A stretch of DNA of 64,000 nucleotides from Bordetella genomosp. 13 (GTDB taxonomy: Bacteria; Pseudomonadota; Gammaproteobacteria; Burkholderiales; Burkholderiaceae_B), in contig NZ_CP021111.1 of NCBI RefSeq assembly GCF_002119665.1, forward strand, positions 4,278,001-4,342,000. The letters run 5' to 3'. The notes below the pieces were generated by a model. It was not told the DNA's origin. It ran no database searches and saw only the letters and a list, made by a program, of their open reading frames with translations. The position numbers and the translations under genes were made by a program. How positions within the stretch are numbered: position 1 is the stretch's first letter; each line of letters starts with the position of its first letter. Of this stretch, positions 1 through 64,000 are shown piece after piece.

Positions 1-726
1 CTGGCCAAGGTGAGCAGCGGCTCGTTGACCACCCAGCTCTACATCAAGGGCATACGCCAGCCCGTCCTGCACGGCCTGACGCCGCTGAACAGGACGATCA
101 AGCCGTTCGCGGGCCGCGCCTACACCATGCGCTTCGTTCCCGCACGCGAAGACGTGGACTGCTACGGCAACCTGACGACCGCGCCCAATGCGGACAATCT
201 TCAATGGGTGGGCGTGGAGCAGCTCGAGCCCGGCCACGTGCTGGTGATCGACAGCAACAAGGACGGCCGCGCCGCATCGATGGGCAACATGCTGGTCACG
301 CGCATGATGATGCGCGGTGCGCGCGGCGTCGTGACCGACGGCACGTTCCGCGACGGCACCGAGCTGAGCCGGCTGGACTTCCCGGTATGGAGCACGGGCA
401 TCACGGCCACGACGCGGCTCAGCTATCACCACGTGGCCGACCTGCAGGTGCCGATCGGCTGCGCGGGCGTGGCGGTGTACCCGGGCGACGTCATCCATGG
501 CGACGGCGACAACATCACCGTGATACCCGCGCACCTGGCCGAAGAGATGGCCGACCTGTGCGAGAAGCGCGACGAGATCGAGGCCTACCTGGCCATGCGG
601 GTACAGGCGGGCGAGCCGCTGTGGGGCCTGTATCCGCCCAGCGATGCCACGCGCGAACAGTTCAGGCAGTGGGTGGCCGCCGGCCGCCCCGCCATTGCCG
701 CCGCGCGCCCTGCCGGCTCACGCTGA
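1..726 (+). CDS. RraA family protein (HMG aldolase-like), 5' end cut by window edge
   Basis: The reading frame is open from base 1 (CTG GCC AAG GTG...), and the first residues align with the interior of RraA-family proteins, so the real start lies upstream; the GTG at 10 is unlikely to be the start. The family includes class II 4-hydroxy-4-methyl-2-oxoglutarate/oxaloacetate aldolases and the RNase E inhibitor RraA. Visible hallmarks are the G-N-M-L...GARGVVTDGTFRDG segment (the D-x(n)-R-D metal and substrate site) and a GDVIHGDGDNITVIP segment near the C terminus. The first gene of a likely operon with a SnoaL-like and a Dabb protein, so a small-molecule lyase role in catabolism is more likely than RNase E control. 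The exact substrate cannot be read from the sequence. Confidence 0.85.
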   Translation: MAKVSSGSLTTQLYIKGIRQPVLHGLTPLNRTIKPFAGRAYTMRFVPAREDVDCYGNLTTAPNADNLQWVGVEQLEPGHVLVIDSNKDGRAASMGNMLVTRMMMRGARGVVTDGTFRDGTELSRLDFPVWSTGITATTRLSYHHVADLQVPIGCAGVAVYPGDVIHGDGDNITVIPAHLAEEMADLCEKRDEIEAYLAMRVQAGEPLWGLYPPSDATREQFRQWVAAGRPAIAAARPAGSR

Positions 727-751
727 TACGCCACATCGACAGGAGGCTCCG

Positions 752-1222
752 ATGAGCACACCCGCCTTCACCCCCGAGGATCATGCCGCGCTGATCCGCC
801 GCTACTTCGACGCCTGCAACGCGGCCGACTACGACGCGCTGGTCGGTTGCTTCATGCCCGACGCCGTGCACTACTTCCCCGCAGGCCTGCCAGAGGTGCC
901 ATGGCGCGGCGCCGACACCATCGCGCGCAAATGGATCTGGTGCGTGGAGACGCTCGGTTCGCAATGGACTATCGAGCGCATCATCGTCAGCCACGACACG
1001 CCGGAAGCCATGATCGAGTGGACGCACTGGAAGAACAAGAGCGGCACCGCCCTGCGCGGCGCGGAGTGGTACGACTTCGACCCGGCCACCGGCAAGATCG
1101 CCGAGATCCGCGCGTACTATGCGTCGCCCGCCGACAAGTCGACACGCATCAACGAGCTGGTCGACTTCGACTACGCGGGCCGGGGCTATCACCTGCGCAG
1201 CATCGCGGGGAGCGCATCATGA
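752..1222 (+). CDS. SnoaL/NTF2-like domain protein
   Basis: 156 residues. The ATG at 752 follows an AGGAGG ribosome site at 741-746, which fixes the start although the frame is open further upstream. The sequence has the cone-fold pattern of the SnoaL/NTF2-like superfamily: an N-terminal helix with RRYFDACNAADYDALVGCF, then D-A-V-H-Y-F-P, a W-R-G-A helix and a strand-rich C-terminal half (EWYDFDPATGKIAEIRAYY). Such proteins bind small hydrophobic or polyketide-like ligands, or act as isomerases or dehydratases; the reaction here is unknown. It lies 25 bases after the RraA-like gene and overlaps the following Dabb gene by four bases (ATGA), so the three are probably co-translated and act in one catabolic step series. 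Confidence 0.8.
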   Translation: MSTPAFTPEDHAALIRRYFDACNAADYDALVGCFMPDAVHYFPAGLPEVPWRGADTIARKWIWCVETLGSQWTIERIIVSHDTPEAMIEWTHWKNKSGTALRGAEWYDFDPATGKIAEIRAYYASPADKSTRINELVDFDYAGRGYHLRSIAGSAS

Positions 1223-1512
1223 TGCGCCACGTCGTGCTGTTCCGCAGGCGCCCGGAGGTGGCGCGGGACCCGGAACGCGAGGCCGAACTGGTCGCGCGCA
1301 TGCAGGCGCTGGGCGCGAACATTCCCGCCATACGGGCCTGGCGCGTGGCCTCCAATGAACTCCAGAGGCCCATCAGCTGGCACTATGTGCTGGAATCGGA
1401 AGTGGACGATGCCACCGCGTTGGATGCCTACCTGTTCCATCCGCTGCACCAGGCCCTGGTCGCGGACCTGAAGCCCTACTTCGAATGGGCGGCGGTCGAC
1501 TACACGGTGTAG
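1219..1512 (+). CDS. Dabb (stress-responsive alpha/beta barrel) domain protein
   Basis: 97 residues. Starts M-M-R-H-V-V-L-F, the usual opening of Dabb (ferredoxin-like dimeric alpha/beta barrel) proteins, and continues with a helix (REAELVARMQALGANIPAIRAWRVASNE) and the typical YVLESEVDDATALDAYLFHPLHQAL segment. The family contains polyketide cyclase-like and stress-related proteins of mostly unknown function. Start codons at 1219 and 1222 are both possible; 1219 gives a four-base ATGA overlap with the SnoaL-like gene. It is the last gene of the operon, since a strong intrinsic terminator begins 35 bases later. Confidence 0.8.
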   Translation: MMRHVVLFRRRPEVARDPEREAELVARMQALGANIPAIRAWRVASNELQRPISWHYVLESEVDDATALDAYLFHPLHQALVADLKPYFEWAAVDYTV

Positions 1513-1546
1513 CGCCCTTGCCCTTGCCCGCAATGCCGTAATGACC

Positions 1547-1583
1547 AGGCCCTCCGATGCCGTGCACGGAGGGCCTTTCTCTT
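1547..1583 (+). terminator. Intrinsic terminator after the RraA/SnoaL/Dabb operon
   Basis: Perfect 10-bp stem AGGCCCTCCG / CGGAGGGCCT with a 10-base loop that itself can pair TGC/GCA, followed by TTTCTCTTC. The pyrimidine run is on the + strand only, so it serves the rightward operon rather than the convergent dehydratase gene. Confidence 0.85.
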
Positions 1584-1617
1584 CGAGCCCGGACAGACGG
1601 GCTCGGGGGCTCGAGGC

Positions 1618-2814
1618 TCAGGGCCGCTTGCCGAATTCCTCGAAATCGGCGCGCCAGGCAACCGCCTGTTCGCTCAGCGTAAAGCCCAGACCCGGGCGGT
1701 CCGATACGTACATGCGCCCGTCCTTCAGCTGCATCTGCTCGTTGAACATGGGGCCCAGCCATTCGAAGTGCTCCAGCCACGGCTCGATGGGATAGGCCGC
1801 GGCCAGGTGCAGGTGGATCTCCATCGCGAAGTGCGGCGCCAGCTTGCGGCCCTTGAACGCGCCCAGCGCCATGATCTCGAGGAACGGCGTGATGCCGCCG
1901 ACGCGCGGCGCATCGGGCTGGATGTAGTCGCTGCCCTCTGACATGATCAGCTGAGCATGCTCGCCGGCGCTGGTCAGCATCTCGCCGGTGGCGATGGCGG
2001 TGTCGAAGCGTTCGGACAACCGGGCGTGGCCTTCGAAGTCGTAGGCGTCCAGCGGCTCTTCGATCCAGGTCAGGTCGTACTGTTCGAAAGCGCGGCAGGC
2101 TCGCGTGGCCTTCTGACGGTCCCATTGCTGGTTGGCGTCGACCATCAGCGGGAAGCTGTCGCCCAGCAGCTTGCGCACCTCGCCCACGCGCTGGATGTCG
2201 ATGGCCAGGTCGGGCTGCCCGACCTTCAGCTTGATGCCGCCGATGCCGCTCTCGCGCGAAATCTGCACGTTCTTCAGCACTTGGTCCAGCGGGGTGTGCA
2301 GATAGCCGCCCGAGGTGTTGTAGCACTGCACCGAGTCCCGGTGCGCGCCCAGCAGCTTGGCCAGCGGCAGCCCGGCGCGCTTGGCCTTCAGGTCCCACAG
2401 CGCGATGTCGAAGGGCGCGATGGCCTGCGTGGTGAGACCGCTGCGCCCCATCGAGGCGCCGGCCCACAGCAACTTGGTGAACAGGCGCGAGATGTCGCTG
2501 GGATCTTCCCCCAACAGGTTGGGCGCGATCTCCCTGGCATGCGCGTACATGCCCGGCCCGCCGGCACGCTTGGAATATCCGAAGCCGATGCCTTCATGGC
2601 CATCGCGCGTGCGGATCTCGGCAAAGATGAACGCGATTTCGGTCAGCGGTTTCTGCCGGCCCGTCAGCACCTTGGCGTCGCTGACCGGGGTCTGCAGCGG
2701 CAGATACACCAGCGAGACCTTGATCCACTCGATACGGTCGCCGCTCTCGGCGGCGGTGCGGGCGTTGGCATCGGCCTTCGCATAGGAAACGATGTTGGAT
2801 TCGACAGCTTTCAT
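1618..2814 (-). CDS. L-talarate/galactarate dehydratase (enolase superfamily)
   Basis: 398 residues from the ATG at 2814, preceded by GGAAG; a GTG at 2829 is a longer alternative. Predicted to dehydrate L-talarate and/or galactarate (m-glucarate) to a 2-keto-3-deoxy-hexarate. The mandelate racemase-group barrel is complete: K195-x-K197 in GIKLKVGQ, metal ligands D226 (MVDANQQW), E252 (WIEEP), E278 (ATGEML), and H328 in the KLAPHFAMEIHLH segment. These positions and the PLDAYD...QPDAPRVGG segments agree with the Salmonella talarate/galactarate dehydratase type as I know it. It lies 45 bases downstream of a Bug binding-protein gene on the same strand and opposite a LacI-type regulator, which fits an inducible sugar-diacid uptake and degradation unit. 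Specificity between talarate, galactarate and related diacids is inference. Confidence 0.88.
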   Translation of the reverse strand: MKAVESNIVSYAKADANARTAAESGDRIEWIKVSLVYLPLQTPVSDAKVLTGRQKPLTEIAFIFAEIRTRDGHEGIGFGYSKRAGGPGMYAHAREIAPNLLGEDPSDISRLFTKLLWAGASMGRSGLTTQAIAPFDIALWDLKAKRAGLPLAKLLGAHRDSVQCYNTSGGYLHTPLDQVLKNVQISRESGIGGIKLKVGQPDLAIDIQRVGEVRKLLGDSFPLMVDANQQWDRQKATRACRAFEQYDLTWIEEPLDAYDFEGHARLSERFDTAIATGEMLTSAGEHAQLIMSEGSDYIQPDAPRVGGITPFLEIMALGAFKGRKLAPHFAMEIHLHLAAAYPIEPWLEHFEWLGPMFNEQMQLKDGRMYVSDRPGLGFTLSEQAVAWRADFEEFGKRP

Positions 2815-2859
2815 TCGGGTCACTTCCACAAGAAAAAGACAAGAAAACGCGCAGCGGGC

Positions 2860-3837
2860 TTACTGAAGCTGGATGCCGGCCTTGCGCACGACCTGCTCCC
2901 AGCGCGCCACTTCGCTTTGCACGAAGCGCGTGTAGTCCGCAGAGCGCGAGGTCACCACGACGAAGCCCGTGGACTCCAGCCTGGCGCGCGCGGCCGGATC
3001 CGTGAAGCCGCGGATCATCGCGGCCTCCAGCCTGGCGACGATCGCGGGCGGCGTGCCCTTGGGCGCCGACAGGCCCGTCCACGACACGGCGCTGAAGTCG
3101 GGATAGCCGGACTCGGCGACGGTGGGCACGTCGGGGTACAGCGGATTGCGCTGGATGCTGGTCACCGCCAGCGCGCGCAGCTTGCCGGCCTTGACGTACG
3201 GCAGCACGGAGTCCTGGTTGGTGAACATGCCCTGGATCTGGCCCGCCAGGATGTCGTTGGTGGCCGGCGCGCCGCCCTTGTACGGGATGCCCACCATGTC
3301 CAGCCCGGCGACCTGCTTCAGGTACTCCGAGGTCAGGTGGCCCGATGAGGCGTTGACCTGGCCGAAATTGAACTTTCCCGGGTTGGCCTTCACCCAGGCG
3401 ACGAACTCCGTGAACGTGCGGACCGGGAACTCCGTATTCACCACAAGTACGTTGGGGCCGGCCGCCAGTTGCGAGATATGGACGAAATCGCGTACCGAGT
3501 CATAGGACGGCGAAGGATTGAAGCCATGAATGATGGCGTTGCTGCCGATACCGGACAGCAGCAGCGTATAGCCGTCAGGCGCCGCGCGCGCCACCTGCTC
3601 GGCGCCGATCGCGCCGCCGGCTCCGCCCTTGTTCTCGACCACGAAAGGCTGCTTGAGCTCGCGGCCCAGCACTTCCGCGATCAGGCGGCCCATCAGGTCG
3701 CTGGTGCCGCCCGCCGGGAACGGCACGACGATGCGCACGGGGCGGGAGGGATAGTCGTCCTGCGCGCGAGCGGCAGCGGGCAGGACAGAAGCGGCGGCCA
3801 GCGAGGCCAGCGCGACAAACAAAGATCTGCGGTGCAT
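2860..3837 (-). CDS. Bug family tripartite tricarboxylate receptor (substrate-binding protein)
   Basis: 325 residues with a Sec signal peptide (MHRRSLFVALASLAAASVLPAAARA, cleavage near residue 25), then the Bug-family opening YPSRPVRIVVPFPAGGTSDLMGRL and a later NKGGAGGAIGAEQVARAAPDGYTLL segment. Bug proteins are periplasmic Venus-flytrap receptors for carboxylates and related ligands, sometimes working with TctA/TctB permeases. No TctAB genes are in the window. It is first in a probable two-gene operon with the talarate/galactarate dehydratase, so a hexarate is a reasonable ligand guess. The LacI-type operator 55 bases upstream of the start suggests repression in the absence of inducer. Confidence 0.9.
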   Translation of the reverse strand: MHRRSLFVALASLAAASVLPAAARAQDDYPSRPVRIVVPFPAGGTSDLMGRLIAEVLGRELKQPFVVENKGGAGGAIGAEQVARAAPDGYTLLLSGIGSNAIIHGFNPSPSYDSVRDFVHISQLAAGPNVLVVNTEFPVRTFTEFVAWVKANPGKFNFGQVNASSGHLTSEYLKQVAGLDMVGIPYKGGAPATNDILAGQIQGMFTNQDSVLPYVKAGKLRALAVTSIQRNPLYPDVPTVAESGYPDFSAVSWTGLSAPKGTPPAIVARLEAAMIRGFTDPAARARLESTGFVVVTSRSADYTRFVQSEVARWEQVVRKAGIQLQ

Positions 3838-3891
3838 GAGGTGTCTCCTCGGGTTCGACGGCTTGTTCTGACCGCACAGCCGTATAGAATG

Positions 3892-3907
3892 ATGAAAGCG
3901 CTTTCAT
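3892..3907. promoter_or_regulatory. Perfect 16-bp LacI-family operator
   Basis: ATGAAAGCGCTTTCAT is a perfect palindrome with the central CG and TGAAA/TTTCA arms typical of LacI/GalR-family operators. It sits in the 198-base divergent gap between the Bug/dehydratase operon and the LacI-type regulator gene, 55 bases from the Bug start, where it would overlap the leftward promoter. Confidence 0.75.
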
Positions 3908-4035
3908 TGTGAACGCTGCGCGCGATTTGGCAATGCGGCGTCCGCAGTGCGCCTGGCCCGGCGTCCCAACATCTGGAACTGTTCCCGCGCCGGCCTGCCA
4001 TTTGGCTCGATCCTTGCCCGCTCGATCCTCGTCCT

Positions 4036-5073
4036 ATGCCCCGCCATATACGCCCTTCCGCCGCGACCACACCCGGCAGCGCCCGCATGAGCGACGTCGC
4101 GCGCGAAGCCGGCGTGTCGCTGGTCACGGTCTCGCGGGTCATCAACACGCCGGAGAAGGTGGCGCCCCCTACCCTTGCCGCAGTGCGCCAGGCCATCGAG
4201 CGCCTGGGCTACGTGCCCAACCTGATGGCGGGAAGTCTGGCATCGAACCGGTCGCGCATCGTCGCGGCCATCGTTCCGACCATCTCGAACCTGGTGTTCT
4301 CGGAAACCATCGAGGCCCTGACGCAGACGCTTGCCCACGAGGGCTATCAGCTGTTGCTGGGCCAGAGCGGCTACCGGCCAGCTGAAGAAGCTGCCCTGGT
4401 CGATACCTTCCTGGGCCGCAGGGTCGACGGTTTGGTGCTGACCGGCGTCGCGCAGCCCGAAGCGCTGCGCGCGAAGCTGCGCCGCGCGGGCGTACCCGTG
4501 GTGCAAACCTGGGACCTGCCCTCGCCTCAACAGCCGCAGCCCATCGACATGCTCGCGGGATTCTCGAACCTCGACGCGGGCCGCGCGGCGGCGCGCCATC
4601 TGTTGGCCCGCGGCCACCGTGCGTTGGCGTTCATCGGCGCGGACGAGGCCCGATCCCGGATGCGGCTGGAAGGGCTGCGCGCCGAGGCCGAAGCGCACGG
4701 CGCGGCGCCGGTGGACGTGGAACTGATCCCGCCTCCGGCGCAGGTCGATGAGGCGGGCGACCGGATGCTGCGGCTGCTGGAGCGCCGGCCTGACGTCACG
4801 GCGCTGTTCTGCAACAACGACCTGCTGGCGGCCGGGGTGCTGTTCGCCTGTCAGCAGCGGGGTTGGCCGGTTCCCGGGCGCCTGGCGGTGATGGGATTCG
4901 GTGACCTGCCGATAGCGATGGCGGCCTCGCCGCGCCTGACCACCGTGCGCATCCGGCGCGCCGAGATGGGCGTGCGCGCGGGACAGATGCTGCTGGCACG
5001 CCTGGCGGGCGCCGGCCCCCGGGACGCTCGAGTGGACATCGGCTTCGAGGTGGTGGAACGCGACAGCGCATGA
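4036..5073 (+). CDS. LacI family transcriptional regulator
   Basis: 345 residues. N-terminal LacI helix-turn-helix with the hinge helix: MSDVAREAGVSLVTVSRVIN, then a YVPNLMAGSLASNRS segment leading into a periplasmic-binding-protein-like effector domain (IVAAIVPTISNLVFSE... and the C-terminal GFGDLPIAMAASPRLTTVRI typical of the GntR/gluconate branch). The ATG at 4036 gives a short N-terminal extension before the HTH; an ATG at 4087 (MSDVAR) is an equally plausible start. It is divergent from the Bug receptor and sugar-diacid dehydratase and probably controls them, and perhaps itself, through the palindrome at 3892-3907. The inducer is likely a hexarate or its breakdown product. Confidence 0.9.
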   Translation: MPRHIRPSAATTPGSARMSDVAREAGVSLVTVSRVINTPEKVAPPTLAAVRQAIERLGYVPNLMAGSLASNRSRIVAAIVPTISNLVFSETIEALTQTLAHEGYQLLLGQSGYRPAEEAALVDTFLGRRVDGLVLTGVAQPEALRAKLRRAGVPVVQTWDLPSPQQPQPIDMLAGFSNLDAGRAAARHLLARGHRALAFIGADEARSRMRLEGLRAEAEAHGAAPVDVELIPPPAQVDEAGDRMLRLLERRPDVTALFCNNDLLAAGVLFACQQRGWPVPGRLAVMGFGDLPIAMAASPRLTTVRIRRAEMGVRAGQMLLARLAGAGPRDARVDIGFEVVERDSA

Positions 5074-5102
5074 GTGCGCGCCGCCGGCACGGACCGGCGT
5101 AC

Positions 5103-5126
5103 AATACTGGATATATATCCAGTATT
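5103..5126. promoter_or_regulatory. LexA-like SOS box upstream of the radical SAM/UdgX pair
   Basis: A perfect 24-bp palindrome whose core CTGGATATATATCCAG matches the CTG-N10-CAG pattern of LexA boxes with an alternating AT centre. It lies 12 bases before the start at 5138 and immediately downstream of a TACAAT hexamer (5100-5105), so a bound repressor would block transcription of the operon. Confidence 0.75.
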
Positions 5127-5137
5127 TTCATTGCACG

Positions 5138-6349
5138 ATGGAACTGCAGACCAAGCTCGAAATCCTCGCTGACGCGGCGAAGTACGACGCCTCGTGCGCC
5201 AGCAGCGGCGCGGCCAAGCGAGACTCGCGCGGCCGCGAGGGCCTGGGGGCCAGCACGGGCGCCGGCATCTGCCACAGCTTCACGCCCGATGGCCGATGCG
5301 TATCGCTGCTGAAGATCCTGCTTACCAACTTCTGCCAATACGACTGCCAGTATTGCGTCAACCGCCGATCCAGCAACGTGCCGCGGGCGCGCTTCGCGCC
5401 GCGCGAAGTCGTCGACCTGACGATGGACTTCTATCGACGCAACTACATCGACGGCCTGTTCCTCAGCTCAGGCATCATCCGCAACGCCGACTACACCATG
5501 GAACAACTGGTGCAGGTGGCTCGCCTGCTGCGCGAAGAGCACCAGTTCCGCGGGTACATCCATCTCAAGACCATCCCGGACGCCGATCCGCGGCTCATCG
5601 CGCAGGCCGGCCAGTATGCCGACCGCCTCAGCGTCAACATCGAACTGCCCACCGATGGCGCGCTGCAGCGGCTGGCGCCCGAGAAGAACGTCCACACCAT
5701 CAAGCGGGCCATGGGATCGATACGGCTGGCCCAGGAAGAGGCGCAGGCAGAAAAGCGTCCGGCACAAAGCGCCCCGGCCGGGCAAAGCACCCAGATGATC
5801 GTGGGCGCCGACGAGGCCGACGACCGCACCATTCTGCAGACCGCGCAGACGCTGTACGGCGCATACAAGCTCAAGCGCGTGTACTACTCCGCGTTCAGCC
5901 CCATTCCCGACAGTCCTTCGGCCCTGCCCGCGCAGGCGCCGCCGCTGCTGCGCGAGCACCGCCTGTACCAGGCGGACTTCCTGCTGCGCGGCTACGGCTT
6001 TCGCGCCGAAGAGCTGTTCCAGAAGGCGGGAGACCTGCCTTTGGACATCGATCCCAAGCTGGCCTGGGCGCTGGCGCATCGCGAATTCTTTCCCGTGGAC
6101 CTGAACCGTGCGCCGCTGCGGCTGATCGCGCGCGTGCCGGGCATCGGCATGCGCAGCGCGAAGCGGCTCGAGGAATTGCGCCGTCTGCGCCGCATCCGCT
6201 ATCAAGACCTGGTGCGGCTGCGCTGCGCCATGGACAAGGTCAAGCCCTTCGTGGTGGTGCAGGACTACAGGCCCGGGCTGGCGGAGCCGGGCACGGAACA
6301 GCTGCGACGCGCGCTGGCGCCGGGTCCCCAGCAATTGGCCTTGCTATGA
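5138..6349 (+). CDS. Radical SAM protein of the UDG-linked DNA modification/repair family
   Basis: 403 residues. Cysteines C66, C70 and C73 form the CX3CX2C radical SAM [4Fe-4S] motif (NFCQYDCQYCVN). The N terminus (MELQTKLEILADAAKYDASC) and the C-terminal helix-hairpin-helix (about residues 328-350, ARVPGIGMRSAKRL) are features of the family often annotated as putative DNA modification/repair radical SAM protein, found beside a DUF4130/uracil-DNA-glycosylase-like partner. The HhH points to DNA binding. The actual reaction is unknown. It overlaps the partner gene by ATGA and lies behind a LexA-like box, so damage-inducible expression is likely. Confidence 0.88.
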   Translation: MELQTKLEILADAAKYDASCASSGAAKRDSRGREGLGASTGAGICHSFTPDGRCVSLLKILLTNFCQYDCQYCVNRRSSNVPRARFAPREVVDLTMDFYRRNYIDGLFLSSGIIRNADYTMEQLVQVARLLREEHQFRGYIHLKTIPDADPRLIAQAGQYADRLSVNIELPTDGALQRLAPEKNVHTIKRAMGSIRLAQEEAQAEKRPAQSAPAGQSTQMIVGADEADDRTILQTAQTLYGAYKLKRVYYSAFSPIPDSPSALPAQAPPLLREHRLYQADFLLRGYGFRAEELFQKAGDLPLDIDPKLAWALAHREFFPVDLNRAPLRLIARVPGIGMRSAKRLEELRRLRRIRYQDLVRLRCAMDKVKPFVVVQDYRPGLAEPGTEQLRRALAPGPQQLALL

Positions 6350-7827
6350 ACTCGTCGGTCCCGTCCCCTGCTCTGCTGGTCCAGGGCGGCTACGCCGGCT
6401 GGCGCAAGCAGGCCTTGCGCGCGCTTGCCGAGGGCTGGGCGCCCGAGGACATCGTATGGCAGGAATCGGCGTCCGCGGCCTGTGCCGTCGCCGAGCAATT
6501 GACCCTGTACGACGCAGCCGCCGAGCCCGTCCCGGACACGTCGACGCCGTCAGGTATCGAGGCGGACGATGCCCCGGTCATCCGCATCTCGAAGGACCTG
6601 GCCTCGCTGCTGCAAGACGCCGCGCTATACCGCGCGCCGTACCGGTGGGCATTCCTGTATCGCGTGCTGTGGCGCTGGCAGCAGGGAGACCGCGCGGCCG
6701 CGTCCGCCGCCGACGAGGACGGCGCGCAACTGAACGCCATGGCGAAGTCGGTACGCCGAGCCAGGCACGACATGATCGCCTACGTGCGCTTTCGCAAGCG
6801 CGAGGGCGGCCGGCGGCCCGAATACCTGGCCTGGTACGAACCCGAGCACGATGTGCTGGCATACGCTGCCGAGCACTTCGCGCGCCGCATGGGCAGCTCG
6901 TCGTGGTGCATCGGCACGCCGCAGGGCGCGGCACTGTGGGACGGCAAGGCCCTGCACCTGTCCGACGTCCCCGCCGACGCCGAGGCCATCCGGCAGGACG
7001 CGCTCGACGATAAGGTCGAACCCCTTTGGCTGGCCTATTACCAGAGCATCTTCAACCCTGCCCGCCTGAATGAAACCGCGCTGTACCAGCGCATGCCCGC
7101 GCGCTTCTGGAAGGGCCTCCCCGAGGGCCCGTTGATACCGGGCATGATCGCCGATGCCCGCAATGGCGCGCGCCGCATGGCGCAGGCCGGTTCGGTGGGC
7201 ATCATGGGCGGCAAGCAGGTCGCGGTGGACGCGGCCCGCGCGATGCCGGTGCGCGAGGCGCCGTCGTCGCTGGACCAATGCCGTCGCTGCGAACTGTGGC
7301 GTCATGCCACGCAGGCCGTGCCGGGCCGCGGCCCGCGGACGGCGCGCGTCATGGTGGTGGGCGAACAGCCCGGCGACCACGAAGACCTGGCCGGTCGCGC
7401 CTTCGTGGGCCCGGCCGGCCAGGTGCTGGACGAGGCCTTGCGCCGCGCGGACGTGCCGCGCGACAGCCTGTATCTCACCAATGCGGTGAAGCACTTCAAG
7501 TGGATTCCGCGCGGCACGCGCCGCATGCACAAGACGCCGGCGCAGCGCGAAGTCGACGCATGCGCGCACTGGCTGCAAGAGGAACTGGCCCGCATGCGGC
7601 CGGCCGTCATCGTCACGCTGGGCGCCACCGCGCTGGGCGCCATCGTTGGCCGCGGCGCCAGCCTGCGGGACTACATGAACGAACCAGTACGGCTGGGCAA
7701 TACCTGGGTGGTGGCCACCTGGCATCCGTCGTATGCGCTGCGGTCGGATGGACCGGATGCCCGCGAGGAAGTCACGGCCGCCATCGCCGGCGCCATCGTG
7801 CGCGGCGTGCAGTTGGCGGCCGCGTAG
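6346..7827 (+). CDS. DUF4130-UdgX fusion (radical SAM-linked uracil-DNA glycosylase family)
   Basis: 493 residues, starting in the ATGA overlap with the radical SAM gene. Residues about 85-275 are a DUF4130-like domain (AYVRFRKREGGRRPEYLAW, YEPEHDVL, SSWCIGTP). Residues about 305-490 are a family 4/UdgX-type uracil-DNA glycosylase: cysteines C312/C315 (and C406) as candidate Fe-S ligands, GEQPGDHEDLAGRAFVGPAG from 339, TNAVKHF at 378-384, RRMHK with H395, and HPSYAL at 460-465. In UdgX the histidine of the R-R-I-H loop attacks the sugar and traps uracil-containing DNA covalently; here that loop reads RRMH, so the histidine is kept. Together with the SAM protein it looks like a damage-inducible DNA repair or modification unit. 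The chemistry of the fused pair is unknown. Confidence 0.88.
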   Translation: MNSSVPSPALLVQGGYAGWRKQALRALAEGWAPEDIVWQESASAACAVAEQLTLYDAAAEPVPDTSTPSGIEADDAPVIRISKDLASLLQDAALYRAPYRWAFLYRVLWRWQQGDRAAASAADEDGAQLNAMAKSVRRARHDMIAYVRFRKREGGRRPEYLAWYEPEHDVLAYAAEHFARRMGSSSWCIGTPQGAALWDGKALHLSDVPADAEAIRQDALDDKVEPLWLAYYQSIFNPARLNETALYQRMPARFWKGLPEGPLIPGMIADARNGARRMAQAGSVGIMGGKQVAVDAARAMPVREAPSSLDQCRRCELWRHATQAVPGRGPRTARVMVVGEQPGDHEDLAGRAFVGPAGQVLDEALRRADVPRDSLYLTNAVKHFKWIPRGTRRMHKTPAQREVDACAHWLQEELARMRPAVIVTLGATALGAIVGRGASLRDYMNEPVRLGNTWVVATWHPSYALRSDGPDAREEVTAAIAGAIVRGVQLAAA

Positions 7828-7997
7828 CCGCCATCTCGACGCGGCTCGGTGCGCGCCCCTCCTAGCTCCCCTTGCCCTGCACCGTGATCATGTGTCGCGC
7901 GGCCAGCACCGGCGGCTCCATGCCCAGCATGAGAAACCCAAGCGCATTTTCCGAAAGATCGGCAAAATCCGTCCGGTTTGTCACGGTTTTCGTAAAA

Positions 7998-8951
7998 ATG
8001 GTCAAGGTCGACGATCTTCAGCTTTTCGTTCGCACGGCCGCGCTGGGCAGCTTCTCCAGCGCGGCGCGCGAGGCCTCGATAGCGCCGGGCCAGGTCAGCG
8101 CGGCCATCCAGCGCCTCGAGGCCGAACTGGACATCCGCCTGTTCGCGCGATCCACCCGCAGCCTGAAACTGACCGACGAGGGCGCGCGCTATCTGCCCTA
8201 TGCCGAAGAGGTGCTGTCGGTGTTGCGCGAAGGGCAGGAGCAGCTGCATGGCGGACGGCAGGCGCTGCAGGGCACGCTGCGCGTCGCGGCGCCGTCCGAC
8301 CTGGGCCGCAACGTCCTGCTGCCGTGGATCACCGAGTTCCGCGAGGCCCATCCCAAGCTCACGTTGAAGCTGTTCCTGTCCGACCACGTCACCGACATCT
8401 TCCGCGACCCGGTCGACATCGCGATCCGCTACGGACTGCCGGACAACGCCAGCTACGTGGCGCTGCCCCTTGCCCACGACAATCGCCGCGTGCTGGTGGC
8501 CTCGCCGGCCTACCTGTCCGAACACGGCAGGCCCAAGACGCTGGACGAGCTGGCCGGCCACCATTGCCTGGCCTTCTTCCTGGGCGGCAAGGTCTACGAC
8601 AAGTGGATATTCCCCACCGCCGCGGGCCGCAGGCAGATCAGCGTGAAGGGCAACCTGCTGTGCGACGACGGCGACATCGCGCGGCGCTGGGCGCTGGACG
8701 GACGCGGCATCGCGTACAAGTCGTGGCTGGACGTCTGCAACGACGTGACGACGGGCCGGCTGGAATTGCTGCTGCCCGACCAGCCCGGCGAGCCCGCGCC
8801 GCTCAGCCTGGTGTGCCCGCATCGCAGGCAGTTCTCGCCCGCGGTACGGGACTTGCACGGCATGCTGGCGGACCGGCTGGACGCCATGCTGGCCGGATTG
8901 CGCAAACGCGCGAAGCGCGATAAAGGCGCGCGCCGGGGCGCGGCCGCCTGA
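7998..8951 (+). CDS. LysR family transcriptional regulator
   Basis: 317 residues. The frame is open from 7872, but the LysR-type helix-turn-helix begins at [20 protein letters not shown], so the ATG at 7998 is chosen. HTH: SFSSAAREASIAPGQVSAAIQRLEAEL; then a type 2 periplasmic-binding effector domain (GTLRVAAPSDLGRNVLLPWI; VDIAIRYGLPDNASYVALPL) of the CrgA/DsdC-like group in which an RYG segment is common. It is convergent with the next LysR gene (11-base gap), and no obvious target lies beside it, since the upstream neighbour is the DNA-repair pair. It may act at a distance. Confidence 0.88.
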   Translation: MVKVDDLQLFVRTAALGSFSSAAREASIAPGQVSAAIQRLEAELDIRLFARSTRSLKLTDEGARYLPYAEEVLSVLREGQEQLHGGRQALQGTLRVAAPSDLGRNVLLPWITEFREAHPKLTLKLFLSDHVTDIFRDPVDIAIRYGLPDNASYVALPLAHDNRRVLVASPAYLSEHGRPKTLDELAGHHCLAFFLGGKVYDKWIFPTAAGRRQISVKGNLLCDDGDIARRWALDGRGIAYKSWLDVCNDVTTGRLELLLPDQPGEPAPLSLVCPHRRQFSPAVRDLHGMLADRLDAMLAGLRKRAKRDKGARRGAAA

Positions 8952-8962
8952 TAGCGCAGGCT

Positions 8963-9838
8963 TCATTGCGCCGCCGTTGCGGCCTCGATCATCTCGCGGA
9001 ACAGGCGCGCATACGGCGACTGCGCCGGCCACAGCATGCCCAACCGGCGCTCGAGCCGGTTGCGCGGCAGCGGCAGCACGGCCACGCTGCGCGGCACCGC
9101 CTCGGGCCGGAAACAGTTCGGCACCAGCGACACGCCTAGCCCCTGCCCCACCAGCATCAGGATGCCGTCGGGCGCGTCCATCTCGAAGCGCTCGTGCGGC
9201 CGCACGCCATGCTGCTGCAGATACTGATCGGCCAATGAACCGCCCCAGGTGCGGCGGTCGTAGCGGATGAAGGGCTCGCTGGCGAGCAGCTGGTCGACGT
9301 CCGCCTTGCGGCCTCGCGCCAGCCGGGCCGGCGCCAGCAGCACCAGCGGCTCGACGCGCAAGGTCTGCCAGGCAAAAGACTTGGGCAGCCGGAACGGCGG
9401 CTCGACCACCAGCGCCGCATCGACCTTGCCCGCCGCGACCTCGTGGTACAGCTCGTGCGAGACCCCGATCTCGAGCATGGCGTCCAGGCGCGGGTACGTT
9501 TCGGCGACGTACTTCAGCAGGTCGGGCATGACGTTGGTCAGCGCCGTGCGGATGGTGCCGATGCGCAGGCCGCCCGCGAATCCCTCTGTGGCGACGGCGG
9601 CCTTCAGTTCGCGCAGGTCGCGCTGGAAGCGCCGCGCGCGGTCGAGCAGCCGGGCGCCGCCTTCGGTCAGCCGCACGAAACGGCCCGAACGCGCGAACAG
9701 CGGCACGCCGAACTCGCGCTCGAGCGCGCGCAGGCGCTGCGCCAGCGCGGTGGGCGTGACGTTGCTGCGCCGCGCGGCCTCGGCCATCGAGCCGCACTCG
9801 GCCACCATCACGAAGGTATCCAGGAAGCGCGTGTCCAT
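8963..9838 (-). CDS. LysR family regulator divergent from a Bug receptor
   Basis: 291 residues. N-terminal winged HTH (MDTRFLDTFVMVAECGSM, AEAARRSNVTPTALAQRLRAL) and a LysR effector domain (GGLRIGTIRTALTNVMPDLL). Transcribed away from the Bug receptor at 9983 with a 144-base gap that contains a 7-bp inverted repeat suitable for LysR binding. The usual LysR logic predicts activation of the Bug/FMN-dehydrogenase operon by a small carboxylate inducer, and autorepression. Confidence 0.9.
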   Translation of the reverse strand: MDTRFLDTFVMVAECGSMAEAARRSNVTPTALAQRLRALEREFGVPLFARSGRFVRLTEGGARLLDRARRFQRDLRELKAAVATEGFAGGLRIGTIRTALTNVMPDLLKYVAETYPRLDAMLEIGVSHELYHEVAAGKVDAALVVEPPFRLPKSFAWQTLRVEPLVLLAPARLARGRKADVDQLLASEPFIRYDRRTWGGSLADQYLQQHGVRPHERFEMDAPDGILMLVGQGLGVSLVPNCFRPEAVPRSVAVLPLPRNRLERRLGMLWPAQSPYARLFREMIEAATAAQ

Positions 9839-9876
9839 GAAGCCACAAAACCTTCAGTCTGAATGGTCAAAAACGA

Positions 9877-9908
9877 AATTGTGCTTCAGTCATCCGGAAT
9901 CCACAATT
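9877..9908. promoter_or_regulatory. Inverted repeat in LysR/Bug divergent promoter region
   Basis: AATTGTG (9877-9883) and CACAATT (9902-9908) form a dyad with an 18-base spacer, between the LysR start (9838) and the Bug start (9983). Close by are a compact dyad TTCAG-T-CTGAA at 9853-9863 and a direct repeat CTTCAGTC at 9852 and 9884. One or more of these are candidate LysR binding sites. Confidence 0.45.
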
Positions 9909-9982
9909 GAACCAGCACGTTGCGCTGCCCAAGGCGTATCCACGCCCGCGGCGCCACGGCCCAACACAACACGGAGACAGAC

Positions 9983-10984
9983 ATGCACCCCGATCACCCC
10001 ACCCGGCGCCGCACGCTGCGCACCCTGATGGCCGCCACGATGACGATGGCCTGCGCGCTGCACGGCGTTGCCCTGGCGCAGGACGCCTATCCCAACCGCT
10101 CCACCACCGTCATGGTGGGCTTCTCCGCGGGCGGCGCGGTCGACCTGGTGGCGCGCCAGCTGGGCCAGGCCCTGGGCAAGCAGTTCGAGCAGCCGTACGT
10201 GATCGAGAACCGCGCCGGCGCCACGGGCACCATCGCCGCCGAGGCCGTGGCCCGCGCCAAGCCGGACGGCTACACGCTGCTGCTGGGCACGCAGTCCACC
10301 ATGGTGGTGGCGCCCAGCATGTATCCCAACCTGCGCTTCGATCCCATCAAGGACTTCGTGCCGGTGTCGCTGGTGGCGTCGGTGCCGCTGGTGCTGGTGG
10401 TGCATCCCTCGCTGCCGCTGCACACCGTGCAGGACGTCATCGAGTACGCCAAGAGCAAGAAGGGCGAACTGACCTATGCCTCCTCGGGCCTGGGCGGTCC
10501 TCAGCACGTGTCGATGGAGCTGTTCAACGCCATGGCCGGCGTGAAGATGGTGCACATTCCCTACAAGGGCGAGGCCAATGCCATCACCGACCTGCTGGGC
10601 AACCAGGTGCCGCTGATGTTCAGCAACCTGCCGACGCTGCTGCCGCACATCCGCAGCGGCAAGCTGCGCGCCATCGCGGTGTCCAGCCTGCAGCGCGCGC
10701 CCAGCGCGCCCGAGATTCCCACGGTGGCCGAGTCGGGGCTGAAAGGGTTCGAGGCGCTGACCTGGTTCGGCCTGTACGCGCCGGCGGGCACGCCCCAAAA
10801 CGTGGTGTCGCGCCTGGAACAGGGCGTGAAGCAGGCGCTGACCGATGCCGAACTGCGCGCCAGGATGGCCGAACAGGGCGCCACGCTGGAAGGCCGCGAC
10901 AGCGCCGCATTCCGCCAGTACATGCAAGCCGAGAGCGTCAAGTGGGGCGATCTCATCAAGAAGTCCGGCATCAAGCCGGAGTAG
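9983..10984 (+). CDS. Bug family tripartite tricarboxylate receptor
   Basis: 333 residues from the ATG at 9983, preceded by GGAG at about 9973; the frame is open upstream to 9920 but the signal peptide begins at MHPDHPTRRRTLRTLMAA. The signal sequence (cleavage after ALAQ-like at about residue 33) is followed by AYPNRSTTVMVGFSAGGAVDLVAR and a later AVARAKPDGYTLLLGTQ, both Bug hallmarks. A periplasmic receptor, ligand unknown. The next gene, an FMN-dependent 2-hydroxyacid dehydrogenase, starts 22 bases after its stop, so the ligand may be a 2-hydroxy acid. Confidence 0.9.
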   Translation: MHPDHPTRRRTLRTLMAATMTMACALHGVALAQDAYPNRSTTVMVGFSAGGAVDLVARQLGQALGKQFEQPYVIENRAGATGTIAAEAVARAKPDGYTLLLGTQSTMVVAPSMYPNLRFDPIKDFVPVSLVASVPLVLVVHPSLPLHTVQDVIEYAKSKKGELTYASSGLGGPQHVSMELFNAMAGVKMVHIPYKGEANAITDLLGNQVPLMFSNLPTLLPHIRSGKLRAIAVSSLQRAPSAPEIPTVAESGLKGFEALTWFGLYAPAGTPQNVVSRLEQGVKQALTDAELRARMAEQGATLEGRDSAAFRQYMQAESVKWGDLIKKSGIKPE

Positions 10985-11006
10985 CAATCACACAGGAAAT
11001 ACTCGA

Positions 11007-12254
11007 ATGACTTCCAGCACGGCCATGCCGAATCTTCCGGGCGCCTCCGCCGCCCACAGGCCCATCGCCGCGAACACCGCCCGCGCGCCGCGGCGTCTGC
11101 GCGGCGTGCTGTCGCTGGACGACTTCGAGACTCTGGCGCGCCGCCATCTGCCGCGCCCGGTGTACGGCTACATCAGCGCCGTTGCCGAGACGGGCGCGTC
11201 TTTCCAGGACAACCGCTCGGCCTATGCCGACTACGGGTTCCGCCCCAGCGTGATGGTGGACGTGTCGCAGCGTTCCACCGCCACCACGCTGTACGGCGAG
11301 ACTTATGCGGCGCCCTTCGGGTTCTCGCCGCTGGGGCTCACGGCGCTGTCCAGTTATCGCGGCGACGTGGTCCTGGCGCAGGCCGCGCGCGCGGCCGCGG
11401 TGCCCATGATCATGAGCGGATCGTCGCTGATCCCGCTCGAGGCCGTGGCCGAGCAGCATCCCGGGGCGTGGTTCCAGGCCTACCTGCCCGGCGACCGCGG
11501 CGCGCTGGAAGCGCTGATCGAACGCGTCTCGCGCTCGGCCTTCAAGACGCTGGTGGTGACGGTGGACACGCCGGTGCCGCCCAACAGCGAGAACACCGCG
11601 CGCATGGGTTTCTCGGCGCCGCTGCGCCCCAGCGCAAGCCTGGCGTGGCAGGGCCTGACGCATCCGCGCTGGCTGATCGGCACCTTCCTGCGCACCCTGC
11701 TGCGTCACGGCATGCCGCATTTCGAGAACAACTACGCCACCCGCGGCGCGCCCATCCTCTCTCCATCGGTGCTGCGCGACTTTTCCGAACGCGGCCATCT
11801 GAACTGGGACGACCTGCGCGGCATACGCCGCCAGTGGCGCGGCCGGCTGATCGTCAAGGGCATCCTGCGAGCCGACGACGCGCGCGTGGCGCGCGACTGC
11901 GGCGCCGATGGCATCATCGTGTCGAATCACGGCGGCCGTCAGCTGGACGGCGCCATCGCCCCGCTGCACGCGCTGCCCGAGGTCGTGCGGGCCTGCCCCG
12001 AGATTCCCGTGATGATCGACGGCGGCATCCGGCGCGGAACCGACGTGCTGAAGGCGCTGGCACTGGGCGCCCGCATGGCCTTCGTGGGCCGGCCTTTCGG
12101 CTACGCGGCCGCGGTGGGCGGGCTGCCGGCCGTGCAGCACGGCATCCGGCTGCTGACCCAGGAGATCTCGCGCGACATGGCCATGCTGGGCGTGACGGCG
12201 ATAGATCAGCTGAACGCCGCGACGCATCTGGCTCGGCGCCGGCCGGCGGCATAG
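11007..12254 (+). CDS. FMN-dependent alpha-hydroxy-acid dehydrogenase (LldD/glycolate oxidase family)
   Basis: 415 residues from the ATG at 11007 with AGGA at 10994-10997. Oxidises a 2-hydroxy acid to the 2-oxo acid. Family signs: an N-terminal LDDFETLARRHLPRPVYGYI, a FGFSPLGLTAL FMN strand, VTVDTPV, LIVKGIL with the conserved lysine, the active-site block SNHGGRQLDGA with the catalytic histidine and arginine, and a C-terminal IDGGIRRGTDVLKALALGA FMN-phosphate site. Lactate, mandelate or glycolate are the common substrates; none can be chosen here. It is probably translated from the same message as the Bug receptor upstream, suggesting import of a hydroxy acid followed by its oxidation. Confidence 0.88.
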   Translation: MTSSTAMPNLPGASAAHRPIAANTARAPRRLRGVLSLDDFETLARRHLPRPVYGYISAVAETGASFQDNRSAYADYGFRPSVMVDVSQRSTATTLYGETYAAPFGFSPLGLTALSSYRGDVVLAQAARAAAVPMIMSGSSLIPLEAVAEQHPGAWFQAYLPGDRGALEALIERVSRSAFKTLVVTVDTPVPPNSENTARMGFSAPLRPSASLAWQGLTHPRWLIGTFLRTLLRHGMPHFENNYATRGAPILSPSVLRDFSERGHLNWDDLRGIRRQWRGRLIVKGILRADDARVARDCGADGIIVSNHGGRQLDGAIAPLHALPEVVRACPEIPVMIDGGIRRGTDVLKALALGARMAFVGRPFGYAAAVGGLPAVQHGIRLLTQEISRDMAMLGVTAIDQLNAATHLARRRPAA

Positions 12255-12325
12255 CCGCCGATGCCGCAGCGGTCATGTCCTTCGGCTCGCATAGAATCGG
12301 AGGGTCGCGTCCACCTGCCGTCCCC

Positions 12326-13204
12326 ATGCGCCTGCGCCACATCGAGATTTTCGAGGCGATCCGCCGCACCGGATCGCTGACCGAGGCCGCCGCCGCGCTG
12401 CACATCACGCAGCCGGCCGCCAGCAAGCTGCTGGCGCACGCCGAATCGCAACTGGGCTTCAAGCTGTTCGAGCGCGTCAAGGGCCGGCTGGTGGCCACGC
12501 GCGAGGCCGAGCTGCTTGCCCCCGAAGTGGCGCGGCTGAGCCAGGACCTGGGCAGCGTGCGCAGGCTGGCGGCGAGCCTGCGCGAACGCCCGCACGGCCA
12601 CATGCGCCTGGGCTGCGCCCCCGCGCTGGGCCTGGGACTGCTGCCATCCGTGGTGCGCGCCAGCCGCGACGCGCGGCCGGGGCTGACCTTCGACATCCAG
12701 ACCCACCACAGCGCGGAGCTGGTGCAGGGCCTGCTGACGCGCGAACTGGACCTGACCATCACCTTCGACACCAACGAGTATCCCGGCCTGGCGCGCACGC
12801 CCATCGGCCATACCGAGCTGGTGCACGTGAGCCGCAAGCCGGGCAGCGGCCCGATCGGCCTGCACGAACTGGGCGGCGACACGCTGATCGTGCTGGACGC
12901 GCGCGATGCGTCGGGCGCATCGCTGCAGATGGCGCTGGATGCGCAAGGGCTGTCGCCGTCCGTGGCGATACAGGTGCAGACCCATTACGTGGCCTGCGCG
13001 CTGGCCGAGGCCGGCTGCGGCGAGGCCATCGTCGACGGCATCACGGCGCGCGCCATGCAGCGTCCCGGCATGAACCTGCGCCCCATCACGCCCGCGCTGC
13101 GCGTGCCGATCAGCGTGATGATGCGCAGCCACGACCCGGTGTCGACGCTGCACCATGAACTGATAGAGCGGCTGCGGCACGCCTGCGGAAAGTCCGCGGA
13201 CTGA
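12326..13204 (+). CDS. LysR family transcriptional regulator
   Basis: 292 residues from the ATG at 12326, where the LysR HTH begins (MRLRHIEIFEAIRRTGSLTE, AAAALHITQPAASKLLAHAE); the ATG at 12275 would add only 17 residues. The effector domain starts at GHMRLGCAPALGLGLLPSVV. It lies 71 bases after the FMN dehydrogenase on the same strand, so it might be part of that island, but the divergent LysR at 8963 is the more natural regulator there. It is convergent with the third Bug gene; a strong terminator for that gene lies between them. Confidence 0.88.
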   Translation: MRLRHIEIFEAIRRTGSLTEAAAALHITQPAASKLLAHAESQLGFKLFERVKGRLVATREAELLAPEVARLSQDLGSVRRLAASLRERPHGHMRLGCAPALGLGLLPSVVRASRDARPGLTFDIQTHHSAELVQGLLTRELDLTITFDTNEYPGLARTPIGHTELVHVSRKPGSGPIGLHELGGDTLIVLDARDASGASLQMALDAQGLSPSVAIQVQTHYVACALAEAGCGEAIVDGITARAMQRPGMNLRPITPALRVPISVMMRSHDPVSTLHHELIERLRHACGKSAD

Positions 13205-13278
13205 ATCGGCGACCGACAAGGCAGCGCACGTTCGATCCCGCATGGCCGGACGTCGCGCTTCGTTCGCACGAACCCATG

Positions 13279-13312
13279 AAAAACGCCCCTTCCGGCATCA
13301 CCGGAAGGGGCG
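13279..13312 (-). terminator. Intrinsic terminator for the leftward Bug gene
   Basis: Perfect 12-bp stem (CGCCCCTTCCGG at 13284-13295 and its complement at 13301-13312) with a 5-base loop. On the minus strand it is followed by TTTTT (A-run 13279-13283 on the + strand). It ends transcription of the Bug gene 28 bases earlier; the + strand has no U-run. Confidence 0.88.
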
Positions 13313-13339
13313 TCGCGATGTCAGTCGCGGATGGCGCGA

Positions 13340-14329
13340 TTACTCGAGCTTGATGTTCTGCTTCTTCACCACGTCACGGGCCCAGTCGTACTGGCTCTGG
13401 ATTTCCTTGGCGAACTCTTCGGGCGTGTTGCCCGACGGCGCCGAGCCCTGCTCGTCCAGCATCTTGACGACCTTCGGGTCTTTCAGGGCCACCACGGCGG
13501 CGTCGCGCAGCTTGTTCACGACGTCCATCGGCGTGCCCTTGGGCGCCAACAGGCCGTACCACACGGGCTGGTTCAGCACCGGCAGGCCGACGTCGGCGAA
13601 CGTGGGCACGTCCTTGATGGAGCCGATGCGCTCGGGCCAGGCGATGGCCATGGCGCGCAGCTTGCCGGCCTGGATCTGGGGCATCGACGAAGGCAGGTTG
13701 TCGAAGATCAGTTCGATCTGGCCGCCGACGGCGTCGGCGATGGCCGGGCCCGAGCCCTTGTAAGGCACGTGCACGATGTCGGTGCCCGTGGCCATGCGGA
13801 ACGACTCGCCCATCAGGTGCAGCACGCCGCAGGTGCCCGAGCTGCCGTACGAGTACTTGTTGGGATTCTTCTTCAGGACTTCGAGGAATTCTTTGAAGTC
13901 CTTGGCCGGGAACTTGGGATTGACGGCCACGACGTTGGCCGTGTTGGCGAAGTTCGTGACGGGCTGGAAGTCCTTGATGGGGTCGTACGGCAGGTCGTTG
14001 GGACGACAAGCGGGATTGACTGCCATGGTGGACACGGTGGCGATGGACAGCGTGTAGCCGTCGGGCGCGGCCTTGGCGGCCTCGGCCGCGCCGATCGCGC
14101 CGCCCGCACCGCCCTTGTTCTCGACGACCATCGGCTGGCCCAGCTCCTGGCTCATGCGCGTGGTGACCAGGCGCGCGATGATGTCGGTGGAGCCGCCCGG
14201 CGCGAACGGCACGATCACACGGATGGGACGATCGGGGAAGCCGGCGGCTTGCGCGACCGACGCGCCGGCCGCCGCGACGATACCGCATGACAGCGCGATG
14301 GCCTTGGCCAGGGTGTGGACTTTAACCAT
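13340..14329 (-). CDS. Bug family tripartite tricarboxylate receptor
   Basis: 329 residues from the ATG at 14329, preceded by a textbook AGGAGG (14340-14345 on the + strand as cctcct). The signal peptide MVKVHTLAKAIALSCGIVAA is followed by FPDRPIRVIVPFAPGGSTDI, the Bug-family ligand loop, and NKGGAGGAIGAAEAAKAAPD. A cysteine pair (ACRPND...SGTCGVLHLMG) is visible. Periplasmic carboxylate-type receptor with unknown ligand. Divergent from an AEC-family transporter 190 bases away; there is no TctAB. Monocistronic, judged by the terminator directly downstream. Confidence 0.9.
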   Translation of the reverse strand: MVKVHTLAKAIALSCGIVAAAGASVAQAAGFPDRPIRVIVPFAPGGSTDIIARLVTTRMSQELGQPMVVENKGGAGGAIGAAEAAKAAPDGYTLSIATVSTMAVNPACRPNDLPYDPIKDFQPVTNFANTANVVAVNPKFPAKDFKEFLEVLKKNPNKYSYGSSGTCGVLHLMGESFRMATGTDIVHVPYKGSGPAIADAVGGQIELIFDNLPSSMPQIQAGKLRAMAIAWPERIGSIKDVPTFADVGLPVLNQPVWYGLLAPKGTPMDVVNKLRDAAVVALKDPKVVKMLDEQGSAPSGNTPEEFAKEIQSQYDWARDVVKKQNIKLE

Positions 14330-14519
14330 GGTTCTAATTCCTCCTAGAATGCGGGCCCGTGGATTGAAGGCCGCCTTGTGCTTGGATACATGCCCTGCGT
14401 AACATGCCCTGTTTTTTATCTGGGCTTGAGCCGTGGGCGTCCCCTTGGTGATCCCGGAGAATAGCAGCAAATCCACGCATCGCCCATTGGCGCCTTTCCC
14501 CAATTTTCATTGCTTATAC

Positions 14520-15419
14520 ATGTCGGTTGCACTGCTGGTATTGCCCGATTTCCTGCTGGTCGCGCTTGGATGGGCCCTGCGCCACAAGCTGGGATACTCG
14601 CGCGAGTTCTTCGCCGGCACGGAACGCATGGTGTATTTCGTGCTGTTCCCCGCGCTGCTGTTCCAGTCCATTCTGCGCACGCCCATCACGGCCGGCAACG
14701 CGGTGATGCTGCTGCAGGCCACGGCCATGGTGGTGGCCACGGGCGTGGCGCTGTCGTGGCTGGCGCTGCCCGTGCTGCGCAGCGCCCCGCTGGCGCACGC
14801 ATCCGCGGCGCAGTGCGGATACCGGTTCAATACCTACATCGGCCTGGCGCTGTCGGCCAGCCTGGGCGGCGCACAGGGGCAGACCGTCATGGCCCTGATC
14901 GTCGGCTTCGCGGTGCCCATGTGCAACGTGGCCGCCGTGTATGCGCTGGCGCGCCACAGCGGCGGCAACGTATTCAAGGAACTGGCGCGCAATCCGCTGC
15001 TGATCTCGACGCTGGCGGGATTGGCATGCAACCTGGCGGGACTGACGCTGCCCGTCCCGGTGGACACCGTCATGGGCCGGCTGGGCGCGGCCGCGCTGGC
15101 GCTGGGCATTCTTTGCGTGGGCGCGAGCCTGTCATGGGAAGGCGGCCGTGGCCACGCCAGGCTGATCGCGTGGATGGTCGTCGTCAAGCTGCTGGTGCTG
15201 CCGCCCGTCGCGATCGGCGTTGCCGCATTGCTCGGGCTGCCGCCGCTAGAATCGCGCATGCTGCTGCTGTTCGCGGCACTGCCCACGGCCTCGGCGGCGT
15301 ATGTGCTGGCCATGCGCATGGGCGGCGACGGCCGCATGGTGGCGGTGCTGATCTCGCTGGGCACACTGTTGTCGGCGGCCACGATTCCGCTGTGGCTGAT
15401 GCTGGCCGGCACGCACTAG
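14520..15419 (+). CDS. AEC family transporter (auxin efflux carrier-like permease)
   Basis: 299 residues from the ATG at 14520 (MSVALLVLPDFLLVALGWAL). Hydrophobic throughout, about ten membrane segments, with the AEC pattern: an N-terminal NhaA-like half (MVYFVLFPALLFQSI), a polar central loop after AVYALARHSGGN, and a second half ending MLLLFAALPTASAAYVLAMRMGG. Members export or import malate, malonate, auxin or related anions by an unknown coupling ion. It faces away from the Bug receptor gene at 14329. Convergent with fumC, 85 bases apart. Confidence 0.87.
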   Translation: MSVALLVLPDFLLVALGWALRHKLGYSREFFAGTERMVYFVLFPALLFQSILRTPITAGNAVMLLQATAMVVATGVALSWLALPVLRSAPLAHASAAQCGYRFNTYIGLALSASLGGAQGQTVMALIVGFAVPMCNVAAVYALARHSGGNVFKELARNPLLISTLAGLACNLAGLTLPVPVDTVMGRLGAAALALGILCVGASLSWEGGRGHARLIAWMVVVKLLVLPPVAIGVAALLGLPPLESRMLLLFAALPTASAAYVLAMRMGGDGRMVAVLISLGTLLSAATIPLWLMLAGTH

Positions 15420-15504
15420 TCATCATCGGCCGCATGGCCGGGCGAAGCGGCAGCCAGGCGCCGCGTTCGGGCAAGGCGCGGCAGCGCCCCACCCGATCGA
15501 CGCA

Positions 15505-16896
15505 TCAACGCCTGGCGTTGGTCATGTCCGCGGGCACCACCCAGCGCGCGAACTCGTCTTCGGTCACGTAGCCCAGGGCCAGCGCCGACTCTTTCAGCGA
15601 CAGGTTTTCCCTGTGCGCCTTCTTCGCGATCTGCGCGGCCTTGTCGTAGCCGATGTGCGGGTTCAGCGCGGTCACCAGCATCAGCGAACGATCGACCAGC
15701 TCGGCGATGCGTTCGCGGTTGGGCTCGATGCCGGCCGCGCAGTGCTGGTCGAAGCTTGCCATGCCGTCTGCCAGCAGGCGCACCGATTGCAGGAAGTTGT
15801 GGATCAGCAGCGGCTTGTACACGTTGAGCTCGAAATTGCCGCTGGCGCCGCCGATGTTGATGGCCACGTCATTGCCCAGCACCTGCGCGGCCAGCATGGT
15901 GATGGCTTCGCACTGCGTGGGATTGACTTTGCCCGGCATGATGGAGCTGCCCGGCTCGTTCTCGGGAATGCTGATCTCGCCCAGGCCGGAGCGCGGGCCG
16001 CTGGACAACCAGCGCACGTCATTGGCCAGCTTCATCAGCCCCGCGGCCAGCGACTTCAGCGCGCCATGCGAGAACAGCAGCGCCTCGTGCGAGGCCAGCG
16101 CCTGGAACTTGTTGGGCGCGGACACGAACGCGGTGCCGGTGTCGCGCGCCAGCTCCGCCGACACGCGCGCGCTGAATTCGGGATGCGCGTTCAGGCCGGT
16201 GCCGACGGCAGTGCCGCCGATGGCCAGCTGGTGCAGGCCCGGCAGCGTGGCGCGGATCTGCTGTTCGGCCAGGTCCAGCTGCGCCACGTGGCCGGACAGT
16301 TCCTGTCCCAGCGTCAGCGGCGTGGCGTCCTGCAGGTGGGTGCGGCCGATCTTGACGATGTCGTAGTACTCGGCGCTCTTGGCGGCCAGCGTGGCGCGCA
16401 GCGCCTTCAGGGCCGGCAGCAGCCGATGCTCGACCTCGACCGCGGCGGCCACGTGCATGGCGGTGGGGAACGTGTCGTTGGAGGACTGGCCGCGATTGAC
16501 GTGGTCGTTGGGGTGCACCTTGCGGCCTTCGCCGCGCTCGCCGCCCAACAGTTCCGAAGCGCGGTTGGCCAGCACCTCGTTCATGTTCATGTTGCTCTGC
16601 GTGCCCGAACCGGTTTGCCACACCGACAGCGGAAACTCGTTCGGCCACTTGCCGTCGATGACTTCGCCCGCCGCCTGCGCGATGGCGTCGGCGATCTTGC
16701 CGTCCAGCTCGCCCAGGCTGGCATTGACCTGGGCGGCGGCGCGTTTCAGGCGCGCCATGGCCGTCACCAGCGCCACCGGCATCTTCTCGGTGGAGATGGC
16801 GAAGAAGTGCAGCGAGCGCTGCGTCTGCGCGCCCCACAGGTGGTCCTGGGGGACTTCGATGGGGCCGAAGGTGTCTTTCTCGGTACGGGTTTTCAT
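15505..16896 (-). CDS. fumC: Class II fumarate hydratase
   Basis: 463 residues from the ATG at 16896 ([16 protein letters not shown]). Interconverts fumarate and L-malate in the TCA cycle, without an iron-sulfur cluster. Typical blocks: [51 protein letters not shown], and the superfamily signature [15 protein letters not shown] with the active-site serine loop. The length matches the family. The window also encodes a class I Fe-S fumarase (49670-51193), the usual pairing that provides an oxidant- and iron-insensitive backup. It is divergent from tsaE. Confidence 0.95.
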
Positions 16897-16988
16897 GGCG
16901 GTGCGGCTCCGTTGCGGACGATCCTGGCCGGGCCAGGAATTTGAACGAGAATCGATATCAACGAAAGCGTAGCAGAAAGCTCGCTTCC

Positions 16989-16994
16989 TATAAT
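16989..16994 (+). promoter_or_regulatory. Candidate -10 box for tsaE
   Basis: A perfect TATAAT lies 45 bases before the tsaE start in the fumC/tsaE divergent gap. I see no good -35 hexamer at 16-18 bases, so this is a weak to moderate promoter call. Confidence 0.35.
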
Positions 16995-17038
16995 CGCGGG
17001 CACTCCTGCCGGTTTTAACACTCTGCCCGGATATCGCC

Positions 17039-17578
17039 ATGACTCAGCCACCCGAAACGCCCCATTCCAGGAAGGTCCTGCACCTGCCCGACGAAGCGGC
17101 CACCGAGGCGCTGGCCCGCCAGCTGGCCCCCCTGGTGGACGGTCGCGCCGGCGTGCCGCCTGGGGGACGGATCCACCTTAGCGGCGACCTCGGCGCGGGC
17201 AAAACGGCCTTCACGCGCGCGCTGTTGCGCGAATGCGGCATCCGGGGTCGGATCAAAAGTCCCAGCTATGCGCTGCTTGAGTCTTATAAAATTTCTAGCT
17301 TATACTTCTATCACTTTGATTTTTATAGATTTAGCGATCCGCGCGAATGGCTAGACGCCGGGTTCAGAGATTTGCTGCGCGACGATGCAGTCGTTCTCGT
17401 CGAATGGCCCGAGCGTGCAGGGGAGCTGTTACCGCCCCCGGACCTGCTGATCGCCCTGGATTACGCCGGCCAGGGGCGTGACGCAGCCCTGACCGCGTAC
17501 ACCGCTCGAGGACAAACATGGTTGAACGCGATCATCCCCCCGCCCTCGATGCAGGCTCCGCCACCCGCCGGCGCCTGA
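17039..17578 (+). CDS. tsaE: tRNA threonylcarbamoyladenosine biosynthesis ATPase TsaE
   Basis: 179 residues. P-loop [20 protein letters not shown] switch-like segment, [15 protein letters not shown] and [15 protein letters not shown] are the TsaE signatures. TsaE works with TsaB, TsaC and TsaD to make t6A37 in ANN-decoding tRNAs; the other partners are not in this window. About 60 bases in the middle (17281-17340, around [20 protein letters not shown]) are strikingly AT-rich and use codons rare in this genome (TTA, AAA, ATT, AGA). The C terminus overlaps amiC by 61 bases in another frame and ends in a proline-rich tail not needed for the fold. Confidence 0.93.
17277..17306 (+). promoter_or_regulatory. 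Candidate sigma-70 promoter inside tsaE for amiC
   Basis: TTGAGT (17277-17282) and TATACT (17301-17306) are separated by 18 bases, in an AT-rich patch inside tsaE, 212 bases before amiC. It would give amiC its own promoter. Support is only the hexamers and the base composition. Confidence 0.4.
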
Positions 17579-18930
17579 TCAGCGTCGCCGCCACGTTGAT
17601 GGTGCTGCCCGTGCTGCCGCGCATGGCGCAGGCAGCGACCATCCTGGCGGTGCGTACCTGGCCGGCCGATGAATACACCCGCGTCACCCTCGAGCTCGAC
17701 CACGAACTGAAGGCCGAGCATTTCACGCTCGAAGGCCCCCACCGCCTGGTGGTGGATATCGAGGGCCTGTCGGTCAGCGCGGCGCTGAACGATCTGGTCT
17801 CGAAAGTGCGTCCCGGCGACCCCTACATCAGCGGCCTGCGCGTGGCGCAGAACCGGCCCAATGTCGTGCGCATCGTGTTCGACCTGAAGCAGGCCGTGGC
17901 GCCGCAGGTGTTCACGCTGAAGCCCGTTGCCGACTACCAGTACCGCCTCGTCCTCGACCTGTACCCCAAGATCGCGCAAGACCCGCTGATCGCCATCCTG
18001 AACAAGCAGGCCGGTCCCGACGTGGACGATCCGCTGGCGCGCGTGCTGGACGAGATCGCGCGCAACGGCACGGCCCAGAGCCAGGGCGGCAACGAGAACC
18101 TGCCCATGAAGCCGGGCCAGCAGGCGGCGCCCGCGCTGCCCACGCCCACGCCGCGCCCGCCGGCCGTGGCGGTGCCCACGCCCACGCCCTCCACCCCGCG
18201 TCAGGCCAGCGGCCGCAAGCGCATGCTGACCATCGCGCTGGATCCGGGCCATGGCGGCGAGGATCCCGGCGCCATCGGCCGCTCGGGCCTGCGCGAAAAA
18301 GACGTGGTGCTGAGCATCGCGCGGCGGCTGAAGACGCTGATCGACGCGCAGCCCTACATGCGCGCCTACCTGACGCGCGACGACGACTACTTCGTGCCGC
18401 TGCACGTGCGCGTGCAGAAGGCGCGGCGCGTGCGCGCCGACCTGTTCGTGTCCATCCACGCCGATGCCTTCATCAAGCCCACCGCCAACGGCACGTCGGT
18501 GTTCGCGCTGTCCAATCGCGGCGCCACCAGCGCCCAGGCGCGCTGGCTGGCCGACAAGGAGAACGCGGCCGACCTGATCGGCGGCGTCAACCTGGGCTCG
18601 CATGACCGCCAAGTCCAGAAAGTGCTGCTCGATCTGTCGACCACCGCGCAGATCAATGATTCGCTGCGGGTCGGCACGGCCTTTCTCGACGAACTGCGCA
18701 AGATCAACCGCCTGCACAAGAACGAAGTCGAGCAGGCCGGCTTCGCCGTGCTCAAGGCGCCCGACATCCCCTCCATCCTGGTCGAGACGGCATTCATCAG
18801 CAATCCGCGCGAAGAGGCGCTGCTGAAGTCGGAATCGCATCGCGAGAAACTCGCGCAGGCCATGCTCACCGGCATCGATCGCTATTTCACGGCCAATCCG
18901 CCCCTGGCGCGGGTGGGCGACGTGTCGTAG
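17518..18930 (+). CDS. amiC: N-acetylmuramoyl-L-alanine amidase (AmiC-like)
   Basis: 470 residues. A periplasmic zinc amidase that cleaves the stem peptide from peptidoglycan during cell separation. It has a Tat-type signal ([16 protein letters not shown], cleavage after AQA at about residue 40), an AMIN domain (about 40-150) for envelope targeting, a proline-threonine-rich linker around residues 200-230, and an Amidase_3 domain: DPGHGGEDPG, SIHADAF and the ILVETAFISNP block supply the zinc ligands and catalytic glutamate. The start overlaps tsaE by 61 bases, a common tsaE-amiC arrangement upstream of mutL; here the sigma/FHA locus and dedA are inserted between amiC and mutL. Confidence 0.93.
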   Translation: MVERDHPPALDAGSATRRRLISVAATLMVLPVLPRMAQAATILAVRTWPADEYTRVTLELDHELKAEHFTLEGPHRLVVDIEGLSVSAALNDLVSKVRPGDPYISGLRVAQNRPNVVRIVFDLKQAVAPQVFTLKPVADYQYRLVLDLYPKIAQDPLIAILNKQAGPDVDDPLARVLDEIARNGTAQSQGGNENLPMKPGQQAAPALPTPTPRPPAVAVPTPTPSTPRQASGRKRMLTIALDPGHGGEDPGAIGRSGLREKDVVLSIARRLKTLIDAQPYMRAYLTRDDDYFVPLHVRVQKARRVRADLFVSIHADAFIKPTANGTSVFALSNRGATSAQARWLADKENAADLIGGVNLGSHDRQVQKVLLDLSTTAQINDSLRVGTAFLDELRKINRLHKNEVEQAGFAVLKAPDIPSILVETAFISNPREEALLKSESHREKLAQAMLTGIDRYFTANPPLARVGDVS

Positions 18931-18932
18931 CA

Positions 18933-18951
18933 GCCGACGCTGCGCGTCGGC
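18933..18951. terminator. Possible hairpin terminator between amiC and the ECF sigma gene
   Basis: Perfect 8-bp stem GCCGACGC / GCGTCGGC with a TGC loop, two bases after the amiC stop and 32 bases from the convergent sigma gene stop. Neither side has a U-run, so termination by this hairpin alone is uncertain. Confidence 0.35.
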
Positions 18952-18983
18952 ATATCGGCGGCGTCCCTCATCGCGCTGGCCGT

Positions 18984-19511
18984 TCAGCCCGGCGCGGCGC
19001 AACAATCCCGCGCGCGGCGCAGCGCGGTATCGACCTTGCGCAGCGACAGCCCGTACCGGCCCGCGACCTGCTGCCGGCTCTGCTCGTCCAGGCTGATGGC
19101 CGCGAGCACGGCCTGGTCGCGGCGCGACAGGCGCGCCACCGCGCGAGCGACGGCCCGCAGTTCGGAACGCAGTTCGGCCAATGCGGCCGGACCCGCGCCG
19201 GCATCGGGCACCGCTTCGAGCAACGCCGGCACGCCGGCCTCGTGCGCCGCGCGCCATAGACCTTCGGCGCGCAGCCGGTCGATGGCCGCGTTGCAGGCCA
19301 CTTTGTACACATAGGCTTGCGGGCAACCGGCCATGGGCGCGGCGCGCCGCTCGCCCAGGCATACCCAGGCATCGTGCAGGCTCTCGCGCGCCAGGTCGGC
19401 GCAGCCCAGGCGCATGCTCAGGCGGCGGTGCAGGCGCGCGTAGTCCTCGACCAGGCACGCCCGCAGCCGCACGGTGTCGGCCGCGGCCGGCCCCGCTGTG
19501 GGTGGCGGCAT
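18984..19511 (-). CDS. ECF-type RNA polymerase sigma factor (FecI-like)
   Basis: 175 residues. A region 2-like segment (YARLHRRLSMRLGCADLARE, SLHDAWVCL, PQAYVYKVACNAAIDRLRAE) and a region 4 HTH (LSRRDQAVLAAISLDEQSRQ, QVAGRYGLSLRKVDTALRRA) identify a short ECF sigma factor of the FecI type. It starts 3 bases after the stop of the giant haemagglutinin-like gene on the same strand, so it is almost certainly in that transcript. It has no adjacent anti-sigma gene of its own; the nearest FecR is upstream of the haemagglutinin gene. A positive loop driving the surface-protein operon is one possibility. Confidence 0.85.
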   Translation of the reverse strand: MPPPTAGPAAADTVRLRACLVEDYARLHRRLSMRLGCADLARESLHDAWVCLGERRAAPMAGCPQAYVYKVACNAAIDRLRAEGLWRAAHEAGVPALLEAVPDAGAGPAALAELRSELRAVARAVARLSRRDQAVLAAISLDEQSRQQVAGRYGLSLRKVDTALRRARDCCAAPG

Positions 19512-19514
19512 GGT

Positions 19515-22500
19515 TTACAGGCCCAGGTTGGCGCGCTCTTGCGAGGTCAACTGGCGGCGCGCGCCTTCCGGCAATTCCCCAAGGCCCAGCACGCGCACGG
19601 CATTGCGCGGGTTGTATGCGGCGCCGCCCGCGTCGCTGGCCCGGTCGCCGGGCGGCGATGCGGGCGGCTCATTGCCGAAGCCGAGGATCTGCACGCTGAT
19701 GATCGACGGCAAGTTCTGCCGCGCCGCCGTGCGCGTGCGCGATACGGCGTCCTGGGCGGTCGTGGCCGCGTTGGTGGCGGCCGCGCTGGCGCTGGTCAGG
19801 GCCCCGGTGTTCACCACCGCCGCCACCGGCACGCCCTTGGATTCCCCCTGCACCTGGACGTTGGCCGCGTTGAGCACGTGCAGCGCCGCCACGTTGATGT
19901 CGCCCGACACCCGGATGCCTGCTTCTCCCGCGTCGATCGTGCCCAGCGGCGCGATCAGGTCCACGTCGCCCGGCGGCACCTCCGGAATGGGCGCCAGCGT
20001 GGCGATGCCCGCGCCGGAAGACGGCGCCTGCGGCGACAGCGCCGCGTTGCCCCACCGGTCGTAGACGCGCCGCGGCGGCGTGTAGATCACCGTGGTCTTG
20101 GCGCCCCGCCCCGCGTTGATGTCGCCCTCCGCCGACCACCCGAGGATGCTGCCGCCGAAAGTGGTCATGATGCGAGAGAGGCCCAGCAGGATCGAGCCGC
20201 GCGAGTACAGTGAAATGTCACCCTCGCCCTGCGTGACGATGCCCGACATGCCGCCCGGCACCACGCCCTGCACGCCCACCACGATCTGCCCGGCCGGCAC
20301 GAGCACGCTGACATTGCCGCCGAACTGGGTGCGCAGGGAACTGTCGATCGTCTTATAGGACGGGGCATCCGGCGTGCCGGTGGCGGAGCTGAACATGGTG
20401 AAATCGCCGCCGCGCGCGATCGCCGCGTACTTCTGCGCATAGGGCTGGCCCGCCGCGTCGCTGCCTTGCGGGTCCAGACCGGACTGGATCTGCGCGGCCA
20501 GGTCCCCGCCCGTCTCGTAGATCGGGAACAGCGCGGCGATCGCCTGCCGGCCGCGCAGATAGCTGCCATGGCGCGGGCTGGTCGGGTCGTTGTATTCGCG
20601 CCCGCCGGCCTTCAGTTCGGCGTAGTAGACGTTGCGCAGATAGACCCGTTGCTGCTCCTGCGGCAGCGCCGCGAAGAAGGCGCGCGCATCGGTCGTGCCG
20701 TCGTACTGCTGCGCGTAGCGCCCGCGCAGCCAGTTCACCAGGTACGCCTGGCTGACGTCCGCGTACTCGCGGTTCAGGTCGCGCAGCGACTTGCCCTGCG
20801 CCGCGCGCGACCCATTCAGCTCGTCCTGCCTGGCCGCCAGCCAGTCCGGCGCGCCGGCGTCGTCGCCCTGATAGCCGAACTCGTGGCGCAGCCAGCCGGC
20901 CAGCGTCAGTTCGCCGCCGTAGACCCGCGCCACCTTGCCCGGCTGATCGGCCAGCGGATGGCCCGGGCTCATGTCGGCCTGGTTGGCCGGATCGAGATAC
21001 AGCGCCGCCAGCGCGGTCCAGTCGGGGCCGGCGGCGCCCGCGCCGGCCTGCACGGCGATCGACGCGCCCGGGCGGATGTCGCCCTCCGCGACCGGACCGA
21101 TGGAGACGAGCGAGCCCTGGTCGGCCTGATAGATGTCGCCGCCCGCCGTCACCTCCAGCGTGCCGGGGCCGGCGATCCTGAGATTGGCATAGATGATGTC
21201 GCGGCCCGCCTGGACGATCGATATGTCGTTGTCGCCGCTGTGGACGATCAGGCCGCCGATGCCGGCCTCGTCCAGCCAGTCGGAAGCGCGGTCGTCCACC
21301 CCGCCGGCGCCGATGATGTCGCGGCCGGCCCGCATCCACACCGGGCCGCCGCCGACATAGGCGGGCTGCCCCGTCGTCGGATTCCGGACGTACCCCGTGC
21401 GCAGGTTGGTGATGTCCCCGTGCACGGCGTAGAAGCGCATGGGTCCGTAGGCCGTGGCGCCGCCCTCTTCCGGGCCCCAGATCGTGAGGTAATTGCCTTC
21501 TCCGCTGGGGTTGTAGCCGTAGTAGATCGAATCGCGCGCCAGCAGATCGAGCCGGGCGCTGGGCGAGGGCATCAGCTCGGCCCGGCCGGCCACCAGCACG
21601 TCGCCGCCGGCGGCCACGACGCCGAGCGCCGGGGGATAGGGACGATCCGAGTAGGCGTCGGTGTAGTAGTCGTTGAAGGCCCCGCTGGTCGCCGAATAAG
21701 AGGAGATGGGCGCGACCGAGCCGCCCGCGGAGAACAGGTCGATGGCGGTGCGGTCCGTCCACAGCGAGAAACCCGGCGCGCTGATGGACGGAATGTACGA
21801 GCCCCCGGCGCTGGCCAGGTCGGTCGCGCCGGAATCGGTGGCATGCAGCAGGACGAGGTCGCCGCGCGTGTTGAGCCGGGCGCGGCTGTCGCCGAGCGCC
21901 AGCATCAGGCCGCTGTCGGGCCGTCGGTCGTAGGGATGCGTGGGGTCGATCGGCCGCGGGTCGGGATAGCCCACCGGAAAGCCGTAGTTCAGATCGGTCA
22001 CCAGGCCGATGGCCGAGGCGGTCACCGACACGTCGCCGCGGACGCTCACGAGCATGCCGGCTCCCGGGTTGTTCGGGTGCACGAGCGGTGCGGCGTTCAG
22101 GCGGCCGCCGATCTGCATCACGATATCTCCGCCGCCCGTCTGCCGCAGCGTGCCGCCGGCGTCGACATGGCCTCCGCCGCCGACCGCGACGACCAGGCCG
22201 CCGGACCGGGTCTCGTACAAGCCCATGTCCGGGTTGACTTCCATGGTCTGCGGCGTCGTGACGCCGGCATCGCCGCCCGCCACCAGCGTGACATTGCCGC
22301 CGCCCAGCGCGCCGATGCCGTCGAATCCGGCCAGTTCGTCCAGCCCCCAGGTGTCCGTGATATAGGCGCCGAAATTGATGCCCCAGGCGCCGTCCTGCCA
22401 GCGCAGCCATTCGTTGACGCGCCGCTGGTTCGTGTCGAGGTCGCTGATGTAGGCATAGCCGGTCATGTCGCGGCCCGCCTCGACGCGCACGTCGCCGCCG

Positions 22501-25500
22501 CCGTCGGTCAGCCATATGCCGCTGTAGGCCTGCGTTTCCGGCAAGGCGGCGCCGGCGGTGTAGACGCCGAAGCGCGAGGCATGGCGGTAGTCGCGGCCGG
22601 CGATCATGTCGAGATAGCCGGTGCCGGTGCGCACCACGCTGATCGCCTCGAGTATCCAGCCGCCGGCGCGATGGCGGTCCTCGAGAACCAGGTCGCCGCC
22701 CGCGTCCAGCGCCTGGACGGGGCGGACCGCGCGGGTATCGCTGGCCGCGAGATCGGCCCCGGAGACGAAACGCATGGACCAGGACTGCGAGCCCGGCGCG
22801 AGCATCGGCGCAAGCGCCCACACCTGTCCGGCGCGGCCGTCTTCCCAGTTGTAGTCGTCCGGGGAGGGCGGCGGCGGCGCGAAGCCGTCGTTGATGCTGC
22901 CGTTGATCTTGATGTCGCCGCCCGCGCGCACGACGAGCACGCCGGGCTCGCCCGAGCCTCGCACGCCGGGATCTGCGCCGGGACCGTAGCGATGGCCGGA
23001 GAGATCGAGATCGCCCTGCGTCGCCAAGCCGCCGGTGCTCGAGATCTCGACGCCGGGCCGCAGGTGGAAGGCCGGACCGTAGGTCCGCAGTCCGGCGAGC
23101 CGCGCCTGCAGCGCGCCATTCGCGCCGGCCGCGGCGATGAAGGCGGCGCTGTCGCCATGGATGCCGTCCAGGTAGCCCTGGTCGATGATGCCGCCCGCAG
23201 GCATATAGCCGCGGAACCCATTGACCGCGATGCTGGCCGCGCCCGAGACGTCGACGCGGGCCGCCGCGTCGATGCCGATGTCGTCGCCGCCCACGCGCGG
23301 CGCGTTGATCTCCAGCCGGCCGCGCGCAATGCCGTCGGCCGAGCGCATGTCGATCGCGGCGCCCTGGGCCAGCATCACGGCGCCCCGGCTCGCGGTCAGT
23401 TCGATCACGCCGCGATTGGAGGCGTCGATCGCCGCGCCGCGGCTGTCGGCCTGCAGCACCGTGCCGCGCACGTCGAGCACCGCGCCGGCGGCCAGCGTGA
23501 GGCCGTCGCGCGCCGACAACCGGATGCTGCCGGCTTTCCCGCCGCTGGCATCGATACGGCCGTTGACGACCAGGCTGCCGCCATCGACCGAGATCGTGAC
23601 GAACCGCGCCTTCACCTCGCTGCCGACGGCCAGGTCGCCGCGTCGGGTGGTGAAGCGGCGTTCGCCGAAGAATCCGCCGTCGTTCAGGACCGTGTTCAGG
23701 CCGCCGAAATCGGCGATGGTGTCCGCGGACAGCGAGAAGCCGCCCGCGTTGCCGCCGTCGGCGCCGCCGCGCAGGGTGCCGGAGAACAGCGCGACGCCTT
23801 GCGCCGCCGCGGCGTCGATCGCGCCGGCGTCGTTGTCGCGGGCCGATACGTCGATCACCGAACCGGCGGACTGCGTGATGCGGCCCGCGTGGCTTTCCAT
23901 CTCGAGCGTGCCGCCCCAGCTGTGTTTCGTCACCTCGAAGAACGGAATGGCGCGGCCGGCCAGGTCGACGACCGCGCGATCGCCGAACGCGATATCGCCT
24001 TGCGCCGTCATCACCAGGCGTCCGCTCGGCAAGGCGGCCGTGGTATCGAGCAGGATCGAGCTGCCCTGCAGGCGGATCTCGCCGCCCAGGTCGGCTTGCG
24101 ACGACGCAGCCGCGGTCGTGCCGGCCGCGTTCACCGCGATCGCGCCGCCCGCGCGGATGTCGATCATCGCTCCGCTGTCGGCCGTCAGCAGCGGCGTGGT
24201 GATGGTGAGATCGCCGCCCGCGTAGGACGCCGCGTCCGTGCCGCTTCGATAGAAGGAAACGCGGCCGCGGTTGTTGGCGGTCAGCTTCTCGCTGGCCACG
24301 AGATCCACACCCGAGAAACCGAGCGCCAGCCGCTCGACCTCCGCGCTGTTCTGGCTGAACGCCAGCGGATCGTAGCCAAAGTGGATCTCGCGCGCCTGGA
24401 ACGCGAGATGGCCCGAGCCCGTGCCGGCGCCGCCGGGCTGCACGGCGGGCGGCTGCAGGCTCGCGTAGGGATCGGCCACCGTGCCGCTGCCCGTGGCAAT
24501 GCCGTTCCAGACGAGCGTGTCGGCCGCCAGCACCGCGGAGGTGTCCGCTCCGCCCCAGCCGTAGATGGCCGGCGTGTTGAGCACGACCATGGTTTCGTAC
24601 GAACCGCCCGCGCGGTTGCGTGCGTCCAGCGACACATCGCCATAGAAGCGGATCCCGTCGCGCGCCGAGAACGACAGGCGCTCCAGGGCCGCCAGATTCG
24701 TCGTGGCGGGGCTGAGCAGGCGATCCAGCGTCGTCTGGGTGAGGTTCCAGCCCGTGCCCAGCACGCCCGCCGCCTGGGCGGCGGCCAGCGAGCTTTCCGT
24801 TCCCACGTTCACGGCCGGCAGGCTCAGCGCCAGGTAGCGCGCGTTCAACTGTGCCTGCCCGAGCGAGAGCTGGTCCGAGGCCACGAACCCGATAGTGCCG
24901 CGCGTGCGCAGGACTGCGCCGTCGTCCACCACCAGACGGCTGGAGACGCTGTTTCTGGGCACCACGGCCGGCAGGAGATTGAGCCAGCCGTTGGCCACCA
25001 CGAGCACCGAGCCGAATTGCGTGTCATCCGGCGTATTGCCGTTGGCGAAGACATAGCCGAGCGTGGAGTCGGGGACCGCGAAAGTATTGCGTGTGGTGTC
25101 CAGGACCGCGCCGTCCTCGACGGACACGTTGTTGCTCGCCAGCAGGATCTGCCCGGCCTCTAGCACTGCGCCCTTGCGCACGGCGATGTCAGCGTCCGTG
25201 AACAGGCGGCCCCGCAGGTAGACGTTGCCGCCCGAGCGGTAATCGTATCCGCCGCCGACGAACAGGGTTCCGGTGGCGAAGCGCGACAGGTCTTCCGCGT
25301 CCAGCGACACCATGCCCGCCGTGGCCGCGCTGCCGGCGGCCTTGATTTCCACGTCCTTATGGGCCTGGACCAGCAGCGAGCCGGCATAGCCGCCCTCGTC
25401 CGGCCCGAAGCGCGCGACGCCCTTGAAGTCCAGGGCTTCGCCGGCCTCCTCGAACGTCAGCACCAGTTGCTTGCCGTCCAGGGGCAGGCGGGCCCGCGTG

Positions 25501-28500
25501 GTGCCGAACCGGGCGGCCTGCTCCAGCGCGAAGCGGCTGTAGCTGGCCTCGTTGTATTGCGAATGCGCGCGCACGGCCTGCGCGGGCGTCACCACGATCT
25601 GGTTGGGCAGGACGGCGCCGATGCCGGTGTTGGCGACACCGAGATAGCCGCCCGCGGAGTAAGAACCGTTGGACAGCGCGATCACGCCCGGATCGCGCCG
25701 CAGCCCGGCGCCGATCTCGACGCGAAAGGCGCCGGGCAGCAGGGCGAAGTTCGACGGCAGCAAGGTATACGTGCCCGCGGCGAGTCCGGGAATGCCCGCG
25801 GGCACCTGGACTTGCTGGCCGACGGCCGGGTCGCCCGCCCCCTTTTCCTGCATGAGAGGCGCGTAGTCCGCGGTATAGCCGGGCACGATGGCGTAGACGC
25901 GGTTGCCGGCCGCGCTAAAGCCGAAACTGGGATTGGCCGCCGCCAGCGGCGTCCTGAGGATGTCGACCGAACCGCCGCGGCCGGCGACGAAGCCGGCCCC
26001 GGCCAGCTCGCCGCCGCCCGAGAGGTCGAGCACGGCGCCGGGTTCGGCCTCGAACCTGTCCGCGACGATCTCGACCCTGCCCATGGCGTCCAGCGCCATG
26101 AGATTGGGCAGAGTCAGTTCCCGGCCGTTGTAGTGGTACTTGAGACCGTCCACCGTGCCGCCATAGGGGATGGCCAGCCCTGCAGCGCTGACGGAAGTGA
26201 TGCTGCCGTCGCGCAACAGTACGCGCCCGCCGTTCTGATATTCGTAGAACCCCGCGCCTCCCACGCTGACGCCCAGGCGGATGTCGCCCAGCGGCGCGTG
26301 CAGCACGCCGCCCTGGTCGATGAGACCGGCAAGCAGGCCGAGCGAGCCGAAGATGGACATGGGCGCCGGCGCGGCGCGGCCGTTGCTCCGGATGGCCAGG
26401 ACGCTGTCGGGGCGGGGCCGGACACTGCCGTCCTGCTTGACGGCGCCGGCGAGTATCGTCGCCTTCGCGCCAGTCACGGGATAGATCTGCGACGCCGTCA
26501 GCGTCATGTTGCCCGCCGTGGCGATCGACCCGCCGCGCAGGCGGATGTCGCCCCGGCTGGAAAGATGGATGTCCGCGAAGCCCGCCGCCTCGAACGGACG
26601 CGTGATGGTTGCGAAATTCGATCCGGGCACGAAGGCGATGTCGTAGCTGTCGGAGGCGCCGAACGCGAGCCAGTTGCCGATATCGATCAGGTCCGCCTCG
26701 ACCGCCAGGGTGGCGGCGTTGGCCGTCACGGCCGGCTGCCAGGAACCCCCCTTCACCTTGCGCAGGCCGGAGTGCAGCCCCTCCATGCCGCTCACCCCGC
26801 GCGACACCGAGCCGTCCAGACGCACGACTGGCGCCGAGAGGGCGACATGGGCGCCGGGCGTCTCGTCGGCCACGGCGATCACGCCGCGCCGCAGGGCCAG
26901 GCCCTGGTTCAGTTGCAGCGATACGTCGCCCTCGAAGCGGATGACGTCGGCGCTCCACAACGACAGGCTGCCGAAGCCGCCGGCACGCACCTGTTCGGCG
27001 CTGATCCGCGCCTGCGCATAGCCCAGCGCCGCGTGGTCTTCGCCCGGCGCCAGCCCGGCGGGCAGTAAGGACGGCTGGCGCGTCTGCGACACGCTCAGGA
27101 TGCGCGGCGCCTTGACCGCATCGGGGACGCCGTCGCCGTAGAAGCGCGTTTCGAGCACCAGGTTGAGGCTGCCGTCCGCCGCGCCCGCGCCGCCGCCGGC
27201 CGCGCGCATCTCGCCGTCCAGCGCAAGCCCCGTGGACGAAGCGAGGGTGATCGTGCCGCCCTTGCCCGCCAGGGTCCGCAAGCCGGAACGCGTCGACGGA
27301 CCGGCCGTGCCGGCGTCCAGGTCTATTGTCGCGCTGGCCGCGGACGCGTCCAGCACGGCGCCTGGACGGACGATCACCAGCAAGGGCGTGAGCGATGCCG
27401 GCAGCGCGGGGTCGTCCAGCGAGCTGGCATCGGTGCCGATGCGGATCGTGCCGCCGTCATGGACGTGCGCGAAAGGCCGGCCGCCCGGCTCGTCGCGTCC
27501 GCTCACCGCGCGCCCGGCTACGTCGAGCACGGCATTGCCGCCTATCCATATCGAGCGCCCCGACACGGGATCGCCCGGCTGGCCGATGCCCAGCCCGCTG
27601 TTGATGGCGATCGTGCCGCCCCACGCGTCGAGCCGGCCGTCGATCGTGACCTGCCCGTTCGCCGAGATGGCGATCGACTGGCCGGGGTCGACTTCGATGC
27701 GCGAGCCGGTGCCGATCGTCACCCCCGCGGCGTTGACGAAAGACAGGCTGGCTCCCTTGCGCTGCGCGAACGCCGCGCCTGTGGGATCCGCCTGGTAGAG
27801 CGGCGGCGTCCACACCTGGAAGTCGTCCCCCTCCGCCGGCGCGGCAGCACCGGTTTCGGCCAGCCGGTACACCGGCATTTCCACGTCCACGACCGTGCCG
27901 TCCGCGACGGCGATGGAAGTGGGCAGCGCCCCGCCCCCGATCTCGTAGTGCGCGAAGCCGCTGCGAAAGAGGCCGGGCCTCAGCAGGACCTGCCCGGCCT
28001 GCAGCGCCGCGCCGTCCTCGGCGACCAGCACCGGCAAGCCGCCCACGCTGAGCGTGCCGCCTCCCGCGACGCCATGGCCGAGCAAGGCGCCGTCCAGCGT
28101 CAGCCGGCCCGCGGCCGCGCCGCCGCTGTTGACGTAGAGATTGGCCGCGAGGGTGATGTCGCCGCCCTTGCCGCCCCGCACCTGCCCGTCCTCCAGGATG
28201 GCCGCGCCCGAGGACACGTCGATCCGGCTGCCCGCCGCAAGCGCCAGGTCCCCCGTGGCGGCGAGGTGGACTTCGCCGCCGTCGATCCAGCCGCGCCGGC
28301 TCGCGCCGGCGGCATCCTGCGCGGCATCGGCCCGCACGCCGCGCAGGTCCAGCACCGCGCCTGCGCGCAGCGAGATCCGCGAGCCGCCGTCGACGTCCAG
28401 CAGCGGGCTCGCCGGCCCCCAACGCTGATCGTGGTCGAAGACATTGGTGGCGTCGACAGCTCCGCCGCGCGCGGTGACCGTGGCGGCGATGTCGACGTCC

Positions 28501-31031
28501 GGCGCGATCAGTTGAAGCGCTCCGCCTTCGGCCAGCGCCAGGTCCTGTGTGATGGCGATGCCGCTGGCGCTGGCGAGCTCCAGCCGGCCCAGTCCCATGC
28601 CGCTCAGGTGGGCCGCGTCCAGCCATAGCGTGTCGGCCGGCGGCTCGCCCTGTTGCGCCCCGCCCACCACGATGCGGCTGTCGTAGGGAGACTGGAAGCC
28701 CACGCCGGCCACGCGGCCGACGACCAGGCCCGCCGCGCGCGCCACCTGCGTCTGGCCCAGCAGGTAGCCGTCCTGCAGTCCGGCGGGGCGCGCCTGGAAC
28801 TGGCGCGGTCCGTTGTAGACCGCCGCGTCGATATCGCCGTCGAGCACCGCGGCCGGCGCGCTGACGATCAGCGTTCCCGCGTCGCGACCGACGGTATAGC
28901 CGGGCTCGCGCCACTGGGAAGGGCCGATCAGGGGACTGCGATAGTAAGAGGTCACGCCCCAGCGCGGGCTGGCGGCCTCGTATCCCTTGTAGAAGCCGCG
29001 ATAGGCGACGTCCGCGGACGCCGAGTCCAGGCTGTAGAGCCCGCCCGCCGCGCCGCGCAGCCATGACTGCCGCACATAGCCCGTCTGTACGTCCAGCGTG
29101 CCGCCCGCCAGGTTCACCGTCGAGCCCGTCTGGGTGACCACCTGGCCGCCGGCCAGCGTCACCGTGCCGCCCTGCGCGGCCCATTCGCCCGCCGTATGCC
29201 CCTGGTTGCCCAGATAGCCCCCGACCTCCAGCAGGCCGCCGGCCGTGTACCAGCGATCCGACGCATAGCCGCCCGTGCCCGCGGGCAGCAGAACCAGGCG
29301 GCGCCGGTCGACCCACACATCGTTGTTGATGAGTCTGCCGCTGTCGCGGTTCACGGGAGCATCGCGCAGTTCGTTGCCCTGCACGTTGACCTGGATGCTG
29401 TTGCTCTCCATCGCCACGCGCACGCCCACCGCGCCCGATACGTCGACCTGCGCCCGATCGGCCAGCACGCTGCGGCCCTTGGCGTCGGCCACGACCTGGC
29501 CGCCCGTGGCCAGCGTCAGGCTGCCGCCCTCGAACGCCACCTCGCCGCCCGAGACGATCTCGATGCGCGACTGGTCGCGCCGATCGCCCAGCCGCGAATA
29601 GTTGTCGAAGGCGCCGGGCGCGGCCAGCGTGCGCAGCCGGTCCTGCGCGGCGGATTCGCTCAGCAAGGCGCTGCGCTGGCTGTCCAGCGCCGTCTGGCCG
29701 TCGTCCTCGATCAGCACCGCCGTGATCGCACCCGCGCCCAGCGCGACCCTGCCGGCGGCGTCGCCGTGCGAGTTCAGCAGGTGTATGGTGCCGCGCGTGT
29801 TCACGGTGGTGGTGGCCACCGCCACGCCCTGTTGGCGCACGTCGTGGCCGGCCAGCGTGACGTCGCCCTCGCGCGCCAGGATCAGGCCTGTGTTGAGCAC
29901 GGCGCCGGAAGGGTTCGGCACGAGGTTGCCGTCGACGTCCAGGCCGTCGGGATCGCGCTGCGCCGCGATCTCGCTGCCGCGCGTGGTGGCATGCGTGACG
30001 CCCTCGGTTCCCATGCCCTTGCGCAGGATGAAGTGGTCGCCGGCGGCCAGCAGCGCCTGCCCCTTCTGTGTGGCGAGGGCGCCGGCGTTGGAGACTTCCG
30101 TGCCCAGCAGCAGGACGTAGCCCCCGCCCTGCGTCACCGAGGCAGGCTCGCGCGTGGAAATCCGCGCGCCGGCCTGCACCGTGACCTTGCCCGCCGCGTC
30201 CGTGAAGCTGGGCGTGTCGGCGGTGGCGCCATACAGGCCGTGGTCACGGAACTGCGCATCGGAGATGTGGGCGGCCGCGACGGCGAGATTGCGCACGTCG
30301 ACCTGGCTGGCGCCGCCGAACACGATGCCGTTGCGGTTGACGACCAGCACCGTGCCGTCGGCCTGGATCCGGCCCAGGACCTGGCTCGGCCGCGCCGCGG
30401 GATCGACGACCCGGTTCAGCACGGCCCAGCTGTCGTCCTGCTGGAACCGCACCGTGGTGTCCCTGCCGACGTTGAAGGTCTCCCAGTTCAGGATCGCGCG
30501 GTCGGCGGTCTGCTCGACCTGCACGGTCGTGTGGCCGTTCGCCCGGCTCTGCACAGGCAGCCTGGCGTTCTGCCACAGGGCCGCGTCGCGCACCGCGGAA
30601 GGCGCCAGGGCGTCGTCGGCCGCGCCCGCGGCCAGTTTCAGCCCGCCTTCGGCCAGGCCGTCGGGCACCGGGGACCCGGCGGCCTGAGCCGCTTGCCGGG
30701 CAGCCGCCTGGGCGGCCTGCGCCGCCGCGATCGCTCCGGCCGTACGGTTCAGGTTCTCGACGGAGCGCGCGAGCTTCTGGCGCGCCGCCGCCTGCTGCGC
30801 GGCCGAGCCGCTCGGCCCCGGGCCGGCGCGGCCGGCCTGCGCCCTGGCCGAGGCTCCCGCGGCGGCAGTCTTGCCCGCTCCTTCCGCGGCGAACCAGGCG
30901 CGGGCCTGCGCCGAACCGGGAAGCGACAGCCCGCCGGCCATCAGCAGCGCCGCCAGCGCCTGGGCCAACGGTGTCAACCTTGCGGCGGAAACGGATGCAT
31001 GGCGACGGAAACGCGGGGACGGGAAATTCAT
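19515..31031 (-). CDS. Giant filamentous haemagglutinin family exoprotein (TPS + DUF3739)
   Basis: 3838 residues from the ATG at 31031, which has AGGAAAAGG just upstream; an ATG at 31058 would add nine residues. N-terminal signal region (MNFPSPRFRRHASVSAARLT... to SAQA, about residue 43), an Ala/Gln-rich stretch to about 130, then a haemagglutination-activity/TPS secretion domain (about 150-430; QVEQTADRAILNWETFNVGR, VLVVNRNGIVFGGASQVDVR). Most of the rest is a repetitive glycine- and aspartate-rich beta-helix. The C-terminal few hundred residues contain a DUF3739 filamentous-haemagglutinin block (FGGSILGWSAEGDINAGRGA, EVPPGDVDLIAPLGTIDAGE). Such proteins are normally exported by a TpsB partner and act as adhesins or surface fibres. 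No TpsB gene is visible. Four RGD tripeptides occur (SSRGDIRL, TRRGDLAV, SVRGDVSV, NTRGDLVL), though GD is common in beta-helices. It is followed directly by an ECF sigma gene and preceded by fecR and a sigma gene, implying surface-signal control. Confidence 0.9.
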   Translation of the reverse strand: MNFPSPRFRRHASVSAARLTPLAQALAALLMAGGLSLPGSAQARAWFAAEGAGKTAAAGASARAQAGRAGPGPSGSAAQQAAARQKLARSVENLNRTAGAIAAAQAAQAAARQAAQAAGSPVPDGLAEGGLKLAAGAADDALAPSAVRDAALWQNARLPVQSRANGHTTVQVEQTADRAILNWETFNVGRDTTVRFQQDDSWAVLNRVVDPAARPSQVLGRIQADGTVLVVNRNGIVFGGASQVDVRNLAVAAAHISDAQFRDHGLYGATADTPSFTDAAGKVTVQAGARISTREPASVTQGGGYVLLLGTEVSNAGALATQKGQALLAAGDHFILRKGMGTEGVTHATTRGSEIAAQRDPDGLDVDGNLVPNPSGAVLNTGLILAREGDVTLAGHDVRQQGVAVATTTVNTRGTIHLLNSHGDAAGRVALGAGAITAVLIEDDGQTALDSQRSALLSESAAQDRLRTLAAPGAFDNYSRLGDRRDQSRIEIVSGGEVAFEGGSLTLATGGQVVADAKGRSVLADRAQVDVSGAVGVRVAMESNSIQVNVQGNELRDAPVNRDSGRLINNDVWVDRRRLVLLPAGTGGYASDRWYTAGGLLEVGGYLGNQGHTAGEWAAQGGTVTLAGGQVVTQTGSTVNLAGGTLDVQTGYVRQSWLRGAAGGLYSLDSASADVAYRGFYKGYEAASPRWGVTSYYRSPLIGPSQWREPGYTVGRDAGTLIVSAPAAVLDGDIDAAVYNGPRQFQARPAGLQDGYLLGQTQVARAAGLVVGRVAGVGFQSPYDSRIVVGGAQQGEPPADTLWLDAAHLSGMGLGRLELASASGIAITQDLALAEGGALQLIAPDVDIAATVTARGGAVDATNVFDHDQRWGPASPLLDVDGGSRISLRAGAVLDLRGVRADAAQDAAGASRRGWIDGGEVHLAATGDLALAAGSRIDVSSGAAILEDGQVRGGKGGDITLAANLYVNSGGAAAGRLTLDGALLGHGVAGGGTLSVGGLPVLVAEDGAALQAGQVLLRPGLFRSGFAHYEIGGGALPTSIAVADGTVVDVEMPVYRLAETGAAAPAEGDDFQVWTPPLYQADPTGAAFAQRKGASLSFVNAAGVTIGTGSRIEVDPGQSIAISANGQVTIDGRLDAWGGTIAINSGLGIGQPGDPVSGRSIWIGGNAVLDVAGRAVSGRDEPGGRPFAHVHDGGTIRIGTDASSLDDPALPASLTPLLVIVRPGAVLDASAASATIDLDAGTAGPSTRSGLRTLAGKGGTITLASSTGLALDGEMRAAGGGAGAADGSLNLVLETRFYGDGVPDAVKAPRILSVSQTRQPSLLPAGLAPGEDHAALGYAQARISAEQVRAGGFGSLSLWSADVIRFEGDVSLQLNQGLALRRGVIAVADETPGAHVALSAPVVRLDGSVSRGVSGMEGLHSGLRKVKGGSWQPAVTANAATLAVEADLIDIGNWLAFGASDSYDIAFVPGSNFATITRPFEAAGFADIHLSSRGDIRLRGGSIATAGNMTLTASQIYPVTGAKATILAGAVKQDGSVRPRPDSVLAIRSNGRAAPAPMSIFGSLGLLAGLIDQGGVLHAPLGDIRLGVSVGGAGFYEYQNGGRVLLRDGSITSVSAAGLAIPYGGTVDGLKYHYNGRELTLPNLMALDAMGRVEIVADRFEAEPGAVLDLSGGGELAGAGFVAGRGGSVDILRTPLAAANPSFGFSAAGNRVYAIVPGYTADYAPLMQEKGAGDPAVGQQVQVPAGIPGLAAGTYTLLPSNFALLPGAFRVEIGAGLRRDPGVIALSNGSYSAGGYLGVANTGIGAVLPNQIVVTPAQAVRAHSQYNEASYSRFALEQAARFGTTRARLPLDGKQLVLTFEEAGEALDFKGVARFGPDEGGYAGSLLVQAHKDVEIKAAGSAATAGMVSLDAEDLSRFATGTLFVGGGYDYRSGGNVYLRGRLFTDADIAVRKGAVLEAGQILLASNNVSVEDGAVLDTTRNTFAVPDSTLGYVFANGNTPDDTQFGSVLVVANGWLNLLPAVVPRNSVSSRLVVDDGAVLRTRGTIGFVASDQLSLGQAQLNARYLALSLPAVNVGTESSLAAAQAAGVLGTGWNLTQTTLDRLLSPATTNLAALERLSFSARDGIRFYGDVSLDARNRAGGSYETMVVLNTPAIYGWGGADTSAVLAADTLVWNGIATGSGTVADPYASLQPPAVQPGGAGTGSGHLAFQAREIHFGYDPLAFSQNSAEVERLALGFSGVDLVASEKLTANNRGRVSFYRSGTDAASYAGGDLTITTPLLTADSGAMIDIRAGGAIAVNAAGTTAAASSQADLGGEIRLQGSSILLDTTAALPSGRLVMTAQGDIAFGDRAVVDLAGRAIPFFEVTKHSWGGTLEMESHAGRITQSAGSVIDVSARDNDAGAIDAAAAQGVALFSGTLRGGADGGNAGGFSLSADTIADFGGLNTVLNDGGFFGERRFTTRRGDLAVGSEVKARFVTISVDGGSLVVNGRIDASGGKAGSIRLSARDGLTLAAGAVLDVRGTVLQADSRGAAIDASNRGVIELTASRGAVMLAQGAAIDMRSADGIARGRLEINAPRVGGDDIGIDAAARVDVSGAASIAVNGFRGYMPAGGIIDQGYLDGIHGDSAAFIAAAGANGALQARLAGLRTYGPAFHLRPGVEISSTGGLATQGDLDLSGHRYGPGADPGVRGSGEPGVLVVRAGGDIKINGSINDGFAPPPPSPDDYNWEDGRAGQVWALAPMLAPGSQSWSMRFVSGADLAASDTRAVRPVQALDAGGDLVLEDRHRAGGWILEAISVVRTGTGYLDMIAGRDYRHASRFGVYTAGAALPETQAYSGIWLTDGGGDVRVEAGRDMTGYAYISDLDTNQRRVNEWLRWQDGAWGINFGAYITDTWGLDELAGFDGIGALGGGNVTLVAGGDAGVTTPQTMEVNPDMGLYETRSGGLVVAVGGGGHVDAGGTLRQTGGGDIVMQIGGRLNAAPLVHPNNPGAGMLVSVRGDVSVTASAIGLVTDLNYGFPVGYPDPRPIDPTHPYDRRPDSGLMLALGDSRARLNTRGDLVLLHATDSGATDLASAGGSYIPSISAPGFSLWTDRTAIDLFSAGGSVAPISSYSATSGAFNDYYTDAYSDRPYPPALGVVAAGGDVLVAGRAELMPSPSARLDLLARDSIYYGYNPSGEGNYLTIWGPEEGGATAYGPMRFYAVHGDITNLRTGYVRNPTTGQPAYVGGGPVWMRAGRDIIGAGGVDDRASDWLDEAGIGGLIVHSGDNDISIVQAGRDIIYANLRIAGPGTLEVTAGGDIYQADQGSLVSIGPVAEGDIRPGASIAVQAGAGAAGPDWTALAALYLDPANQADMSPGHPLADQPGKVARVYGGELTLAGWLRHEFGYQGDDAGAPDWLAARQDELNGSRAAQGKSLRDLNREYADVSQAYLVNWLRGRYAQQYDGTTDARAFFAALPQEQQRVYLRNVYYAELKAGGREYNDPTSPRHGSYLRGRQAIAALFPIYETGGDLAAQIQSGLDPQGSDAAGQPYAQKYAAIARGGDFTMFSSATGTPDAPSYKTIDSSLRTQFGGNVSVLVPAGQIVVGVQGVVPGGMSGIVTQGEGDISLYSRGSILLGLSRIMTTFGGSILGWSAEGDINAGRGAKTTVIYTPPRRVYDRWGNAALSPQAPSSGAGIATLAPIPEVPPGDVDLIAPLGTIDAGEAGIRVSGDINVAALHVLNAANVQVQGESKGVPVAAVVNTGALTSASAAATNAATTAQDAVSRTRTAARQNLPSIISVQILGFGNEPPASPPGDRASDAGGAAYNPRNAVRVLGLGELPEGARRQLTSQERANLGL

Positions 31032-31206
31032 GGAATGCCTTTTCCTGATGAGAGCCACGGGCGGCGCGCCGGCGGCCGCCCTGCGCGGTCCCTGCCCGCC
31101 TCATGGCCGGCAGCCGCGCTTCCATCCCAAGACGAATCCCACAGGCAAAAGGGATAACGCCATTTCGCCCGGCATACTTTTGTCGACGGCCGCCCCAACG
31201 CGAAAG

Positions 31207-31223
31207 CGCCCCCGCAGGGGGCG
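31207..31223 (-). terminator. Candidate hairpin after fecR
   Basis: CGCCCCC-GCA-GGGGGCG, a 7-bp GC stem 9 bases after the fecR-like stop, followed on the minus strand by CTTTCGCG. The short U content makes it a weak terminator or attenuator. It lies in the 200-base gap before the giant haemagglutinin gene, so it may separate regulatory from structural transcription. No convincing promoter is visible in the rest of the gap. Confidence 0.4.
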
Positions 31224-31231
31224 GCAAGCCG

Positions 31232-32197
31232 TCAGCTCATCAGCACGATGCCGCCCGGCAGCTCCGTCAGCCGGGCGCCGTACAGATCGCGCAGCATCTG
31301 CAGCGCGGCGTCCGTCTGGTCGATGGCGAAGCGCATGCGTACGGACTGGCGGCCCAGCTCGGCATTGCGCAGCACGACGCGGCCCGGCCGGTAGCGGTTG
31401 ATCTCGTCGATCACCTCGGCCAGCGGCCGGCCGACGAAATTCAGCGACCCGGTGCGCCAGGCCGACACGACGGCCGGATCGACGGCATCGACCTCGCCCA
31501 TGCCGCGCTGGTCGTAGCTCAGTTGCCTGTCGGGCTGCAGCTGGCGCCGCTCGGCGCCATACAGCAGGTCCACGGCACCGTCCAGGCAGGTGACGCACAC
31601 GGAGCGTCCGGTGTAGCGGACGTTGAAACGCGCCGCCTGGGCGGACAGGCGCCCGTTGCCGGCCAGCACGGTGACCGGCCGGCGCAGGCCGGGGCTGGTC
31701 TGGACCTCGACTTCGCCACCGAGCAGTTCGATGTCTTCGGCATGCAGATCGATGCGCGTCTGCGTGTTCATCCGCACGGTGGCCTCGGGCAGCGCCACCT
31801 GGCGCTGCTCGCCGGTGCCCGTGCGATAGTCTGCCGCCAGGTCCATGACGGACGGCCACAGCGCGAACGGCGGTCGCACGGCCAGCACGGCGCAGGCGGG
31901 CGCCGCCAGGGCCGCTCCGATGAAGGCGCGCCGGCCCGGCCGCCAGGCGGCGCCGCGCGTAGGCCGCGCGGGATGAGCCAGCCGCGGGTCGCGGCGAGCG
32001 GCTTCGTCCAGCACGGGCGCCATTGCCTGCCATGCCTCCATCACCTCGCGCCAGGCGCGCGCGTGTTGGGGGCTGCGCGCGCACCACTGGCGAAACGCGT
32101 CGGCCTGGGCGCGCGTCAGCCGCTCGGAACGCAGCTCCACCCACCAGGCATCGGCCTGTTGCTGGATCGTGGCGTAGGACTCGGGGCGGGCAGTCAT
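31232..32197 (-). CDS. FecR family anti-sigma/sigma regulator
   Basis: 321 residues. The cytoplasmic N-terminal domain carries the FecR/DUF4880 pattern (ADAWWVELRSERLTRAQADA, FRQWCARSPQHARAWREV), a single membrane segment lies near residues 88-110 (RRAFIGAALAAPACAVLAV), and the periplasmic part has the FecR domain (TGTGEQRQVALPEATVRMNT, LLGGEVEVQ) and a C-terminal signalling segment (SWRTGSLNFVG-like, here SAWRTGSLNFVGRPLAEVID). FecR proteins hold an ECF sigma inactive until a periplasmic signal arrives, normally from the STN domain of an outer-membrane receptor. It lies 8 bases after the sigma gene and near a stand-alone STN protein, consistent with one signalling module. Confidence 0.92.
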   Translation of the reverse strand: MTARPESYATIQQQADAWWVELRSERLTRAQADAFRQWCARSPQHARAWREVMEAWQAMAPVLDEAARRDPRLAHPARPTRGAAWRPGRRAFIGAALAAPACAVLAVRPPFALWPSVMDLAADYRTGTGEQRQVALPEATVRMNTQTRIDLHAEDIELLGGEVEVQTSPGLRRPVTVLAGNGRLSAQAARFNVRYTGRSVCVTCLDGAVDLLYGAERRQLQPDRQLSYDQRGMGEVDAVDPAVVSAWRTGSLNFVGRPLAEVIDEINRYRPGRVVLRNAELGRQSVRMRFAIDQTDAALQMLRDLYGARLTELPGGIVLMS

Positions 32198-32205
32198 GGC
32201 GGAAC

Positions 32206-32757
32206 TCAGAATTTGCGGCGGCCGATGGTGCTGCCGCGCTGCACGGCCTGCGTATCGGCCAGTCGCGCACGGCAGTGCTGCATGCCCTGCTGCAACTCTT
32301 TCTTGACCGTGGCCACCGACACCTGGAAGCGCTCGGCGATCTCGGCATTCAAGAGGCCGTCGACGCGCGCCGCGGCCAGCATCGCGCGGCGGCGCGCCGG
32401 CAGTTCGGCCAGCGCGGCCTCGAGGGCGGCGAGGTCGCGCCTGGCCGTGACGATGCGCGCCGGATCGGCCGCCTCGTCGGCGATGTGCATCAGCGCCTCG
32501 CGTTCGCTGTCGGAGACCAGGGCGTTGTCGCGGCGATAGGCGTCGGTGGCGATGTTGGCCGCCATCCGCAGCAGATAGGCGTCGGGATTATGCACCGGTC
32601 CAGCGGGCTGCGCCGTGGCCTCCAGGCGCAACCAGGTTTCCTGCAGCGCGTCGGCGGCGGCATCGCGCGACCCGACGATGCGCTCGAGCCGCCCGCGCAG
32701 TTCGGCGTAGCGGGCCGCCAGGCGCAGGCGCAGCGTGGCGCGGGGGCTGTCGTTCAT
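32206..32757 (-). CDS. ECF RNA polymerase sigma factor (FecI-like)
   Basis: 183 residues from the ATG at 32757, which overlaps the stop of the STN gene as ATGA. Region 2 (YAELRGRLERIVGSRDAAAD, ALQETWLRLE, NPDAYLLRMAANIATDAYRR) and region 4 (ELPARRRAMLAAARVDGLLN, AEIAERFQVSVATVKKELQQ) are clear. FecI-type sigma factors recruit RNA polymerase to a few surface-function promoters and are released by FecR. The likely target is the giant haemagglutinin-like gene that follows fecR, and possibly a TpsB gene elsewhere. Confidence 0.9.
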   Translation of the reverse strand: MNDSPRATLRLRLAARYAELRGRLERIVGSRDAAADALQETWLRLEATAQPAGPVHNPDAYLLRMAANIATDAYRRDNALVSDSEREALMHIADEAADPARIVTARRDLAALEAALAELPARRRAMLAAARVDGLLNAEIAERFQVSVATVKKELQQGMQHCRARLADTQAVQRGSTIGRRKF

Positions 32758-33521
32758 GGCCTCGCGTTTCCGGAATACGCCACGGCGGGACAGGCGGGTT
32801 CGCTGTGCGGTCCGGCCGGCAGCACCAGGATGGAAACGGGTTGCGGCATGGCCGGAGGCGGCGGCGCCCCGATGCGCAGGCGGCGCACCACGTTCGACAC
32901 GGCGCTGTCGCGAGCGGAGTCGCCGGTGCTGTCCAGCAGGCGCATCCGCTGTACGGCGCCCTGGGCGTCCAGGCGCAGCTGCAGGGCCAGCCGGTAGCCG
33001 CCCGGCCGCGTCGTGCGAGAGGCGCACAAGGCGCGGCTCAGTGTGTTCTGGATCAATCCGATATAGGCCGCGGTGTCGGCGCCCGAGCCGGAAGCGCCGG
33101 GAATGTCCGCCGCCGCCACCAGTGCGGGCGTCCGCAGCGCGGGCGCCGCGGACGCCGGATCGGGCTCGGGCACATGCACCACGACCGAGCGCGAATCGGG
33201 GTAGCGCACCCGCAGGTCCATGCCGGTCAGCAGCAATTGCAGAGCACGGCCGGCGGCATAGCGGCCGCGCACGCCGTTGGCGCGCAGCTCGGCATGGCGG
33301 TCGTCGAGCAGCACGGCCATGCCGGTCTGCCGGCTGTAGGCTTCGAGGGCATCGCCCAGACCCTGCGCGGGGATATCGAAGTCGAGCATCGTCTGGTCGG
33401 ACGCCATGGAGGAAGCGGCAGCGGCCGCCGCCTGTGCATGGGCATTCGCGAACCACGGCGGCACGCACGCCAGAAGCGCCACCAAGGCAAGCAAACCGAC
33501 CGATGCGCTGCGGCCTGTCAT
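32754..33521 (-). CDS. Stand-alone STN domain protein with TonB C-terminal-like domain
   Basis: 255 residues from the ATG at 33521; an in-frame GTG at 33587 is a longer alternative. Residues 1-30 form a signal peptide (cleavage after AHA). Residues about 45-115 are a secretin/TonB N-terminal short domain (LDFDIPAQGLGDALEAYSRQ, TGMAVLLDD, ANGVRGRYAAGRALQLLLTG), the module that in FecA-type receptors signals to FecR. Residues about 152-235 look like a TonB/TolA C-terminal domain (YIGLIQNTLSRALC, GYRLALQLRLDAQGAVQRMR). There is no receptor barrel. It is translationally coupled to the sigma gene, so it is probably the periplasmic input to the sigma/FecR pair; whether it links to a TpsB channel or senses something else is unknown. 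Confidence 0.82.
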   Translation of the reverse strand: MTGRSASVGLLALVALLACVPPWFANAHAQAAAAAASSMASDQTMLDFDIPAQGLGDALEAYSRQTGMAVLLDDRHAELRANGVRGRYAAGRALQLLLTGMDLRVRYPDSRSVVVHVPEPDPASAAPALRTPALVAAADIPGASGSGADTAAYIGLIQNTLSRALCASRTTRPGGYRLALQLRLDAQGAVQRMRLLDSTGDSARDSAVSNVVRRLRIGAPPPPAMPQPVSILVLPAGPHSEPACPAVAYSGNARP

Positions 33522-33649
33522 AGGATGTTCTGGGAAAGCCAGCGCGCCCGGCGCCAAGAGGGAAGAAGCGCCCTGGCCGGGGCGCACCGCATCGTAGTGG
33601 CGGAATATGACCTAGCGGTGACACGCGGGGACCGCCCCCGCCCGAGCGC

Positions 33650-34297
33650 TCAGCGGGCGGGCCGCCCGCCGCGACGCTGCCACAGGCGCACCAGCGCGGC
33701 CAGCGCCACCGGCACGACGGCAGCGGCCAGTCCGGCCAGCACGATGGCATTCAGGTGATCCTTCACGATGGGAATGTTGCCGAAGAAATAGCCCATCGTG
33801 ACCAGACCCACCACCCACAGCAGCGCGCCGCCGATATTGAACATCTGGAAGCGCGCCAGGTTCATGGACGCCACCCCGGCGACGAAGGGCGCGAAGGTGC
33901 GCAGCACGGGCGCGAAGCGGGACAACACGACGGCCTTGCCGCCATGCCGCTCGTAGAAGATATGCGCCTTCAAGAGCGCGGCGCGATCGAGAAAGCGCAC
34001 GTTCAGCGTGAAGACTTTCGGCCCGATGTAGCGTCCGATGCCGTAGTTCACCGTGTTGCCCAGCGCCGCCGCGAACACCAGCAGCACGCAAAGCGTGATC
34101 ACGTCCATGTTGCCCGTGGCGCAGAACGCGCCGCCGATGAACAGCAGCGAATCGCCGGGCAGGAAAGGGAACACCACCAGGCCGGTCTCGGCGAACACGA
34201 TCGCGAACAGCACCAGGTACACCCAGGCCCCGTACTGCGCCACCCACACGCCCAGGGTCTGGTCGATGTGCAGAATCATGTTGAAGAAATCGAGCAT
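33650..34297 (-). CDS. DedA family membrane protein
   Basis: 215 residues from the ATG at 34297. Inner-membrane protein of the DedA/VTT superfamily with an FxGDxxL-like FLPGDSLLF motif, a G-x(3)-G-rich N-terminal half, ERHGGKAVVLSRFAPVLRTF (conserved R and F-x-P-x-x-R-pattern) and PFVAGVASM. DedA proteins take part in lipid carrier (undecaprenyl phosphate) or phosphatidylethanolamine flipping and in membrane homeostasis. It is divergent from mutL, 166 bases apart, and its 3' end faces the STN/sigma operon on the same strand with a 128-base gap, so it is probably not part of that module. Confidence 0.9.
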   Translation of the reverse strand: MLDFFNMILHIDQTLGVWVAQYGAWVYLVLFAIVFAETGLVVFPFLPGDSLLFIGGAFCATGNMDVITLCVLLVFAAALGNTVNYGIGRYIGPKVFTLNVRFLDRAALLKAHIFYERHGGKAVVLSRFAPVLRTFAPFVAGVASMNLARFQMFNIGGALLWVVGLVTMGYFFGNIPIVKDHLNAIVLAGLAAAVVPVALAALVRLWQRRGGRPAR

Positions 34298-34463
34298 GGG
34301 CAGGCAGCGGCTGAAATGTCCGGAACGCCCCGGACTATAGCGCACGGAAACCCGCGCGCCGGTGCGACCGCGACACCGCCAGATGGCCGATGGCGTTCGC
34401 GAGGGGCTGGTGCCAAGGGCTAAAATCGACCTGGTTCCACATCCCTGTCCGTCCTGCCCATCC

Positions 34464-36419
34464 ATGTCCGAACGCCGCTCCATTGCCGCCCTGCCCGACC
34501 TGCTCATCAGCCAGATCGCTGCCGGCGAGGTCATCGAGCGGCCCGCGTCGGTGCTGAAAGAACTGCTGGAGAACGCCATCGATGCGGGCGGCCGCGCGCT
34601 CGAGGTGCGGCTGGAAGGCGGCGGCATCCGCCGCATCGCGGTCACGGACGACGGCAGCGGCATTCCGCCCGAAGAGCTGCCGCTGGCGCTGGCGCGCCAC
34701 GCCACCAGCAAGATCCGCAACCTGCGCGAACTGGAGTCCGTGGCCTCGATGGGGTTTCGCGGCGAGGCGCTGGCGTCGATCGCCTCGGTGGCGCGAGTCA
34801 CCATCATCTCGCGCACGCGCGACGGCGACCATGCCTGGCAGATCGACGGTTCCAGCGGCGTGGTGTCGCCAGCCTCGGGCCCGGTGGGCACCACGGTGGA
34901 CGTGCGGCAGCTGTTCGACTCCGTCCCGGCGCGCCGCAAGTTCCTGCGCGCCGAGGCCACCGAATTCGGACACTGCCTGGACGTGCTGGAGCGCATCGCG
35001 CTGGCCAACCCGCACATCGCCTTCCGCCTGTTCCACCACGACCGCGCGCAGCGCCAGTGGCTGCCCGCCGAGCCCGCGCAGCGCATCCGCGACGTGCTGG
35101 GCGCCGAGTTCACCTCGCAGGCCCTGCCGCTGCAGAACGCCATCGGCGCCATCGCGCTGGCCGGCATGGTGTCGCGTCCCACGGCGGCGCGGGCTCGCGC
35201 CGATCGCCAGTATCTGTACGTCAACGGCCGCTTCGTGCGCGACCGCACCGTCAGCCATGCGCTGCGCGCCGCCTACGCGGACGTGCTGCATGGCGACCGC
35301 CAGCCCGCCTATGTGCTCTACCTGGACGTCGATCCCGGCGCGGTGGACGTCAACGTGCATCCGGCCAAGAGCGAAGTTCGCTTCCGCGACAGCGGCGCGG
35401 TGCACCGCTACGTCAGCCAGGTCGTGGGCCAGGCCCTGGCCCAGACGGGTGGCGCGCAGGCCGCGGCGCCGGCCGCGCAGACGACCGTCGAACCGGCATC
35501 CGCTGCCCCGCGCGGCGAGACCGCGAATCCAGGCGCCATCGGCCCTGCGCGTGCCGCGCCCGCGTATGCGGGTCGCGCGGCCGCAGCGCCCTCCACCGGC
35601 TCGGCGCAGCGCCCGCATACGCAGGTGCCATTCCGCCTGCATGCCGAGCCCGCCGGCATTCCCGTTTCCGACTGGCAGGCGCTGTATCGTCCGCTGGCCG
35701 AACCGGCGCGCAGCCCCCACTCCGGCCAGCCCGAGGCCGCCGTGGTCGACCATGCCGCCGCCCCCTACCCGCTGCCCGAACCCGCCGCCGTGCCGATGCT
35801 GCGCGAACCGGCGCCGCGTCCGCTGCCCGACGGCGAACATCCGCTGGGCATGGCGCTGGCCCAGGTGCACGGCATCTACATCCTGGCGCAGAACGCGCGC
35901 GGCCTGGTGCTGGTGGACATGCACGCCGCGCACGAACGCGTGGTGTACGAGCAGTTGAAGCACGCGCTGGACGCGCGCAGCCTGCCCCGCCAGGATCTGC
36001 TCGTGCCGGTCGTGTTCCATGCCGCCGAAAAGGACGTGGCGCTGGTCGAGGAGTACGAACAGCAGCTCTCGGATCTGGGCTTCGAGATGCGGCCCGCCGG
36101 CCCCAACTCGATCGCAGTGCGCTGCGTGCCGGCGCTGCTGGCGCGCGGCGACATCGAGAGCCTGGCGCGCTCGGTGCTGCGCGATCTGGACAACGTAGGC
36201 GTGTCGCAGCTGCTGACCGAGCAGCGCAACGAGCTGCTGGCCACCATGGCGTGCCACGGCTCGGTGCGCGCCAATCGCAAACTGACGATAGAAGAGATGA
36301 ACGCGCTGCTGCGCCAGATGGAGGCCACCGAGCGCGCCGACCAGTGCAACCACGGCCGGCCCACCTGGGTGCAGTGGTCGGTGTCAGACCTGGACAAGCT
36401 GTTCCTGCGGGGCCAATGA
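34464..36419 (+). CDS. mutL: DNA mismatch repair protein MutL
   Basis: 651 residues from the ATG at 34464 ([20 protein letters not shown]), chosen because the conserved N terminus begins there. GHKL ATPase motifs: [16 protein letters not shown] and [15 protein letters not shown] proline/alanine-rich linker spans about residues 340-470. The C-terminal domain keeps the endonuclease motif as [12 protein letters not shown] (DQHA(X)2E(X)4E with Q to M), then [12 protein letters not shown] and QCNHGRPT. Nicking MutL is expected in bacteria without MutH, as in this group. It is followed after 91 bases by miaA, a common pairing. Confidence 0.95.
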
Positions 36420-36510
36420 TGCACGCGCCCGGTCACGCCGCGGCGACGATGCGTCGCCGCCATTTTCCATCGCCGTCGCCGGTTCGCTGCCCGCCGGACC
36501 GTCGCGCCTG

Positions 36511-37467
36511 ATGCCCATGCTCAACGACGACCTGGTCATCTGCCTGGCAGGCCCCACCGCCGCCGGCAAGAGCGCCGCCTGCCTGGCGCTGGCGCGGCGC
36601 TGGCCGCTGGAAATCGTCAACGTCGACTCCGCCACCATCTACCGCGGCATGGACATCGGCACCGCGAAGCCCTCGGCACAGGAGCGCGCCCAGGTGCCCC
36701 AGCACTTGCTGGACATCCGCGACCCCACGCAGTCGTATTCGGCGGCCGAATTCCGCACCGATGCCCTGCGGCTGATCGCCGATATCCGCGCACGCGGCAA
36801 CGTGCCGCTGCTGGCCGGCGGTACCATGCTGTACTACAAGGCCCTGCGCGACGGCCTGGACGACCTGCCGCAGGCCGATCCCGCGCTGCGTGCGGAACTG
36901 GAATCGCGCGCCGCCGAACGCGGCTGGCCAGCGCTCCATGCGGAACTGGCGCAGCTCGACCCCGCCACCGCGGCACGCCTGTCTCCCAACGACAGCCAGC
37001 GCATCCAGCGCGCGCTGGAAATCTGCCAGCTGAGCGGCAAGCCCATGTCGGAACTGCTGGGCGGCGCACGTACGGCCGGCCAGCAGGGCGGCCCGCGCTA
37101 TCACACCATCAGCCTGGAACCCTCGGATCGCGCGGGCCTGCATGCGCGCATCGCCATGCGCTTCGACGCCATGCTGCAGGCGGCATTCGTGGAAGAGGTG
37201 CGCGGCCTGCATGCGCGGCCAGACCTGCACCCCGAATTGCCCTCGATGCGCTGCGTGGGATATCGCCAGCTGTGGGGCTACCTGGACGGCGAGGTGGACC
37301 TGCCCACCGCGCGCGAACAGGGCATCGCGGCCACGCGGCAATTGGCGAAGCGGCAATTGACCTGGCTGCGCGCGCAGCCGGAACGCACGGTGGTGGACTG
37401 CATGGCGGCCGATGCCGCATCGCAGGTCGTGGACGCGATGGCGCGGCTGCTGCCGTCCGCCGCGTAG
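36511..37467 (+). CDS. miaA: tRNA dimethylallyltransferase
   Basis: 318 residues. Transfers the dimethylallyl group to A37 of tRNAs reading UNN codons (i6A). P-loop [20 protein letters not shown], the [17 protein letters not shown] loop, [31 protein letters not shown] and, near the C terminus, [16 protein letters not shown] and [13 protein letters not shown] are all in place. The ATG at 36511 is followed by another at 36517. It lies downstream of mutL in the same direction. The short spacer (36420-36510) is GC-rich without a clear promoter, so it may read through from mutL. Confidence 0.96.
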
Positions 37468-37567
37468 GCGGCGCACCGCCCGGCCCGCCTGCCAGCCGCT
37501 TCGCAGCGCATGCCCGCGGTATGGCACGCGTGCCGCGCACGGCACATATATCAATATCCGGCAAGAA

Positions 37568-37588
37568 TATTTTTTCTTCGGAAAAATA
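37568..37588. other. AT-rich hairpin with C(UUCG)G loop between miaA and the ABC operon
   Basis: TATTTTTTC and GAAAAATA arms (one bulged T) close a TTCG loop, an unusually AT-rich element in this genome. It lies 101 bases after miaA and 99 bases before the binding-protein gene at 37687. It could be the end of the miaA transcript or a 5' leader structure for the ABC operon. The rest of the 219-base gap shows only an AT-rich CACATATATCAATATCC stretch at about 37543. Confidence 0.4.
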
Positions 37589-37686
37589 GTTAGCGCCGAA
37601 AAGCCCTCGCAATACAGTGTCCGACACCCATCAAGGCAATGTCGCCGCCAGGCGCGCGCCTTGCCACTCATCGCCAGGACACCGCC

Positions 37687-38724
37687 ATGCCTTCATCCAC
37701 TGCCCGCCAGGGCGCATCCGTGTCGCGCCGCCGTGCGCTCAAGCAGGCCGCAGGACTGGCCGTGGCGGGCGCCGGCCTGCTCGGCTACGCCGCACGCGGC
37801 CTGGCGCAGGCCGCCGCGCCGGCCGTGGTCTCACGGATTGGCGAACGCGTCGCCTTCAAGTATCCCGACAACCCTTCTTTCGACCTGGTCTACCTGGCCG
37901 ACGACCTGGGCTATTTCGAGGGCACGCAGACCCGTCCCAAATACATCGGCAAGATCGCCGCGCCGCAGATCATCCCGCTCACCAGCATCGGCGAGATCGA
38001 CTTCGGCTCGCGCATGGTGCCCCTGGTGATCTCGGCGGTGGCCGCCGGCGGCGACATCAAGGTGGTGGCCGCGGGCAACAAGACGCTGCGTGACGCGCCG
38101 CACATGAAGTACTTCGTGCGCAAGGATTCCGGCATCAGCACTCCCAAGGACCTGGAAGGCAGGACCGTCGGCTTCAACAGCTTCGGCGCATGCGCCGAGT
38201 TCGTCACCAAGACGTGGCTGCGCCAGCAGGGCGTGGACGTGAAGAAGATCAACTTCGTGGTCATTCCGGACGACCAGGCCGAACAGACCCTGGCCACGGG
38301 GAACACAGACCTGGCCATCATCCATGCTCCGTTCTCGGGCCGTGCGGACCAGGCCGGGACGCTGACGCGGCTGTGGAGCGACTACGACCTGGACGGCGGC
38401 CTGGGCGGCATGCAGCCGTACAGCGCGCACGGCAAGTTCATCCGCGAGCATCCGCAGGCCGTGCGGGACGTGGTGACCGCCATCGCCCGCGCCGCCAATT
38501 GGGTCAACGCCAATCCCGAAGAGGCGCGCAAGCTGGTGTCCAAGCGCATCAACCTGCAGCTGGAATACGTGGACCGATATGCCTACGTCGACAATCTGGT
38601 GGTGACCGAGCCGCCGATCCAGTACTACATCGACGTGCTGGAAGCCGAAGGCAAGCTGCCCAGGGGCAAGGTGAAAGCCACGGACATCTACACCAACGCG
38701 TTCAACCCTTACGCGCGGGCCTGA
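37687..38724 (+). CDS. ABC transporter substrate-binding protein, NMT1/sulfonate type
   Basis: 345 residues from the ATG at 37687, with AGGA at about 37675; an upstream ATG at 37639 is less likely. N-terminal twin-arginine signal (VSRRRALKQAAGLAVAGAGL). Periplasmic binding fold of the SsuA/TauA/NMT1 class: VYLADDLGYFEGTQTRP, TSIGEIDFGSRMVPLV, ISTPKDLEGRTVGFNSFGAC, LATGNTDLAIIHAPF. It binds an organic ligand (sulfonates, pyrimidines or similar are typical) and hands it to the membrane complex encoded by the next two genes. A cysteine in GFNSFGACAEF is unusual but tolerable. The substrate is not identifiable. Confidence 0.87.
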   Translation: MPSSTARQGASVSRRRALKQAAGLAVAGAGLLGYAARGLAQAAAPAVVSRIGERVAFKYPDNPSFDLVYLADDLGYFEGTQTRPKYIGKIAAPQIIPLTSIGEIDFGSRMVPLVISAVAAGGDIKVVAAGNKTLRDAPHMKYFVRKDSGISTPKDLEGRTVGFNSFGACAEFVTKTWLRQQGVDVKKINFVVIPDDQAEQTLATGNTDLAIIHAPFSGRADQAGTLTRLWSDYDLDGGLGGMQPYSAHGKFIREHPQAVRDVVTAIARAANWVNANPEEARKLVSKRINLQLEYVDRYAYVDNLVVTEPPIQYYIDVLEAEGKLPRGKVKATDIYTNAFNPYARA

Positions 38725-38728
38725 AGCG

Positions 38729-39592
38729 ATGGCGGACAAGATCGTCGCCCAGGGCGTGGGCAAGGCATATCCGGTGCGCGGCGAGGACGGACGGCCCGCC
38801 ACCCTGCCGGTGCTGCGCGACTTCGACCTGCGCGTGCGCGAGGGCGAGTTCATCTCCATTCTCGGGCCGTCCGGCTGCGGCAAGTCCACGTTCCTCAGCA
38901 TCCTGGCTGGCCTGACCCCGCGCAGTGCCGGCAGCATCGCCATCGACGGCACGCCGCTGCACGGCATCAACCCCGACCAGGGCGTGGTGTTCCAGGGCTA
39001 CGCGCTGTTTCCGTGGCGCACCGTGCTGGAGAACATCGAGGTCGGACTGGAGATTCGCGGCATGGCGGCGGCCGAGCGCCGGCGCATCGCCCAGGAGCAC
39101 CTGGAGCAGGTGGGCCTGCACGGCTTCGGCAATCGCTATCCGCACGAGATCTCGGGCGGCATGAAGCAGCGCGTGGCCATCGCGCGCTCGCTGGCCTACA
39201 AGCCCGACGTGCTGCTGATGGACGAACCCTTCGCGGCGCTGGACGCCCAGACGCGCGAGATCCTGCAGGACGAGCTGCTGCGCCTGTGGGAGCGCCATCG
39301 CAAGACCATCGTGTTCATCACGCACAGCCTGGACGAGGCCATCTTCCTGTCCGACCGGATCGCCATCATGACCCGCCGCCCCGGCACCATCAAGGAAATC
39401 ATCGACGTGCCGCTGCTCCGCCCCCGCAGCCCGGAACTGCGCAACACCGAGGCGTTCGTGCGTCTTCGCCAGCGCGCATGGGACATCCTGAAAAGCGAGG
39501 TGCAGTTCCTCGACCCCGCCGCCACGCCGCGCCCGCTGGGTGCGACGGCGAACCCGGCCGAGCGGGACACGCTGGCGGGAGCGGCGCCATGA
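38729..39592 (+). CDS. ABC transporter ATP-binding protein (SsuB/TauB type)
   Basis: 287 residues. Complete ATPase: Walker A GPSGCGKSTFLSILAG, Q-loop GVVFQGYALFPWRTVLENIE, signature ISGGMKQRVAIARSLAY, Walker B VLLMDEPFAALDAQTRE and H-loop FITHSLDEAIFLSDRI. The pattern is that of nitrate/sulfonate/bicarbonate-type importers. It starts four bases after the binding-protein stop and overlaps the permease start as ATGA, so the three are one operon. Confidence 0.95.
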   Translation: MADKIVAQGVGKAYPVRGEDGRPATLPVLRDFDLRVREGEFISILGPSGCGKSTFLSILAGLTPRSAGSIAIDGTPLHGINPDQGVVFQGYALFPWRTVLENIEVGLEIRGMAAAERRRIAQEHLEQVGLHGFGNRYPHEISGGMKQRVAIARSLAYKPDVLLMDEPFAALDAQTREILQDELLRLWERHRKTIVFITHSLDEAIFLSDRIAIMTRRPGTIKEIIDVPLLRPRSPELRNTEAFVRLRQRAWDILKSEVQFLDPAATPRPLGATANPAERDTLAGAAP

Positions 39593-40356
39593 GATGGCGC
39601 GACCACGGCCTGGGCCTGATCGGCATCGCGGGCTTCCTGCTGGCCTGGGAACTGCTGCCGCGCGCCGGCGTGGTCAGCCAAGCCTACCTCAGCCCGCCGT
39701 CCGAAGTGCTGCGGGCGGTGGCCGGCCTGGCCGGGCAGGGCGAACTGGCGAAGCACGTGCTGGCCAGCCTGCAGCGTTCGCTGTGGGGATTGCTGCTGGC
39801 CATCGCGCTGGGCGTGTCGCTGGGCCTGGCCATGGGCCGTTTCGCCCGCTTCGAGCGCGTGGTCGATCCCATCCTGCAACTGTTCAGGCAGACCTCGGCG
39901 CTGGCGCTGTTCCCGGTGTTCGTGCTGTTCCTGGGCATAGGGGAACTGTCGAAAGTGGCCATCATCTTCTGGGCGTCGTTCTGGCCGGTGCTGCTGAACA
40001 CCATCGGCGGCGTCAAGCAGGTCGATCCGCTGCTGGTGAACGCGGCGCGCTCGATGGGCGCGTCCGGCGCCTTCGTGTTCCGCAAGGTGGTGCTGCCGGC
40101 GGCCTCGCCGTCGATCTTCACCGGCGTGCGGCTGGCGGGCACTTACTGCATCACCGCGCTGGTGGCCGCCGAAATGATCGGCGCGCATTCTGGCCTGGGC
40201 TTTCTGACGCTGAATTCCCAGGAGGTGTTCCAGATTCCGTCGATGTACGCCGGAATCCTGCTGCTGGCGCTGCTGGGCCTTGCGCTGAACTATGTGCTGG
40301 CGCTGATCGAGCGCTGGCGCACGCGGTGGCGCCGCGGCCTGGCTCCGGAGATCTGA
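39589..40356 (+). CDS. ABC transporter permease (SsuC/TauC type)
   Basis: 255 residues; the ATG at 39589 overlaps the ATPase stop. Six predicted membrane helices and the permease EAA-type loop NAARSMGASGAFVFRKVVLP, preceded by FWASFWPVLLNTIGGVKQVD. Belongs to the BinPT-dependent permeases of nitrate/sulfonate/taurine importers. The N-terminal segment LLAWELLPRAGVVSQAYLSP is also typical. It forms the membrane channel for the binding protein at 37687. Confidence 0.94.
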   Translation: MRWRDHGLGLIGIAGFLLAWELLPRAGVVSQAYLSPPSEVLRAVAGLAGQGELAKHVLASLQRSLWGLLLAIALGVSLGLAMGRFARFERVVDPILQLFRQTSALALFPVFVLFLGIGELSKVAIIFWASFWPVLLNTIGGVKQVDPLLVNAARSMGASGAFVFRKVVLPAASPSIFTGVRLAGTYCITALVAAEMIGAHSGLGFLTLNSQEVFQIPSMYAGILLLALLGLALNYVLALIERWRTRWRRGLAPEI

Positions 40357-40362
40357 GGCGGC

Positions 40363-41349
40363 ATGGGCGCCAAGCGAACCCTGCGCCGCCTGGGCGCGGC
40401 GACGCTGCTGCTTGCGGCCTGCGCCGCCGTATCGGCAGGCCTGTCCGCCCGCGCTCCGGAGCTGGTCGGCCATCTGCGGGAGCGGGCGCAACGCTGGCTG
40501 GCCGCCTGGACGCCCGCGCCGGACTGGCGCGCGCAGCCGCTGGGGCCCCTGCTGCAACAGGCGCGTCAGCGCGGCGCGCTGGTCGTGGCGGTGCGCGCCT
40601 ATCCGCGCCCGGCTCCCGCCGGCGCCCCCGCGCCGCCCGAACCGGACGACTACGACACCGCGCTGGCCCGCCACATCGCCGACACGCTCGGCGTGCAGGC
40701 GCGCATCGTCCCTCTGGCCTCGCCCGACGAGAAGACCTCTGCGCTGGACACACTGGCGGGTCCGCAGGCCGACCTGATTCTGGCCGGCACGCGCTACGGC
40801 ATGCCCATCGACAAGGGACTGGCGATGTCCGCCGACCGGACCGTGTCGGCCGCCTACGTCACGGGCCGCGCATCGCTAGTGGCGCTGCGCGCCGCGGCGC
40901 AGGCCTGGCGCGATCTGGCGGCACGGCCCGGCGCGCCCGGCCTGCTTGCAGGCCGCAGCGTCTGCGTGCAGCAAGGCAGCCCCTACGCCGGCCGCCTGGC
41001 GCGCGAACACGGCGCGAAGCCACGTCCGTATCCTTCCAGCGTGCATGCCGCCTATGCCTTCATGAGCGGCCAATGCGAAGTGCTGGCCGAGGATGAAGCC
41101 GTGCTGCAACGGCTAATGGCGCGCCAGGAGTGGCGCTTCTACCAGCGCCTGCCCATCGGGATCGAGCCCGACGCCCGCCAGCCGCAGATCTTGCTGGCAC
41201 GGGCCGACGCGACATCGGCCGGCTACCTGGACAAGGTGGTGCGCTATTGGAAAGCCAGCGGGGCGCTGCAGCAGGCCCGCGAGCAGCGCGCCGGCCTGGT
41301 GAACCTGGAAGTCGCGGCGCTGCAGGATGGCCTGGTCTGCCATTCGTGA
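40363..41349 (+). CDS. Periplasmic amino-acid-type (SBP family 3-like) substrate-binding protein
   Basis: 328 residues from the ATG at 40363, 6 bases after the permease, so in the same operon. N-terminal membrane or signal segment (TLRRLGAATLLLAACAAVSA), an extra helical region to about residue 65, then a binding fold resembling family 3 periplasmic proteins: GALVVAVRAYPRP, DYDTALARHIADTLGVQARI, LDTLAGPQADLILAG, LAGRSVCVQQGSPYAGRLAR, QCEVLAEDEAVLQRL. This is a different fold class from the NMT1-type protein that heads the operon. It could be a second receptor for the same permease or a sensor. No ligand can be named. It is convergent with purM, 9 bases away. Confidence 0.65.
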   Translation: MGAKRTLRRLGAATLLLAACAAVSAGLSARAPELVGHLRERAQRWLAAWTPAPDWRAQPLGPLLQQARQRGALVVAVRAYPRPAPAGAPAPPEPDDYDTALARHIADTLGVQARIVPLASPDEKTSALDTLAGPQADLILAGTRYGMPIDKGLAMSADRTVSAAYVTGRASLVALRAAAQAWRDLAARPGAPGLLAGRSVCVQQGSPYAGRLAREHGAKPRPYPSSVHAAYAFMSGQCEVLAEDEAVLQRLMARQEWRFYQRLPIGIEPDARQPQILLARADATSAGYLDKVVRYWKASGALQQAREQRAGLVNLEVAALQDGLVCHS

Positions 41350-41358
41350 AGAGACGGC

Positions 41359-42408
<1,050 letters not shown>

Positions 42409-42559
42409 GAGAAAAACCGTGGGCTATGTAAAAATTGCGGGATTTGGGTGGAACTTTCCGATTTTACGACGCCGCCGGACCAGCTTGTCCCCCGGGGCGC
42501 CACGGCCCTGCGCGCACCCCTTCGCCATGCCCTTTCGGAAAGCCCGTTGATCGCCTCTC

Positions 42560-43462
42560 ATGACCCGCCAGTTGCTGCTTGACGTTCTTGCCGTGCCAGC
42601 GCCCTCGCTGGCCAACTATATCGCCGGCCCCAATGGCGAGGCGCTGGCGGCGGCGCGCGCGCTGGCCGCCGGCCGCGCCATCTACCTGTGGGGCCCCGCC
42701 GGCTGCGGCCGCAGCCACCTGCTGCGCGCGCTGGCCGCCGAACCCGGCAGCATCTTCCTCGACGCCGGCAGCGATGCCGGCGCGCTGCGCGCCCTGGCCG
42801 AAGCCGAACCCGACGCGATGATGGACGGCCCCCACGCTCGCGATGCTCGCTGCCCCCCGGGGGGGCGGGCAGCGCCTTGGGGCGGCCCGGCGGCGCTGCC
42901 GGACGGCCCCCACGCTCGCGATGCTCGCTGCCCCCCGGGGGGGCGGGCAGCGCCTTGGGGCGGCCCGGCGGCGCTGCCGGACAGCCCCCACGCTCGCGAT
43001 GCCAACTCCGTTCCGGCGGCGCTGCCGCGGCTGGTCGCGGTGGACGACGTACACCGCATGGATGGCGACCAGCAGGCGGCCCTGTTCGCCCTGTACAATC
43101 GCTGGCGCGAAACCACGGCCACCAGCCGGGCCTTCGCCCTGGCCGTCTCGGGCGACCGCGCGCCCATGTCCATGCCGCTGCGCGAAGACCTGCGCACCCG
43201 CCTGGGATGGGACCTGGTCTTCCGGCTCGAGCCGCTGTCCGATGCCGACAAGCTGGCCGCCCTTGCCGCCCAGGCTGCCGAGCGCGGCCTGCAGCTGGGC
43301 CCGGAAGTCGTCAACTGGATGCTGACCCATCACGAGCGCGACATCCGCAAACTGGCGGCGCTGCTGGACGCGCTCGACCGCTACTCGCTGGCCACCGGCC
43401 GGCCCATCACCATCCCGCTGCTGCGCGCCATGCTGGCAGACCCCGATTCGCAAGCGACATGA
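42560..43462 (+). CDS. hda: DnaA regulatory inactivator Hda, with a repeat insertion
   Basis: 300 residues; Hda proteins are usually about 220-240. With the sliding clamp, Hda stimulates DnaA-ATP hydrolysis to prevent re-initiation. N-terminal clamp-binding segment QLLLDV, Walker A-like GPAGCGRSHLLRAL at 45-58 (arginine instead of lysine, as in other Hda proteins), Walker B RLVAVDDVHRMDGDQQ at about 157-171 and sensor/arginine elements to the end. Between these, residues 89 to about 148 are a foreign insertion: two perfect 26-residue copies (DGPHARDARCPP...GGPAALP) and a partial third. It is encoded by a palindrome-rich repeat (42825-43002) and falls in a loop before Walker B. The frame is preserved, so the gene is likely still functional. 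Its stop overlaps the HAD gene as ATGA. Confidence 0.88.
   Translation: MTRQLLLDVLAVPAPSLANYIAGPNGEALAAARALAAGRAIYLWGPAGCGRSHLLRALAAEPGSIFLDAGSDAGALRALAEAEPDAMMDGPHARDARCPPGGRAAPWGGPAALPDGPHARDARCPPGGRAAPWGGPAALPDSPHARDANSVPAALPRLVAVDDVHRMDGDQQAALFALYNRWRETTATSRAFALAVSGDRAPMSMPLREDLRTRLGWDLVFRLEPLSDADKLAALAAQAAERGLQLGPEVVNWMLTHHERDIRKLAALLDALDRYSLATGRPITIPLLRAMLADPDSQAT
42825..43002 (+). repeat. hda: Tandem 78-base palindromic repeat (REP-like) inside hda
   Basis: Two adjoining identical 78-base units (42825-42902, 42903-42980) and a 22-base partial third unit (42981-43002, one mismatch). Each full unit contains a GCCCCCC/GGGGGGGC palindrome (42852-42866 in unit 1) and a 9-bp dyad GGCAGCGCC / GGCGCTGCC (42868-42876 and 42892-42900). 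The period is a multiple of 3, so the frame survives. The form resembles repetitive extragenic palindromes of Burkholderiales; a genome search would settle this. Confidence 0.9.
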
Positions 43463-44157
43463 CCGTTCCCCGCCTCGCCCTGTTCGACCTGGACCACACG
43501 CTGCTGCCGCTGGACAGCGACTATCAGTGGGCTGACTTCCTGGCGCGCACAGGCAGGGCCGGCGATCCGGTCGAGGCGCGCCGCCGCAACGACGACCTGA
43601 TGGAGCGCTACAACCGCGGCGAGCTCACGGCCGAACAGGCCGCCGAGTTCATGCTGGGCCTGCTGGCCGCGCACACGCCGTACGACCTGGCCGCGTGGCA
43701 CGAGGAATTCATGGCCGAGGTGATACGCCCCGCCATCACGCCCGCCGCCATCGAACTGGTCGACCGCCATCTGCGGGCCGGCGACCTGTGCGCGGTGGTC
43801 ACCGCCACCAACAGCTTCGTCACCGCCCCCATCGCGCGCGCCTTCGGCGTGCCGCATCTGGTGGCCACCGATCCCGAGTACGCCGCCGGCCGCCATACCG
43901 GCCGCATCCTCGGCACGCCCAGTTTCCGCGAAGGCAAGGTCGTGCGCGTGCGCGACTGGCTGGCCGGCATGGACCTGAAACTTGCGGATTTCGCGGAATC
44001 GTTTTTCTATAGCGATTCGGTCAACGACGTGCCGCTGCTCGAGCAGGTCACGCGTCCGATCGCAACGAACCCCAGCCCCACGCTGCGTGCCATCGCGCAA
44101 CGCCAGGGCTGGGAGGTGATCGACCTGTTCGATCACACCCAGGACGCCAAGTCGTAG
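43459..44157 (+). CDS. HAD-IB family phosphatase
   Basis: 232 residues; the ATG at 43459 overlaps the hda stop. HAD motif I LALFDLDHTLLPLDSD, motif II AVVTATNSF, motif III around R-E-G-K-V-V-R and motif IV FYSDSVNDVPLLEQV, with a small helical cap (SDYQWADFLARTGRAGD). It belongs to the SerB-like subfamily IB; members dephosphorylate phosphoserine, histidinol phosphate or other small phosphates. The fixed position between hda and pcnB is a conserved arrangement in this group, but the substrate is not shown by the sequence. Confidence 0.9.
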   Translation: MTVPRLALFDLDHTLLPLDSDYQWADFLARTGRAGDPVEARRRNDDLMERYNRGELTAEQAAEFMLGLLAAHTPYDLAAWHEEFMAEVIRPAITPAAIELVDRHLRAGDLCAVVTATNSFVTAPIARAFGVPHLVATDPEYAAGRHTGRILGTPSFREGKVVRVRDWLAGMDLKLADFAESFFYSDSVNDVPLLEQVTRPIATNPSPTLRAIAQRQGWEVIDLFDHTQDAKS

Positions 44158-44161
44158 ACAC

Positions 44162-45556
44162 ATGATCACAACCACCATAAAAAAATTCGTCGGCCGCCTG
44201 TTCGGGCCCACCGTCGCCGGCGGCCCCCTGCGCATCGAGCGCGAGCGCCACGGCATAGACCGGCGCAACGTATCGCGCAACGCCATCAAGGTCTGCGACG
44301 TACTGCGCCAGCATGGCTACGAAGCCTACATCGTGGGCGGCGCGGTGCGCGACCTGATCGTCGGCCTCGAGCCCAAGGACTTCGACGTGGCCACCAACGC
44401 CACGCCCGAACAGATCCGACCGCTGTTCCGCCGCGCACGCATCATCGGCCGCCGCTTCCAGCTGGTGCACGTGGTGTTCGGCCAGGAGATCATCGAGACC
44501 TCCACGTTCCGCGCCCCGGCCAGCGTGGACCAGAAGACGGATGAGCACGGCCGCATCCTCAGCGACAATGTGTTCGGCACGCAGGCCGAGGACGCCGCGC
44601 GGCGCGACTTCACCATGAACGCGCTTTACTACGATCCGCACACCGAGGAAGTCATCGACTACCACGACGGCGTGCAAGACCTCAAGAAGCGCCAGATCCG
44701 CATGATCGGCGATCCGATCAAGCGCTATCGCGAAGACCCGGTGCGCATGCTGCGCGCCGTGCGCTTCGCCGCCAAGCTCAACGGCACCATCGAGCCGGCC
44801 ACGCGCCAGCCGATCCGCACCATGGCAGGGCTGGTCGAGAACGTGCCCGCTTCGCGGCTGTTCGACGAAATGCTCAAGCTGCTGACCTGCGGACACGCCA
44901 TGGACTGCCTGCGCCAGTTGCGCGGCGAGGGCCTGCACCACGGCCTGCTGCCGCTGCTGGACGTCGTGCTCGAACAGCCGGGCGGCGAGAACTTCGTGGA
45001 ACAGGCGCTGGAACGCACCGACGCGCGCGTGCGGGCGGGCAAGGGCATCAGCCCCAGCTTCCTGTTCGCGGCGCTGCTGTGGCGCCTGGTGGACGCGCGC
45101 TGGAAGCAGTTGCGCGCCGAAGGCGAACACACCATGCCCGCCCTGGTGCAGGCCGCGGATTCGGTGCTGGACGAACAGACCGAGAAGCTGGCCATCCAGC
45201 GCCGCTTCTCGTCGGACATGCGCGAGATCTGGTTCATGCAGCCGCGCTTCGAGCGCCGCCAGGGCAAGGCGACCTACCGCATGATCGAGCAGCCGCGCTT
45301 CCGCGCCGCCTGCGACTTCCTGCAGCTGCGCGCCGCCGCCGGCGAGTTCGACAGCGTGCTGGCGCAATGGTGGATGGACCTGGCCAATGCCGACGACGCG
45401 ACCCGCGCCGAGATGATCGAAGACACCGCCAGGCTGCCTCGCGAGGCCGGCGGCGATGGGCCCGCCCGCAAGCGCCGTCCCCGGCGCCGCCGTCGCGCGG
45501 GCGGCGGTGATGGCAATGCCGGCGGCGAATCGTCCGGCGCGCCGGACGCCGCATGA
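44162..45556 (+). CDS. pcnB: Poly(A) polymerase I
   Basis: 464 residues. Adds poly(A) tails to RNA 3' ends, marking them for decay. Class II nucleotidyltransferase core: AYIVGGAVRDLIVGLEPKDF, DVATNATPEQIRPLFRR, then RRDFTMNALYYDPHTEEVID, IRMIGDPIKRYREDPVRMLR (RNA-binding and PAP-specific residues), and a C-terminal arginine-rich tail (ARKRRPRRRRRAGGG). The length and the PcnB-type extended C terminus distinguish it from a CCA-adding enzyme. Starts 4 bases after the HAD gene; its stop overlaps folK by ATGA. Confidence 0.95.
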   Translation: MITTTIKKFVGRLFGPTVAGGPLRIERERHGIDRRNVSRNAIKVCDVLRQHGYEAYIVGGAVRDLIVGLEPKDFDVATNATPEQIRPLFRRARIIGRRFQLVHVVFGQEIIETSTFRAPASVDQKTDEHGRILSDNVFGTQAEDAARRDFTMNALYYDPHTEEVIDYHDGVQDLKKRQIRMIGDPIKRYREDPVRMLRAVRFAAKLNGTIEPATRQPIRTMAGLVENVPASRLFDEMLKLLTCGHAMDCLRQLRGEGLHHGLLPLLDVVLEQPGGENFVEQALERTDARVRAGKGISPSFLFAALLWRLVDARWKQLRAEGEHTMPALVQAADSVLDEQTEKLAIQRRFSSDMREIWFMQPRFERRQGKATYRMIEQPRFRAACDFLQLRAAAGEFDSVLAQWWMDLANADDATRAEMIEDTARLPREAGGDGPARKRRPRRRRRAGGGDGNAGGESSGAPDAA

Positions 45557-46047
45557 CGCGACCGGGCGCCGCGCCCGCGCTGGCCTACGTCGGGCTGGGC
45601 TCGAACCTGGGCGACAGCGCCGGCACGCTGCGGGCGGCCCTGGCCGATCTGGCGTCCCTGCCCGGCATACTGTCGTGCAAAGCCTCGCCCATGTATCGCA
45701 GCGCACCCGTCGATGCCGACGGTCCGGACTACGTCAATGCCGTCGCCGCGCTCGATACCACCCTGCTTCCCCTGCAGCTGCTGGACGCGCTGCAGGCGCT
45801 GGAACTGCGCCATGGCCGCGAGCGGCCGTACTACCACGCGCCGCGAACGCTGGACCTGGATCTGCTGCTGTATGGCGGCGAGCGTATCGAAAGCGACAGG
45901 CTGACCCTGCCGCATCCGCGCATGCACGAACGCGCGTTCGTGCTGCTGCCGCTGCACGACCTGGCGCCCGCGCTGGTGCTGGGCCAGCGCCGCGTGGAAG
46001 ACCTGATCGCCGCCCTGCCGGACCAGGACATCACCAGAATCGATTGA
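45553..46047 (+). CDS. folK: 2-amino-4-hydroxy-6-hydroxymethyldihydropteridine diphosphokinase
   Basis: 164 residues. Folate pathway enzyme that pyrophosphorylates 6-hydroxymethyl-dihydropterin. Signatures: AYVGLGSNLGDSAGTLRAAL, S-P-M-Y-R-S-A-P, DYVNAVAAL, LQALELRHGRER and the HPPK motif RTLDLDLLLYGG, then LPHPRMHERAFVLLPL. The start overlaps pcnB, continuing the hda-HAD-pcnB-folK chain of overlapping or nearly touching genes. folK usually pairs with panB/folB elsewhere; here the next gene is convergent. Confidence 0.96.
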   Translation: MTRPGAAPALAYVGLGSNLGDSAGTLRAALADLASLPGILSCKASPMYRSAPVDADGPDYVNAVAALDTTLLPLQLLDALQALELRHGRERPYYHAPRTLDLDLLLYGGERIESDRLTLPHPRMHERAFVLLPLHDLAPALVLGQRRVEDLIAALPDQDITRID

Positions 46048-46151
46048 TACGCCGCCGAACGGCAAGGCAGCTTGACGGAGCCGGCGCCGCGCGACGACGA
46101 CGATGCTCGCTCGCCGTTCCTGACGTGCCCTCGGCGGCCGGAGGACGAACG

Positions 46152-46970
46152 CTATTCGCCCGCGCGCTCGAGCACCTGGCGCGCCCGCGCCACGACCGGC
46201 GCGTCCACCATCTTGCCGTCCAGCCGGAATGCGCCCGCGGCGTTGTCGCGATAGGCCTGCACCACGCGGCGCGCCCATTCGACCTCGGCCTGCGCGGGCT
46301 TGCACGCGTCGTGCACCACCGCGATCTGGCTGGGGTGTATGCACATCATCCCCGCGAATCCCATGTCGTGCGCCCGCGTGGCGGCCACGCGCAGGCCGAC
46401 GATGTCCTGGATGTCGGGGTACACGCCGTCCAGCGGCGCGGCAAGTCCCGCCGCACGACTGTGCAGCAGCACCTGGCCGCGAGCCTGGTCCAGCAGCGCC
46501 GCCTCGCCCTCGGTGCCCGGCACCAGGTTCAGGTCGACGCCATAGTCCAGGCCGCCGAACGACAGCCGCGCCACGCCGGGCGCGGCGGCGATCTCGGCCA
46601 GGTTCAGTACGCCGCACGCGGTCTCGATGAGCGGCACGATGGGGATGCCGCTTTGCGCGGCGTGGCGCACGTGCGCCTGGCTTTCGGTTTTGGGCAGCAG
46701 GATGGCCGCCACGGCAGCGCGGCCGCGACAGGCGCGAAGATCGTCGTCGTGCCACGGCGTGGACGCGTCGTTGATGCGCACCCAGACGCGCGCCTGCGGC
46801 TGCGTGCCCAGGAAGTCGCACAGCGCCTCGCGGGCGGCGTCCTTGGCGAGATGCTCGACGGCATCCTCGAGGTCGACGATGACGGCATCGGCGCCGCTGG
46901 CCAGCGCCTTGGGGATGCGCTCGGGGCGCGTGCCGGGAACGAACAGGGCGGTACGTAGCAAAGACGGCAT
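46152..46970 (-). CDS. CitE-like CoA-ester lyase (HpcH/HpaI aldolase family)
   Basis: 272 residues. TIM-barrel CoA lyase: LFVPGTRPERIPKALASGAD, VIVDLEDAV (acidic metal-site residues), PLIETACGVLNL, LSFGGLDYGVDLNLV, GFAGMMCIHPSQIAVVHDAC and KMVDAPVVARARQ. Family members cleave malyl-CoA, citramalyl-CoA or similar. Here it is the third gene of an overlapping operon with a hydratase and a CoA transferase, which together fit the itaconate route: the lyase step would cleave (S)-citramalyl-CoA to acetyl-CoA and pyruvate. Its start ATG shares one base with the transferase stop. Confidence 0.88.
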   Translation of the reverse strand: MPSLLRTALFVPGTRPERIPKALASGADAVIVDLEDAVEHLAKDAAREALCDFLGTQPQARVWVRINDASTPWHDDDLRACRGRAAVAAILLPKTESQAHVRHAAQSGIPIVPLIETACGVLNLAEIAAAPGVARLSFGGLDYGVDLNLVPGTEGEAALLDQARGQVLLHSRAAGLAAPLDGVYPDIQDIVGLRVAATRAHDMGFAGMMCIHPSQIAVVHDACKPAQAEVEWARRVVQAYRDNAAGAFRLDGKMVDAPVVARARQVLERAGE

Positions 46971-48163
46971 CAGACGACCTCAGCATCATGGAGGCGCGCG
47001 ACTTCGGCGGGCGCGTACCCCAACGATGCTAGCACCGCATCGGTGTGTTCGCCCACCGCCGGCACCGGGTCCATGCGCGGCTCGAAGGCATTGCTGGTGG
47101 CGGGCGGCAGCAGCGCCGGCAGCATCCCCGAGGGGCTGTCGACCTCGCGCCATCGCCCACGCGCCTGCAGCTGCGGATGGGCCCAGACGCCCGCCATGTC
47201 ATTGACGCGCGCGTTGGCGATCTGCGCCGCATCCAGGCGGTCGGCGACCTCCTGCACGTCCAGCGCGACGAAGGCCGCCACGATCAGCTCGCGCAGCGCC
47301 TCGCGGTTGGCGGCGCGGCGCGAGTTCGACGAGAACCGCTCGTCCTGCGCCAGGCCGGGCTGCCCCAGCACCTTGTCGCAGAACACCACCCACTCGCGCT
47401 CGTTCTGCAGGCCCAGCATGATGGTGGCGCCGCCGCCTACCGGGAACGGTCCGTACGGATAGATGGTGGCGTGGGCTGCGCCGGCCCGCACCGGCGGCGG
47501 CGCGCCGTCGAAGGCGTAGTACATCGGAAAACCCATCCACTCCACCATGCTTTCCAGCATGGAGACGTCGATGCGGCTGCCCTTGCCGGTGCGATGCCGC
47601 AGCAGCAGTGCGTTCAGGATTGCCGAGTAGGCATACATGCCGGCGGCGATGTCGGAGATGGAGCAGCCCGCCTTGGCGGGGTCCTGCCGCGTGCCGGTGA
47701 CCGACACGAAGCCGCTCTCGCTCTGGATGAGCAGGTCGTAGGCCTTCTTGTCCTGGTACGGGCCGCCCTCGCCGTAGCCCGAGATATCACACACGACCAG
47801 CCGCGGATGACGGCCATGCAGCGCATCGAACGACAGGCCCAGGCGCTCGGCGGCACCGGGCGCGAGGTTCTGCACCAGCACGTCGGCCGAGGCCAGCAGG
47901 CGTTCCATCACGTCCTGCGCCTCGGGATGCTTCAGGTTCAGCGACAGGCTCTGCTTCGAACGGTTGGTCCAGACGAAATGCGAGGACAACCCGCGCACGC
48001 GCTCGTCGTAGCCGCGCGCGAAGTCGCCGACGCCGGGCCGCTCGATCTTGATGACGCGCGCGCCCATGTCGGCCAGCTGCCGCGTGCAGAACGGCGCGGC
48101 GATGGCGTGTTCGAGACTGACGACGGTAATGCCGTCCAGCGGACGGGGAGCCTCATTGCTCAT
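46970..48163 (-). CDS. CaiB/BaiF family CoA transferase
   Basis: 397 residues from the ATG at 48163, inside the ATGA overlap with the hydratase stop. Class III CoA transferase: PLDGITVVSLEHAIAAPFCT, RQLADMGARVIKIERPGVGD, SKQSLSLNLKHPEAQDVMER, the LLIQSESGFVSVTG and GMYAYSAIL blocks. The aspartate that forms the mixed anhydride in this class is the one near the end of the A-R-V-I-K-I-E-R-P...D-F-A segment region or the later SISDIAAGM block; I cannot assign it safely. In the itaconate pathway this position is held by succinyl-CoA:itaconate CoA transferase (Ict). Other C4/C5 diacids are possible. Confidence 0.88.
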   Translation of the reverse strand: MSNEAPRPLDGITVVSLEHAIAAPFCTRQLADMGARVIKIERPGVGDFARGYDERVRGLSSHFVWTNRSKQSLSLNLKHPEAQDVMERLLASADVLVQNLAPGAAERLGLSFDALHGRHPRLVVCDISGYGEGGPYQDKKAYDLLIQSESGFVSVTGTRQDPAKAGCSISDIAAGMYAYSAILNALLLRHRTGKGSRIDVSMLESMVEWMGFPMYYAFDGAPPPVRAGAAHATIYPYGPFPVGGGATIMLGLQNEREWVVFCDKVLGQPGLAQDERFSSNSRRAANREALRELIVAAFVALDVQEVADRLDAAQIANARVNDMAGVWAHPQLQARGRWREVDSPSGMLPALLPPATSNAFEPRMDPVPAVGEHTDAVLASLGYAPAEVARLHDAEVV

Positions 48164-48990
48164 TCGGAGAACCTCAGTTCGGCTTGATGGGCCAGGGTGC
48201 CGTCCTGCTCGGCCCACAGCCTGGCCAGGCCCGCGTCCGACACGTTGCCGGCCACGTGGAACGGCGTGGGCGCGATCAAAGGGCGCAGGCCGCGATAGGC
48301 CAGGTGTTCGAGCCTCGCCCCGGGACGCGCGCGTACGAAGGCGGCCACCATTTCGGTTGCGATGAGCGGTCCGTGCACGACCAGGCCCGGATAGCCCTCG
48401 GTGCCCGTGACGTACGGATGGTCGTAGTGGATGCGATGGCCGTTGAAGGTGACGGCCGAATAGCGGAACAGCAGCACCGGGCTGGGTTCGACCGCATCGC
48501 GCCATTGCGCCTGCGGCGCGGGCTCGGTGCCGGCCAGCTTGGGCGGCGAGGGCTCGCGATACACGATGTCCTGCTCTTCATGAAAGGCCAGGCGGCCCTC
48601 CTGGTGGTATTCGTGGCGCACGGTCACGAACAGCAGCGCGCCGGTGCGGCCGGTCTTTTCCTTGACGTCCTGCACGGTGGACACCCGTTCGGCCGGCACG
48701 CCGACCGTAAGCGGCCGGATGAACGTGACGCGCCCGCCCGCCCACATGCGGTTGCGGCCATCGGCCGGGGGCAGGAAGCCACCACGGGCCGGATGGCCGT
48801 CCAGGCCCAGGCCTTCGGCGTCGACGGCGCTAATGAAAAACGCCCATTGCCACAAGGGCGGCAACGGCTCGCCCTGCGCGGGCGCGGGCGCACCCAGCGC
48901 GGCGGCCACGCGCTGCGCGTGGCCCGGGTCGAGCGCGTCCGCCTTGCGCTCGCTGCTGCCGATCCAGGCGGTGGGATCAGGTTTGGTCAT
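48160..48990 (-). CDS. MaoC/FAS1-like acyl-CoA hydratase
   Basis: 276 residues. Double hot-dog type dehydratase: an N-terminal half with PLPPLWQWAFFISAV and RMWAGGRVTFIRPL, and a C-terminal hydratase half with LLFRYSAVTFNGHRIHYDHP (the catalytic asparagine/histidine region), YVTGTEGYPGLVVHGPLIAT. Related to mesaconyl-C4-CoA/itaconyl-CoA hydratases of the HTD2 type. First gene of the operon with the CoA transferase and CitE-like lyase. Predicted role: hydration of itaconyl-CoA (or mesaconyl-CoA) to citramalyl-CoA. AGGAT lies shortly before the start. Confidence 0.87.
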   Translation of the reverse strand: MTKPDPTAWIGSSERKADALDPGHAQRVAAALGAPAPAQGEPLPPLWQWAFFISAVDAEGLGLDGHPARGGFLPPADGRNRMWAGGRVTFIRPLTVGVPAERVSTVQDVKEKTGRTGALLFVTVRHEYHQEGRLAFHEEQDIVYREPSPPKLAGTEPAPQAQWRDAVEPSPVLLFRYSAVTFNGHRIHYDHPYVTGTEGYPGLVVHGPLIATEMVAAFVRARPGARLEHLAYRGLRPLIAPTPFHVAGNVSDAGLARLWAEQDGTLAHQAELRFSE

Positions 48991-49151
48991 GCCGGTTCAT
49001 CCTATGTGTGGGCTCCACGGCGCAGGATGCAGCAATGCGGGATCGTTGTGAATTCGTTTTTGACCAAGGCGGGGTTCGGGGCGCCGGAATCTGCGCCATC
49101 TGCAGCACCATCTGCCGCGCCAGCCGCCGCCCGGCCGACGACCGCGGCGGA

Positions 49152-49592
49152 CTAGCCGACGCCCACCAGCGTGGCGATCACCTCGCGCCGATGCGGACGC
49201 AGCCGATGCTCCCACAGGTACACGCCCTGCCAGGTGCCCAGGGCCAAGCGTCCGCCGCGAACGGGCACGCCCAGGCTGACGCAGGTCAGCGCGCTGCGCA
49301 CGTGGGCCGGCATGTCGTCCGGGCCCTCGGCATCGTGCGCATACAGGCGATCGCCGTCCGGCACCAGCCGCGCGAAAAAGCGCTGCAGGTCGCCGTGCAC
49401 GTCGGGATCCGCGTTCTCGGTAATGAGCAGCGAACAGCTGGTATGCCGCACGAAGACGTTCAGCAGGCCGTCGCGCACGCCGCTGGCGGCGCAGAAGGCG
49501 CGCAGTTCGGGCGTGAGGTCCATGAAGGCACGGCCCGGCGTGTCGACCCGGATCTCGTGCTGGGAAAAATGCGTGGCGGGCGAGGATTTCAT
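49152..49592 (-). CDS. YjbQ family protein (secondary thiamine-phosphate synthase)
   Basis: 146 residues. UPF0047/YjbQ fold: HEIRVDTPGRAFMDLTPELR, LLNVFVRHTSCSLLITENAD, a HDAEGPDDMPAHVRSALT segment with conserved D-D-M-P-x-H, and LGTWQGVYLWEHRLRPHRRE at the C terminus. Members have weak thiamine-phosphate synthase activity in vitro, but the physiological role is unsettled. The start lies 78 bases from the class I fumarase stop; both are transcribed leftward. Between it and the itaconate-type operon (48991-49151) I see no gene. Confidence 0.9.
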   Translation of the reverse strand: MKSSPATHFSQHEIRVDTPGRAFMDLTPELRAFCAASGVRDGLLNVFVRHTSCSLLITENADPDVHGDLQRFFARLVPDGDRLYAHDAEGPDDMPAHVRSALTCVSLGVPVRGGRLALGTWQGVYLWEHRLRPHRREVIATLVGVG

Positions 49593-49669
49593 GGCGTCAT
49601 GCTATCGCTGCCGGGCCGGGAACGAGCGGGCGGTCCGGGCACGTGCCCGCGCCGCCCGCTCGACCCTCA

Positions 49670-51193
49670 TCAGGCCACCGCCACGGGGATCTTGCCGATG
49701 CGGGCCTGCCATTCCTTCGGACCGGTGTTGTGGACCGATGTGCCTTCGGCATCGACGGCCACCGTCACCGGCATGTCCTTCACGTCGAACTCGTAGATCG
49801 CTTCCATGCCCAGGTCTTCGAACGCCAGCACCTTGGCGGTGCGGATAGCCTTGGACACCAGGTAGGCGGCGCCGCCCACGGCCATCAGGTAGGCCGACTT
49901 GTGCTTGCGGATGGCGTCGATGGCGACGGGACCGCGCTCGGACTTGCCGATCATCGAGATCAGGCCGGTCTGCGCCAGCATCATCTCGGTGAACTTGTCC
50001 ATGCGGGTGGCCGTGGTGGGACCGGCCGGGCCGACCACCTCGTCGCGCACCGGATCGACCGGGCCCACGTAGTAGATGACGCGGTTGGTGAAGTCCACAG
50101 GCAGTTTCTCGCCCTTGGCCAGCATGTCCTGGATGCGCTTGTGCGCGGCATCGCGGCCGGTAAGCATCTTGCCCGACAGCAGCAGGGTCTGGCCCGGCTT
50201 CCAGCTGGCCACTTCCTCGCGCGTCAGCGTGTCCAGGTTGACCTGCTTCGACTTGTTGTAGTCGGGCGCCCAGTGCACTTCGGGCCACTCGGACAATGCG
50301 GGAGGATCGAGGCGCGCGGGGCCCGAGCCGTCCAGCTCGAAGTGCGCGTGGCGCGTGGCGGCGCAGTTGGGAATCATGGCCACGGGCTTGGAGGCCGCGT
50401 GCGTGGGGAATGTGCTGATCTTCACGTCCAGCACGGTGGTGAGACCGCCCAGGCCCTGCGCGCCGATGCCCAGCGCGTTGACCTTTTCATACAGCTCGAT
50501 GCGCAGCTCTTCCAGCTTGTTCTGCGGGCCGCGCGCCAGCAGCTCGTACATGTCGATGTCTTCCATCAGCGACTGCTTGGCCATCAGCATGGCCTTCTCG
50601 GCCGTGCCGCCGACGCCGATGCCCAGCATGCCCGGCGGGCACCAGCCCGCGCCCATGGTGGGCACCGTCTTCAGCACCCAGTCGACCAGGGAGTCGCTGG
50701 GATTCAGCATGACGAACTTCGACTTGTTCTCGGAACCACCGCCCTTCGAGGCGATCTGCACGTCGACCTTGGCGCCGGGCACCAGCTCGACGTGCAGGAT
50801 ACAGGGGGTGTTGTCGCGGGTGTTCTTGCGCGCGAACAGCGGATCGTCCAGCACCGAGGCGCGCAGCGGATTGTCCGGGTTCAGGTAGCCGCGGCGCACG
50901 CCCTCGTCACAGACCTCCTGCAGGCTGCGCTTGGTGTCGAAGCGCACGTCCATGCCCACCTTCAGGAACACGTTGACGATGCCGGTGTCCTGGCACAGCG
51001 GACGCTTGCCCTCGGCGCACATGCGCGAGTTGGTCAGGATCTGCGCCATGGCGTCGCGCGCCGCGGGGCTTTCCTCGCGCTCGTAGGCACGCGCCAGATG
51101 ACGGATGTAGTCGACGGGATGGTAGTAGCTGATGAACTGGATGCCGTCCGCGATGGACTGGATCAGGTCTTCTTCTTTGATGAGCGTGGTCAT
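49670..51193 (-). CDS. Class I (Fe-S) fumarate hydratase
   Basis: 507 residues from the ATG at 51193 (MTTLIKEEDLIQSIADGIQF); the frame is open upstream, but the conserved part starts here. Uses a [4Fe-4S] cluster to hydrate fumarate to L-malate. Cluster cysteines are visible in PLCQDTGIVNVF, AGWCPPGMLGIGVG and MIPNCAATRH. The C-terminal beta-type domain includes PAGPTTATRMDKFTEMMLAQ and GKSERGPVAIDAIRKH-like residues. The gene is a single-chain FumA/FumB type. It duplicates the FumC activity encoded at 15505-16896. Confidence 0.94.
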   Translation of the reverse strand: MTTLIKEEDLIQSIADGIQFISYYHPVDYIRHLARAYEREESPAARDAMAQILTNSRMCAEGKRPLCQDTGIVNVFLKVGMDVRFDTKRSLQEVCDEGVRRGYLNPDNPLRASVLDDPLFARKNTRDNTPCILHVELVPGAKVDVQIASKGGGSENKSKFVMLNPSDSLVDWVLKTVPTMGAGWCPPGMLGIGVGGTAEKAMLMAKQSLMEDIDMYELLARGPQNKLEELRIELYEKVNALGIGAQGLGGLTTVLDVKISTFPTHAASKPVAMIPNCAATRHAHFELDGSGPARLDPPALSEWPEVHWAPDYNKSKQVNLDTLTREEVASWKPGQTLLLSGKMLTGRDAAHKRIQDMLAKGEKLPVDFTNRVIYYVGPVDPVRDEVVGPAGPTTATRMDKFTEMMLAQTGLISMIGKSERGPVAIDAIRKHKSAYLMAVGGAAYLVSKAIRTAKVLAFEDLGMEAIYEFDVKDMPVTVAVDAEGTSVHNTGPKEWQARIGKIPVAVA

Positions 51194-51375
51194 GATGGGA
51201 AAGCGGCACGGAATGCCGCCGGTTTCGCTGATGAGTAGGGAGAAGAGAGAAGTTCGGAAAGATGGCGAGGGGTGCCCGCGCCGGCGGGCGCACCCCGCAA
51301 TCATAAATCGGGCGGGGGTGCGCTGCCCGGGCGGCTCGCGCTACGGCGGGGCGGCGCGGTTGTGGTGCGCCCCTT

Positions 51376-52143
51376 TTATTTGCCCTGCCAGACAGGCTTG
51401 CGCTTCTCGGCGAACGCGGTGGCCCCTTCCTTGGCGTCGGCCGAGGTGAAGATGTGGGCGATCAGCGGACGCTGGCGGTCGAACATGGTGTCCTGTTCCC
51501 AGTCGCCGGCCTGCGCCACGATGGACTTGGCGGTCTGCACGGCCAGCGGGCCGTTCTCGACGATGACCCGCGCCAGTTCGCGCGCGGCCTCGAGCGCCTT
51601 GCCCGGCTCGGCCAGGCGATTGACCAGCCCCAGGGCATGGGCGCGCTGGGCCTCGAACATGTCGCCGGTCAGCACGATCTCCATGGCCACGTGATACGGC
51701 AGGCGGCGCGGCAGGCGCATCATGCCGCCCGAACCGGCCACCAGGCCGCGCTTGACCTCGGGCAGGCCGAACTTGGCGTTGCTGGCCGCCACGATGAGGT
51801 CGGCCGCCAACGCCATTTCGCAGCCACCGGCCAACGCATAGCCCTCCACGGCCGCGATGAGCGGTTTTTTCGGCGGGCGCTCGTTCAGGCCCGCGAACCC
51901 GCGGCCGGGAATCAGCGGCCGCTGTCCGCTTTGCGCGAAAGCCTTCAGGTCCATGCCCGACGAGAACGTGCCGCCCGCCCCGGTCAGGATGCCGATGCGC
52001 ACGTCGCCGTTGGCGTCCATCTGGTCGAAAGCCGCCGCCAGGGCCTGGGCGGTTTCCAGGTTGATGGCGTTCTTGGCCTCGGGCCGGTTGATCGTGATGG
52101 TCTGGATGCCGTCGGCGATTTCCACCTTCACCAGGTCGGACAT
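51376..52143 (-). CDS. Enoyl-CoA hydratase/crotonase family protein
   Basis: 255 residues from the ATG at 52143, preceded by GGAG (cctc-rich on the + strand at 52150). Crotonase fold: ITINRPEAKNAINLETAQAL, GGTFSSGMDLKAFAQ (oxyanion-hole loop), IAAVEGYALAGGCEMALAAD, KFGLPEVKRGLVAGSGGMMR with the catalytic-position glutamate and the second oxyanion glycine, and FTSADAKEGATAFAEKRKPV at the end. The gene stands alone, with no beta-oxidation partner next to it, so its acyl-CoA substrate is unknown. Confidence 0.91.
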   Translation of the reverse strand: MSDLVKVEIADGIQTITINRPEAKNAINLETAQALAAAFDQMDANGDVRIGILTGAGGTFSSGMDLKAFAQSGQRPLIPGRGFAGLNERPPKKPLIAAVEGYALAGGCEMALAADLIVAASNAKFGLPEVKRGLVAGSGGMMRLPRRLPYHVAMEIVLTGDMFEAQRAHALGLVNRLAEPGKALEAARELARVIVENGPLAVQTAKSIVAQAGDWEQDTMFDRQRPLIAHIFTSADAKEGATAFAEKRKPVWQGK

Positions 52144-52308
52144 GCTGTTGCTCCTCTGAGGGCGGGCCGGCACGCGAGCCCGCGGATAGGTATATGGGAC
52201 TGCCCAGGTGGAATGATACGCCGCGTGGGTGCGCGGACGAGCGGTGCCCGGGGCTGGCAACTCGGCATCCGGGGCAAGGCAGCCAGCGCGCAGGCACCGC
52301 GGGCCGGT

Positions 52309-53331
52309 TCAGTGCGACGCGGTGCCGGGCGGAGTCTGGCCGAACAGCTGTTCGATGGACGTGGCCTCGAACAGGTTCAGGGTCCAGGCCGAGAGCACGT
52401 CGGCCGGCGCATTCTGCAGCGTGTCGCGAGCAGCCGGGGACAGCGCGCCGAAGCGGTGGACGACCTGCCGTTCCAGGACTTCACGGAGGGCATGTACCCG
52501 GCCTTGTTCGATTCCTTGCTCGATACCTCGCTCGATTCCTTGCTCGATACCTTGCTCGATCCCCCGCTCGATACCGCGTTCGATGCCTTCTTCCCTGCCC
52601 TCGTCGCGCGCAGCCTTGAGTTCAGCCTGGTGATCCATCCGCGCCATCTCTCGCAGCATGGCGCGGATGCGCAGTTCTTCGTCGGAACACATCGATTCGA
52701 GATGGAAGAGCGCTTCGCGGACGGGAGGGTGAGTGATCTGGTTCATGACTTCCTCGTTGAGGTTGTGGCGCAGGCAGGCCACCCACGCCTGGAATTGAGG
52801 CGAGCCGGTGGCGAGCATGTCTGCCTTGGGCAGTTCGACGAGATGCCAATGCAGCTCGTTGCCAAATTCTATGGACGGGCGCCGCGCATCGCGCACACTG
52901 AAGTGCCAATCAGCCTGGTCCGACGCGCCGGCGTCCCAATTCTGTCCCAGCAGACTGATGCCTATGGACGGCCGCAGCTCTTCATACCCCTGCCCGGCCC
53001 GCAATTGCCCGGCCAGGCCGCGCGCCACGTAGTACACATTGCGCGCCGGCCAATGCGCCTGCCAGCGTGCCTGCATCTCGACCACGTACAGGCCGCCCTC
53101 CGTATCCTGCGCCAGGATGTCGAACTCGACACGCTTGCCGGCAGGATCGTCGGCCAGCACGTGCGGATTCAGGATGCGCGCGATCGCGATGGGCGGCGCC
53201 GGATGGCGCACCGCATTGATCAGATCCGACAGCAAGTGCGGCCAGCGGGAGAACAGCGCCTTGAATACCAGATCGTTGGACAGGGCCAGGCGCGGAAGCG
53301 TGGCCGGAAGGCGGGCGGACAACGGAGACAC
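52309..53331 (-). CDS. Rpn family recombination-promoting nuclease / PD-(D/E)XK transposase-like
   Basis: 340 residues from the GTG at 53331, preceded by AGGAAAG eight bases earlier; a longer start at 53511 is open but its N-terminal 60 residues look non-coding. The nuclease part has [20 protein letters not shown] and the PD-(D/E)XK-like core [20 protein letters not shown]. Rpn proteins are DNA endonucleases that promote RecA-independent recombination. Residues near the C terminus form seven GIE(R/Q) units in tandem, as in many Rpn proteins, followed by a variable tail. It is divergent from glyQ by 223 bases and stands in a housekeeping context; it may be a mobile accessory gene. Confidence 0.8.
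52504..52587 (-). repeat. Seven 12-base coding repeats encoding GIE(R/Q)
   Basis: Seven consecutive, imperfect 12-base units (52504-52515 up to 52576-52587), each encoding Gly-Ile-Glu-Arg or Gly-Ile-Glu-Gln on the minus strand. Copy number in such arrays is likely to change by slippage in steps of four residues without shifting the frame. It forms a helical linker in the Rpn-type nuclease. Confidence 0.85.
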
Positions 53332-53554
53332 GATGGCGGCTTTCCTGGCGAGATACGGAAGCGCGACTCTAGCAACGCCGTCCGCGCAGCGAAATTGGGC
53401 GGATTTGTCCCACCCGCCGGCTCTCCCGCGCATCCGCGGCACCCTGCGAGGTTTACGGCAAGAGCGGGCCAGGCAAATCCGACGCGGGCAGTTAAAATGC
53501 CGAGTTCCCAAAAAAGCCCGGGCGCCTGCGACCCGGCCCGCCTACAAGCCTTCT

Positions 53555-54460
53555 ATGCTCACCTTTCAGCAAATCATCCTCACGCTCCAGGACTACTGGG
53601 ACAAGCAAGGCTGCGCCCTGCTGCAGCCCTACGACATGGAAGTCGGCGCGGGTACGTCGCACACCGCCACGTTCCTGCGCGCCATCGGCCCCGAGCCCTG
53701 GCGCGCCGCCTATGTGCAGCCCTCGCGCCGCCCCAAGGACGGCCGCTACGGCGAGAACCCCAACCGCCTGCAGCACTACTACCAGTACCAGGTTGTGCTC
53801 AAGCCCGCGCCGCCCGAGATCCTCGAGCTGTACATCGGCTCGCTCAAGGCGCTGGGCATCGATCCGGCGCAGCACGACATCCGATTCGTCGAGGACGACT
53901 GGGAAAACCCCACGCTGGGCGCGTGGGGCCTGGGCTGGGAGGTCTGGCTCAACGGCATGGAAATCACGCAGTTCACGTATTTCCAGCAGGTCGGCGGCCT
54001 GGATTGCAACCCGACCACCGGCGAAATCACCTACGGCCTGGAACGCCTGGCCATGTACCTGCAGGACGTGAAAAGCGTCTACGACCTGGTCTGGACCGAA
54101 GGCGCCGGCGGCAAGCGCGTGCTGTACCGCGACGTGTTCCACCAGAACGAATTCGAACAGTCCACCTACAATTTCGAGCACTCTTCGGCCGACATGCTGT
54201 TTGCCCATTTCAATGACTACGAGGCCGAGGCCAAGCGCCTGATGGACGTGCCGCTGGCCCTGCCGGCATACGAAGCCGCCCTCAAGGCCGCCCATACCTT
54301 CAACATGCTGGACGCGCGCGGCGCGATCAGCGTCACCGAGCGCGCCGCCTACATCGGCCGCATCCGCAACCTGTCGCGCAGCGTGGCGCAGGCCTACTAC
54401 GATTCGCGCGAGCGTCTGGGCTTCCCCATGCTGCAGCGTACGAACGTGGAGGCGCAATGA
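53555..54460 (+). CDS. glyQ: Glycine--tRNA ligase alpha subunit
   Basis: 301 residues from the ATG at 53555 ([20 protein letters not shown]). Class II synthetase alpha subunit of the bacterial alpha2beta2 Gly[86 protein letters not shown]. Normal length. The stop overlaps the glyS start. Divergent from the Rpn-type nuclease. Confidence 0.97.
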
Positions 54461-56595
54461 TGAGCCCCGTCCGCCCCCTGCTGGTCGAACTGCTTACCGA
54501 GGAACTGCCGCCCAAAGCCCTGAACAGGCTGGGCCAGGCCTTTGCCGAAGGCGTGCGCGCCGGCCTGGCCAGACATGGCCTGCTGGCCGACGGCTGCCAG
54601 GCCGAGGCCTATGCCACGCCGCGCCGGCTGGCGGTGCGTCTGCCGGCCGTGCTGGCCCAGGCCCCCGACCAGGCCTACGCCGAAAAGCTGATGCCCGTGA
54701 AGGTCGGCCTGGCCGCCGATGGCTCGGCCACGCCGGCGCTGGCGAAGAAACTGGCCGCCAAGGGCCTCGAGAACATCGACCTGTCCACGCTGGAACGCGA
54801 GTCCGACGGCAAGCAGGAATACCTGGTCGCGCGCGGCACCGCCCCCGGCCTGGCCCTGGCCGATGGCTTGCAAGAGGCCCTGGACGCGGCCATCGATGGC
54901 CTGCCCATCCCCAAGGTGATGCGCTATCAGCTCGACGACGGCGTCACCAGCGTCAAGTTCGTGCGCCCCGCCCACGCCCTGACCGCGCTGCACGGCGGCG
55001 ACATCGTGCCGGTGCGCGCGCTGGGTCTGTCGGCCGGCCGCTATACCATGGGCCACCGCTTCATGAGCAGCGGCGCCATCGACATCCCCGACTCCGACTC
55101 GTACGTGTCCGCCCTGGCCGAGCGGGGCCGCGTCATCGCCTCCTTCGAGGGCCGCCGCGCCGAGATCTCGCGCCAGCTGGACCAACATGCGGCGCGCCTG
55201 GGCGCGACGCTGGGCGACGATCCCGAAGTCGCCGCCCTGCTCGACGAAGTGACCGCGCTGGTCGAACATCCCACCGTCTACGTGGGCGAGTTCGAAGAGC
55301 AGTTCCTGCAGGTGCCGCAGGAATGCCTGATCCTCACCATGCGCCTGAACCAGAAGTACTTCCCGCTGTTCGATCCGGCCAGCGGCAAGCTCACGCACCG
55401 CTTCCTCATCGTCAGCAACATGCAGGTGGCCGACCCGGTCAACATCGTGGAAGGCAACCAGCGCGTGGTGCGTCCGCGGCTGGCCGATGCGCAGTTCTTC
55501 TTCCAGACCGACCGCAAGACGCCGCTGGCCTCGCGCGTCGACCAGTTGGGCAGCATCGTCTATCACAACAAGCTGGGCACGCAGCTCGAGCGCGTGCAGC
55601 GCGTGCGCGCCATCGCGCGCGGCGTGGCCCAGGCGCTGGGCGCCGACCAGAATGCCGCCGACCGCGCCGCCCTGCTGGCCAAGGCCGACCTGGGCAGCAA
55701 CATGGTGGGCGAGTTCCCCGAGCTGCAGGGCATCATGGGCGCCTACTATGCCGCCGGCGACGGCGAGCCGGCCGACGTGGTCCAGGCGCTGCGCGTGCAA
55801 TACCGCAACCGCTGCGACGCCCCGGTCACGCGCGACACCCTTACCGCGGCGGTGCTGTTCATCGCCGAACGCGCCGAGACGCTGGTCGGCATCTGGGCCA
55901 TCGGCCTGGCGCCCACCGGCGAACGCGATCCCTTCGGCCTGCGCCGCGCCGCGCTGGGCCTGATCAGCGCGTTCGAGCAACTGGCCGCCGGCGGCTGGCT
56001 GAAGATCGATGCCGACGGTCCGCTGTCGCTGGACGGGCTGCTGGCCCTGACCGCCGGCGCCTTCCCCGAAGGCAAGATCCCGGCCGAGACCATCGGCGAG
56101 GTTCGCGCGTTCATCTACGAACGCTATCGCAACCAGCTCATCGCCGACGCCGACCGCAACGCGGTCGAGGCGGTCATCGCGCTGGCGCCGCCGCTGCACC
56201 AGGTGGCCGAACGCGTGCGCGCGGTGGCCGCGTTCGCCGGCATGCCCGAGGCGGCCAGCCTGGCTGCCGCCAACAAGCGCATCGGCAACCTGCTGAAGAA
56301 GGCGGAAGGCGACATCGGCCAGGTCGACCTGGCCCGCCTGGTCGAGCCGGCCGAAAAAGCCCTGGCCGATGCCGTGGCGGGGCTGCGCCCCGAAGCCGAG
56401 GCCCAGGCCGCGGCCGGCGACTTCGCGGCCAGCCTGCGCACGCTCGCGCGGCTGCGCGAGCCCGTCGATGCGTTCTTCGCCGACGTGATGGTCATGGCCG
56501 ACGATCCCGCGGTGCGAGCCAACCGCCTGGCCCTGCTGGGCCAGCTGCACGGCCTGATGAACCGCGTGGCCGACATTTCCAGGCTGGCACAGTGA
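54457..56595 (+). CDS. glyS: Glycine--tRNA ligase beta subunit
   Basis: 712 residues; the ATG at 54457 overlaps the glyQ stop and is followed by a second ATG. The subunit binds tRNA and supports catalysis: [40 protein letters not shown] early region, [40 protein letters not shown], the HD-like core [18 protein letters not shown], and a C-terminal anticodon-binding segment ([20 protein letters not shown]). Full length for the family. Its stop is shared with the GTG start of gmhB. Confidence 0.97.
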
Positions 56596-57134
56596 AACTC
56601 GTCATTCTCGACCGCGACGGCGTCATCAACCAGGACAGCGATGCCTTCGTCAAGACGCCCGACGAGTGGATCGCGCTGCCCGGCAGCGTGCAGGCCATCG
56701 CGCGCCTGACGCAGGCCGACTGGACCGTGGTGGTCGCCACCAACCAGTCCGGCCTGGCGCGCGGACTGTTCGACATGGCCGCGCTCAACGCCATCCACGC
56801 CAAGCTGCACCACGAGGTGGCTCAGGCGGGCGGCAGCGTGGACGCCATCTTCCTGTGCCCGCATGGGCCCAATGACGGCTGCTCGTGCCGCAAGCCTCTG
56901 CCGGGCATGTACCACGACATCGCGCGGCGCTACGACGTCGAACTGGCCGGCGTGCCCGCGCTGGGGGATTCGCTGCGCGACCTGCAGGCGGCCGCCGCGG
57001 CGGGCTGCTCGCCGTGGCTGACGCTTACCGGCAACGGCCGCAGGACGCTGGACAAGGGCGGCCTGCCGCCCGGCACCCAGGTCTGCGACGACCTGGCCGC
57101 CTTCGCCGATCTGCTGCTGCGGGACGCCGCATGA
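56592..57134 (+). CDS. gmhB: D-glycero-beta-D-manno-heptose 1,7-bisphosphate 7-phosphatase
   Basis: 180 residues. Starts with GTG at 56592 in a GTGA overlap with glyS. HAD phosphatase of the GmhB type: LVILDRDGVINQDSDAFVKT, VVVATNQSGLARGLF, the zinc-binding loop LCPHGPNDGCSCRKPLPGM and ALGDSLRDLQAA. It removes the 7-phosphate in ADP-L-glycero-D-manno-heptose synthesis for the LPS inner core. The stop overlaps the plsC start. Confidence 0.95.
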   Translation: MKLVILDRDGVINQDSDAFVKTPDEWIALPGSVQAIARLTQADWTVVVATNQSGLARGLFDMAALNAIHAKLHHEVAQAGGSVDAIFLCPHGPNDGCSCRKPLPGMYHDIARRYDVELAGVPALGDSLRDLQAAAAAGCSPWLTLTGNGRRTLDKGGLPPGTQVCDDLAAFADLLLRDAA

Positions 57135-57919
57135 AAGAATCCCCCTCCGCATCGCGCCCGCCGTCGCAGGACGGCCAGGACGCCTCCCTCGTGGCATGGC
57201 TGCGCTCTTTCCTCTACGCCGTGTTCCTGACGGTCACGGTCATTCCGTACGCTTTCGCCTGCATCCTCTGGGCGCCGCTGCCGCTGCACGCGCGCTATCG
57301 TCTCACCATCGGCTGGCCGCGCCTGGCGATCTGGGGGGCGCGCGTCATCTGCGGCATCCGCTGGCAGATCAAGGGCGCGCAAAACTTGCCCGACGGGCCC
57401 GCGATCCTGTTGTCCAAGCACCAGTCGGCCTGGGAAACGCTGTTCTTTCCCGCCCACATGCCGCGCGAAGTGTGCTTCGTGTACAAGAAAGAGCTGCATC
57501 GGGTGCCGTTTTTCGGCTGGGGCCTGGCCCTGCTGCGCATGATCCCCATCGACCGCGCGCGGGGCCGCGACGCTTTCGACCAGGTCGCGCGCCAGGGCCG
57601 CGGGCGCCTCGAGGAAGGCCGCTGGCCCCTGTTGTTCCCCGAAGGCACGCGCGTGCCGCCGGGACAGATCGGCCGGTTCAAGACGGGCGGCGCGCGGCTG
57701 GCCTGCGTGACGGGCGCGCCGGTCATCCCCATTGCGCTGAATGCAGGCGAATGCTGGCGCCGCAACGCCTTCGTCAAGCGGCCGGGCCTGATCACGGTGT
57801 CCGTGGGTCCCGCGATAGAATCACAGGGCCTCTCCCCCGAAGAACTGAATGCCAAGGTGCAAGCCTGGATCGAAGGGGAGATGCGCGTCCTGAACCCCGA
57901 GAGATATGGCCAGATCTGA
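57131..57919 (+). CDS. plsC: 1-acyl-sn-glycerol-3-phosphate acyltransferase (PlsC family)
   Basis: 262 residues; the ATG at 57131 overlaps the gmhB stop. N-terminal membrane helix (SFLYAVFLTVTVIPYAFACI), then LLSKHQSAWETLFF (the HX4D motif with E as the acidic residue), KKELHRVPFFGWGLALLRMI and LLFPEGTRVPPGQIGRFKTG (block III with the phosphate-binding arginine), and VIPIALNAGECW. It acylates lysophosphatidic acid in phospholipid synthesis. It overlaps the following YgjP-like gene by 14 bases. The HX4E form is the only departure from the textbook motif. Confidence 0.93.
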   Translation: MKESPSASRPPSQDGQDASLVAWLRSFLYAVFLTVTVIPYAFACILWAPLPLHARYRLTIGWPRLAIWGARVICGIRWQIKGAQNLPDGPAILLSKHQSAWETLFFPAHMPREVCFVYKKELHRVPFFGWGLALLRMIPIDRARGRDAFDQVARQGRGRLEEGRWPLLFPEGTRVPPGQIGRFKTGGARLACVTGAPVIPIALNAGECWRRNAFVKRPGLITVSVGPAIESQGLSPEELNAKVQAWIEGEMRVLNPERYGQI

Positions 57920-58868
57920 TCAGCTCGAGCTGTCGTTCGACTTCGGGCGCCCCGACGGGCCGCCTACAGCGGACGACGGCGCGCCACCGCTGATCGCCCG
58001 TCCCGCGCCGCCGCAGGCGCCGCCCGCCGCGCGTCCCGCGCCGGGCCTGGTCCCTCCCCCGCCTTCTGCTCCGCCCGTCACCGCCACGCAGGTGCCCACG
58101 CCGCGCCCCGAGCCGCTGCCCGAAGGCGCGCGCTGGCGCGAAGTGGCCACGCCCCAGCAGGTCATCGGCTTCGTGCTGCTGCGCTCGCGTCGGCGCACCA
58201 TCGGGTTCGTCATCGCCGACGACGGCCTGCGCGTCACCGCGCCGAACTGGGTGACGCTGAGCCAGGTCGACGATGCCGTGCGCGAGAAGGCGCGGTGGAT
58301 CCTCGCCAAGCTGCGCGACTGGCATGCGCGCAGGCAGCAACTGGCCATGACCGACACGCGCTGGCAGGACGGCGGCGAGCTGCCCTACCTGGGCAAGCGC
58401 ATCGTGCTGCGCCTGGCGGCCGACCGGCGCCAGACCAGCCTGGAAGGCGACGCCGCGGCTCCGCACGATGGCGCGGTGCTGTGGCTGCCGCTGCCCGCGG
58501 ACGCCGACCAGTCGCGCGTGCGCGATGCCGCCCAGGCGTGGCTGCAGCAGCGCGCGGGGGACTGGTTCGGCGCGCGCCTGGGCCACTTCCTGCAGGCCAC
58601 CGGCCTGACCATCCGCCGCTGGCGCCTGTCGTCGGCGGCCACGCGCTGGGGCTCGTGCACCAGCGACGGCAACATCATGCTCAACTGGCGCCTGATCCAC
58701 TTCGCGCCGGCCATCATCGACTACGTCATCGCGCACGAACTCGCGCACCTGCGCGAGATGAACCACAGCCGCGATTTCTGGGCCGAGGTCGGCAACATCC
58801 TGCCCGGCTTCGAAGACGCGAAGAACCAGCTGCGCCGCCACGACCCGGCCTCGCTGCCGCAGTTCTGA
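57906..58868 (+). CDS. YgjP-like M48-type metallopeptidase
   Basis: 320 residues from the ATG at 57906, 14 bases inside plsC. An N-terminal low-complexity proline/alanine tract (about residues 15-70; PPQAPPAARPAPGLVPPPPS) precedes the catalytic domain. Zincin motif VIAHELAHLREMNHSRDFW and upstream WGSCTSDGNIMLNWRLIHFA are the DUF45/YgjP (WLM) signatures. Members are poorly characterised; a UTP- or protein-processing role has been proposed for relatives, but none is shown here. The N-terminal tract is unusual in length. Confidence 0.92.
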   Translation: MARSDQLELSFDFGRPDGPPTADDGAPPLIARPAPPQAPPAARPAPGLVPPPPSAPPVTATQVPTPRPEPLPEGARWREVATPQQVIGFVLLRSRRRTIGFVIADDGLRVTAPNWVTLSQVDDAVREKARWILAKLRDWHARRQQLAMTDTRWQDGGELPYLGKRIVLRLAADRRQTSLEGDAAAPHDGAVLWLPLPADADQSRVRDAAQAWLQQRAGDWFGARLGHFLQATGLTIRRWRLSSAATRWGSCTSDGNIMLNWRLIHFAPAIIDYVIAHELAHLREMNHSRDFWAEVGNILPGFEDAKNQLRRHDPASLPQF

Positions 58869-58994
58869 AAACGCCCGGGCAGGCCGCCCCGCGCTGACGA
58901 AACTGGTTGCACACCGTTGCTCCACCCGCGCGCCGAGCCGATATAGTCCAGTGGACATGGATAGCGCGGGGCCGGCAGGCCTGCACGGACAAGC

Positions 58995-59243
58995 ATGGAA
59001 GCAGTACTCGATGCGACTCAATGGGTGGCCATGGCGGTCACCATCGTGGCGGCTTATCTGGTCGCATCCCGCACCAGAATCCGGCGCCACGCGGGATTCT
59101 GGATTTTCGTGGTCAGCAACGTGCTGTGGATCATCTGGGGCATCTATGCCGCGGCCTACGCGCTGGTGGTGCTGCAGCTGTTTCTCGGCGTGACCAACGT
59201 ACGCGGCCTGTGGAAGACGCGCGCGGCGGCCGCGACGACGTAG
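58995..59243 (+). CDS. Small two- or three-helix membrane protein, unknown function
   Basis: 82 residues. Helix 1 about residues 8-25 ([16 protein letters not shown]), helix 2 about 34-50 ([20 protein letters not shown]), possibly a third about 53-64 ([14 protein letters not shown]), with a short positively charged link ([10 protein letters not shown]) and tail ([11 protein letters not shown]). The N-x-R-G-L-W motif is reminiscent of very small PQ-loop-like proteins, but that is a weak resemblance. Start ATG at 58995; 126 bases after the YgjP-like stop. Located between YgjP-like and gloA. I do not recognise its function. Confidence 0.7.
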
Positions 59244-59307
59244 TGCGCCCCGGCTTTCTTGCTACGATGACGGCTTTGGCCGTAGATCGGTACCGAGGAA
59301 ACACATC

Positions 59308-59703
59308 ATGCGCCTGTTGCATACCATGCTGCGCGTCGGCAACCTGGACCATTCCATCGACTTCTACACCAACGTCCTGGGCATGCGCGTCCTGCGGCGC
59401 AAGGACTACCCCGACGGCAAGTTCACGCTGGCCTTCGTGGGCTACCAGGATGAAAGCGAAGGCGCCGTCATCGAGCTGACCCACAACTGGGACACCGACA
59501 AGTACGAACTGGGCAACGGCTATGGCCACATCGCGCTCGAAGTCGAGGATGCCTACGAGGCCTGTGCCAAGGTCAAGGAAAAGGGCGGCAAGGTCACGCG
59601 CGAGGCGGGGCCGATGAAGCACGGCAGCACCGTCATCGCCTTCGTCGAAGACCCGGACGGCTACAAGATCGAGTTCATCCAGAAAAGCGGCCGCCAGGAC
59701 TGA
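59308..59703 (+). CDS. gloA: Lactoylglutathione lyase (glyoxalase I)
   Basis: 131 residues. Converts the methylglyoxal-glutathione hemithioacetal to S-lactoylglutathione. VOC-fold with the four metal ligands of the Ni/Co type: H6 ([10 protein letters not shown]), E in [11 protein letters not shown] in GYGHIALEV and E in GYKIEFIQK. Also present: [20 protein letters not shown]. Length matches. It lies 7 bases before def. Confidence 0.96.
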
Positions 59704-59710
59704 GCCGGCG

Positions 59711-60244
59711 ATGATCCACCCCATCCTGAAAATGGGCGACCCGCGGCTGCTGCGTGTGGCCGCGCCGGTCACCGAGTTCGGCACCGCGGCGCTGGATGAA
59801 CTGATCCGCGACATGTTCGAGACCATGGCGCACGCCCGCGGCGTGGGCCTGGCGGCGCCGCAGATCGGCGTGGACCTGCAGTTGGTCATCTTCGGCTTCG
59901 ACCGGAACGAGCGCTATCCCGACGCGCCGGCGGTGCCGCTGACGGTGCTGTGCAACCCGGTCATCACCCCGCTTTCGGATGAAATGGAAGATGGGTGGGA
60001 GGGCTGCCTGTCGGTGCCCGGCCTGCGCGGCGTCGTGCCGCGCCACCGCCGCATCCGCTACACAGGCCAGGACCCGCAGGGCGCGCCCATCGACCGCGAG
60101 GCGGAGGGCTTCCATGCCCGCGTCGTGCAGCACGAATGCGACCACCTGATCGGCCGCCTGTATCCCTCGCGCATCCAGGACTACTCCCGGTTCGGGTTCA
60201 CGGAAATCCTCTTTCCCGGCATGGACCCGAACCAGGACGACTAG
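59711..60244 (+). CDS. def: Peptide deformylase
   Basis: 177 residues. Removes the formyl group from nascent N-termini. The three motifs are intact: [18 protein letters not shown] and [11 protein letters not shown] (HEXXH-type with the iron ligand cysteine in motif 2). A tail ([13 protein letters not shown]) is slightly longer than minimal Def. Starts 7 bases after gloA. This is probably one of several deformylases, since the usual def-fmt pair is not here. Confidence 0.95.
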
Positions 60245-60250
60245 TCCCTC

Positions 60251-61480
60251 ATGCTGAACAGACTCTGGCTGGCGTTCTTCGTGGTCGCCGCGGCCGCCGG
60301 CCTGGTGCGCTGGATCGGCGGCGGCGATGCCGACGTCTTCAGGCACATCGTGGCCGCGTTGTTCGACATGGCGCGCGTCTCGGTGGAAGTCATGGTGCTG
60401 CTGTTCGGCACGCTCACCATGTGGCTGGGCTTTCTGCGCATCGCCGAGGCGGCCGGCCTGGTCGAGCGGCTGGCCAGGCTGCTGGGCCCGCTGTTCGCGC
60501 GCCTCATGCCCGAGGTGCCGCGCGGCCACCCCGCCATCGGCCTGATCACGCTGAACTTCGCCGCCAACGGCCTGGGCCTGGACAATGCGGCCACGCCCAT
60601 CGGGCTGCGCGCCATGCGCGAGCTGCAAAGCCTGAACCCCACCCCTGAAAGCGCCACCAACGCCCAGATCCTGTTCCTGGTGCTGAACGCGTCGTCGCTG
60701 ACGCTGCTGCCCGTCACGCTGTTCATGTTCCGCGCGCAGCAGGGCGCGGCCGATCCCACGCTGGTGTTCCTGCCCATCCTGCTGGCCACCAGCGCCAGCA
60801 CGCTGGTCGGCCTGCTTGCCGTGGCCGCTTGCCAGCGCCTGCGGCTGCACGACCCCGTCGCGCTGGCCTGGCTGGGCGGCGCGGCGCTGGTGCTGGGCGG
60901 CTTCATGGCGCTGCTGGCGGGCATGACGGCCAGCGCCATCGCCGCGCTGTCCTCGTTGCTGGGCAACCTGACGCTGTTCGGCGTGCTGCTGGCCTTCCTG
61001 CTGGTCGGCGCCTGGAAGAAGGTGCCCGTCTACGAGAAATTCATCGAAGGCGCCAAGGAGGGCTTCGACGTCGCTCGCGGCCTGTTGCCCTATCTGGTCG
61101 CGATGCTGTGCGCGGTGGGCGTGTTGCGCGCCTCGGGCGCCCTGGATTTCGCGCTGGACGGCATACGCTGGCTGGCGCATGCCGCGGGCTGGGACACCCG
61201 CTTCGTGGATGCCCTGCCCACCGCGCTGGTCAAGCCGTTCTCCGGCAGCGCGGCCCGCGCCATGATGCTGGAAACCATGACCCACTACGGCGTGGACAGC
61301 TTCCCTGCCCTGCTTGCCGCGGTGATGCAGGGCAGCACCGAAACCACCTTCTACGTGCTGGCCGTGTACTTCGGCTCGGTCGGCATCATACGCACCCGGC
61401 ATGCGGTGGGCTGCGCGCTGCTGGCCGACCTGGCCGGCGTGCTGGCCTCGATCGGCGTGTGCTACTGGTTCTTCGGCTAG
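60251..61480 (+). CDS. SpmA-SpmB-type fused nucleoside-recognition-domain membrane protein
   Basis: 409 residues, six bases after def. Two Gate (nucleoside recognition) domains in tandem, as in spore maturation proteins SpmA and SpmB: first half with MVLLFGTLTMWLGFLRIAEA, LNFAANGLGLDNAATPIGLR, second half with VPVYEKFIEGAKEGFDVARG, LVKPFSGSAARAMMLETMTH and TTFYVLAVYFGSVGI. About nine to ten membrane helices. Function in non-sporulating bacteria is unknown; related Gate-domain proteins are involved in solute movement. It is convergent with pyk, 17 bases away. Confidence 0.9.
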   Translation: MLNRLWLAFFVVAAAAGLVRWIGGGDADVFRHIVAALFDMARVSVEVMVLLFGTLTMWLGFLRIAEAAGLVERLARLLGPLFARLMPEVPRGHPAIGLITLNFAANGLGLDNAATPIGLRAMRELQSLNPTPESATNAQILFLVLNASSLTLLPVTLFMFRAQQGAADPTLVFLPILLATSASTLVGLLAVAACQRLRLHDPVALAWLGGAALVLGGFMALLAGMTASAIAALSSLLGNLTLFGVLLAFLLVGAWKKVPVYEKFIEGAKEGFDVARGLLPYLVAMLCAVGVLRASGALDFALDGIRWLAHAAGWDTRFVDALPTALVKPFSGSAARAMMLETMTHYGVDSFPALLAAVMQGSTETTFYVLAVYFGSVGIIRTRHAVGCALLADLAGVLASIGVCYWFFG

Positions 61481-61497
61481 GACCTGTTAACGCTAAA

Positions 61498-62940
61498 TCA
61501 CTCGACCTTCAGGATCTTCATCCCGTTGGTGCCGCCGCTGTCGCGGTAGAAGTCGCCCTTGGTCAGGATCACCCAGTCGCCCGGCTGCACGCGGCCGCGC
61601 TTCTTCAGTTCGTCGATGGCCGCGTCGCTCAGTTGGGCCGGATCGTAGTCGGCCGGCGCGAACGGCACCGTGTATACGCCACGGAACAACGCCGCGCGGT
61701 GCTGCGTGACGGGATGCGGGCAGTAGCAGTAGATGGGCACGCCCGAGCGGATGCGCGACATGATCAGAGGCGTATGGCCGCTTTCGGTCAGCGCGATGAT
61801 CGCCTTCACGCCGGGGAAGTGGTTGGCGGCATACATGGCCGACAGGGCGATGGTCTCGTCGCAGCGCGAGAAGACCTCGCCCAACCGGTGATGCGACTTG
61901 GTGCTGGTGGGATGCTTCTCGGCGCCCAGACAGACGCGCGCCATGGCCTGCACCGCCTCGACCGGATACTGGCCCGACGCGCTTTCGGCCGACAGCATCA
62001 CCGCGTCGGTATAGTCCAGCACCGCGTTGGCCACGTCCGACACCTCGGCCCGGGTCGGCATGGGGCTGGAGATCATGGATTCCATCATCTGGGTGGCCGT
62101 GATCACCACTTTGTTCAGCTTGCGCGCGTGCAGGATGATGCGCTTCTGTATGCCGACCAGTTCGGCATCGCCCACCTCCACGCCCAGGTCCCCGCGCGCC
62201 ACCATCACGCCGTCGCTGGCGCGGATCAGCGCGTCCAGCGCCTCGTCGTCGGCCACGGCTTCGGCGCGCTCGATCTTGGCCACGATCCACGCCGGGCTGC
62301 CGGCCGCGCGCACCAGCGTCCGCGCCTCTTCGATGTCCTGGCCATAGCGCGGGAACGACACCGCCACGTAGTCCAGCTCGAGTTCGGCGGCCAGCTGAAT
62401 GTCCGCGCGGTCCTTGTCGGTCAGGCTGGGGGCCGACAGGCCGCCGCCACGCCGGTTGATGCCCTTGTTGTTCGACAGCGGGCCGCCCACCGTGACGACC
62501 GTGTGCACCGCCTCGCCTTCGATGCGCTCCACCTGCAGCACCACACGGCCGTCGTCCAGCAGCAGTTCGTCGCCGGGCTTGCAGTCGCGCACCAGCTCGG
62601 GATAGTCGATGCCGACGATCGTGGCGTCGCCCTCTTCCTTGGGATGGGCGTTGGACAGCGTGAACGGCTGGCCCGCCTGCAGCGTGACCTGCTTCTCGGT
62701 GAAGCGCGCGATGCGGATCTTGGGGCCTTGCAGGTCGCCCATCAGCGCCACGAAGCGTCCCTGCTTCGCGGCCAGTTCGCGCACCAGGCGGGCGCGCTGG
62801 CGATGATCGTCCGCGCTGCCGTGCGAGAAGTTCAGGCGGGCCACGTCCATGCCGGCGCGGATCAGCGCGTCCAGCCGCTCGGGCGTGGAGGTGGAGGGTC
62901 CCAGGGTGGCGACGATCTTGGTGCGGCGCAATACGGTCAT
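61498..62940 (-). CDS. pyk: Pyruvate kinase
   Basis: 480 residues from the ATG at 62940, with AGGAG just upstream. Final glycolytic step: PEP + ADP to pyruvate + [43 protein letters not shown], the [15 protein letters not shown] substrate block, [11 protein letters not shown] (Mg2+/allosteric aspartate region) and the [20 protein letters not shown] signature are all present, with the C-terminal regulatory domain. It is divergent from a glycerate kinase gene, a pairing suited to glyoxylate/glycerate breakdown feeding PEP. Confidence 0.96.
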
Positions 62941-63065
62941 GCTGTCTCCTGATGGACGGACGGTCGAGTGCATAGCGTATGGTACGCCCCGACTTTGCGG
63001 CAGGTATCATGCCAGCACATGACAGAACCGTGCGCCTGCGGGCGCCCGCGCCAGGAGACGCGCTC

Positions 63066-64000
63066 GTGAAGATCGTCATCGCCCCCGATTCGTTCAAGGA
63101 AAGTTTGTCCGCCCCCGCCGCGGCGCAGGCCATAGCCCGCGGTGTGCACCAGGCGTTCCCCGGCGCGCAAACCGTGTGCATACCCATGGCCGACGGCGGC
63201 GAGGGCACGGTGCAGGCGGTGCTGGCCGCCACGGGGGGCCAGTGGCGCGAGACCGCGGTGCGCGGTGCGCTGGGCGAGCCGCGCCAGGCGGGCTGGGGGT
63301 GGCTGCCGGATGGCGCCGCCGTCATCGAGATGGCCACCGCGGCAGGGCTCGAACTGATGCCGCCCGCCGAACGCGATCCCATGCGCGCCAGCAGCCATGG
63401 CGTGGGCGAATTGGTGCGCGCCGCGCTGGATGCCGGCGCCCGCCGCATCATCCTGGGCCTGGGGGGCTCGGCCACCAACGACGGCGGGGCCGGCATGCTG
63501 GCGGCGCTGGGCCTGCGGCTGCTCGACGAGCAGGGCGCGGAACTGCCGCCCGGCGGCGCGGCGCTGGCCCGGCTCGCAAGCCTGGACACCAGCGGCCTGG
63601 ATCCGCGGCTGCGCGACGTGCAGGTGGAAGTCGCCTGCGACGTCGACAACCCGCTGTGCGGCCCGCAGGGCGCCTCGCACGTGTTCGGCCCGCAAAAGGG
63701 CGCCACGCCGGAGCAGGTTCTGGAACTGGACCGCAGTCTGGCGCGACTGGCCGACGTCTGCGCCGCGCACCTGTCGCGCGACCTGCGCGACACGCCCGGA
63801 GCCGGCGCGGCGGGCGGCCTGGGCTATGCCGCCCTGGCCTTCCTGGACGCCGCCTTCCGGCCGGGCGTGGAAATCGTGGCCGAACTGGGTGGCCTGGAAC
63901 AGGCCATGGAAGGCGCGGCGCTGGCCTTCACCGGCGAAGGCCGCATGGACGCGCAGACGCTGCGCGGCAAGACGCCCGCGGGCGTTGCCCGGATCGCCAG
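63066..64000 (+). CDS. Glycerate kinase (type 2, GlxK/GarK), 3' end cut by window edge
   Basis: 311 residues visible, starting at GTG 63066 with AGGAG at 63053-63057; the frame stays open to the end of the window. MADGGEGTVQAVLAATGG, LGLGGSATNDGGAGMLAALG, ACDVDNPLCGPQGASHVFGP and the FTGEGRMDAQTLRGKTPAGV block identify a GarK/GlxK glycerate kinase, which phosphorylates D-glycerate (product 2-phosphoglycerate in this class). It is divergent from pyk, consistent with the glycerate pathway linking to PEP. The C-terminal part lies outside the window. Confidence 0.92.
   Translation, partial: MKIVIAPDSFKESLSAPAAAQAIARGVHQAFPGAQTVCIPMADGGEGTVQAVLAATGGQWRETAVRGALGEPRQAGWGWLPDGAAVIEMATAAGLELMPPAERDPMRASSHGVGELVRAALDAGARRIILGLGGSATNDGGAGMLAALGLRLLDEQGAELPPGGAALARLASLDTSGLDPRLRDVQVEVACDVDNPLCGPQGASHVFGPQKGATPEQVLELDRSLARLADVCAAHLSRDLRDTPGAGAAGGLGYAALAFLDAAFRPGVEIVAELGGLEQAMEGAALAFTGEGRMDAQTLRGKTPAGVARIA

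Follow-up and report, generated by a model that had tools for sequence, protein, structure and literature searches.

How is the gene for a giant exoprotein controlled, and how is its product exported, when an ECF sigma factor gene begins directly behind it and no exporter gene lies close by? The question is raised by a locus in the window, which here means the whole 64,000-nucleotide stretch of Bordetella genomosp. 13 DNA that was analyzed. The original prediction had set out an STN protein, an ECF sigma factor, FecR, an exoprotein of 3838 residues with TPS and DUF3739 domains and a second ECF sigma factor starting 3 bases after the tpsA stop, with no TpsB gene nearby.

Organization of the locus

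ORF and domain checks bear out this layout, with five genes in one direction on the minus strand at that place, both exoprotein domains recovered by Pfam and the 3-base spacing evident from the ORF coordinates. A TpsB query against the window ORFs of at least 90 aa gave nothing at 1e-5, in agreement with the predicted absence of a nearby exporter gene. The features, in window coordinates, are as follows.

32754..33521, minus strand: vreA-like gene, 255 aa, with STN and a TolA/TonB-like C-terminal domain, barrel-less, with a signal-peptide-like start
32206..32757, minus strand: sigma-1, VreI-type ECF sigma factor (Pfam, tree, dN/dS)
31232..32197, minus strand: VreR-like FecR-family anti-sigma (Pfam DUF4880 and FecR)
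19515..31031, minus strand: TpsA-type exoprotein, 3838 aa from ATG (Pfam, NCBIfam adhes_NPXG)
~29745-30587, minus strand: TPS domain of TpsA (Pfam)
~19824-20156, minus strand: DUF3739 of TpsA (Pfam)
19515..19700, minus strand: conserved C-terminal tail of TpsA, bearing VxVLGFG-like and VRVLGxG-like motifs (alignment of TpsA C-termini)
18984..19511, minus strand: sigma-2, second ECF sigma factor (Pfam, tree), in the position of the linked tpsB of other cassettes
31127..31155, minus strand: ECF-type promoter candidate ATCCCTT-N14-CGTCTTGG before tpsA (pattern scan)
33591..33623, minus strand: Pho-box-like tandem repeat (33607-33623) and -10-like TACGAT upstream of vreA (pattern scan)

The vreA-like and sigma-1 ORFs overlap by four bases, and 200 bases separate fecR from tpsA. 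Both flanks are ordinary: one carries a VTT-domain gene and mutL, and the other an AMIN/Amidase_3 gene convergent with sigma-2, followed by tsaE and a fumarase/aspartase-type lyase gene. The nearest named relatives of the window proteins are from B. ansorpii, and in a comparison of the two none of the five cassette genes has an internal stop.

A VreA-like protein and its relation to known systems

The 255-aa protein had been described as a free STN protein. The barrel is indeed absent, but the STN domain is not bare, and a TolA/TonB-like C-terminal domain is also present (TIGR01352, TonB C-terminal, in NCBIfam: 28.1 bits against a cut-off of 27.1; the TonB_2 match is slightly under the Pfam cut-off). 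The Pfam STN match is weak and under cut-off (E 0.048), and the NCBIfam FecA model matches the signalling region far under its own cut-off; the STN assignment comes from matches to the signalling domains of PupA (3.1e-5) and FpvA (7.2e-4) among PDB sequences, from homologues that carry PF07660, and from the predicted fold. For an AlphaFold model (mean pLDDT 77, pTM 0.45, 21 rows), the matches include FpvA (4.8e-6) and TolA domain III (7.8e-4 at best), the TolA match being weak by itself. At 1e-10 only the 255-aa protein matched the VreA-family profile in the window, and thus no FecA-type barrel protein was seen there.

The STN protein is VreA-like and has the anatomy known from PUMA3, whose VreA is described as having an STN domain and a TolA/TonB-like domain and no barrel (PMC2729926, 2009), and the order vreA, ECF sigma, FecR-type anti-sigma is that of PUMA3/VreAIR. 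PUMA3-type clusters with tpsA alone behind are reported for R. palustris and Janthinobacterium in the same 2009 paper (PMC2729926). Because barrel-less VreA and tpsA-only clusters were both published then, there is nothing new in a free STN or in a tpsA that lacks tpsB, and what the original prediction offered as oddities is ordinary for VreAIR-type loci as that paper presents them. In P. aeruginosa, VreI activation and virulence are reported to be unaffected by deletion of vreA (PMC7035377).

Likeness to PUMA3 (P. aeruginosa VreA-VreI-VreR and PdtA-PdtB; PMC2729926, PMC4971064, PMC7035377) covers the barrel-less VreA, the ECF sigma, the FecR-type anti-sigma and a TpsA as the predicted target, as well as the exporter order PdtB-exbB-exbD-tonB-porin, which is seen in B. 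ansorpii, and the PhoB-type promoter before vreA, to which a predicted Pho-box-like pattern corresponds in the window. Unlike PUMA3, the window has a second VreI-type sigma gene behind tpsA, which is absent from the portions of the PUMA3 accounts consulted; its exporter seems to be unlinked, no Hxc type II secretion genes were seen between the parts, and no Pho-box-like site was found before its tpsA. The FecA-FecR-FecI and FpvA-FpvR-FpvI/PvdS systems share the STN domain, the FecR-type anti-sigma and the ECF sigma, but the window has no barrel receptor, its linked gene codes for an exoprotein and not for iron uptake, and neither of its sigmas groups with the 18 FecI-type rows of the tree described below. 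FecA-type iron signalling was rejected on these grounds, the lack of a barrel receptor among the window matches at 1e-10 and the separation of the sigmas from FecI-type rows. FhaB/FhaC of Bordetella likewise comprises a TPS-domain exoprotein that requires a TpsB, but the window cassette differs in its DUF3739 C-terminus, in a probable TpsB of the PdtB type and not of the other B. ansorpii types, and in its predicted cassette-borne sigma control.

Distribution of the cassette

The search found 32 VreA-like loci, 19 of which were taken on as whole genomes for a count of cassettes. The count drew on every DUF3739 row (58) and every ShlB row listed, on 58 VreA-family rows (excluding those with FecA-type reading frames of ~800 aa or longer) and on 84 top sigma rows; the VreA and sigma rows are the matches listed. 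For at least 47 of the 58 DUF3739 genes in these genomes, a VreA-like gene lies 12.4-14.9 kb upstream in the same orientation, and for 11 there is none among the matches listed. Sigma-2 is directly behind at least 23 of the 58, and tpsB lies within 2 kb behind 11; among the matches listed, none has both and 24 have neither a sigma-2 nor a near tpsB. Zero overlap has a chance of 0.0018 under random assignment, a value that is only indicative, as the genomes are related. The sigma gene behind G009:C9 was removed from the 23 since it is the sigma-1 of the next cassette. Cassettes with sigma-2 occur in four genera (Bordetella, Achromobacter, Janthinobacterium and Variovorax), and the two B. ansorpii genomes have 13 and 11 DUF3739 genes.

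In a survey of 151 genomes from the same family, which scored at most 22 candidates per genome so that absences are lower bounds, DUF3739 is present in 16, and at least 3, G001 included, have a sigma scoring >190 bits against sigma-2; all seven such sigmas are directly behind a DUF3739 gene. Several loci vary in arrangement. At L046 2759-18548 (B. ansorpii), vreA, sigma-1 and fecR are oriented away from tpsA and sigma-2 and are not in line with them; three Variovorax loci have a short second FecR-like stretch in the fecR-tpsA interval (L069 3266-3598, L097 15677-15928 and L098 3245-3520); and extra sigma and FecR-like pairs adjoin cassettes in Achromobacter pestifer (L066 18677-20000) and Variovorax (L076 17208-19996).

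The window TpsA has its TPS domain near the N-terminus (PF05860, 95 bits; TIGR01901, 74.5 bits), and a TPS domain together with such great length would also suit a contact-dependent inhibition toxin of the CdiA type. Alignment of TpsA C-termini shows a conserved DUF3739 region and tail where a variable toxin tip would be expected, and the gene behind tpsA codes for a sigma factor and not for an immunity-like protein. With a conserved DUF3739 tail at the C-terminus, and a sigma gene, tpsB or neither behind tpsA, the toxin reading was rejected, and we consider it extremely improbable. Two strand-like motifs, VxVLGFG and VRVLGxG, are kept at the C-terminus in most of the aligned TpsA tails (window 19515-19700).

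A second sigma lineage behind tpsA

A tree of 97 sigma rows contains a branch (support 100/99) that separates 77 cassette sigmas from 20 others, the latter being 18 FecI-type rows and two Variovorax cassette neighbors. Three Pseudomonas vreA-linked sigmas were included, and P. aeruginosa VreI itself was not among the rows. Sigma-1 falls among the vreA-linked sigmas and is separated from those of the FecI type (100/99). The 77 include a group of 26 (99/79) made up of the 24 second sigmas plus two more from cassette regions, and 23 of the 24 group at 100/94, the exception being that of L046, which has a long branch. The region-4 motif [VIL]DT.[LVM]R is present in 23 of the 24 second sigmas and in none of 49 first sigmas, 18 FecI-type sigmas or six others; it was fitted post hoc, first as VDTA[LM]R (13/24) and then widened. 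Region 4.2 of sigma factors reads the -35 element, and this, taken with the private region-4 motif, suggests that sigma-2 probably reads another promoter than sigma-1. One of the sigma-2 cysteines is also common among FecI-type rows.

The novel part of the locus is this second sigma gene directly behind tpsA, in the place of the exporter gene. No description of such a gene was found among the matches listed in the ECF/FecR/TPS/STN and PUMA3/PdtA literature, subscription journals being mostly outside the scope of that search, and DUF3739 as the sole literature query found no papers.

The sequence properties of sigma-2 bear on whether it is simply a copy of sigma-1 in decay that regulates nothing. 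Between the window and B. ansorpii, dN/dS is 0.07 for sigma-1, 0.15 for fecR, 0.27 for vreA, 0.30 for tpsA and 0.32 for sigma-2, and the weaker constraint on sigma-2 than on sigma-1 is what decay would predict; so is a region 2 that in the window copy scores 13.9 bits against a Pfam cut-off of 24, as is the absence of sigma-2 from some cassettes among the matches listed. However, the sigma-2 ratio is below 1, no internal stop is present in the window or L049 copy, and region 4 scores over its cut-off. The gene is retained behind tpsA in four genera and carries the private motif in 23 of 24 cases, and its predicted model (pLDDT 79, pTM 0.45) resembles ECF sigmas, matching ECF sigma structures of which three score at 0.001 or better. 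Decay is thus an unlikely account of sigma-2.

A probable unlinked exporter

The original prediction proposed a search of the rest of the genome for a lone TpsB. Such a gene was found in both B. ansorpii genomes, and for Bordetella genomosp. 13 a 90%-identical protein, P0161, is listed, outside the window; the species name is given by one source. POTRA_2 and ShlB domains are present in the lone B. ansorpii TpsB, of which there is one per genome. Against the DUF3739-linked A. pestifer TpsB the two copies score 7e-270 and 8e-268, and the best value for other B. ansorpii TpsB-type ORFs against the same protein is 2e-19 (with 6e-10 among the values). P. aeruginosa ShlB-family proteins, taken as PdtB, are ~66% identical over 89%. 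No ShlB match lies within 20 kb of any DUF3739 gene in either B. ansorpii genome (13 and 11 genes).

At L050 (B. ansorpii) the lone tpsB is followed by exbB, exbD and genes with TonB_2 and Porin_5 products, the same order as that of the P. aeruginosa operon, reported as pdtB-exbB2-exbD2-tonB4-PA0696 (PMC7035377). The exporter of the window TpsA thus seems to be unlinked and not absent, and encoded outside the window; the TpsA-TpsB pairing itself is one that we infer from homology, and some TpsB proteins are reported to serve more than one TpsA (PMC5422565). In the ExbB-type protein of the lone tpsB operon (L050 8024-9901), DUF2341 and a lectin-like domain precede the ExbB part. L050 and L054 share, ahead of the lone tpsB, a conserved block with GTTATCCCT and CGTC that resembles the tpsA promoter; as a sigma-1 promoter it was rejected and excluded from the count below, its GTTATCCCT-CGTC spacing being 12 bases versus 15.

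Candidate promoters and proposed regulation

The promoter candidate ATCCCTT-N14-CGTCTTGG (31127-31155) occurs once in the window versus 0.02 expected, and the form A[TG]CC[CG]TT-N14-CGTC is present upstream of tpsA in 10 of 10 members of the window's sigma-1 clade and in none of 34 others. The motif was first spotted by eye and the clade members share descent, and its clade-following distribution is support for sigma-1 control of tpsA, not proof. Together with PUMA3 homology and conservation of the cassette, it lends support to the proposed control of the exoprotein by a sigma circuit. Transcription of tpsA independently of the neighboring sigma factors is set against by the recurrent linkage of the cassette, by the promoter that follows the sigma-1 clade and by the reported VreI dependence of P. 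aeruginosa pdtA (PMC4971064), and we regard it as highly unlikely.

A scan of 13 genomes for the sigma-1 motif with at most one mismatch gave 106 matches versus 63 for a reversed-pattern control, which was equal or higher in G001, G002, G003 and G010. Seven matches are exact, five of them before the tpsA of orthologous cassettes (G001, G003, G004, G005 and G008) and two elsewhere (G006 and G012). The scan of these 13 genomes yielded no further sigma-1 targets, and no regulon is claimed.

The Pho-box-like site upstream of vreA is the one match in the window, versus 0.02 expected. The pattern, chosen after inspection of the sequences, occurs with a -10-like hexamer in 30 of the 50 regions ahead of vreA (mean after shuffling, 0.0) and is missing from the other 20; among sigma-2 cassettes, 17 of 24 have it before vreA and seven do not. 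Upstream stretches of <150 bases were excluded from this Pho scan, and both the Pho and tpsA promoter scans excluded hits scoring <60 and TpsA hits of <=100. Before tpsA the pattern is found in none of 44 regions in the sense reading, the window's own included, and in five of 44 in antisense. Four of these antisense sites (L063, L065, L105 and L116) are in Janthinobacterium or Oxalicibacterium, where three of the cassettes have a visible linked tpsB; the fifth, in L046, is the divergent vreA site. In P. aeruginosa, PhoB is reported to drive vreAIR and also to be required at pdtA (PMC4971064), and contact with A549 human cells to induce pdtA via VreI (PMC7035377), the latter in favor of the contact sensing raised in the original prediction; at the window locus, phosphate input may come only through vreAIR.

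A model for the cassette

The reading that we favor, and consider fairly probable, is that a single TpsA is served here by its own cell-surface-signalling cassette of the PUMA3/VreAIR type, in which PhoB acts on vreAIR, sigma-1 on tpsA and sigma-2, and an unlinked TpsB exports the product. We infer each regulatory step, building on the observed genes, their conservation, the sigma-2 group with its motif and the lone TpsB of the relatives. Phosphate starvation would turn on vreA-vreI-vreR via PhoB, as the Pho-box-like site and P. aeruginosa suggest, and the FecR-like VreR would, by homology, restrain sigma-1 until an envelope cue releases it. VreA may relay that cue, with its STN end toward VreR and its TolA/TonB-like end toward an envelope partner, although the reported vreA deletion in P. 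aeruginosa speaks against this part. The promoter and its match to the clade point to 31127-31155 as the site from which sigma-1 would transcribe tpsA and sigma-2 as one message, their co-transcription being suggested by spacing. TpsA would then be exported by the PdtB-type TpsB whose homologue is described above, and sigma-2, made after the 11.5-kb tpsA message and with another recognition helix, would be a second, feed-forward output. Counting against the reading are the DUF3739 genes for which no VreA-like gene, or neither sigma-2 nor a near tpsB, is among the matches listed, the vreA regions that lack the Pho-like pattern, and the failure of the sigma-1 motif to reveal more targets in the 13 genomes.

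It is possible, if doubtful, that sigma-1 and sigma-2 share the one FecR as their anti-sigma, as FpvI and PvdS share FpvR, and that a single cue would release the two for parallel action on different promoters. This alternative is compatible with most of the favored reading, sigma-2 being of VreI-type descent and not followed in the window by a separate anti-sigma gene, and FpvR is reported as a precedent for two sigmas per anti-sigma (PMC4256889). However, the same source presents FpvI as thought to bind FpvR via region 4, and region 4 of sigma-2 differs from that of sigma-1. A speculative reading, which we judge decidedly unlikely, is that the cassette acts as a checkpoint: the TolA/TonB-like domain of VreA would pair with the periplasmic TpsA tail (VxVLGFG, VRVLGxG) and report export status to FecR, and sigma-2 would signal completion of the message and switch on a second layer, for example the unlinked operon of the common exporter; a single exporter would then serve many TpsA cassettes, each with private sigmas.

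An apparent oddity thereby becomes a testable family, with up to 13 DUF3739 exoproteins per genome, most with their own signalling set. The DUF3739 exoproteins of B. ansorpii apparently share one PdtB-type exporter, and a second sigma lineage occupies the place of the exporter gene in four genera. Should sigma-2 prove to be a genuine output, a further gene program would be coupled to the finishing of a giant exoprotein message.
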